From: Flavobacteriales bacterium | Lineage (GTDB): Bacteria; Bacteroidota; Bacteroidia; Flavobacteriales_D; Sanyastnellaceae | Reading direction: 5' to 3' | Length of the DNA stretch: 33,471 nt | Assembly (NCBI GenBank): GCA_029245065.1 | Contig: JAQWQB010000087.1 | Coordinates: 1 to 33,471, forward strand | In this document: positions 1 through 33,471 of the stretch, piece by piece | Layout of the letters: every line of letters starts with the position of its first letter | Numbering within the stretch: position 1 is the stretch's first letter | The notes under the pieces: generated by a model | Seen by the model: the letters and a program-made list of their open reading frames with translations, nothing else | Database searches by the model: none | What the model was told of the DNA's origin: nothing | Translations under genes and position numbers: made by a program

Positions 1-689
1 ACTGCATGCTTACCAATGTCTCCTCCTTCAGGAAAGACATCCATGATCTTGCGATTCTTTAGTGATCTTCCGAGGTTGCCCGTGACTGTTCCATCTTCGG
101 CCAGGTCACCCCAAACCAACGCATGGTAACGTCGTTGAGTGGTGCGCTCAAAAAACTGATTGCACAAATGAGTCAGTGCTTTCTCATTCTTCGCCAACAC
201 CATCAATCCTGTTGTATTCTTATCTAGTCGGTGTACCAAACCTGGACGAGGATGCTCTTCCCCTTTCTTCACAGGCAGGTTATCGAAGTGGAATAACATC
301 GCATTGACCATGGTCCCTGTATAGTTCGAATAGCCTGGGTGAACCACCATTCCGGCCTCTTTGTTCACCACCAAGCAATCTTCATCCTCGAATACAATGT
401 CCAGAGGAATGTCTTCAGGAATTAATTCCGTTTCCCGAACCGGATATGGCAACTCAACCGTAATTACATCTTCAGGCTTCACCTTGTAATTCGATTTAAC
501 CGGAGTTTCATTTACGCGAATGAATCCCGACTTAGCGGCATCTTGAAGTCTATTCCGTGACGTATTTGGAAGTCTATCAAGCAAGAATTTGTCAATCCTC
601 AACGGCTGTTGACCGGGATCAACGACTACTCTATGGTGTTCGAACAAATCATCCGATTCGTCCACTTCTCCTACTTGATCGTTGCTCAT
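1..689 (-). CDS. RluA/RluD-family rRNA pseudouridine synthase (3' end beyond window)
   Basis: The first 229 residues are visible and the C-terminus lies beyond the left edge. An S4 RNA-binding domain spans roughly residues 29-80. The catalytic domain follows, with the family motif HRLDKNTTGL at 153-162; Asp156 is the expected nucleophile that attacks the target uridine. Enzymes of this family isomerise uridines in 23S rRNA (RluD/RluC type) or tRNA. The S4 domain favours the RluD/RluC branch, but the exact target sites cannot be read from sequence. The ATG at 689-687 lies 2 bp after the stop of the T9SS protein gene, so it is probably the last gene of the PASTA protein - T9SS protein - RluA transcript. 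The family is certain; the subfamily is inferred. Confidence 0.9.
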   Translation of the reverse strand, partial: MSNDQVGEVDESDDLFEHHRVVVDPGQQPLRIDKFLLDRLPNTSRNRLQDAAKSGFIRVNETPVKSNYKVKPEDVITVELPYPVRETELIPEDIPLDIVFEDEDCLVVNKEAGMVVHPGYSNYTGTMVNAMLFHFDNLPVKKGEEHPRPGLVHRLDKNTTGLMVLAKNEKALTHLCNQFFERTTQRRYHALVWGDLAEDGTVTGNLGRSLKNRKIMDVFPEGGDIGKHA

Positions 690-691
690 GT

Positions 692-2605
692 TTAGTTTTT
701 CTTGAGGATGCGCCTGCGAAGTATGGCCTCCCCGTTTTGATTACGAAGTACCAAGATATAAACGCCTTCGGTAAGGTCTCTCAAACTAAGTTGACTTCTT
801 CCGAATAGGCCTGCCTCTGTTAGAACTGTTCGTCCATTCACATCAACTATATCTGCTGTGTAATTCTGTTGGAAATCCAGCGTTGGTTCAATCGTTAACA
901 TTCCAGTGGTAGGCACTGGGTAAACGTTCGCCTCAATTTCGCTTAGATCTTCTGTGCTATTCCAAACAAAGGTCTTGCCTGATTTGAATACTGGGCGAAT
1001 CATGACTGAGCCTTCAATGCCAGATTGAAGCCACTGCGCTCCGTTACCAAGCTTGTAAAACAAACGGGTACCATTTGAATTCGTGTTTTTGTCCAAACCA
1101 ATGTTCAATTCAGCGTCTCCATTTTGACCAAAGCCGACGTAAATAACACCATCTACTTCCACGGGGTCATCGTATTCGAAATAGCCAAACACATCGTAAC
1201 CATCATTGTAGAAAGTAGGCGATTTGAACTCAAAGTTATCTGCAATTTCGTCTCCCGGTTGTCCTGAACCATCACCCCATACTCTCATAAGGAACGTCTC
1301 CGTAGACACGTCATCTAGGTAAGGCGTGAAATGAATGAATAGTCCCAAAAGCGTGTCTGTAGTTGCAACGGTATATTTAACTGCTACCTGCCCACCTGCA
1401 ATATTCAATGCATACGCTTTTTCCGCGCTGCCATCGTCGTAGGCGTAATAGTTGGTGAACGTTTGTTGGAAGACAATACTATCATTGTCTGGAACGCCCA
1501 CTTTTTCGCCCGTAAGAATCCCAATATTATCTTGGTAAAAACTCACGTCAAAGATGGCACAGGTGTCGTTAACTGTTTCGTCAAACACAAAATTATTGGG
1601 AGCACTATTCACCGCATATTCGGTATCAAACACTTCCAGAGGAGCTACTACCACTTGTGAGAATGCGTTCAGGTTATTTACAATACTTCCTTCGAAATCT
1701 ACCTTGTAGCCCGAAGTAACGTTGTCTGCCTGGTTAACAGACAAATTTCGTTGAGTAGTGGTGACCGACTGATCCATGAATTGTGTTGGGTTCACTAAAA
1801 AGTGAGTCCATGGCATCGCAGTATAATCCAATAGTAACGAGTTCGGACAATTAACAAATCCTACCTCGAAGAAATCGAAATTATCTGGATTTACATTGTT
1901 ATTCAAGAAGACGTAATCCAAGTGCCACATATCCACATTACCGCCCAAGGTTGAATAGTTGCGAAAGCGGAAACGGAACCCATCTTGAAGGTAGATATTC
2001 TCTGTTATGGGAATAAACACCTGCTCGAATGTTTCCATCTCACTTCCTGGCGTGCTCCACACATGGAACCAAGATGTTTCGTCGCCGAATGGACTGAAGA
2101 ATTCAAGAACCAGCGAATCTTGGGGATCAGGCTCATTTCCAAGCCCTCCTCCTTGAAAGAAAAAAGTCAAATAAACATTATCGAATTCACTAAACCCTTC
2201 GAGGTCTATCGGTAAAGAAGTCAACGTGTCAGCAGGGCCATATTCATCACCTGATACAAAATTGTAAGGGTAGCCTGTTCTATCCAGTCCTTCAAACGTA
2301 GCCACACCAATGGTAGGTGGTAAGATTGGAAATTCACAGTTGATGCGCACATTGTCATCGCTCCATCGCTGAAGTTCTACTGGAATGTTAGGATCTGAAG
2401 TAGGCAATGAATAGGTGGCAAAGTCATCAAAGAATGGAAGAGAAAGGCTTGCTTCTCCCCCTCTTTCAGCGCGTGGCTCAAAGGTTCTTTCCAACGCTGC
2501 TCGCTCAGCTTTTACAGCATCGAATACAAGGTCTTTTTCGAGCTCTTGTGCGATCGAGCATAAACTGATCACACTGCACATGATTAGAATGGCTAGTTGC
2601 TTCAT
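692..2605 (-). CDS. T9SS type A sorting domain-containing secreted protein
   Basis: This 637-residue protein has a signal peptide (about residues 1-19, ending CSIAQ). The long middle is beta-rich, aspartate- and asparagine-rich, and has no catalytic motif I recognise. The C-terminal domain of about 75 residues begins near VYPVPTTGML and ends ILRRRILKKN, typical of the type A sorting signal that sends proteins across the outer membrane by T9SS and attaches them to the cell surface. Its start overlaps the stop of the upstream PASTA gene by 4 bp (ATGA), and the RluA gene starts 2 bp after its stop, so it is translated from the same operon. Its function is unknown. The sequence suggests a surface-exposed structural or adhesive protein but does not prove it. 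Confidence 0.88.
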   Translation of the reverse strand: MKQLAILIMCSVISLCSIAQELEKDLVFDAVKAERAALERTFEPRAERGGEASLSLPFFDDFATYSLPTSDPNIPVELQRWSDDNVRINCEFPILPPTIGVATFEGLDRTGYPYNFVSGDEYGPADTLTSLPIDLEGFSEFDNVYLTFFFQGGGLGNEPDPQDSLVLEFFSPFGDETSWFHVWSTPGSEMETFEQVFIPITENIYLQDGFRFRFRNYSTLGGNVDMWHLDYVFLNNNVNPDNFDFFEVGFVNCPNSLLLDYTAMPWTHFLVNPTQFMDQSVTTTQRNLSVNQADNVTSGYKVDFEGSIVNNLNAFSQVVVAPLEVFDTEYAVNSAPNNFVFDETVNDTCAIFDVSFYQDNIGILTGEKVGVPDNDSIVFQQTFTNYYAYDDGSAEKAYALNIAGGQVAVKYTVATTDTLLGLFIHFTPYLDDVSTETFLMRVWGDGSGQPGDEIADNFEFKSPTFYNDGYDVFGYFEYDDPVEVDGVIYVGFGQNGDAELNIGLDKNTNSNGTRLFYKLGNGAQWLQSGIEGSVMIRPVFKSGKTFVWNSTEDLSEIEANVYPVPTTGMLTIEPTLDFQQNYTADIVDVNGRTVLTEAGLFGRSQLSLRDLTEGVYILVLRNQNGEAILRRRILKKN

Positions 2606-3426
2606 GGATTGTTTGGGCTTTCAGGCATCTGCTTTTGAAGTGAATCTGCCATTTCTGGTTGTTTTAATCCCAGAAATAGATCCACCAAACTACCTACTTG
2701 AACAGATCGATTCCCACTAGCACGTGGTGATTGTCTGTAAATAGATGCAGCGAGTGAATCTTCACTTGTGAGCACATTGCTGTCATACAACGTCGAACCT
2801 AGTGTTAATCTTGCCTCTCTCAAGATATTTTCTGCTTGCTCTAATGGTAATCCTACGAGGCTAGGAACACTCACTTCTTCATCGCTCTGTCTGCCAATGA
2901 TTAGGGTTACTTCCTTCCCTTTCTTTATTTGAGCATCGGGCCCTAATTTCTGACCTTTATGAATAACACGAACAACCATGCCTGCCAAGAGGTGATTTTC
3001 TTCGTATTCCTTTTTGTAGCGAAGTCCTTTGTTCTCTAGGATAATTTCAGCCACTCGTTCATTCATACCTTCGGCCACTTTCAATGTTTCGGCAGGAGGC
3101 GTTATACGGTAAACCGTTAAGTAAATGGCTCGTTGCTCTTTTACTTCAGCTTGAGGAAGTGGACTTTGTTCGAAAACTGCTCCTGGCTTTCCTTCTGAAC
3201 TGTATACTGAATCTATGATCAGGAACCCTAATTCGAATTCCGCCAAAATATCTGCCGCTTCTGACACAACTAGTCCGCGTACGTCAGGAACTACCACATG
3301 GTCTCCATGTGCCGTGTACGACTGTAACCAGAAATAGGCAACAATTGGAATCACCACCAAGAAAACGCCGGCAATCAATAGATTCTTTAAAAATCGCTTA
3401 CTAAAAATGAATTTCAACAGGTTCAT
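2602..3426 (-). CDS. membrane-anchored PASTA-domain protein (three PASTA repeats)
   Basis: The protein has 274 residues. A short basic N-terminus precedes one transmembrane helix (about 13-33). The rest should be periplasmic, with three PASTA repeats at about 39-105, 113-180 and 186-253, then a short Gln/Pro-rich tail. Repeats 1 and 3 open with the classic VPDVRGL and VPSLVGL signatures; repeat 2 is degenerate at its start (LKVAEGM). PASTA domains bind peptidoglycan fragments or act as spacers in PBPs and Ser/Thr kinases, but no kinase or transpeptidase domain is present here. It heads an operon with a T9SS protein and an RluA-type synthase. In other Bacteroidota I recall a similar gene next to ddl and rluD, so a wall-associated role is plausible. 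Confidence 0.85.
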   Translation of the reverse strand: MNLLKFIFSKRFLKNLLIAGVFLVVIPIVAYFWLQSYTAHGDHVVVPDVRGLVVSEAADILAEFELGFLIIDSVYSSEGKPGAVFEQSPLPQAEVKEQRAIYLTVYRITPPAETLKVAEGMNERVAEIILENKGLRYKKEYEENHLLAGMVVRVIHKGQKLGPDAQIKKGKEVTLIIGRQSDEEVSVPSLVGLPLEQAENILREARLTLGSTLYDSNVLTSEDSLAASIYRQSPRASGNRSVQVGSLVDLFLGLKQPEMADSLQKQMPESPNNP

Positions 3427-3444
3427 ATATTATTAGACAACTTT

Positions 3445-3452
3445 CAAAGATA
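3445..3452 (-). promoter_or_regulatory. -7 box TATCTTTG upstream of the PASTA operon
   Basis: On the minus strand the octamer TATCTTTG matches the Bacteroidota -7 consensus TAnnTTTG exactly and lies 18 bp before the PASTA-protein ATG. No TTTG is present at the expected -33 spacing. The 99-bp gap after purL suggests that the PASTA operon has its own promoter. Confidence 0.5.
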
Positions 3453-3525
3453 AATTATTGTTTGAGAGCCTTTGCGGCCGTGTTGTTTACGTGTACAATT
3501 CAAGAGTATTCGTGAGAGGTTGTCC

Positions 3526-5769
3526 TTATTTCGACATGATATCTCCCAAGGTATTCTCATACAGGCCGCGTAGGTCTTTCACAAAACCGAAGTGATCATC
3601 GTCTACAACAACTTTACCTTGTGTAACGTGTCCTAGCAATGTTACCGGCACATTGTGCTCTCCTACCAAGTCCAAAAATTGCTCTTCGTAGTCTTCGGTT
3701 ACGGTCAAAATCACTCTGCTTTGGCTTTCTCCAAATAAGAAGGCATCCTTACGTACTTCAGAATCTGAAACGATGTCGAACCCGAGTCCGTTTGGCAGTC
3801 CCATTTCCAACATTGCAACAAATAGTCCTCCGTCAGAGATGTCGTGAGCGGCGTTGATGAAATTCTCTTTGATGAGTGCCTTTACACAATTTTGAATCGC
3901 TACTTCCTCTTCCATATCGAAGTGAGGAGCTGGCGAATGCTTGATTCCATGAATTGAGGCAAGGTATTCAGAAGAGTTGATGTCATTCTGAGATTCTCCC
4001 ATCAAGAAGATCAAATCACCTTTGTATTTGAAATCCAAGGTAGTGTGCGTGCTCTTATCTTTCAATACTCCCAACATTCCGATGGTCGGTGTAGGAAATA
4101 CGGGTGATGCAGAACCATCTTCCTTCGCTGTTTGGTTGTAGAAACTTACGTTCCCACCGGTAACAGGTGTTTTGAAGCGTTCACACGCGGCACTCATTCC
4201 CTTGATCGCACCAACAAACTGCCAGTACACTTCAGGGTTGTAAGGGTTTCCGAAGTTCAAGCAATTTGTAATTGCTGAAGGCTCTCCACCTGAGCAAACG
4301 ATGTTTCTTGCTGCTTCAGCTACGGCAATCATGGTTCCTTTTTCAGGATCATTGTTGACGTAACGCGCGTTGCAATCAACCGTAAGCGAAATGGCTTTAT
4401 TGGTTCCCTTGATATTCACTACAGCCGCATCTGACGGACGGTTCGTGCCCATATTGGCTGTACCGACCATACTATCGTACTGCTCGGCAACCCACTTTTT
4501 AGAGGCAATGTTCGGGTTAGACAGCATCTGTCTGGCCACAATCACAACATCTTTAGGCTCCTCCACTTGATCAATGGTGAATTTCTGTCCTTCAGCAAAG
4601 TAAGCTGGCTCTTTGTATTCTCTTTCGTAAATCGGAGCACCTCCACCGAGCACGAGACTTTCAGCTGGAATCTCAGAAACCAGTTCGTCGTGCATGTAAT
4701 AGCGAATAATTCCGGTATCTGTAACGACACCAATATTTTCTGCGTTGAGATCCCATTTTTCGAAAATGTCCTCAACGATTTGTTCTTTTCCTTTTTCCAC
4801 CACAACAAGCATTCGCTCCTGCGATTCAGAAAGCAAAATTTCGAATGGCTTCATGTCATCTTGACGAAGCGGCACTTTATCCAGCTGGATATCCATCCCA
4901 ACTTCACCAGCGGCACTCATTTCAGAGGTTGAGCAAGTAATTCCTGCAGCACCCATGTCTTGCATACCAACTACGGCGTCCGTATTGCCTAATTCAAGTG
5001 TTGCTTCAAGAAGAAGTTTTTCTTGGAACGGGTCACCTACTTGCACAGAAGGAAGATCATTTGCTGAATCTTCGGTAATGTCTTTTGAAGCAAATGATGC
5101 TCCTTGAATTCCATCTTTACCTGTTGCCGAGCCAACGATGTAAACAGGATTCCCTGGACCCGCTGCAGTTGCTGAAATCATTTGATCTGATTTCATGATT
5201 CCTGCAGACATGGCATTCACAAGTGGGTTCACTTGGTACGATTCATCAAAGAAGACTTCGCCTCCTACAACAGGAATACCGAAAGCGTTACCGTAGTCGC
5301 CAATCCCTTTCACCACACCTTCTAGCAACCACTTCGTTCTAGGATGATCGAGGCTTCCGAAGCGCAAACTGTTCAGCTGGGCAATCGGACGAGCGCCCAT
5401 TGTGAAGATATCACGGTTAATCCCTCCAACACCAGTAGCCGCACCTTGGTAAGGTTCGATAGCAGACGGGTGATTGTGGCTTTCAATTTTGAAGGCACAT
5501 GCCAACCCATCACCGATGTCTACCAAACCAGCATTTTCTTCACCAGCTTTCACTAGCATATGCGGTCCGTCCTTCGGTAAGGTCTTCAGCCATTTAATTG
5601 AATTTTTGTACGAACAGTGCTCACTCCACATAACAGAGTACACACACATTTCAGTGAAGTTCGGTGTTCTTCCAAGAATCTGACTAATGTGATCAAACTC
5701 TTCAGGAGTTAGTCCCATTTCTTGGGCTTGTTCGAGAGTCGCAATTTCAAGTGCTGCCGTAGTGCTCAT
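3526..5769 (-). CDS. purL: phosphoribosylformylglycinamidine synthase II (small-type PurL)
   Basis: PurL makes FGAM from FGAR, ATP and ammonia in step 4 of de novo purine synthesis. At 747 residues this is the short PurL form, which works in a complex with the glutaminase PurQ and with PurS, not the large single chain of about 1,200-1,300 residues. The N-terminal motif SEHCSYKNS (49-57) carries the conserved His51. The ATP/metal region ESHNHPSAIEPYQGA is at 96-110, and GMQDMGAAG and GNVSFYN are further family signatures. The two AIRS-type halves are complete. No purS or purQ is within the window. The gene stands alone, divergent from dtd, with a good -7 box just upstream. Confidence 0.96.
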   Translation of the reverse strand: MSTTAALEIATLEQAQEMGLTPEEFDHISQILGRTPNFTEMCVYSVMWSEHCSYKNSIKWLKTLPKDGPHMLVKAGEENAGLVDIGDGLACAFKIESHNHPSAIEPYQGAATGVGGINRDIFTMGARPIAQLNSLRFGSLDHPRTKWLLEGVVKGIGDYGNAFGIPVVGGEVFFDESYQVNPLVNAMSAGIMKSDQMISATAAGPGNPVYIVGSATGKDGIQGASFASKDITEDSANDLPSVQVGDPFQEKLLLEATLELGNTDAVVGMQDMGAAGITCSTSEMSAAGEVGMDIQLDKVPLRQDDMKPFEILLSESQERMLVVVEKGKEQIVEDIFEKWDLNAENIGVVTDTGIIRYYMHDELVSEIPAESLVLGGGAPIYEREYKEPAYFAEGQKFTIDQVEEPKDVVIVARQMLSNPNIASKKWVAEQYDSMVGTANMGTNRPSDAAVVNIKGTNKAISLTVDCNARYVNNDPEKGTMIAVAEAARNIVCSGGEPSAITNCLNFGNPYNPEVYWQFVGAIKGMSAACERFKTPVTGGNVSFYNQTAKEDGSASPVFPTPTIGMLGVLKDKSTHTTLDFKYKGDLIFLMGESQNDINSSEYLASIHGIKHSPAPHFDMEEEVAIQNCVKALIKENFINAAHDISDGGLFVAMLEMGLPNGLGFDIVSDSEVRKDAFLFGESQSRVILTVTEDYEEQFLDLVGEHNVPVTLLGHVTQGKVVVDDDHFGFVKDLRGLYENTLGDIMSK

Positions 5770-5789
5770 TGAGATACAATTTCTTTGTG

Positions 5790-5797
5790 CAAAAGTA
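5790..5797 (-). promoter_or_regulatory. -7 box TACTTTTG for purL
   Basis: On the minus strand TACTTTTG is an exact TAnnTTTG box, 20 bp before the purL ATG. No convincing -33 TTTG is visible. It shares the 80-bp intergenic region with the oppositely directed dtd box. Confidence 0.5.
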
Positions 5798-5837
5798 GCT
5801 TTTTTATTGCTGAATGCGCGCTGTTTTAAGTACTTCT

Positions 5838-5845
5838 TACCTTTG
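5838..5845 (+). promoter_or_regulatory. -7 box TACCTTTG immediately before dtd
   Basis: This exact TAnnTTTG match ends only 4 bases before the dtd ATG at 5850. With the usual 5-7 base distance from box to transcription start, the mRNA would begin at or next to the start codon, giving a leaderless transcript. No TTTG is seen at the expected -33 position. Confidence 0.45.
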
Positions 5846-5849
5846 CAAT

Positions 5850-6302
5850 ATGAGAGCAGTTATTCAACGTGTTAGCGAAGCATCCGTAACGATCAAGAGT
5901 GATGTAAAAGCCCAAATATCAAGTGGTTTGGTTATTCTTCTTGGCATTCATTCTGACGACACGATAGAGGATGTCAAGTGGCTTGTGAATAAAATCATTC
6001 AATTGCGCATTTTTTCTGACGAAGATGGAAAAATGAACTTGAGCGTACAGGACATCGATGGAAACGTGCTCGTTATTAGTCAATTCACCCTCTTCGCACG
6101 AACAAAAAAAGGGACCCGTCCGTCCTTCATAGGGTCTGCAAAACCGGCAATAGCCATTCCGCTATATGAGGCTTTCTTGACACAAATCGAAGAAGCGCTT
6201 CAAAAAGAAATAGGATCTGGTGAATTTGGAGCTGACATGAAGGTTTCACTTGTTAATGACGGCCCTGTCACCATCACCATAGATACGCATCAGAAGCAGT
6301 AG
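5850..6302 (+). CDS. dtd: D-aminoacyl-tRNA deacylase
   Basis: DTD hydrolyses D-amino acids mischarged onto tRNA and so protects translation in the cytoplasm. The 150-residue product has the usual family length. I chose the ATG at 5850 because the family starts with M-[RK]-AVIQRV, as here; the open frame extends 12 codons further upstream without homology. The SQFTLFA motif at 77-83 and the cross-subunit Gly-cisPro motif within NDGPVTI (GPVT, 138-141) form the active site of the dimer. The stop codon directly abuts the stop of the convergent T9SS gene with no bases between. In other Bacteroidota dtd is often beside a MazG-like gene, which here lies about 4.8 kb downstream. Confidence 0.96.
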   Translation: MRAVIQRVSEASVTIKSDVKAQISSGLVILLGIHSDDTIEDVKWLVNKIIQLRIFSDEDGKMNLSVQDIDGNVLVISQFTLFARTKKGTRPSFIGSAKPAIAIPLYEAFLTQIEEALQKEIGSGEFGADMKVSLVNDGPVTITIDTHQKQ

Positions 6303-8519
6303 TTACTGAACTATGACACGCTCATGGCGCAATGCACCTTGCGGATCAACTACCTGAAAAATGTAGCATCCCGCAGCACAATTTCTAAGTTCAATTGACG
6401 AATCAGAAAGCCAAGTTACGGGAATCAGTCTTCCGCTAGCGTCAAAAACCTTCAACTCACTCGGAAGAACACCTCTTATCACAAACGAGCCGTTTCCGGG
6501 GTTAGGATACACTTGGAAATCAACCTTTGTTCGTTCAACAGCATCGATAGCTGAAAAGTCAAATGCACCGTTGAAATCTACCTGTTTGATTCGGTAGTAG
6601 CTGACACCTTCAAGAGGTTGTTCGTCGATATAGCTATAGCCGTGTTGTTGTGTCGAAGTTCCGTTTCCTTGCACCTGGCCAATTGCCTCCCAATTGACTC
6701 CATCTGGAGAACGCATCACAGAGAAGTACGCATTGTTGGTTTCAGAGGCCGTTTCCCAGAGGCAGTGAACCCTTCGTTGATTTGACGACAGCACAGCTTC
6801 AAACGACAACCATTCAACCGGGAGTAACACAGCAGCGCACGTCACGGTAACAATATCGCTAACGGTGATGGTGGTGCCATCGCACTTGGTGTAAACGGCA
6901 TCAGCGGCATACGACTGTGTACTTTCAGACGGACAAACCATTACAGAAAGCCCATTACCAATTAGCCCCCCTTGATCATACCAGTTAACGGTATAACTAG
7001 GCGATCCTGTTGGTGTAAATCGCCAAGCTTCTTGACTAGCAGACCACGGGCCTGTTTGTCTACCATTTGCAACTACACCGGTAGTTCCAGCCGCATCCTG
7101 TATACCGATCAACGCATTCCCTGCATTCCAAACGGTACATGTTTCCTTATTTCCGATGTACACTTCAATTGCATTGGTTGTTTCGTACAACACAATTTGG
7201 GTGGTGCTATTCATTTCATTGCACGAAAAGTGGCAAACATCATTGTAATTCACCACGAAAACTCGGCATGGCGCAGTTCCTAAAATAGCGTAACTCGCAC
7301 CTCCACAAACCTCGGGATCAATGTCGTGGTATGCGCCAAAAATACTATTCAAAGGCAAAGCTGCGCTGGGGCATTGGGCAGTGAACGCATACGGGCAGTA
7401 ACCATCGGCATACGTCGCTTCGAATGAGATTAGCCCATTGGAGCCTACGACAATTTGAGAATAATTCGTCCCGTAGTAGCAAAAATCAAAAGGCAGGTTA
7501 ATCAGTGGCGACCACACATCGTCAGTCCCTATTGAAAAGCCTGTCCCCGCATTGAAAGGATAAGGTGGAGCATAATCAATGGAGCAGACTTCATAGCTCG
7601 TCGTTTCACCTGATTCAAAGACCTCAGCCGTTAGTTCCATTTCAACACATGGGTCTGAACATTCTGGCAAGGCAATATCTGCCCCTAAATCAATGTCCGG
7701 ACAACCCGTCGTTTCACTGCTATAGCATGGTGGAGGAGGCGGGACATAGGTTGTGCAAAAAGTATCTGAACCACTGGCACCTGTTCCTAAGGTGTTCGAA
7801 TAAACCTGATTTCCATCGTTTGTCACCGCGAAATTGGCGCCATTCCATCCATCTCCAAAGGAATCATAGAAATTTACTGTGTAACACCCCTCAGGTAGAC
7901 AAACATCCATGCCACCAGGCGTGTTGGCGAAACCGGAAGCAATCAATGTTCCGCCATCGTAGACATCCCAACTAATTTCTCCGTCAAATGCACCACCTCC
8001 AGCAGTAAAGGTCAAGCACTCATCGTAACAGCAAATTGTGGCATCTGTATCACCTGCATTGTAGTTACAAGCAACCGGGTCATTGCATCCGCCTGTGGCC
8101 GGACAAGAAACCAAAGTGACTCCGAAGTATTCAGCTCCTGTGGTGTTCGTAGCGCAAAAATATTGGTTCACTTGAATGGTGTATGTGCCAGTTGCAGGAG
8201 CCGTGAAGGTAACTTGCGATTGCAAACCGCAGCCGTCATCGTTGTACCCAACAACTGTTTGAGCAGCATCAAATATAGTGATCTGGGTATCCCATGAAGT
8301 TCCACAAGTTGAAACTGTGTAAACGCACCCTTCGTTTGCTTGGAGTGTAAATTGATCACCTCCCCAAACGAAATTAATGTACTCGAAGGTGTCTCCCACA
8401 AAGCCAGGCGTTACGTCGCCATAGTTCGTACCTCCAAAGCCACATTGAGCGTTGGTTCTCGGAACAAACAAAAATAAAAACACAAAGCAGACGAAGGCCC
8501 ACCACAAGGCGCTTTTCAT
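6303..8519 (-). CDS. cysteine-rich T9SS-sorted surface protein (paralogue 1)
   Basis: The 738-residue product has a signal peptide (about 1-24). An N-terminal beta domain at 25-140 contains NYGDVTP, FVWGGDQFTLQ and STCGTSWDTQ. A Cys-rich linker follows (CNDPVACNYN), then a domain with DSFGDGWNGA near 219-228 and a poly-proline stretch at 260-264. The middle (about 300-560) shows GTDDVWSP and VVGSNGLISFE and is of unassigned type. An Fn3-like segment beginning LPVEWLSFEA precedes a type A sorting domain starting near VYPNPGNGSF. T9SS should export it to the cell surface. The neighbouring gene on the same strand encodes a paralogue with the same outer modules. The many cysteines probably form disulphides. 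The ligand or substrate is unknown; adhesion is only a guess. Confidence 0.87.
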   Translation of the reverse strand: MKSALWWAFVCFVFLFLFVPRTNAQCGFGGTNYGDVTPGFVGDTFEYINFVWGGDQFTLQANEGCVYTVSTCGTSWDTQITIFDAAQTVVGYNDDGCGLQSQVTFTAPATGTYTIQVNQYFCATNTTGAEYFGVTLVSCPATGGCNDPVACNYNAGDTDATICCYDECLTFTAGGGAFDGEISWDVYDGGTLIASGFANTPGGMDVCLPEGCYTVNFYDSFGDGWNGANFAVTNDGNQVYSNTLGTGASGSDTFCTTYVPPPPPCYSSETTGCPDIDLGADIALPECSDPCVEMELTAEVFESGETTSYEVCSIDYAPPYPFNAGTGFSIGTDDVWSPLINLPFDFCYYGTNYSQIVVGSNGLISFEATYADGYCPYAFTAQCPSAALPLNSIFGAYHDIDPEVCGGASYAILGTAPCRVFVVNYNDVCHFSCNEMNSTTQIVLYETTNAIEVYIGNKETCTVWNAGNALIGIQDAAGTTGVVANGRQTGPWSASQEAWRFTPTGSPSYTVNWYDQGGLIGNGLSVMVCPSESTQSYAADAVYTKCDGTTITVSDIVTVTCAAVLLPVEWLSFEAVLSSNQRRVHCLWETASETNNAYFSVMRSPDGVNWEAIGQVQGNGTSTQQHGYSYIDEQPLEGVSYYRIKQVDFNGAFDFSAIDAVERTKVDFQVYPNPGNGSFVIRGVLPSELKVFDASGRLIPVTWLSDSSIELRNCAAGCYIFQVVDPQGALRHERVIVQ

Positions 8520-8583
8520 CGTAGTTGATTTTGGTTATAATTAGTGAGAGAAGGTGGTGTAATTTACGAATTTTCAGCGACTT

Positions 8584-10944
8584 CTAAATAATCGTCGCCC
8601 TGATCCGCTCTGTTGACCCATCAACTGATTGAAATTCGAAATAGTAAAAACCGGCGGCAGCGCCTTCTAAACTCAACGTCGAAGGCCCTATCCAATGGAA
8701 ATCAACAACCCTTCCTCTAGCATCATATACCGCTAGGGTTTTACCCTGAGCACCCGAAACATTGAAGAAACCATTACTAGGGTTCGGGAAAATAGCAACC
8801 TCTTCAATTACGCGGATGACATCGTCTTGATTCGAAAAACTAGATGCACCGTTAAAATCTGTTTGCTTGGCTCTGTAATAGCTAACTCCTTCCAATGGGT
8901 GTTTGTCGACCCAATCATAAGACAGCTGTTGATTTGTGGTACCAGCTCCTTGCACCGTTCCAACTGGCTCCCAACTGATTCCATCTTTAGATCTCTCAAC
9001 CGTGAAGAAATCGTTGTTCAGTTGAGAGGAGACCTCCCAAGAGCAGCGTACTTCACTTCCTTGAAGTTGCAGTTCCGCTTCGAAATCGAGCCAATCCACT
9101 GGCAACATCAATTGAGAACACAAATAGAGTGTTATTCCAGAAGTCGCTTCGCACGTGCAAACCTCATCCATTGTCATGGTTAAAGTCTCTGCTACCGCAT
9201 CGAGGTTGTCCAGTATTCCGTCTACTTCTAGAATTACAAATGTTTCGCCAGGCTGAAACGTAACCGAGGTGGGAATCGCATTAAAATCAACCCCCGCCAA
9301 AGCGGTTCCTGTTAACGAAAAATTCACAGTAGTTGCTTCCGTAAATGGTTCTCCATAATTCACAAACACAAATGAACCTCCCTCCTCGCAACTTGCGGGA
9401 GTAGATTGAACACCGCTGTCAGCTGAAGCAGCAGCAGCCACATCAACACCGCCTGAAAAACTCTCTGCCTTCAGGAAAACAGCTGAGTCATAAGAGCTAT
9501 CTCCTGCATCTGCTATGGCAATGGTAATCTGATACGTCTCACAAGGAATGGTATTAATGGTGGCCTGAAGCGGCACCGTGTACCCATCATATTCCACGGC
9601 GGTGCCACCCACATTATCAATGTAGTAAGCAGGATAGTAAGGCGGACAAGCTACTCCATTGTTATTCACGTTGTTTATTGAAACCCAATCCGTCGACCCA
9701 GGAACTACTGCAATATTTGTATTGGTCGCATAGCCTGGTCCTGTTATGAAGAAAGCAAAAGCGTCATTGAAGGAGCAAACAAACTCAGGATATTCATCTG
9801 AAGCAAACACGTAATCAAAGGTAACTTCGGTTGTACTCGCTTCAAAAGCGAAAGTAAATTCTACCGCATCGTATGTAAAGTCCCCAGTCATGGCTTCTAA
9901 CAACAGACTACCTCCTGAGCCGTTTAAACCCGTGACGGAACCCGTTGTATTCGGCCCCACAGCATCAATTGCTGCTCCTGTGGTGAGGATAATCCCCTCT
10001 TCAATCCCAATTGCGTCCCCATTAGTGAAGGCACCTATTGCCGCGTCAGCCCCGTTAAACGTAATGGCTGAAGCGCTCAAACATTCTCCTAAGAACACTT
10101 CTGAAATTAATTGCTGAGCTGAATAAGTGGTAGCATCTACTACAATCGGCTCTGGAGGCTCAGGAATATCGCAATCAATATCACCTACCTGAATAGGAAC
10201 AGCTAATGCAGAGCCAGCAAGCAAGGTTCCAGTGCCAACAACGGCACCATCACTTGCAGTGAGTTGCCAAGTTGCTCCATTCCATCCATCTCCAAAACTA
10301 TCCAATAGGTTCACCGTATGACAGCCTTCGGGCAAGCATAGAAAAGTGTTTGCCGGCGCTAAACCAGTTGCCAACGTTGCTCCAAATTCATCTTGAATGT
10401 TCCATGAAATTTCTCCATCAAACGTTCCGCCGCCCACGACCATGGTTAAACATTCTCCAAAACAGCAATTTGAATCATCTGTATCGGTTGAATTGTAATT
10501 GCAAGCAGTAGGTAAATTACACCCCCCTGCTGCCAAGCAGTTCACTAAGGTCACACCAAAGTACTCAGCACCAGTTGTATTGGTCGCACAGAAATATTGA
10601 TTTAACTGAATGGTATAAGCTCCTGTTTGACTAGCCGTAAAGGTGATGGTTGATTGAAGACCACAAAAATCATCGTTGTAAGCCTCAACGGCTAATGCCG
10701 GATCAAAGAGTGTCAGTTGTGTATCCCATGTTGTTCCACAAGTAGATATGGTATATGTACATCCAGCGGTAGCCTGAAGGGTGAACTGATCTCCACCCCA
10801 TGCGAAATTCAATAACTCTACTGTTTGACCAGGAACTGTGGGCGTGACATCGCCGTAATTCAAACCACCATACCCGCATTGTCCGCTCATGGAAAAAGCA
10901 GACAGCAAAGCCAGTACAAACACCAAGTAGGTAGAGGTTCTCAT
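8584..10944 (-). CDS. T9SS-sorted surface protein with choice-of-anchor L-like domain (paralogue 2)
   Basis: The 786-residue product has a signal peptide (about 1-22). The same N-terminal modules as its downstream neighbour follow (NYGDVTP, WGGDQFTLQA, CNLPTACNYN, DSFGDGWNGA). The middle differs. It first resembles the choice-of-anchor L domain (TYSAQQLISEVFLG, then GIILTTGAA, FVFASDEYPEF and ADAGDSSYDSAVFLKA). A Calx-beta-like stretch then carries VNFSLTGTALAGVDF. The tail matches the neighbour again: LPVDWLDFEAEL, an Fn3-like segment, and a type A sorting domain from IFPNPSNGFF. The downstream paralogue begins 64 bp after its stop, with no clear promoter between, so the two are probably co-transcribed. 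Surface location is well supported; function is unknown. Confidence 0.87.
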   Translation of the reverse strand: MRTSTYLVFVLALLSAFSMSGQCGYGGLNYGDVTPTVPGQTVELLNFAWGGDQFTLQATAGCTYTISTCGTTWDTQLTLFDPALAVEAYNDDFCGLQSTITFTASQTGAYTIQLNQYFCATNTTGAEYFGVTLVNCLAAGGCNLPTACNYNSTDTDDSNCCFGECLTMVVGGGTFDGEISWNIQDEFGATLATGLAPANTFLCLPEGCHTVNLLDSFGDGWNGATWQLTASDGAVVGTGTLLAGSALAVPIQVGDIDCDIPEPPEPIVVDATTYSAQQLISEVFLGECLSASAITFNGADAAIGAFTNGDAIGIEEGIILTTGAAIDAVGPNTTGSVTGLNGSGGSLLLEAMTGDFTYDAVEFTFAFEASTTEVTFDYVFASDEYPEFVCSFNDAFAFFITGPGYATNTNIAVVPGSTDWVSINNVNNNGVACPPYYPAYYIDNVGGTAVEYDGYTVPLQATINTIPCETYQITIAIADAGDSSYDSAVFLKAESFSGGVDVAAAASADSGVQSTPASCEEGGSFVFVNYGEPFTEATTVNFSLTGTALAGVDFNAIPTSVTFQPGETFVILEVDGILDNLDAVAETLTMTMDEVCTCEATSGITLYLCSQLMLPVDWLDFEAELQLQGSEVRCSWEVSSQLNNDFFTVERSKDGISWEPVGTVQGAGTTNQQLSYDWVDKHPLEGVSYYRAKQTDFNGASSFSNQDDVIRVIEEVAIFPNPSNGFFNVSGAQGKTLAVYDARGRVVDFHWIGPSTLSLEGAAAGFYYFEFQSVDGSTERIRATII

Positions 10945-10990
10945 TCAATAGTAACTAAGGCTAGGGCGTAAAAGCCCCAAAAGGTCAGTT

Positions 10991-11022
10991 GCAAGATACG
11001 GATATTTAACTGCACAAGCAAA
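10991..11022 (-). promoter_or_regulatory. full -33/-7 promoter for the tandem T9SS genes
   Basis: On the minus strand TTTG (11022-11019) is followed after exactly 20 bases by TATCTTGC (10998-10991), close to the Bacteroidota -33 TTTG / -7 TAnnTTTG arrangement. It lies about 47 bp before the ATG of the 786-residue T9SS protein. It is the only promoter in the window where I see both elements at the expected spacing. Confidence 0.55.
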
Positions 11023-11055
11023 CGATCGGTAATAACAAGCTTCCTTTGACTTTAG

Positions 11056-11063
11056 TACCTTTC
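11056..11063 (+). promoter_or_regulatory. possible -7 box TACCTTTC for the MazG-like gene
   Basis: TACCTTTC, followed by G, matches the -7 consensus at seven of eight positions and lies 22 bases before the MazG-like ATG. No -33 TTTG is seen at the expected spacing, so this is a weak call. Confidence 0.35.
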
Positions 11064-11085
11064 GATTTCAAATTCACGACCGTTT

Positions 11086-11415
11086 ATGACCATTACAGAA
11101 GCTCAGCAAAAAATTGACCATTGGATTAAGACGTATGGTGTTCGCTATTTTCACCAAACCACCAACATGGCAATTCTTAGCGAAGAAGTAGGTGAAGTTG
11201 CCCGAATCATTGCGCGCCGCTACGGAGAGCAATCGGAAAAACCTTCTGATGCCGAGAAAGATCTCGGAGATGAAATGGCCGATGTCATGTGGGTATTAAT
11301 GTGCCTTGCGAATCAGTGCGACATCAACCTTGAAGAAGCTTTTGAGCGAAACATGAAGAAGAAAACGGACCGTGACCACGACCGCCACATCAACAACCCT
11401 AAACTCAACCCATGA
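11086..11415 (+). CDS. MazG-like nucleotide pyrophosphohydrolase
   Basis: This all-alpha NTP pyrophosphatase of 109 residues is a single MazG-like domain. The metal-binding EExxE motif is EEVGE at 33-37. The second acidic motif is in GDEMADVMW at 61-69, with Glu63 and Asp66 as likely magnesium ligands. Such enzymes hydrolyse non-canonical or damaged NTPs to NMP and pyrophosphate; the exact substrate cannot be predicted. The stop overlaps the next gene's ATG by 4 bp (ATGA), so translation is probably coupled to the Asp-box protein gene. I recall this family directly beside dtd in many Bacteroidota, whereas here two T9SS genes separate them. Confidence 0.92.
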   Translation: MTITEAQQKIDHWIKTYGVRYFHQTTNMAILSEEVGEVARIIARRYGEQSEKPSDAEKDLGDEMADVMWVLMCLANQCDINLEEAFERNMKKKTDRDHDRHINNPKLNP

Positions 11416-14294
11416 TGAGATTAATTTTTGCGCTATCCCTGAGCACCGTAATGCTTTCTTGCGCCTCACTTCAAGCACAACGCAACCAATCTGCACTACC
11501 GAAAACTTCAAGTGAAAGTAGGATGCAAAACGTGTCCCAAAAAGAAGGCATGGCAGCGGCGTCATCTTTGAATGGAATTCCGGCTCGAAACGTTGGACCT
11601 ACTATCATGAGCGGACGAGTAACTGATATTGACGTGAACCCCAATGACCCTTCGCAGTTCTATGTTGCATACGCTAGCGGTGGACTTTGGGTAACCAGAA
11701 ATAACGGAGCTTCCTTCGAACCTGTAGCGGACGAACTACCAACATTAACCATAGGTGACATTGCCGTTGTTTGGGGAGAAACGGAACAATTGTGGGTTGG
11801 CTCGGGTGAAAACAACTCATCCCGAAGTTCATACGCGGGAATGGGACTCTATTTCTCACCAGACGGAGGTGAAACATGGCAACACAAGGGGCTTCCAGAA
11901 AGTCACCACATTGGTCGTATTTCCATCAACCCATCAACACCGTCAGAACTCTGCGTAGCAGTCATGGGTCACTTATACACCCCGAACAAAGAGAGAGGTA
12001 TTTATACATCAACAGACCAGGGCGAAACGTGGAATCAAACCCTTTTTGTGAACGAAGTAACAGGGGCCATAGACTTGGTAAGAGACCCGTTAGACTCAAA
12101 TCACCTCTTTGCTTCTACGTGGGAAAAAAGCAGAGCAGCTTGGAACTTTGTAGAAGGAGGGAATGGTTCAGGAATTTGGGAAAGCATTGACAACGGAGCG
12201 ACCTGGAAGCGTATCACTTCAGAAAACGATTTCCCCGAAGGATCTCGTTGTGGGCGAATTGGGCTTTCTATGTACAATGGACCAAAAGGATTGGCACTGT
12301 ATGCCATGGTAGACAACCAAGAACATAGACCAGAAACGGAAGAGGCGGACACCAATCTAACGAAGCTAGATTTCAAAGACATGGACAAAGCTGCGTTCAT
12401 GCAGTTGGACACCTTAAAACTAGAAGGCTTTTTAGCTTCAAATAATTTTGACGAAGCTTACACCGCGACGTATTTATTTGAACAAATATCTACTGAAGAA
12501 CTGGAACCCATTGCGCTCTACAACTACCTTTATGACGCGAATGAGAACCTTTTCGACACCCCGGTTATTGGACCAGAAGTATACCGTTATGAGGAGGTTT
12601 TTGGAAACTGGAAACGAACACACGAAGATTTCCTAGATGACGTCTGCTACAGCTATGGGTATTATTTCGGTATGCTGCGAGTTCACCCCAAGAACCCTAA
12701 AAAACTTTACATCGCGGGTGTTCCAATCATCACATCTGATGACGGTGGGGCAACTTGGAAGAGCATCCAACAAGCCAACCAACACGTAGACCACCATTCA
12801 CTCTGGATTAACCCCAACCGCGACGGCCACATCATCAACGGAAACGACGGAGGGATCAACATTTCGTACGATGACGGAGAGACGTATTTCAAATGCAACT
12901 CCCCTGCGGTTGGACAGTTTTACACCGTACAAGTTGACAACGCAACCCCTTACAACGTATACGGAGGACTGCAAGACAATGGCGTTTGGGTAGGACCAAG
13001 TGACTATGAAGCGAGCGTTCGTTGGCACCAATCTGGAAGATACCCTTACGAAGAACTCATGGGAGGCGACGGGATGCAAATTGAAGTAGACACCCGCACG
13101 AATCAAACTGTTTACACGGGCTATCAGTTCGGACATTACTACCGCATTAATCGTACAACGGGAGAACAACTTTACATTCATCCCAAGCACGAATTGGGCG
13201 AATTTCCATTGCGGTGGAATTGGCAAACACCTATCCACCTTTCGAAATTCAATCAAGACATTCTCTACATGGCTTCCAATCGCTTCCACCGTTCAATGGA
13301 CGCAGGAGAAACATGGGAAACGCTTTCCGAAGACCTGACTTCTGGCGCCGTTCCAGGTGATGTACCTTTCGGAACGTCCACTTCCATTGATGAATCCCCG
13401 CTTCAATTCGGAAAACTGATTGTAGGAACAGACGATGGACACGTTTGGAAAAGCAGTGATGCAGGGCAAACTTGGACTGAAATTAGCAATGGACTTCCTG
13501 CCAACTACTGGATTTCACGCGTAGCTTACTCCGCCCATGAAGAAGACGTTCTATATGTTACCCTGAACGGATATAGAACAGACGACTTCGCCAGCCTTCT
13601 TTACACCTCATCAAACGACGGACAAACATGGGAAAGGTTAGGCATTGATATTCCAAACGAACCCATCAATGTAGTGCTTGAAGACCCGCTTTACGCCGAG
13701 TTGTTGTTCGTTGGAACAGACAACGGACTTTACATTTCTGTTGACGCTGGTTTGTCATTTGATCTTTATCAAAACGACTTCCCTTCAGTTGCTGTTCACG
13801 ACTTAGTAATTCAGGAGCGTGAAGAAGACTTGGTCATCGGAACCCATGGCAGATCTATTTACATTCTACCGTTAACACATCTTCATCTTGGACTTGCACA
13901 AGAGTCAAATGACCTGCTTGTCTTTGAGACCGAAACAATAAACCACAATGGTTCTTGGGGATCAGCATGGAGCAAGTGGGTAGACGTTTGGGAACCGGAG
14001 ACTTCGGTGGCTATCTTCAACCCAGAAAAAGGGACCGCTACGCTCGAGATCACTTACAACGAACAAGTGATCCACAAAGAAGAGGTTAGCTTAAACAAAG
14101 GGGTGAATTACATCGATTACGACCTGGCCATTGACCCTGAAGCTGTTGAAGAATTCAATCAAACCAAGGCAACTGAGGAAAACGCAGGAAGTGCTGTTGC
14201 TGACAACGAAAAACACTATCTACCTGTTGGAAGTTACACGGTAACGATCAACAAGGAAGGTAAATCTTCATCAACAACGCTAGTAATCGAATAA
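11412..14294 (+). CDS. exported Asp-box (BNR/sortilin-like) beta-propeller protein
   Basis: This protein of 960 residues is built around many Asp-box turns of the S-x-D-x-G-x-T-W type, for example SPDGGETW, STDQGETW, SIDNGATW, SDDGGATW, SMDAGETW and SSDAGQTW. This indicates one or two beta-propellers related to VPS10/sortilin and sialidase-fold proteins, often named glycosyl hydrolase in Bacteroidota. No sialidase catalytic set is evident, so enzymatic activity is uncertain. The N-terminus (VMLSCASLQAQ) could be a lipoprotein signal at the Cys or an ordinary signal peptide cut after LQA. The C-terminus lacks a type A sorting domain. The start overlaps the MazG-like stop, and a second ATG follows one codon later. 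It converges on nadE with 7 bp between stops. Confidence 0.85.
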   Translation: MMRLIFALSLSTVMLSCASLQAQRNQSALPKTSSESRMQNVSQKEGMAAASSLNGIPARNVGPTIMSGRVTDIDVNPNDPSQFYVAYASGGLWVTRNNGASFEPVADELPTLTIGDIAVVWGETEQLWVGSGENNSSRSSYAGMGLYFSPDGGETWQHKGLPESHHIGRISINPSTPSELCVAVMGHLYTPNKERGIYTSTDQGETWNQTLFVNEVTGAIDLVRDPLDSNHLFASTWEKSRAAWNFVEGGNGSGIWESIDNGATWKRITSENDFPEGSRCGRIGLSMYNGPKGLALYAMVDNQEHRPETEEADTNLTKLDFKDMDKAAFMQLDTLKLEGFLASNNFDEAYTATYLFEQISTEELEPIALYNYLYDANENLFDTPVIGPEVYRYEEVFGNWKRTHEDFLDDVCYSYGYYFGMLRVHPKNPKKLYIAGVPIITSDDGGATWKSIQQANQHVDHHSLWINPNRDGHIINGNDGGINISYDDGETYFKCNSPAVGQFYTVQVDNATPYNVYGGLQDNGVWVGPSDYEASVRWHQSGRYPYEELMGGDGMQIEVDTRTNQTVYTGYQFGHYYRINRTTGEQLYIHPKHELGEFPLRWNWQTPIHLSKFNQDILYMASNRFHRSMDAGETWETLSEDLTSGAVPGDVPFGTSTSIDESPLQFGKLIVGTDDGHVWKSSDAGQTWTEISNGLPANYWISRVAYSAHEEDVLYVTLNGYRTDDFASLLYTSSNDGQTWERLGIDIPNEPINVVLEDPLYAELLFVGTDNGLYISVDAGLSFDLYQNDFPSVAVHDLVIQEREEDLVIGTHGRSIYILPLTHLHLGLAQESNDLLVFETETINHNGSWGSAWSKWVDVWEPETSVAIFNPEKGTATLEITYNEQVIHKEEVSLNKGVNYIDYDLAIDPEAVEEFNQTKATEENAGSAVADNEKHYLPVGSYTVTINKEGKSSSTTLVIE

Positions 14295-14301
14295 CGATTG
14301 G

Positions 14302-15087
14302 TTATTTGAGGTGAGCGGGGATTTCACACACCGGAATCGGCACCATTTTGTGCTGGTTCGCACGGTGAAGTCTTGTGTAGATATCCATCACCTCTTTTTG
14401 TCGGCCAGTTAGCTCTGAAGCATCTTTGCCTGCTTCAATAAAATCCATTGCCCATTCGAGTTCTGGGTAGGAAGCACCAATTTGATCTTCATCCGTGCGG
14501 TCATCTCCCCACAGGCCATCTGTTGGAGCGGCAGCCATAATTGCGTCTCCAACACCAACTTCAGCTCCAACCGCGTAGACTTCCGTTTTATTTAAGTCGG
14601 CAATTGGACTTAAATCAACACCTCCATCTCCGTACTTGGTATAGAATCCTACTCCGAAGTCTTCCACCTTATTTCCCGTTCCTGCAACTAGGGAACCTTG
14701 CAATCCTGCAAAGTAATAGAGAGTTGTCATTCTCAAACGCGCTCTGGTATTCACCAAAGCCATGCTTGCTTTATCAGGATCAGCATCAGGGACCACTTCA
14801 ATAAAGTCATCAAAGGATTTCGTCAATTCCACTTCTTGTCTGCTGACATTTGGAAACCGCTTCATGAGCGAATCAATATGCTCAGAGGCACGTGTCACTT
14901 GGGAGGGCGCTTGGTGAATAGGCATTTCAACGCAAAGCACCGGCTTTCCGGTCATGGCTACCAGCGTAGAGGTAACAGCCGAATCAATTCCTCCTGAAAT
15001 TCCAATAACAAATCCGTTGGTACGTGAATTTTCAGAATAAGATTTCAGCCACCCTACAATATGCTCAACAACAAGATTGGTCTTCAT
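14302..15087 (-). CDS. nadE: NAD+ synthase, ammonia-dependent
   Basis: NadE amidates nicotinic acid adenine dinucleotide to NAD+, using ATP, as the last step of NAD synthesis in the cytoplasm. At 261 residues it is the short ammonia-dependent form without a glutaminase domain. The PP-loop SGGIDSAV is at 31-38. The segment around LVAGTGNKVED and KYGDGGVDLSPIADLNKTEV matches the NaAD/ATP-binding and dimer region. It starts 2 bp after the stop of the PorT-like gene and is probably co-transcribed with it. nadE near gldB and gldC is an arrangement I recall from other Flavobacteriales. Confidence 0.96.
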   Translation of the reverse strand: MKTNLVVEHIVGWLKSYSENSRTNGFVIGISGGIDSAVTSTLVAMTGKPVLCVEMPIHQAPSQVTRASEHIDSLMKRFPNVSRQEVELTKSFDDFIEVVPDADPDKASMALVNTRARLRMTTLYYFAGLQGSLVAGTGNKVEDFGVGFYTKYGDGGVDLSPIADLNKTEVYAVGAEVGVGDAIMAAAPTDGLWGDDRTDEDQIGASYPELEWAMDFIEAGKDASELTGRQKEVMDIYTRLHRANQHKMVPIPVCEIPAHLK

Positions 15088-15089
15088 AA

Positions 15090-15878
15090 TTAGAACAATA
15101 AACCTACAGATAGTCCAATTGTACTTCCATTAGCCTTCAACTTGGTTGTTTCAGGGCGAAGGGTTTCAGAATTGAAGATTGGCTCATCTCTTTCCGTTTC
15201 CACTGCGTCAGTATTGCGCATAGAATTGGTAAAGCCACTGTCAAAGAAGATGGCAGCCATTAAAGAAGTACTTCCTGAAAGATTGTATTCAACCCCAGCA
15301 CTGAAAATCATGCTCATGCGCAACAAGTTGATATCGTCTGTAAAGTTGATGTTCTCTTCTTCGAAAGAAGGGATTTTTGATTCTTCCCATATTTGACTCA
15401 TGTCTTCTTCAATGAGTTCAAAAATGTAATCAATGCGCTCGTCGCCATTCGCCTTCGTATTAAAACCAAGACCAATACCGAACTGTCCGAAATAGGTCAT
15501 GTAACCAATCTCATTTGTTCTCAACTTGAACGTCAATGGAATTTGAATATACTGAGCTGAATAGTCTCTTGTGATTCGTGTAACCACATCAACACCTTCA
15601 ACTTGATCTTCACTTAGGTACGACAGTTCTCCTCCATTTCGAATGATGTTCAATCCGGTTCCAAACGCATAGTTTTTCGTGAAATAGATATCTGCTATAA
15701 ACCCAAATCCTGCGCGTAACACCGCACCTTCATTCACAAAATGTTTTTCTTGAGGCTGAAACCAAGAGGTGTTCAAATCCCCTTTAAATCCCATTCTGAA
15801 TTTCGAAAAATCTTCTTGTGCGTTCAATCCGCATGAAAGCACTGTTAGAAGTATTAAAGCTGAAAGCGTCTTTTTCAT
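15090..15878 (-). CDS. PorT-family outer-membrane beta-barrel protein
   Basis: This 262-residue protein has a signal peptide (about 1-20, ending GLNAQ) and alternating beta strands such as RMGFKGDLNTSWF, YAFGTGLNIIRNGG and YIQIPLTFKLRTNEIGY. It ends with a terminal aromatic residue (GLSVGLLF), as barrel proteins do. The pattern fits the PorT/OMP_b-brl_2 family of Bacteroidota. Some members take part in T9SS assembly, but many are uncharacterised, so I do not call it porT itself. It sits upstream of nadE in the same direction, and its promoter region is shared with the divergent gldB gene, which also points to the envelope. A PorT-like barrel is likely; a role in secretion is speculative. Confidence 0.8.
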   Translation of the reverse strand: MKKTLSALILLTVLSCGLNAQEDFSKFRMGFKGDLNTSWFQPQEKHFVNEGAVLRAGFGFIADIYFTKNYAFGTGLNIIRNGGELSYLSEDQVEGVDVVTRITRDYSAQYIQIPLTFKLRTNEIGYMTYFGQFGIGLGFNTKANGDERIDYIFELIEEDMSQIWEESKIPSFEEENINFTDDINLLRMSMIFSAGVEYNLSGSTSLMAAIFFDSGFTNSMRNTDAVETERDEPIFNSETLRPETTKLKANGSTIGLSVGLLF

Positions 15879-15913
15879 AATATTGCTGTTTCAAATCCGT
15901 TTCGGACTATAGC

Positions 15914-15930
15914 CTTTGGACGGTCCAAAG
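15914..15930. promoter_or_regulatory. perfect inverted repeat between gldB and the PorT-like gene
   Basis: CTTTGGA and TCCAAAG form 7-bp perfect arms around a CGG centre. The TTTG in each arm also belongs to a putative -7 element pointing into the region: TAGCTTTG on the minus strand, and the loosely spaced TAGCCTTTG (15910-15918) on the plus strand. It could be a symmetric operator, or simply two opposed -7 boxes. Confidence 0.4.
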
Positions 15931-15933
15931 CTA
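15926..15933 (-). promoter_or_regulatory. -7 box TAGCTTTG for the PorT-like gene and nadE
   Basis: On the minus strand TAGCTTTG is an exact TAnnTTTG match, about 47 bp before the PorT-like ATG. It overlaps the right arm of the inverted repeat at 15914-15930. No -33 TTTG is seen at standard spacing. Confidence 0.42.
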
Positions 15934-15945
15934 CCAAAATTTCAC

Positions 15946-16971
15946 ATGTTGAGTAGACACCTCTTTTACACCGTTATAATTGCCCTGTTGTTCATTTCTT
16001 GCGAAAGCGACGACCGGCAAGCCGACATCTCTGCAATTGAGCAACAAGTTCAATTCCTAAACTTAAAAGATAGTTTGGCGCAAACTGATTTCACACAACA
16101 AGAAGAGGAATACCAAAGACTGTACCAAAGCTTCGGGAATTTCTGGACGAATTACACCGAGGACATCCTTCGAATTGGCAGCGGAAGGGAAAGCAGCACA
16201 TTAAATCAAATAGAGCAGTTTTTGACGTTCCCGGACATTAAAGCATCTGACGAAGGGATTACAGAAATCTACGGCACGAGCCTTTCCACCTATACCAAAT
16301 CCATTGATTTAGGCTTTCGGAGGTACCACTATTTTTTTCCAAATGACCGGTTGCCGGATGTTGTTTTCATGAACAGCGGTCACAATTTCGCTGTTTTTCC
16401 ATCTGAAGCACATTTAGGCATCGGACTTGAGTTCTTTTTGGGAAAAGATCACTTTATCAGCAGCACGTTGGACCCACAAATGTTCCCGCAGTACATGCGA
16501 AACAAAATGGAGCCAAGACTGCTTGTTCCAGACGCATTGAGGGGTTGGTTGCTTGTTCGGTTTCAAGACGACTACTATCATGAGGAAAACCTTATCTCCA
16601 ATCTCATGTACTGGGGCAAAGTCATGTACCTCTTAGAGCGTATGCTTCCTGAAGTTGACAAGGAAAACCTCATGGACTATTCCAAAGAGGAATTGGCGTG
16701 GTGCGAAAGCCACGAACGGAGCCTCTGGGTTGAATTCTCACAACAAGACGTGCTCTATGAAACAAGGCGATTTGAAATCAACCGTTGGATTGTAGACGGA
16801 CCGTTCACACGCGTAGACGGTTTACCGCAGGAGACCCCTTCTCGAATTGGGGTTTGGATCGCATGGCAGATTGCAAATGATTACATGAAACGAAATCCAG
16901 ACAAAACAATTCAGCAATTATTCGAAGATGAGAACTACCTTGCGATGCTGAATGCTTACCGACCCAATTAG
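15946..16971 (+). CDS. gldB: gliding motility lipoprotein GldB
   Basis: The product has 341 residues when started at the ATG at 15946. An upstream in-frame TTG at 15916 would add ten residues ahead of the signal sequence and is rejected. The N-terminus (LSRHLFYTVIIALLFISCESDD) is a lipoprotein signal with Cys at the end of a hydrophobic stretch, followed by acidic residues. The body is rich in aromatic residues (GFRRYHYFFPNDRLP, HNFAVFPSEAHLGIGLEFFLGKDH), as in GldB. Gld lipoproteins are needed for gliding in Flavobacterium johnsoniae, where gldB and gldC are adjacent, as here (1 bp between genes). The molecular role of GldB is not settled. Presence does not prove that this organism glides, since non-gliding relatives keep the gene. 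Confidence 0.88.
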   Translation: MLSRHLFYTVIIALLFISCESDDRQADISAIEQQVQFLNLKDSLAQTDFTQQEEEYQRLYQSFGNFWTNYTEDILRIGSGRESSTLNQIEQFLTFPDIKASDEGITEIYGTSLSTYTKSIDLGFRRYHYFFPNDRLPDVVFMNSGHNFAVFPSEAHLGIGLEFFLGKDHFISSTLDPQMFPQYMRNKMEPRLLVPDALRGWLLVRFQDDYYHEENLISNLMYWGKVMYLLERMLPEVDKENLMDYSKEELAWCESHERSLWVEFSQQDVLYETRRFEINRWIVDGPFTRVDGLPQETPSRIGVWIAWQIANDYMKRNPDKTIQQLFEDENYLAMLNAYRPN

Positions 16972-16972
16972 T

Positions 16973-17302
16973 ATGCCTACTTCAAAGATTTCAATTAACG
17001 TCGAAACGGACGAAAACAAGGTCCCTTCTAACATCCAATGGACTGCCACCGATGGCGATGTCAAAGACCGCAAAGTCAAGGCGATGATCCTTGCGATGTG
17101 GGATGAGCAGGAACGAAATACGTTTCGAATGGACTTATGGGACAAAGAGATGGATGTAGAAGAAATGAAGTTCTTCGTCCACCAAACCATTTTAACCATG
17201 GCAGATAGCTTCGAACGAGCTACCGGCGAAGACAAAATGGCTGCTACGATGCGTGATTTTTGCGAGTATTTCGCAGAAAAGATGGAGCTCGACAAGAAGT
17301 AA
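16973..17302 (+). CDS. gldC: gliding motility protein GldC
   Basis: The 109-residue cytoplasmic-type protein has no signal or membrane segment. I start it at the ATG at 16973, 1 bp after the gldB stop, because MPTSKISINVE matches the family's compact N-terminus; the open frame continues 7 codons further back into gldB. The fold appears alpha/beta, with NIQWTATDG and MDLWDKEMDVEEMKFFVHQT. In F. johnsoniae GldC improves gliding and protein levels of the gliding machine but is not strictly essential. The stop abuts that of convergent engB with no bases between. Its coupling to gldB is conserved in Flavobacteriales and supports both assignments. Confidence 0.9.
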   Translation: MPTSKISINVETDENKVPSNIQWTATDGDVKDRKVKAMILAMWDEQERNTFRMDLWDKEMDVEEMKFFVHQTILTMADSFERATGEDKMAATMRDFCEYFAEKMELDKK

Positions 17303-17932
17303 TTAATCTTCGTCGTAGCCCTCCCAAAAGTCGTTTGTCTTTTCGATAAAATCGATTAACTCTTGCCTACCTACACCGGTACTACTAGAGGTGTGAAATA
17401 GTTGAGGGAGTGTTTCCCACACCTTCAACATTTCAGTTTGATATTTCTTGAGATTGGTGCTTTTTTCAGATGAAGAGAGTTTATCGAGCTTGGTAAAAAC
17501 CATGACGAATGGAATGCCGTTTTTCCCGAGCCACTCCATGAACTCCAAGTCAATCTTTTGTGGAGTATGCCTACTGTCTAGCAACACCAAAGCACACATT
17601 AAATTCGGTCTGTTTTTCAGGTATTCCCGAATCATTTTGTCAAATGTAGCCCGGTCTTTTTTGGAAACCTTGGCGTACCCATATCCTGGTAAATCTGCCA
17701 ACAACCATGGACGCCCCTTCTCATTAATTTTGAAGTGATTGACCAGCTGAGTCTTTCCAGGTGTACCAGAAATTTTGGCGAGTTTCTTCTTTTTAGTTAG
17801 TGTATTAATGAGGCTTGATTTCCCAACATTCGACCTCCCAATGAAGGCGTATTCAGGCAAGTCTGGTTCTGGACACTGAGAAATGGTAGAACTACTCTTG
17901 ACGAAATCAGCGGTAACGATATCTGCTGCCAT
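17303..17932 (-). CDS. engB: ribosome-biogenesis GTP-binding protein EngB (YihA/YsxC)
   Basis: This TRAFAC-class GTPase is needed for assembly of the large ribosomal subunit. I choose the ATG at 17932, giving 209 residues, the normal length; the longer frame would add 27 residues read from inside the preceding gene. G1 is GRSNVGKSS at 32-40, the G2 threonine lies in GTPGKTQ (56-62), G3 is DLPG at 80-83 and G4 is TKLD at 147-150. The start overlaps the stop of the alpha/beta hydrolase by 1 bp (TAATG), so the two are translationally coupled on one transcript. Confidence 0.95.
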   Translation of the reverse strand: MAADIVTADFVKSSSTISQCPEPDLPEYAFIGRSNVGKSSLINTLTKKKKLAKISGTPGKTQLVNHFKINEKGRPWLLADLPGYGYAKVSKKDRATFDKMIREYLKNRPNLMCALVLLDSRHTPQKIDLEFMEWLGKNGIPFVMVFTKLDKLSSSEKSTNLKKYQTEMLKVWETLPQLFHTSSSTGVGRQELIDFIEKTNDFWEGYDED

Positions 17933-18693
17933 TATAGGTTTCTTTCTTTCAACCAGCCCGACAATATCGTATTGAATTCTTCGGGATGCTCCATCATGGG
18001 TGCATGTCCACATTTATCAATCCAGTACAACGAAGCATCTGGTAGTTTTGTGTTGAATTCCTCGGCAACTTCCGGAGGAGTTATAGTATCATTCTTCCCC
18101 CAAATTAGACAGGCTGGCATTTCCATATGTGGAAGGTCTTTTGCCATGTTATGACGAATGGCTGATTTCGCAATTGCTAAAATACGGAGCACACGACCTC
18201 TATCATTGACCACTTCATAGCACTCATCAACTAATTCATCTGTAGCGTGCGCAGGATCATAAAATGTAAGCCCCACTTTTTTACGAATGAACTCCTTGTC
18301 TTCACGGCGCGGGAAGCTTGAACCAAACGCATTTTCATACAGTCCAGAACTCGCAGTTAAAATCAATGCATTTACAATTTCAGGGTGCTTGCGCGAATAA
18401 ATGAGCGCCACGTGTCCTCCAAGTGAATTCCCAAGAAGGTACACATCCTTAAACCCTTTGAATTCGATAAACTCGTGCAAAAACTTCGCTAACCTTTTGG
18501 CATTGGTATCAAGTACTGGCAATTCGTAGAGGGGCAGCATTGGGATTACGACCCGGTAATTGGGCGAAAAATGATCCACTACTTCTTTGAAATTACTAAG
18601 CGCACCGAAGAGTCCGTGAAGCAAAACAAGCGTCTTCCCTTCCCCTTTTTCGATGTACTTAAACTTTCCTTCTTCCTTTAGGTCTTCTGTCAT
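17932..18693 (-). CDS. alpha/beta hydrolase
   Basis: The 253-residue alpha/beta-hydrolase fold enzyme has an oxyanion-side HG motif in LLHGLFG (24-30) and the nucleophile elbow GNSLGG (88-93) with Ser90. A downstream acid lies in IWGKNDTITPPEV, and the catalytic His in CGHAPMMEHPEEF. It has no signal peptide and should be cytoplasmic. The substrate is unknown; lipase, esterase, thioesterase and C-C hydrolase activities are all possible. In Flavobacteriales I recall a hydrolase of this type between engB and mraZ, so the position looks ancestral. It is divergent from the dcw operon, with a 334-bp gap, and has its own -7 box. Confidence 0.9.
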   Translation of the reverse strand: MTEDLKEEGKFKYIEKGEGKTLVLLHGLFGALSNFKEVVDHFSPNYRVVIPMLPLYELPVLDTNAKRLAKFLHEFIEFKGFKDVYLLGNSLGGHVALIYSRKHPEIVNALILTASSGLYENAFGSSFPRREDKEFIRKKVGLTFYDPAHATDELVDECYEVVNDRGRVLRILAIAKSAIRHNMAKDLPHMEMPACLIWGKNDTITPPEVAEEFNTKLPDASLYWIDKCGHAPMMEHPEEFNTILSGWLKERNL

Positions 18694-18707
18694 GCTGAAA
18701 AATTAGG

Positions 18708-18715
18708 CAAAAATA
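18708..18715 (-). promoter_or_regulatory. -7 box TATTTTTG for alpha/beta hydrolase - engB
   Basis: On the minus strand TATTTTTG is an exact TAnnTTTG match, 14 bp before the hydrolase ATG, which implies a very short leader. No clear -33 element is visible. Confidence 0.45.
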
Positions 18716-18954
18716 CAAGAATTGCACTCCTACCATCGATTCATTTTTTTTCAAACTGGGACACGAATTACGCTCCAATTGTTCAAAACGTGTTAATAGC
18801 TCAAAATCACTATAAACACTCGCTTGTTGAGAATCAAGATTTCCCACTCAATTTTCTTCTAGATAAATCTTTCAATTTCAGGCACTAGAGCACATTTTCA
18901 GCTATCCCACTTTTTCCGAACGCAACTCACTAAGCACCAGAAGTTTTCAACACG

Positions 18955-18990
18955 GTGGTAAAAAGTGGTAGATTGTGGTACCCCGTGGTA
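18955..18990 (+). promoter_or_regulatory. probable MraZ operator: four GTGGTA direct repeats, 10-bp period
   Basis: GTGGTA occurs at 18955, 18965, 18975 and 18985, each followed by a different four-base spacer (AAAA, GATT, CCCC, AATT). MraZ proteins are known to bind several short GTGG-type direct repeats at 10-bp period upstream of their own gene. The array ends 38 bp before the mraZ ATG and covers the expected -33 region of the -7 boxes just downstream. This fits autorepression of the dcw operon. Confidence 0.85.
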
Positions 18991-18999
18991 AATTATTCC

Positions 19000-19013
19000 T
19001 ACTTTTACTTTCG
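19000..19013 (+). promoter_or_regulatory. mraZ / dcw operon -7 region
   Basis: Two overlapping near-matches to TAnnTTTG are present: TACTTTTA (19000-19007) and TACTTTCG (19006-19013). They lie 15-28 bp before the mraZ ATG and directly downstream of the operator repeats. The sequence does not decide which is used. Confidence 0.5.
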
Positions 19014-19027
19014 GAAACCAGTAATTC

Positions 19028-19516
19028 ATGCTCAACCTTTTAGGAGAATACGGATGTAAAGTCGATGCCAAAGGCCGATTGATGTTCCCTTCGAAGCTGC
19101 GAAAGCAACTTGAAGAGGTGCTACATCAGGGTATGGTATTGAACCGTGACATCTTCGAAAAGTGCCTTGTGCTTTACCCGAAACCTGAATGGGAAAAGGT
19201 GAACACTGAGATGAGTCGTTTGAGCAGGTACAACAGAAAGCACCAGCTCTTTCAGCGGAAATTCATGAAAGGAGCAACACTTATTGAGCTTGACGGAACA
19301 GGAAGACTGAACATCCCTTCAGCCCTTCTTACCTACGCAGGGATTGACCCGTCAAAGAACAACGAGATCATTATTACTGGCATGCTCGAGAAAATCGAGC
19401 TATGGAACAAGGACGCATACGAAGCTCAAGTATTGGAGGAAGATGATGACTTCGGCGATTTAGCTGAAGAAATCCGCCGCGAGATAGAAGGGTCTAACAT
19501 GCCGCCACTCAACTAA
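19028..19516 (+). CDS. mraZ: transcriptional regulator MraZ
   Basis: MraZ is a DNA-binding repressor of the division and cell wall operon. The 162-residue protein contains two SpoVT/AbrB-like halves. The first is around CKVDAKGRLMFPSKLRKQL (10-28), the second around ELDGTGRLNIPSALLTYAGI. Each carries the conserved DxxGR loop that contacts DNA. It is slightly longer than the usual 143-155 residues because of an acidic C-terminal tail (EEDDDFGDLAEE and beyond). It is the first gene of the operon, directly preceded by four 10-bp-spaced GTGGTA boxes, so self-regulation is strongly suggested. rsmH begins 8 bp downstream. Confidence 0.96.
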   Translation: MLNLLGEYGCKVDAKGRLMFPSKLRKQLEEVLHQGMVLNRDIFEKCLVLYPKPEWEKVNTEMSRLSRYNRKHQLFQRKFMKGATLIELDGTGRLNIPSALLTYAGIDPSKNNEIIITGMLEKIELWNKDAYEAQVLEEDDDFGDLAEEIRREIEGSNMPPLN

Positions 19517-19524
19517 GCTACACA

Positions 19525-20430
19525 ATGGAGAAAAGCGAATACCACGTACCCGTTTTGCTCCATGAATCCATAGACGGATTGGCGATAAACCCAAACGGGG
19601 TTTACGTGGATGTCACCTTCGGAGGAGGAGGGCATTCGAAAGAACTATTGACAAGACTGGATAAAGGAAGACTGATTGCTTTTGATCAGGACCCCGATGC
19701 TCAAGCCAACGTACCTAACGACGAACGCTTCACGCTCATACCGCAAAATTTCCGCTACATGCAGAATTTCTTGCGCATGTATGGGATTCAGGAAGTCGAT
19801 GGGATTCTCGCTGACCTAGGCGTTAGCTCTCATCAATTCGATGAGGCCTCTAGAGGGTTTTCTCTTCGTTTCGAAGGACCATTAGACATGCGTATGTCTC
19901 AGAACCAAGCACTTTCAGCTGCAGATTTAGTGAACAAACTAGAAGCAAATGAACTAGCTCGAATTCTCAGACAGTATGGCGAAGTCAAAGGGTCCATGCG
20001 AGTGGCGAATGCCATCATCACTAAACGAGATGAAGAGCGCATCACCACTACAACCGCACTGAACAAAGTGCTTATGCCGTTGGTGCCACCGAAGAAGCAA
20101 AACAAGTTCATTGCCCAAGTTTATCAAGCACTCCGCATAGAAGTGAATGATGAAATAGCAGCATTGAAAGCACTATTGACACAAAGTGAGAAGCTCCTCA
20201 AAAAGGGCGGAAGACTTTCAGTTATCTCTTACCACAGCCTTGAAGACCGCTTGGTCAAATACTACATGCGCGCCGGCAATTTTGACGGTGAGGTCGAAAA
20301 AGATTTTTACGGAAATCCAATCGCACCCTACAAGTTGGTAACGCGCAAGGCAGTCATGCCTGATGAAAAAGAATTAAGCACTAATAACCGAGCTCGAAGC
20401 GCACGTCTTCGGGTTGCTGAAAGCACATGA
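19525..20430 (+). CDS. rsmH: 16S rRNA (cytosine1402-N4)-methyltransferase
   Basis: RsmH (MraW) methylates N4 of C1402 in 16S rRNA, in the decoding centre, using S-adenosylmethionine. The 301 residues match the family's length. The SAM-binding motif lies in VDVTFGGGGHSKELL near residues 28-42. Conserved stretches include ADLGVSSHQFDEASRGFS, LRIEVNDE and SYHSLEDRLVK. The C-terminal NNRARSARLRV is typical. It overlaps the ftsL start by 4 bp (ATGA). The family is unambiguous. Confidence 0.97.
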   Translation: MEKSEYHVPVLLHESIDGLAINPNGVYVDVTFGGGGHSKELLTRLDKGRLIAFDQDPDAQANVPNDERFTLIPQNFRYMQNFLRMYGIQEVDGILADLGVSSHQFDEASRGFSLRFEGPLDMRMSQNQALSAADLVNKLEANELARILRQYGEVKGSMRVANAIITKRDEERITTTTALNKVLMPLVPPKKQNKFIAQVYQALRIEVNDEIAALKALLTQSEKLLKKGGRLSVISYHSLEDRLVKYYMRAGNFDGEVEKDFYGNPIAPYKLVTRKAVMPDEKELSTNNRARSARLRVAEST

Positions 20431-20822
20431 AGAACGAGTTCACAACAAAGAAAGAGACGCAAGAACAAGCGCCAAAGAAGAAAGGGAAATTCTCGAAAGG
20501 GATTACCAATGTTCTTAGCGGTGAATTCTTGTCGCACGAGGGCGTGATGAAACACGCTCCCTTCTTGTTGTACCTGACCGTTTTCTTCCTGCTTTACATC
20601 TACATCGGATTCACTTTCGAAGACGCCGAACGCGACAAGCAGCGCATCAAGGGACAACTCGAAGAAATGAACGCTGAATACAAAACACTGAAAAGTGAAC
20701 TCGAAGCGAAAAAACGCCAGAGTAGTGTTGCTGCCGACATTCAACGACTGAACCTCGAACAACCGAACACCCCTCCATTAATAATTGAAGTAAACCCTGA
20801 AAGCTTTGAAGAACACGAGTGA
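20427..20822 (+). CDS. ftsL: FtsL-like cell division protein
   Basis: The 131-residue bitopic membrane protein has a basic cytoplasmic N-terminus (1-43), one transmembrane helix (about 44-63, APFLLYLTVFFLLYIYI) and a periplasmic coiled coil (about 64-105, rich in E, K and L). The position between rsmH and ftsI, the size and the topology all match FtsL of Bacteroidota, whose sequences are poorly conserved. FtsL pairs with FtsB and FtsQ and activates FtsW-FtsI at the septum. Its 3' end overlaps the ftsI start by 17 bp. Confidence 0.85.
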   Translation: MKNEFTTKKETQEQAPKKKGKFSKGITNVLSGEFLSHEGVMKHAPFLLYLTVFFLLYIYIGFTFEDAERDKQRIKGQLEEMNAEYKTLKSELEAKKRQSSVAADIQRLNLEQPNTPPLIIEVNPESFEEHE

Positions 20823-22920
20823 AATAGCAAGCCGCACCTGGATTGTATTTGCGCTCATGGCATTCATAGCGCTGGCAATCTTCGTTCGAATTATCTGGAT
20901 CCAAACTGTGGATGCCAACAAATGGTCTGAATTCGTGAAAGCGAAACAAGAAGAGATCAAAGACATTGAGCCAACACGTGGACAAATTTTCTCAACTGAT
21001 GGGAGCTTATTGGCCACATCCGTGCCCGTGTACAACCTCTATTGGGATTCTCAAGCAAATATTGATGACGAAGAATTCAACAGGGAACTAGACACCCTTT
21101 GCATCAATCTTTCCAATTATTTCGGAGACCGCACGCCTTCTGAATACCAGCGAGACCTGCTAGAAGCGAAAAGACTAGAGAAGAAATACTACCTCGTTAA
21201 GCGTAAAATCAATCACCTCGACAAGGAACACCTCAAAACACTTCCTTTCATCAGACGAGGGAAGTACAAAAGCGGATTCATTTTCGAGCGAAGAGACATC
21301 CGCAAAAAACCGTTTGGCAAGTTGGCCTCACGAACTATTGGCATTGATAGGCTTGGCGCAAGAGTAGGAATTGAATTGGCGTTCAACGAAGACTTGGCCG
21401 GCAAGCCAGGCAAGCAACTTATGGAACGCATTGCCGGGTCTGTTTGGAAACCCACTACCGACGAATACATCGTCAACCCAGTTGATGGTGTAGACCTCGT
21501 CTCTACCATAGATGTCCATCTACAAGATGTTGCAACAACCGCTTTGGAAAAGCAACTGAAGAAACACTACGCTGATTGGGGCACGGTTATTTTGATGGAA
21601 GTAGAAACCGGATACGTTCGCGCCATTTCCAACTTGGAACGTGATGAAGAATCTGGGGAATACTATGAAACGTACAACTTTGCTATAGGCGAGGCTACTG
21701 AACCTGGTTCAACATTCAAACTCGCGAGCATGATTAGCATGTTTGACGAAGGCTTAATCAGCCTTGAAGACAGCGTGAACATCGGTAACGGAACGGTAGA
21801 ATTCTATGGTGAAGAAATGTCTGACTCACATGAATATGACAGTGACAACACCAAACTTACAGTGAGAGAAGTGTTCGCGCAGTCATCAAACGTAGGAACT
21901 GCACTTCTTGTTCAAAAACACTTCGAATCCGACCCGCAACGCTACCTCGATAAATTAGGTGAAATGGGACTTCGCTCTCCACTAGAAATCAAGCTTAAAG
22001 GAGAACCGTCCCCTATGATTTATGAGAAGGTTAGAGAAGGGAACTGGTCTGGTCTTTCTTTAACGCAAATGTCAATAGGATATGAGGTACTGCAAACCCC
22101 CTTGCAAACACTCGCATTCTACAACGCCATTGCAAACGACGGAAAAATGGTTCGCCCTCTTTTTGTAGAAGCGCTCAAGAAAAATGGAAAAACGTTGGAG
22201 TCATTCAAGCCGGTTGTGATCAAAGATAAAATATGCTCTAACAGCACCCTTCGAGCCTGTCAAGACATTATGGAGGCTTCATGCAAAGAAGAGTACAAAG
22301 GAACGGCGAGCGAAATATTCAAAAACAGTCCATACCACGTAGCAGGCAAAACGGGAACAGCAAAAATTGCTCATTCTCGTGGATACTACAGAGATCGCTA
22401 TCGCGCTTCATTTGTAGGTTACTTCCCCGCTGAAAACCCGCGTTATGCATGCCTAGTTCTTGTGAACGACACCAAGACTGGTAGCTACTATGGGTCAACC
22501 ATTTCAGCACCTGTATTCAGAGATGTAGCCAATAAGATTTATGCGACGCAACTTGAGATGCAAGAGCTTATTGACCTACCTGAATTGGTAGGTGAACACA
22601 AAATTCCGGTATCAAAAAACGGCGCGAAGGAAGACTTGGAAAAGGTTTTTGCTGAGTTGAAGATCAACACTCAAATCAACACCCAAGAAGACTGGGTAAA
22701 AACTTCAACCAAAGAAACCCTCGTTGAAATAAATACACACGACCTCCGAAAAGGGCTTGTTCCTGATGTACGCGGAATGGGGCTTCAAGACGCCATTTAC
22801 CTACTTGAGAATTGTGGGTTAAACGTCAAAATCTCTGGGCACGGAACCGTAAAACGTCAAAGCGTAACGCCTGGGGCTCGCTTAAGTGACCACCGAACCA
22901 TTTTAATTGAACTATCCTGA
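20806..22920 (+). CDS. ftsI: septal peptidoglycan transpeptidase (PBP3/FtsI) with C-terminal PASTA domain
   Basis: FtsI cross-links septal peptidoglycan. The 704-residue protein has one N-terminal transmembrane helix (about 12-32), a PBP dimerisation domain and a transpeptidase domain. The active-site motifs are STFK at 302-305 (Ser302), SSN at 360-362 and KTG at 515-517. A single C-terminal PASTA repeat runs from about 648 to the end (GLVPDVRGMGLQDA). The start is probably the TTG at 20806. An in-frame stop lies at 20791-20793, only a CTG intervenes, and the first ATG would remove part of the membrane anchor. This makes a 17-bp overlap with ftsL, so its translation is probably coupled. murE begins on the last base of its stop codon. 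Confidence 0.96.
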   Translation: MKNTSEIASRTWIVFALMAFIALAIFVRIIWIQTVDANKWSEFVKAKQEEIKDIEPTRGQIFSTDGSLLATSVPVYNLYWDSQANIDDEEFNRELDTLCINLSNYFGDRTPSEYQRDLLEAKRLEKKYYLVKRKINHLDKEHLKTLPFIRRGKYKSGFIFERRDIRKKPFGKLASRTIGIDRLGARVGIELAFNEDLAGKPGKQLMERIAGSVWKPTTDEYIVNPVDGVDLVSTIDVHLQDVATTALEKQLKKHYADWGTVILMEVETGYVRAISNLERDEESGEYYETYNFAIGEATEPGSTFKLASMISMFDEGLISLEDSVNIGNGTVEFYGEEMSDSHEYDSDNTKLTVREVFAQSSNVGTALLVQKHFESDPQRYLDKLGEMGLRSPLEIKLKGEPSPMIYEKVREGNWSGLSLTQMSIGYEVLQTPLQTLAFYNAIANDGKMVRPLFVEALKKNGKTLESFKPVVIKDKICSNSTLRACQDIMEASCKEEYKGTASEIFKNSPYHVAGKTGTAKIAHSRGYYRDRYRASFVGYFPAENPRYACLVLVNDTKTGSYYGSTISAPVFRDVANKIYATQLEMQELIDLPELVGEHKIPVSKNGAKEDLEKVFAELKINTQINTQEDWVKTSTKETLVEINTHDLRKGLVPDVRGMGLQDAIYLLENCGLNVKISGHGTVKRQSVTPGARLSDHRTILIELS

Positions 22921-24383
22921 TGAAATTTCTGAAAGACATACTTTATAAGTGTCGCCTTCAAGAGGTGAATGGTTCAACCAACGTAGCGATTGAACACATT
23001 GCATCAGACAGCAGGGAGGCCAAGACATTCAGTCTATTCATTGCGGTGAAAGGAACCGTAACTGACGGACATAAGTACATTAACCAAGCTATTGAGCAAG
23101 GTGCTGTAGCTGTTGTTTGTGAAACGCTCCCTGAAGAGCTCAATGAATCTGTGAGTTATGTCCAAGTGCATGATTCTCAAGAAGCACTCGGGTACATTGC
23201 TGCCAACTTTTACGACAACCCATTCGAGGAACTAGACATCATTGCGGTAACCGGAACGAATGGTAAAACAACTACCGTTTCGTTGCTGTATCAGATGTTT
23301 CGTCTTCTAAATGTGAAAACGGGGCTGCTTAGCACGGTGATTAACAAAATCAACGATCAACAAGTAAAAGCCACTCATACCACTCCAGACGCTATCTCAC
23401 TCAATGCCATGTTGCGCAAAATGGCCGATGCTGGTTGTGAATACTGCTTTATGGAGGCGAGTTCTCACGCCATTCACCAACAGCGCATAAAAGGGGTAAC
23501 CTTTCGAGGTGCGGTGTTCACCAATATCACGCATGACCACCTTGACTACCACGAAACATTCAATGAGTACATCAAGGCGAAAAAACTCTTATTCGACGGG
23601 TTGCCAGGAAGTGCTTTTGCATTGGTTAACAACGACGATCTGCACGCTGAAGTAATGGTGCAGAACACCAAGGCTCGTGTCAAAACCATGGGACTTAAAA
23701 CCATGTGTGATTACCGTGCGAAGGTGCTTGAAAATCAATTTAGTGGACTCCACCTAGCCATTGACGGGAAAGACCTTTACACCAAATTAATTGGTGGCTT
23801 TAATGCTTACAATTTGCTCACTGTATATGCAGTTGCAATGGAACTTGATCAAGATCAAATGGATGTCTTGACCAATATGAGTGTGCTAGGAAGCGTAGAA
23901 GGAAGGTTCCAATACATCAAGTCAAAAGCAGGCATCACGGCCATTGTTGATTACGCCCATACGCCTGATGCTTTGAAAAATGTATTGAGCACTATTAAAG
24001 ACATCCGTACAGGGAACGAAACAGTGATCACCGTAGTTGGGTGTGGAGGCGATCGCGACAAAACCAAGCGTCCAAACATGGCGCGTATTGGCGCTGAGCT
24101 ATCAGATAAATTGATCATCACCTCTGACAACCCACGCACCGAAGAGCCATCGCTCATTATTAAAGACATGAAAGCAGGACTTGATCCTGTACAAGCTTCT
24201 AAGTCATTTTCCATTACCGATCGCAAAGAAGCCATTCGCATGGCATGCGATATCGCTCAAAAAGGAGACATCATTCTGATTGCTGGAAAAGGCCACGAAA
24301 AATACCAAGAAATCAACGGAGAGCGCTTCCCATTTGACGACATGCAAGTGGTATCACACTCCTTAAATGAATTAAGTATCTGA
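22920..24383 (+). CDS. murE: UDP-MurNAc-tripeptide ligase (meso-DAP-adding)
   Basis: MurE adds the third residue of the peptidoglycan stem in the cytoplasm, using ATP. The 487-residue Mur ligase has the N-terminal UDP-binding domain, the P-loop GTNGKTTT at 112-119 and a C-terminal domain. The motif DNPR at 403-406 is the signature for meso-diaminopimelate; lysine-adding enzymes differ there. The wall should therefore be of the DAP type, as is usual in Gram-negative Bacteroidota. The ATG overlaps the ftsI stop by 1 bp, and mraY follows after 1 bp. Confidence 0.97.
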
Positions 24384-24384
24384 C

Positions 24385-25605
24385 ATGCTGTACCATCTAT
24401 TTACCTATTTAGAAGAAGCATATCAATTCCCTGGAGCTGGGCTGTTTCAATACATCTCATTTCGTGCGGCATTGAGTGTCATTACTTCGCTCTTGATTTC
24501 CATGGTGTTCGGAAAACGCATCATCCAATGGCTACAGCTAAAGCAGGTGGGAGAAATCGTTCGTGACCTAGGACTGGAAGGACAGATGAAGAAGCAAGGC
24601 ACTCCGACCATGGGAGGAATTATTATTCTAGCCTCAATCATCATTCCTACGTTGTTGTTCACCGATCTAACGAACATCTACGTACAAACAATGCTCGTAG
24701 CAACTGTATGGTTAGGTCTCATTGGGTTCATTGATGATTACATCAAAGTATTCAAGAAAAACAAAGCTGGTCTAGCCGGCAAATTCAAGATCATCGGACA
24801 AGTTGGAGTGGGGATCATTGTTGGTAGTATGCTGTACTTCTCAGATGACGTTAACATCAAGCAACCGACAGTAGAGTCCAATCAGATCGAAGCAGTTTCA
24901 GACATTTCTACTTGGGAAACTGTCAAGTCAACTAAGACAACCATTCCTTTCGTCAAGAACAATGAATTCGATTATGCTTGGCTGCTGAATTGGATGGGCG
25001 ATGGTGCGAAAGATTACGGATGGATTGTTTTCATCCTCATGGTGATTGTAGTGGTGACAGCAGTATCCAATGGAGCCAACATGACGGATGGACTAGATGG
25101 TTTGGCCACAGGAACTTCCGCCATCATAGGAGTCACGCTCGCAATTCTGGCCTATGTAAGTGGTAACTACATTTTCGCCGACTACTTGAACATTATGTTC
25201 ATTCCAAATTCAGGAGAACTGGTGGTGTTCATTGCGGCCTTTGTTGGAGCCTGTATTGGGTTTCTCTGGTACAACGCATTTCCCGCTCAAATTTTTATGG
25301 GCGACACCGGTAGTTTGGCGCTTGGAGGTATTATCGCCGTGTTCGCTATTGCTATACGTAAAGAATTATTGATTCCTGTTTTGTGCGGAATCTTCCTTAT
25401 TGAAAACCTATCAGTTGTCATTCAGGTAGGCTGGTTCAAGATAACCAAAAGACGTTTTGGTGAAGGTCGGAGAGTGTTTCTTATGGCACCTCTCCACCAT
25501 CACTATCAGAAGAAAAACCTTCCTGAATCGAAGATCGTTGCGCGATTCTGGATTATTGGAATTCTCCTCGCTGTAGTCACCATTGTAACACTTAAAGTCC
25601 GCTAA
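24385..25605 (+). CDS. mraY: phospho-MurNAc-pentapeptide transferase
   Basis: MraY transfers phospho-MurNAc-pentapeptide from UDP to undecaprenyl phosphate, giving lipid I at the inner membrane. The 406-residue polytopic protein shows the conserved [16 protein letters not shown] segment, the [12 protein letters not shown] motif and the HHHYQKK loop, all needed for metal and substrate binding. It is about 45 residues longer than the E. coli enzyme (360). The extra length is an insert after the fourth or fifth helix (about residues 150-205, polar, from [11 protein letters not shown] to NNEFDYAW). I believe similar inserts occur in other Bacteroidota. murD overlaps its stop by 1 bp. Confidence 0.97.
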
Positions 25606-26957
25606 TGAGCCAAACTGTTTCCATATTGGGCGCTGGTGAAAGCGGAATAGGTGCAGCACTTCTTGCGAAGCAGCAAGGCATGCACGTTTTCGTCTCAGAT
25701 ATGGGAACGATTTCTCCTGCTCGGAAAAGAGAGTTGGAAGAAGCCGGAATTTCATTTGAAAGTGGGAAACACTCGGAAGATCAAATTCTGAATACCGACG
25801 TCATTATCAAAAGCCCGGGAATTCCAGATACACATCCCTTGGTGAAAAAGGCGAAAGCCGCTGGCAAAACACCGATTTCAGAAATCGAATTTGCTGGAAA
25901 ATACACCGACGCTAAGACCATTCTAATCACCGGTACCAACGGGAAGACGACCACAACCACATTGGTTCACCATGTGTTGAGTCAAAACGGAATCAACGCT
26001 GGCATCGCAGGAAACATTGGCACTAGTCTGGCCCGAAGCATTGCAGAAGGACCGAAACGGGATGTGTATGTCATTGAAGTGAGCAGTTTCCAGTTGGATG
26101 GCATGTTTGACTTCAGTGCAGACATCTCCATTCTGTTGAACATCACTCCAGATCACCTGGATCGGTACGATTACGAGTTAGCCAACTATGTGGATTCCAA
26201 ATTCAGGGTAATTCAGAACCAGCAGAAAGATGCACACTTCATTTACAACGCTGATGATCCCATCATTGAAAAAAAATTAGAGCCGCTTGATTTGCCCATG
26301 AATAAATGGCCAGTCAGCACCTCAAAAACACTCTCCGAACTAGGCCACCTAGGCGGAGGTATTGAAAACAACCAACTACACATCAACACCCAAACCGAAC
26401 CGTTCACGATGAAAATCCAAGAACTCGCCCTACAAGGCAAGCACAACCTCTTCAACTCAATGGCTGCAGGGGTTACCGCAAAGTTATTCGAACTCAGAAA
26501 AGAAGGGGTTAGAGATAGCCTTACCAATTTTGAGAACCTCGAACACCGACTCGAATTTGTTGCCAAAGTACATGGCATCACGTTCATCAATGACAGCAAA
26601 GCGACCAACACAAACAGTGCTTGGTATGCCCTTGAAAGCATGGACAAGCCCGTAATCTGGATTGCTGGAGGAGTAGACAAAGGAAACGAGTACGACGACT
26701 TGTTGCCACTTGTAAATGAAAAGGTGAAAGCCATCATTTGCTTGGGTAAAGACAACAAGAAGATCACCAAAGCCTTTGACGGCGTTGTTGCAGAAATTGT
26801 AGAAGTAACTTCTGCAGAAGACGCAGTTCGCATGGCTTATGATCTTGCCTTCAAAGGAGATGCAGTATTGCTTTCACCTGCGTGTGCAAGTTTTGATCTG
26901 TTTGACAACTATGAAGACCGAGGACATCAGTTCAAAAAAGCTGTAAAAGGTCTTTAA
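25605..26957 (+). CDS. murD: UDP-MurNAc-L-alanine:D-glutamate ligase
   Basis: MurD adds D-glutamate to UDP-MurNAc-L-alanine. The 450-residue cytoplasmic ligase has an N-terminal Rossmann-like domain (SILGAGESG, 6-14), the P-loop GTNGKTTT at 110-117, the segment LLNITPDHLDRYD and the C-terminal motif HRLEFVAKVHGITFINDSKATN, split here as HRLEFV and NDSKATN. It starts 1 bp inside the mraY stop (TAATG), and ftsW follows after 10 bp. Confidence 0.97.
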   Translation: MSQTVSILGAGESGIGAALLAKQQGMHVFVSDMGTISPARKRELEEAGISFESGKHSEDQILNTDVIIKSPGIPDTHPLVKKAKAAGKTPISEIEFAGKYTDAKTILITGTNGKTTTTTLVHHVLSQNGINAGIAGNIGTSLARSIAEGPKRDVYVIEVSSFQLDGMFDFSADISILLNITPDHLDRYDYELANYVDSKFRVIQNQQKDAHFIYNADDPIIEKKLEPLDLPMNKWPVSTSKTLSELGHLGGGIENNQLHINTQTEPFTMKIQELALQGKHNLFNSMAAGVTAKLFELRKEGVRDSLTNFENLEHRLEFVAKVHGITFINDSKATNTNSAWYALESMDKPVIWIAGGVDKGNEYDDLLPLVNEKVKAIICLGKDNKKITKAFDGVVAEIVEVTSAEDAVRMAYDLAFKGDAVLLSPACASFDLFDNYEDRGHQFKKAVKGL

Positions 26958-26967
26958 GCACAACCGG

Positions 26968-28167
26968 ATGCAAGCATTCCTCAAAAAACTAGAAGGCGAC
27001 AAGGTCTTGTGGATGGTGACGTTCTTATTGAGCATCATCTCTCTTTTGGCGGTCTATAGCGCTATCTCAACATTAGCAATGAAAGCTGACGGAAACTCAC
27101 TGAAGTTTCTGGTTAAGCACCTGCTGATGATTGTGCTGGGGTTTGGGGTAATGTTCGTGGTTCACAAAATGAGGTTTAAGTACTTCTCGCGAACCAGCAC
27201 CATCCTCATTTGGGTTGCTGCCGGAATGCTTCTATTGACCCTTTTCTTTGGTGTAGACATCAACAATGCCAAACGTTGGTTAAGAATTCCCTTCGTTGGG
27301 ATGACCTTTCAAACATCGGATTTTGCCAAAATTGTGCTCATTACGTTTGTAGCGCGGCAATTGAACATCTACCGCACACAGCTTCACGATTTTCGAAATG
27401 GTGTAATCCCCGTATTGCTGCCTATTGCAGCCATCTGCGGATTAATTCTACCTGCCGATTTTTCTACGGCTGCCATGATTGGCGGAGTGTGCTTTCTTAT
27501 GATGTTCATTGGTGGAGTACCCATTAAACACCTTGGGAAAATTGCTGGCCTGGGTGTGCTAGCAATCGGCTTCATCTATATGCTCGGAACGGTAGCTCCC
27601 GATAGCCTTCGACGGTTTGGAACTTGGAAAAGCAGAATAGACAACTTCGTGTCCCCAGACGCCAACGACGCTGGAAACTACCAATCTGATTTAGCTCAAG
27701 CAGCGATTTACAACGGAGGAATATTTCCGTCAGGACCAGGAACGGGGTCTTCACGAAACTACCTTCCTCACCCCTATTCCGATATGATCTATGCCTTTAT
27801 CATTGAAGAATATGGCGCCATCTTTGGCGGACTCGGCTTGTTACTCCTGTACTTAATTTTGCTATTTCGAAGTATTAAAATGGCTACTCGGTGCCCCAAG
27901 CATTTTGGAGGATTGCTCGCCTTGGGACTGTCATTCATGTTGGTTTCTCAAGCCATCGTAAATATGGCTGTTGCCGTGAAACTATTCCCTACTACCGGAC
28001 AACCACTTCCAATGGTTAGTATGGGTGGAACGTCCATTGTGTTCACCTGCCTTTCTATTGCCATGATCATCTCGGTTAGCAGAAGTGTGTACAACGAAGA
28101 AAACTGGGCGAAAGAGAACAAAGACGAAACGAACAACACAAATCAAAATACCTATGTCGCTGGATAG
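26968..28167 (+). CDS. ftsW: septal peptidoglycan glycosyltransferase FtsW (SEDS family)
   Basis: FtsW polymerises lipid II at the division site together with FtsI. The 399-residue protein has about ten hydrophobic helices. SEDS signatures include GGVPIKHLG, the region around SSRNYLPHPYSDMIYAFIIEEYG, and the C-terminal FPTTGQPLPMVSMGG. The position between murD and murG and the FtsI partner in the same operon favour FtsW over RodA. The last 14 bp overlap the murG start. Its hydrophilic C-terminal tail ends in N/T-rich sequence. Confidence 0.95.
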   Translation: MQAFLKKLEGDKVLWMVTFLLSIISLLAVYSAISTLAMKADGNSLKFLVKHLLMIVLGFGVMFVVHKMRFKYFSRTSTILIWVAAGMLLLTLFFGVDINNAKRWLRIPFVGMTFQTSDFAKIVLITFVARQLNIYRTQLHDFRNGVIPVLLPIAAICGLILPADFSTAAMIGGVCFLMMFIGGVPIKHLGKIAGLGVLAIGFIYMLGTVAPDSLRRFGTWKSRIDNFVSPDANDAGNYQSDLAQAAIYNGGIFPSGPGTGSSRNYLPHPYSDMIYAFIIEEYGAIFGGLGLLLLYLILLFRSIKMATRCPKHFGGLLALGLSFMLVSQAIVNMAVAVKLFPTTGQPLPMVSMGGTSIVFTCLSIAMIISVSRSVYNEENWAKENKDETNNTNQNTYVAG

Positions 28168-29263
28168 TGTCATCATAAGTGGAGGTGGAACAGGTGGACA
28201 CATCTATCCTGCATTGGCTATCGCAGACGAAATCAAAAGAAGGCACCCTGGATGTCAAATCCAGTTTGTGGGTGCCGAAGGAAGGATGGAGATGGAGAAA
28301 GTGCCCAACGCTGGCTACCCCATTGACGGGCTTTGGATTACTGGAATAGAGCGAAAAATATTAAGCAAGAAAAACCTTCTCTTCCCCTTCAAACTCATTA
28401 GTAGTTTACTGAAAGCAGGTAAACTGATTAGAAAACACAAGCCTCAAATCGCCATCGGTGTGGGAGGATTTGCGAGCGGTCCATTGCTCTACAGAGCGGC
28501 AGGAAAAGGAATCCCGACACTTATTCAAGAACAGAACTCCTTCCCAGGAATAACAAATAAACTGCTTGCGAAAAAAGCACTCCGTATATGCACGGGCTTT
28601 CCCGATATGGAACGTTGGTTTCCAAAAAGTCGAATTACGATTACGGGAAATCCACTCAGATCTGGCATTTCAGACATCTCGGGGAAACAACAAGAAGGCC
28701 TCAAACACTTCGGCTTAAGTGACGCCAAAAAAACCGTTTTCATCATGGGCGGAAGTTTGGGTGCTCGCTCGATGAATGAGGCGACCAAAAAAGCACTGGA
28801 AGCATGGGATAAGGCTGGCATACAGGTGCTGTGGCAAACTGGGAAACGCTTTTTTGAACCCAATCAACAACTCGTTCAAGAAGCTGGATTTAGCCATGTC
28901 GTTGTGCTTGGTTTTATTGACCGAATGGATTTGGCATATGGTGCAGCAGACTGCATTGTTAGTAGAGCAGGCGCCATGTCAATTTCAGAACTTGCCATTG
29001 TTGGTAAGCCCAGCATCTTCGTTCCTTCACCCCATGTAAGTGAGGATCACCAAACCAAAAATGCAAAGTCTTTAACGGATCGAAACGCAGCCATCTTGTT
29101 GACCGACAAAGCGGTGGTAGACGATTTAGAAGCTACTGTCCTTAACTTACTTTCAGATGAAGTGCTATGCACGAAACTAAGCGCCTCAATTCAAGCACAA
29201 GCAAGACCTAATGCCGCCTCTGATGTGGTAGACGAAATTGAAAAACTGATCGGTGGAAAATGA
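28154..29263 (+). CDS. murG: lipid II-forming N-acetylglucosaminyltransferase
   Basis: MurG transfers GlcNAc from UDP-GlcNAc to lipid I, giving lipid II at the cytoplasmic face of the inner membrane. I choose the ATG at 28154 (369 residues), since it places the family motif GGGTGGH at 10-16. The open frame runs 23 codons further upstream into ftsW with lysine- and threonine-rich sequence that lacks homology. Other signatures are GVGGFASGPLL, QEQNSFPGITNKLL, and the donor-binding SRAGAMSISELA and PSPHVSEDHQTKNA. Translation overlaps ftsW by 14 bp and murC by 4 bp. Confidence 0.96.
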   Translation: MSLDSVIISGGGTGGHIYPALAIADEIKRRHPGCQIQFVGAEGRMEMEKVPNAGYPIDGLWITGIERKILSKKNLLFPFKLISSLLKAGKLIRKHKPQIAIGVGGFASGPLLYRAAGKGIPTLIQEQNSFPGITNKLLAKKALRICTGFPDMERWFPKSRITITGNPLRSGISDISGKQQEGLKHFGLSDAKKTVFIMGGSLGARSMNEATKKALEAWDKAGIQVLWQTGKRFFEPNQQLVQEAGFSHVVVLGFIDRMDLAYGAADCIVSRAGAMSISELAIVGKPSIFVPSPHVSEDHQTKNAKSLTDRNAAILLTDKAVVDDLEATVLNLLSDEVLCTKLSASIQAQARPNAASDVVDEIEKLIGGK

Positions 29264-30624
29264 ATCTAGCTCAAGTAAATAGCGTTTATTTTCTTGGGAT
29301 TGGAGGCATTGGAATGAGTGCCTTGGCTAGGTATTTTAATGCGAAAGGAAATCACGTTTCAGGGTACGACAAGAACCCTTCTCCAATTACGGACCAACTG
29401 ATAGCAGAAGGCATTCCTGTCTACTTTAACGAAGACGAAGAACGAATTTCGACCCTTCGAGACTCGATTGAAAAAAAGCAAACATTGGTTGTTTACACAC
29501 CAGCGATTCCGAAAGACCACGCTGAACTTCTATTTCTTCAATCCAACAGTCTCCCAGCCCATAAACGAAGCGTTGTTTTGGGCGCCATAACCAAGACGAG
29601 TAAAACAATAGCCGTGGCTGGCACACATGGAAAAACAACCACGAGCACCATCATTGCACATATTCTTCACGACGCTGGTTTTGGATGCAATGCTTTCCTT
29701 GGAGGAATTGCTGCCAACTACCAAACAAATTTCCTGTTTTCAGGGCCAGACGCATGGAATGTGGTGGAAGCAGATGAATACGACCGCTCATTTTTGACGT
29801 TAGAACCTACCATATCAGTGATCACCTCCATTGACCCAGACCATTTGGATGTATATGGGACGGTGGAAGAAATGAAAGGAACGTACGTGGAATTCGCTAA
29901 CCTACTCCCTAAATCAGGTTCACTCTACACCGCCACTAACGTTGGAGATTTGGGACTGGACACATTGACCTACGGATTTGACGATAGCGACATCAAGTGC
30001 ACTGCAGTGGACTACACAGCTGTGAAGCCAACCTTCGACATAGCCCTCCGAGGCGAAGTATTAGAAAAGATGCCGCTACCACTTCCTGGGAAACACAACA
30101 TTGAAAACACCTTAGTAGCCGTTGGCATAGCGCATCAACTCGGAATTCATGAATCTGCGATACGTGAAGCCCTCGACTCCTTTATGGGTATTAAAAGACG
30201 TTTCGAATACCATTACCAAAGTACTTCGAAAGTATACATAGATGATTATGCGCATCATCCGGCCGAATTAGCCGCCACCATCAAGGCTGCTCGCGACAAA
30301 CACCCCGGCTTGAAGGTCACTGGAATTTTTCAACCACACCTGTTTTCTCGTACCAGGGACTTTGCAAATGAGTTTGCTGAAGAGCTCAGTAAGCTCGATG
30401 AAATCATCTTACTCGACATCTATCCTGCACGCGAAAAACCCATCCCAGGCGTTGATTCACAATGGTTATTGGATAAAATTTCGACACCCCATAAAAAGTA
30501 CATTAAGAAATCTCAGTTATTGTTTGAATTAAGGGAACGCGAAGTTGAAGTACTCCTGACCTTAGGAGCTGGAGATATTGACCGCCTGATTTCACCTATA
30601 AAAGACTGGATATCAACAACATGA
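29260..30624 (+). CDS. murC: UDP-MurNAc:L-alanine ligase
   Basis: MurC adds L-alanine to UDP-MurNAc, the first peptide step of the wall precursor. The 454-residue enzyme has the N-terminal motif GIGGIGMS at 13-20, the P-loop GTHGKTTT at 121-128 and the EADEYDRSF segment. The C-terminal YIDDYAHHPAEL is typical of MurC rather than other Mur ligases. It overlaps murG and ftsQ by 4 bp each (ATGA). Confidence 0.97.
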   Translation: MNLAQVNSVYFLGIGGIGMSALARYFNAKGNHVSGYDKNPSPITDQLIAEGIPVYFNEDEERISTLRDSIEKKQTLVVYTPAIPKDHAELLFLQSNSLPAHKRSVVLGAITKTSKTIAVAGTHGKTTTSTIIAHILHDAGFGCNAFLGGIAANYQTNFLFSGPDAWNVVEADEYDRSFLTLEPTISVITSIDPDHLDVYGTVEEMKGTYVEFANLLPKSGSLYTATNVGDLGLDTLTYGFDDSDIKCTAVDYTAVKPTFDIALRGEVLEKMPLPLPGKHNIENTLVAVGIAHQLGIHESAIREALDSFMGIKRRFEYHYQSTSKVYIDDYAHHPAELAATIKAARDKHPGLKVTGIFQPHLFSRTRDFANEFAEELSKLDEIILLDIYPAREKPIPGVDSQWLLDKISTPHKKYIKKSQLLFELREREVEVLLTLGAGDIDRLISPIKDWISTT

Positions 30625-31391
30625 AGAACAACATCAAACATATCATTCTCTGGAGTGGGACACTAGTGATTGCACTGGTGCTGTTTGGTTTTGCCTCTTC
30701 AAGCCATAAATCTGCCGTTTGTTGGAAAATGGACATTGAAGTTGAGCACTTAAGTGGGCTCTATTTCATCGATAACACCTCCATCGAAGAACGAATTTTG
30801 GATTTAGGTGATCCAATTGTAGGGAGCAAGCTGGAGGCTATCAGGGTTGACAAAATTAGGCAACGACTGATTGATCTTCCATCTGTAAAAAGCGCTGAAG
30901 TTTACCATACCGTTGATGGCATTTTGAAGGTGAATGTTACGCAGCGCACCCCGCTGTTTCGCGTTATCAATGCAGAAGGAGAAAGCTATTATGTTGACAC
31001 CGATGGCGGAAGAATGCCACTCTCTCAGCACTACACTGCGCGGGTCCCGGTACTTACTGGAAATATTACAACTCCTTATGCTGAGGCAGCGAGCTCAACT
31101 GAGGAAGTGACCCTTCTTGCTGAAGCATATGAATTAATACAATTCATTGAGAATGATGGGCTATGGTCAGCTCAAACGGAACACATTGTTGTGGACAGCA
31201 ACAACGAGTTTGAGCTTATTCCTCGGGTTGGATCAGCGCGCATTCTCATAGGCAAACCAACAGAATTGCCTGAAAAATTTAAGCGATTGAAAGCCTTCTA
31301 TTTAGAAATGGCTCACAATAACAACATCAATAAGTACAAACGCATCAATGTAAAGTATCGCGACCAAGTAGTTTGCGAACGGTACTTCTAA
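30621..31391 (+). CDS. ftsQ: cell division protein FtsQ (POTRA domain)
   Basis: The 256-residue bitopic protein has one N-terminal transmembrane helix (about 6-25). A POTRA-like domain follows (about 40-105), including IDLPSVKSAEVYHTVDGILKV, and then the FtsQ/DivIB beta domain (TQRTPLFRVINAEG, YYVDTDGGRMPLS). FtsQ links early and late division proteins through FtsB and FtsL. The sequence is divergent from proteobacterial FtsQ, as is usual in Bacteroidota. The position between murC and ftsA supports the call. ftsA starts 12 bp downstream. Confidence 0.92.
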   Translation: MKNNIKHIILWSGTLVIALVLFGFASSSHKSAVCWKMDIEVEHLSGLYFIDNTSIEERILDLGDPIVGSKLEAIRVDKIRQRLIDLPSVKSAEVYHTVDGILKVNVTQRTPLFRVINAEGESYYVDTDGGRMPLSQHYTARVPVLTGNITTPYAEAASSTEEVTLLAEAYELIQFIENDGLWSAQTEHIVVDSNNEFELIPRVGSARILIGKPTELPEKFKRLKAFYLEMAHNNNINKYKRINVKYRDQVVCERYF

Positions 31392-31403
31392 AACCACACT
31401 ATC

Positions 31404-32675
31404 ATGGAGAACTCTGAAATCATCGTAGGGCTTGACATTGGAACAACCAAAATTGCGTGTTTGGTTGGTCGAAAAACAGAACATGGAAAAATCGAGATCC
31501 TCGGATATGGCAAAAGCGAATCTGTAGGTGTTACACGTGGCGTGGTCTCAAACATTGAGAAGACAGTTGCTTCCATTCGCGCTGCGGTGGAAGAAGCTGA
31601 ACAGAATTCAGATGTTGAAATCAAGGTCGTCAATGTAGGTATTGCTGGGCAGCACATTAAGAGTTTGCAGCACCGCGGATTACGCACACGAGATAACCTG
31701 GATGATGAAATTTGCCGAGATGATATTGATGCATTGGTGAATGACATGTACAAACTGGTGATGCTTCCAGGTGAACAGATTATTCATGTGTTACCACAAG
31801 AATACACTGTGGACAACGAACAGGGGATCCGTGACCCAATAGGCATGTCTGGTATTCGTCTTGAAGCGAACTTCCACATCATAACAGGACAGATGGCTGC
31901 TGCGCGCAACATCTATAAATGTGTTGCTCGTGCTGGACTAAAGGTAGACCAACTAATTCTTGAGCCACTAGCCTCTTCTGAAGCCGTTTTGAGCGCTGAG
32001 GAAAAAGAAGCTGGTGTGGCACTTGTTGACATTGGTGGTGGTACGACAGACATCGCAATTTTCCAAGATGGAATTATTCGCCATACGGCAGTTATCCCTT
32101 TTGGAGGCAATGTCATTACAGAAGACATCAAACTTGGCTGCACTATAATGCAGAACCAAGCTGAGCAGTTGAAGCGTAAATTCGGATCTGCTCTCGCAAT
32201 TGAGATGAAAGACAGTGAAATTGTCTGTATTCCTGGACTGCGAGGAAGAGATCCAAAAGAAATTTCGCTTAAGAACCTTGCAAGTATCATTCAAGCAAGA
32301 ATGGAGGAAATCGTAGAACACGTTTACTACGAAATTCGCAGCAGTGGGCTCGAAAAGCAACTTATTGGTGGTATTGTGATTACAGGGGGCGGAAGTCAGC
32401 TGAGACACATCACCCAACTCTTCGAATATGTAACTGGTATGGACTGCCGTATTGGTTACCCGAATGAACACGTAGCGAAAGCACCTAATAAAGAGCTTAT
32501 TTCTCCGCTCTTCGCAACAGGTGTTGGACTCGTTATCAAAGGGTACGAAAATGGGACGTCATCTCCTCAAGAAATGGAGAATGCCGGAACAACTCAACGT
32601 GCAGCCGATGAACGCAAGGGAATGAAGAAATTCCTGAATGCGGTTAGAGACTGGTTCGAAAACGAAGAAGAATAA
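31404..32675 (+). CDS. ftsA: cell division protein FtsA
   Basis: FtsA is the actin-like protein that tethers FtsZ filaments to the inner membrane. The 423-residue protein has phosphate-binding loop 1 (VGLDIGTTKIACLVG, from residue 8), a 1C subdomain, loop 2 (VDIGGGTTD around Asp209) and the adenosine motif GGIVITGGGSQL. The C-terminus KKFLNAVRDWFENEEE is an amphipathic helix and the likely membrane-targeting sequence. It is the last gene of the dcw operon. A strong terminator follows 21 bp after the stop. ftsZ, its expected partner downstream, is absent here. Confidence 0.97.
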   Translation: MENSEIIVGLDIGTTKIACLVGRKTEHGKIEILGYGKSESVGVTRGVVSNIEKTVASIRAAVEEAEQNSDVEIKVVNVGIAGQHIKSLQHRGLRTRDNLDDEICRDDIDALVNDMYKLVMLPGEQIIHVLPQEYTVDNEQGIRDPIGMSGIRLEANFHIITGQMAAARNIYKCVARAGLKVDQLILEPLASSEAVLSAEEKEAGVALVDIGGGTTDIAIFQDGIIRHTAVIPFGGNVITEDIKLGCTIMQNQAEQLKRKFGSALAIEMKDSEIVCIPGLRGRDPKEISLKNLASIIQARMEEIVEHVYYEIRSSGLEKQLIGGIVITGGGSQLRHITQLFEYVTGMDCRIGYPNEHVAKAPNKELISPLFATGVGLVIKGYENGTSSPQEMENAGTTQRAADERKGMKKFLNAVRDWFENEEE

Positions 32676-32696
32676 CATTCATTTCATAGTGCTAAG

Positions 32697-32732
32697 AAAA
32701 GGTTCTTCCATCCAGCGGAAGGGCCTTTTTTT
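32697..32732 (+). terminator. intrinsic terminator after ftsA
   Basis: AAAAGGTTCTTCC (32697-32709) pairs with GGAAGGGCCTTTT (32717-32729) across a 7-base loop. This gives a 13-bp stem with two central U-G wobbles, followed by a run of seven T (32726-32732). It closes the roughly 13.7-kb dcw transcription unit. Confidence 0.88.
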
Positions 32733-32839
32733 GGTTTAAGTCAGTTCAGAGCGCCATCAGGCGTAGTACTTTCTGTAACCCTTTGTAAGGGCTTTCGTAC
32801 AATCTAGGCAACTACTCTATTTGACTTAAAAGAAGCATT

Positions 32840-33373
32840 ATGAATTTTATCACTGTCTTACTCTCAGCCTGGATAGCAACCGCATCTCCAGCAGACAATA
32901 GCCTCAGCCCAATCAACGAAGAACACTTCTTGATTCACGGTGACATGGTAGAACAGGTATATGGCTCAGAAAACAAAGCCAACGCTCCGAACACACGCGT
33001 CATAGTCTATAGAGATAATGAAATTTACGTTGCCTTTACTAGCGACGAACGAGGAGAATACATCTTCAACCTCCCAATTGGACACAAATACGAACTCACA
33101 TATGGTGGCGATGATTTCGTCAACAAACGTGTCGAAATAGACGCTACAAACTGTAAGATTCGCAAAAAAGGCTACACCTTAGAAATGAACATGTCATTGT
33201 TTCGTCCAGTAGGTGAAGTTGACTATTCCGATATGGATGCTGCTCCTGTTGTAGCTTTCAACTACGATCAAGATCTACGCGACATGGTACCAGATTTAGA
33301 TGTGGTAGACGCGATGTGGAGAAAAGTTGAAAAGCTCTACCGTAAGTCAGAAAAGGTAGCCCTCAAAAAATAA
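32840..33373 (+). CDS. small secreted protein with carboxypeptidase-regulatory-like domain
   Basis: The 177-residue product has a short hydrophobic N-terminus (MNFITVLLSAWIATASPAD) that is probably a signal peptide. A beta-sandwich follows (about 31-105: FLIHGDMVEQVYGSE, NTRVIVYRDNEIYVAF, SDERGEYIFNLPIGHKYELTYGG, FVNKRVEI). The pattern resembles the carboxypeptidase-regulatory-like or CNA-B-like domains common in Bacteroidota envelope proteins. The C-terminal third is charged and helical, with PVVAFNYDQDLRDMVPDLD and MWRKVEKLYRK. There is no sorting domain and no catalytic motif. I cannot assign a function. It occupies the place normally held by ftsZ and has its own leader after the ftsA terminator. 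Confidence 0.75.
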   Translation: MNFITVLLSAWIATASPADNSLSPINEEHFLIHGDMVEQVYGSENKANAPNTRVIVYRDNEIYVAFTSDERGEYIFNLPIGHKYELTYGGDDFVNKRVEIDATNCKIRKKGYTLEMNMSLFRPVGEVDYSDMDAAPVVAFNYDQDLRDMVPDLDVVDAMWRKVEKLYRKSEKVALKK

Positions 33374-33374
33374 G

Positions 33375-33471
33375 TTAAGAGAGTAGTCTCTTCACGATTT
33401 CAGAAATAACCTTACCATCTGCCTTCCCGGCCATTTTGCCGCTAGCAGCACCCATTACTTTCCCCATATCT
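33375..33471 (-). CDS. GatB/YqeY domain protein (C-terminal end only)
   Basis: Only the last 31 residues and stop are in the window; the start lies beyond the right edge. The visible peptide, read on the minus strand, includes MGKVMGAASGKM and GKADGKVISEIVKRLLS. It matches the conserved C-terminus of the YqeY family (MGKVMG, G-x-A-D-G-K), whose members resemble the tRNA-binding tail of GatB. The stop (33377-33375) is 1 bp from the stop of the convergent secreted-protein gene. In many Bacteroidota this gene follows ftsZ. Confidence 0.8.
   Translation of the reverse strand, partial: DMGKVMGAASGKMAGKADGKVISEIVKRLLS

Follow-up and report, generated by a model that had tools for sequence, protein, structure and literature searches.

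An ftsZ-yqeY block inverted in place beside the dcw cluster of a Flavobacteriales bacterium

In the genome described here, ftsZ does not follow ftsA at the end of the dcw cluster. A block of ~3.6 kb with four genes, glyoxalase, ftsZ, yqeY, and a small conserved gene termed sgp, is inverted in place next to the cluster. The history that we favour, with a probability of roughly 85%, is a local inversion of this ~3.6-kb block between the terminator after ftsA and the TSUP gene, at a time when ftsZ was already self-standing, together with a separate inversion in the related genus g5. This is a real and well-supported rearrangement of a known cluster, and the possible new regulatory element that precedes ftsZ is its more interesting part.

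The end of the dcw run and its probable continuation on a second contig

The window, that is the whole stretch of DNA analysed, is the entire contig C51 of 33471 bp. It belongs to a source genome of 3.19 Mb in 143 contigs with a completeness of 98.35%, and its right edge is the contig end, which falls inside yqeY. The original prediction described the dcw order up to ftsA as canonical for Bacteroidota, in agreement with the model matches along the run and the Pfam match of FtsA. In an NCBIfam scan of the dcw run, which left out MurC, the proteins MraZ, RsmH, MurE, MraY, MurD, and MurG scored over the model cut-offs, the FtsI-like PBP and FtsW were recognised below them, and the positions of FtsL and FtsQ gave no NCBIfam model match. 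The absence of ftsZ after ftsA was read correctly: ftsA stops at 32675 and no ftsZ lies downstream in the window. The features at the right end of the window are as follows.

31404..32675, + strand: ftsA, last co-directional dcw gene (Pfam FtsA, 8.7e-46; TIGR01174, 1.3e-113)
32691..32735, + strand: predicted intrinsic terminator after ftsA, with a 19-bp stem, a 7-nt loop, and a T tract (fold)
32736..32839, no strand: left inversion breakpoint, in or near the ftsA-sgp gap (gene order of relatives)
32840..33373, + strand: sgp, 177 aa, hydrophobic N terminus (conserved protein)
33375..33471, - strand: 3' end of yqeY, 31 codons and stop (PF09424)

The sgp family is conserved, with proteins of ~175 aa and a hydrophobic N terminus, and regularly occurs next to yqeY in some members of the bacterial family. 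No Pfam match was obtained for sgp, and its best PHROGs E value was only 0.18; the hydrophobic N terminus, judged by eye, suggests that the product may be secreted. A small secreted-protein gene had been placed after the terminator, and the 177-aa ORF is indeed present, but it is part of the inverted block rather than a bystander. In non-inverted relatives with sgp beside yqeY, sgp lies on the strand opposite to ftsA and is convergent with yqeY, and it was thus carried by the inversion.

The YqeY-like gene on the opposite strand is real. Its last 31 codons, at the window end, match positions 114-143 of PF09424 (E 2.2e-6), and its 5' part occupies 13744-14081 of contig C23, up to the end of that contig, and covers positions 2-106. 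In the alignment to complete YqeY proteins, six residues are absent between the two pieces, equivalent to ~15 bases once the partial codons are taken into account. The ends of C23 and C51 do not overlap and no contig of the source genome bridges both; we infer that they join at base level across these ~15 missing bases. The relevant part of C23 (L005) contains the following features.

8547-10334, + on C23: mutS-like gene
10336-11073, + on C23: TSUP gene
11090-11503, + on C23: glyoxalase gene
11775-11796, + on C23: conserved box (upstream alignment)
11909-13657, + on C23: ftsZ (Pfam)

This is the single ftsZ found in the source genome, and its product of 582 aa is matched in both the GTPase and the C-terminal parts (PF00091, 2.4e-45; PF12327, 8.7e-23). 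Because ftsZ on C23 is followed by the 5' part of yqeY, it lies on the minus strand of the window and ends ~440 bp beyond the window edge, 424 bp of which are on C23 and the remainder in the gap. The original prediction had placed ftsZ a short way beyond this edge, in the minus orientation and ending a few hundred bases on. The GC skew is ambiguous as to the replication strand.

Gene order in relatives and the number of inversions

Comparison with the closest relatives, as proposed with the original prediction, reveals a non-inverted ftsA-ftsZ-yqeY order, and the inversion is thereby seen directly. With arrowheads giving gene direction, the source order is ftsA> sgp> yqeY< ftsZ< glyoxalase< TSUP< mutS-like< marR> YceI>. 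The order in G031 and G011 is ftsA> glyoxalase> ftsZ> yqeY> sgp<, three ORFs, and TSUP< mutS-like<, with one additional small ORF ahead of mutS-like in G011. G042 has a different insert in the place of glyoxalase, and TSUP< mutS-like< marR> YceI> follow; G005 (g6) and G015 (g16) display ftsA> ftsZ> yqeY> sgp< TSUP<, with no gene inserted ahead of ftsZ. The genes on either side of the block are collinear with those of non-inverted G031 (L006), G011, and G042 (L007), in which dcw and TSUP-mutS reside on one contig. Instead of sgp, the gene next to ftsA in relatives is glyoxalase, another insert, a lipase-like gene, or ftsZ itself. The proposal that ftsZ-yqeY was inverted as a block is therefore borne out as to the inversion, whereas the block comprises four genes and not two.

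Inverted repeats were considered as the cause of the inversion and set aside, as none above chance was found in the source genome: the longest match at its breakpoints is 8 bp, against a mean of 8.9 in 200 same-size random pairs. Matches of 8-9 bp at most were found in the other genomes tested, figures that carry no random control of their own.

The inversion is not unique to the source genome. Both genomes of genus g5 have the inverted order, G004 within one 229-kb contig and G024 within one 21-kb contig on which the ftsA side alone is visible; the g5 block is without glyoxalase, and its inversion most likely arose independently. In a tree of eight concatenated dcw/YqeY proteins, the source genome, g5, g12, and g15 form one clade (support 100/99), and the source genome falls outside the other six clade members (99/97). 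AU tests rejected the source and g5 as a clade (p-AU 0.004) and, more weakly, the source with g12 (p-AU 0.036), and gave p-AU 0.008 for the source with the two glyoxalase-bearing g12 genomes; the groups were picked after a first, wider tree, in which the branch separating the source genome had a support of 92 only. Two separate inversions on this tree amount to 2 changes, and one inversion with two reversals to 3.

The genes inserted after ftsA bear on the order of events. A lipase-like gene lies between ftsA and sgp in g5, and its counterpart in non-inverted g15, at 54% identity, separates ftsA from ftsZ; the function of this gene is guessed from sequence.

L119:6322-7506, L136:3291-4499, and L127:6404-7546, opposite to ftsA: putative lipase/esterase-like gene directly after ftsA in g5 and g15

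Likewise, the glyoxalase of the source block is situated between ftsA and ftsZ in two of the three non-inverted g12 genomes. Since the lipase-like gene (g5/g15) and the glyoxalase (source/g12) are each common to both orientations, the inserts appear to have preceded the inversion in each lineage, with the inversions following separately. The tree does not unite the source with the two glyoxalase-bearing g12 genomes, and the glyoxalase was accordingly either present in the ancestor, with losses elsewhere, or acquired on two occasions. The g5 inversion is probably independent of that in the source genome, and we infer two events rather than one with reversals.

A single ancestral inversion in the g1/g5/g12/g15 clade, reversed later in g12 and g15 by a block that flips repeatedly, would agree with the alternation of the two orientations across a clade whose inner branches are short and with the nearly identical block ends in the source genome and g5. 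It nevertheless requires the third change, the inserts shared across orientations are easier to accommodate if inversion came last, and the source breakpoints are devoid of above-chance inverted repeats; we regard this history as unlikely. A chimeric C51, misjoined at the ftsA-sgp junction and concealing an ordinary order, could be suspected from a draft of 143 contigs in which C23 and C51 both break within yqeY. However, the TSUP-glyoxalase junction on C23 independently shows the inverted order, so that such an artefact would take two matching errors, and G004 has the same order well inside a long contig, which makes an assembly error very improbable. The idea that ftsZ left the dcw cluster altogether, its place near yqeY being due to chance, draws on the finding that ftsA and ftsZ are on different contigs in 26 of the 100 family genomes that have the two. 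It deserves next to no weight, as the closest relatives ordinarily have ftsZ, yqeY, and sgp side by side and the genes flanking the block are conserved on either side.

According to the favoured history of two inversions, ftsZ would first have gained its own control, the terminator and the inserts would have come next after ftsA, and inversion would have come last, in two lineages. The segment glyoxalase-ftsZ-yqeY-sgp would have turned in place between the ftsA terminator and TSUP, and the same block minus glyoxalase would have been inverted separately in g5. Such an inversion would have been tolerated since ftsZ already formed a separate transcription unit, with a cis-element upstream of it, one terminator downstream of ftsA and, in the source genome, a second downstream of ftsZ. 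In its present position, ftsZ would be expressed on the minus strand, in the direction of the dcw operon, independent of read-through from ftsA.

Terminators after ftsA and the conserved box before ftsZ

The strong terminator proposed to close the operon was recovered at 32691-32735, with a predicted fold of -25.2 kcal/mol (z = -5.5) that none of 200 shuffles equals. A generic scan listed only the inner part of this stem, for the minus strand, and gave 4 terminator-like sites in the region versus 1.6 in shuffles. Within the 130 bp that follow ftsA, a terminator-like hairpin was detected in all 7 clade genomes, in both orientations, and in none of the 21 plain-order genomes of g2, g4, g6, g9, g10, g14, g16, and g18, of which 11 would not be expected to have one because the ftsA-ftsZ gap is 37 bp or less (53 bp or more in the other 10). 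Gap lengths, which use approximate start positions, are about -36 to 37 bp in g2, g4, g9, and g14, 136-140 bp in g16, g18, and G005, 56 bp in G025, 53-145 bp in g10, 335 bp in g21, and 749-2154 bp in g12 and g15. The hairpin is also present in the one g21 genome (G020), though a same-strand ftsZ is just downstream, and in 5 of 15 genomes with a relocated ftsZ. The same search found a second hairpin after ftsZ in the source genome; the generic scan around ftsZ on C23 gave no terminator excess (2 versus 3.2 in shuffles) and left this hairpin unlisted. A 12-pair hairpin at C23:11527-11555 (L005), between glyoxalase and ftsZ, is possibly a further insulator. Read-through from ftsA into ftsZ is presumably absent. 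The original prediction expected the inversion to uncouple FtsZ from MraZ control and from FtsA expression, but it is probably not what separated ftsZ from the dcw operon, since the terminator and the inserts after ftsA already exist in non-inverted clade relatives and the candidate ftsZ box occurs in plain-order g16 as well.

This box, TTWTCAACA-N7-GTGAAT, was identified by upstream alignment 131-135 bp before ftsZ in 9 of 9 genomes of the clade and g16. In strict form it is present at 9 of 47 family loci and at 0 of 15 loci outside the family, the latter being part of 31 order-level genomes. All 12 strict copies in 2.30 Mb of loci are located before ftsZ and represent nine genomes, G031 and G042 being present under multiple locus ids; the reversed-pattern control gave 0. 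A relaxed form, found at 14 of 47 family loci and always at -129 to -136, adds G005 (g6) and the relocated G016, G018, G030, and G041, against a background of 29 in 12,000 random windows, true sites counted in. Related boxes occur at -129 to -132 in genomes of the relocated genera g11, g17, and g19. Even the relaxed box is missing in 33 of 47 family loci, including the relocated g3, g7, g8, g20, and G010 (g11), and it is thus not needed for relocation in general.

The source genome has one exact copy, which precedes ftsZ. A box regulon in this genome was considered and rejected, with 22 places at up to 2 mismatches versus 8 for the reversed pattern; 17 of 20 near-box places inspected are within mechanical ORFs, and two, with 2 mismatches each, lie between ORFs (L184, L192). 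The identification of the box as a DnaA box was also set aside: it bears what we take to be a loose resemblance to the DnaA consensus, and the wider alignment looks dyad-like. Words similar to TTTTCCACA/TTATCAACA, which presumably resemble DnaA boxes, cluster in the two orientations before ftsZ in Mucilaginibacter and similar records, at 84-103 bp in L056, L058, L063, L065, and L074 and at 351 bp in L057. A search for the Bacteroidota -7 motif TANNTTTG, alone or preceded by TTG, gave no hit in the ftsZ upstream regions of 11 genomes, which says little in either direction because 5% of random genomic windows contain TANNTTTG.

ftsZ has the appearance of a transcription unit that is self-contained and portable, with a putative promoter of its own and a box whose function in its control is likewise putative. 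It is a tentative suggestion, held at a little under even odds, that the dyad-like box T[TC]AACA-N7-G(T)TGA ~130 bp upstream constitutes an ftsZ control module bound by a putative dimeric regulator, and that this module freed ftsZ, allowing the block to flip at least twice and to move with the box attached in sister genera.

Distribution in the family and relation to known arrangements

Among 114 family genomes searched, in which the source genome is included as the only one of its genus, 100 have both ftsA and ftsZ at E <= 1e-40. Counted by hand, with the source taken as inverted, the two genes are adjacent on the same strand in 71, inverted in 3 (source, G004, G024), and on different contigs in 26. 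Of these 26, G109 probably reflects no more than a contig edge, and in G041 another contig carries a further ftsA-ftsZ pair, with the genes adjacent; flanking genes were inspected in all but ten of the others. Outside the family, ftsA and ftsZ are adjacent on one strand in 31 of 31 order-level genomes (hand count). In 77 of 80 named loci ftsZ follows ftsA on the same strand, none is inverted, and L053, L066, and L070 have no ftsZ in the stretch examined.

A relocated ftsZ is found beside genes that we take, from their sequences, to be GGGP-synthase-like and hydroxyanthranilate-dioxygenase-like in L160, L167, L172, L163, L170, and L164 (g3, g11, g17). Several relocations or later moves are likely, since g7 and g8 share other ftsZ neighbours and g20 has its own. 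G020 (L133, g21), a genome 78% complete, has the ordinary ftsA-ftsZ-yqeY order and nests in the dcw tree among relocated-ftsZ genera, by re-linking, gene transfer, or misplacement.

The source genome shares the mraZ-to-ftsA order of the canonical dcw cluster and differs from it in the position of ftsZ, which is separated from the run, turned round along with yqeY, sgp, and glyoxalase, and directed towards the cluster. E. coli ftsZ has its own promoters, and this partly own control is a likeness to that predicted for the source; in Bacillus mycoides, the transcription of ftsZ within dcw has reportedly been studied (PMC3762067). In contrast to both, the source has a lineage-specific box at a fixed distance and a predicted terminator after ftsA, which suggest a full separation of ftsZ control. 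That relatives carry almost the same block in opposite orientations is reminiscent of the invertible segments of phase variation, but there are no above-chance flanking inverted repeats and no recombinase among the four block genes. PMC8871954 describes dispersed dcw genes in cyanobacteria and the loss of ftsA and ftsZ from the cluster in Chlamydiae and Planctomycetes, with a reconstruction configured to disallow gene inversions inside the cluster. The broken ftsA-ftsZ link of the lineages with ftsZ outside dcw in that study recurs in the source, where, in contrast to them, the break is a local inversion that keeps ftsZ within a few kb of ftsA. No report of an inverted ftsZ beside dcw was found among the titles and abstract openings listed, drawn mostly from outside the subscription journals.

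The family offers a graded natural series that runs from paired genes, through genes kept apart by a terminator and inserts, to inversion (probably on two occasions) and relocation. ftsA and ftsZ are among the best conserved bacterial gene neighbours and are often thought to be kept together for co-expression. The candidate cis-element may explain how this link could be lost, and the series makes it testable whether co-transcription of ftsA and ftsZ is needed once ftsZ has its own control.
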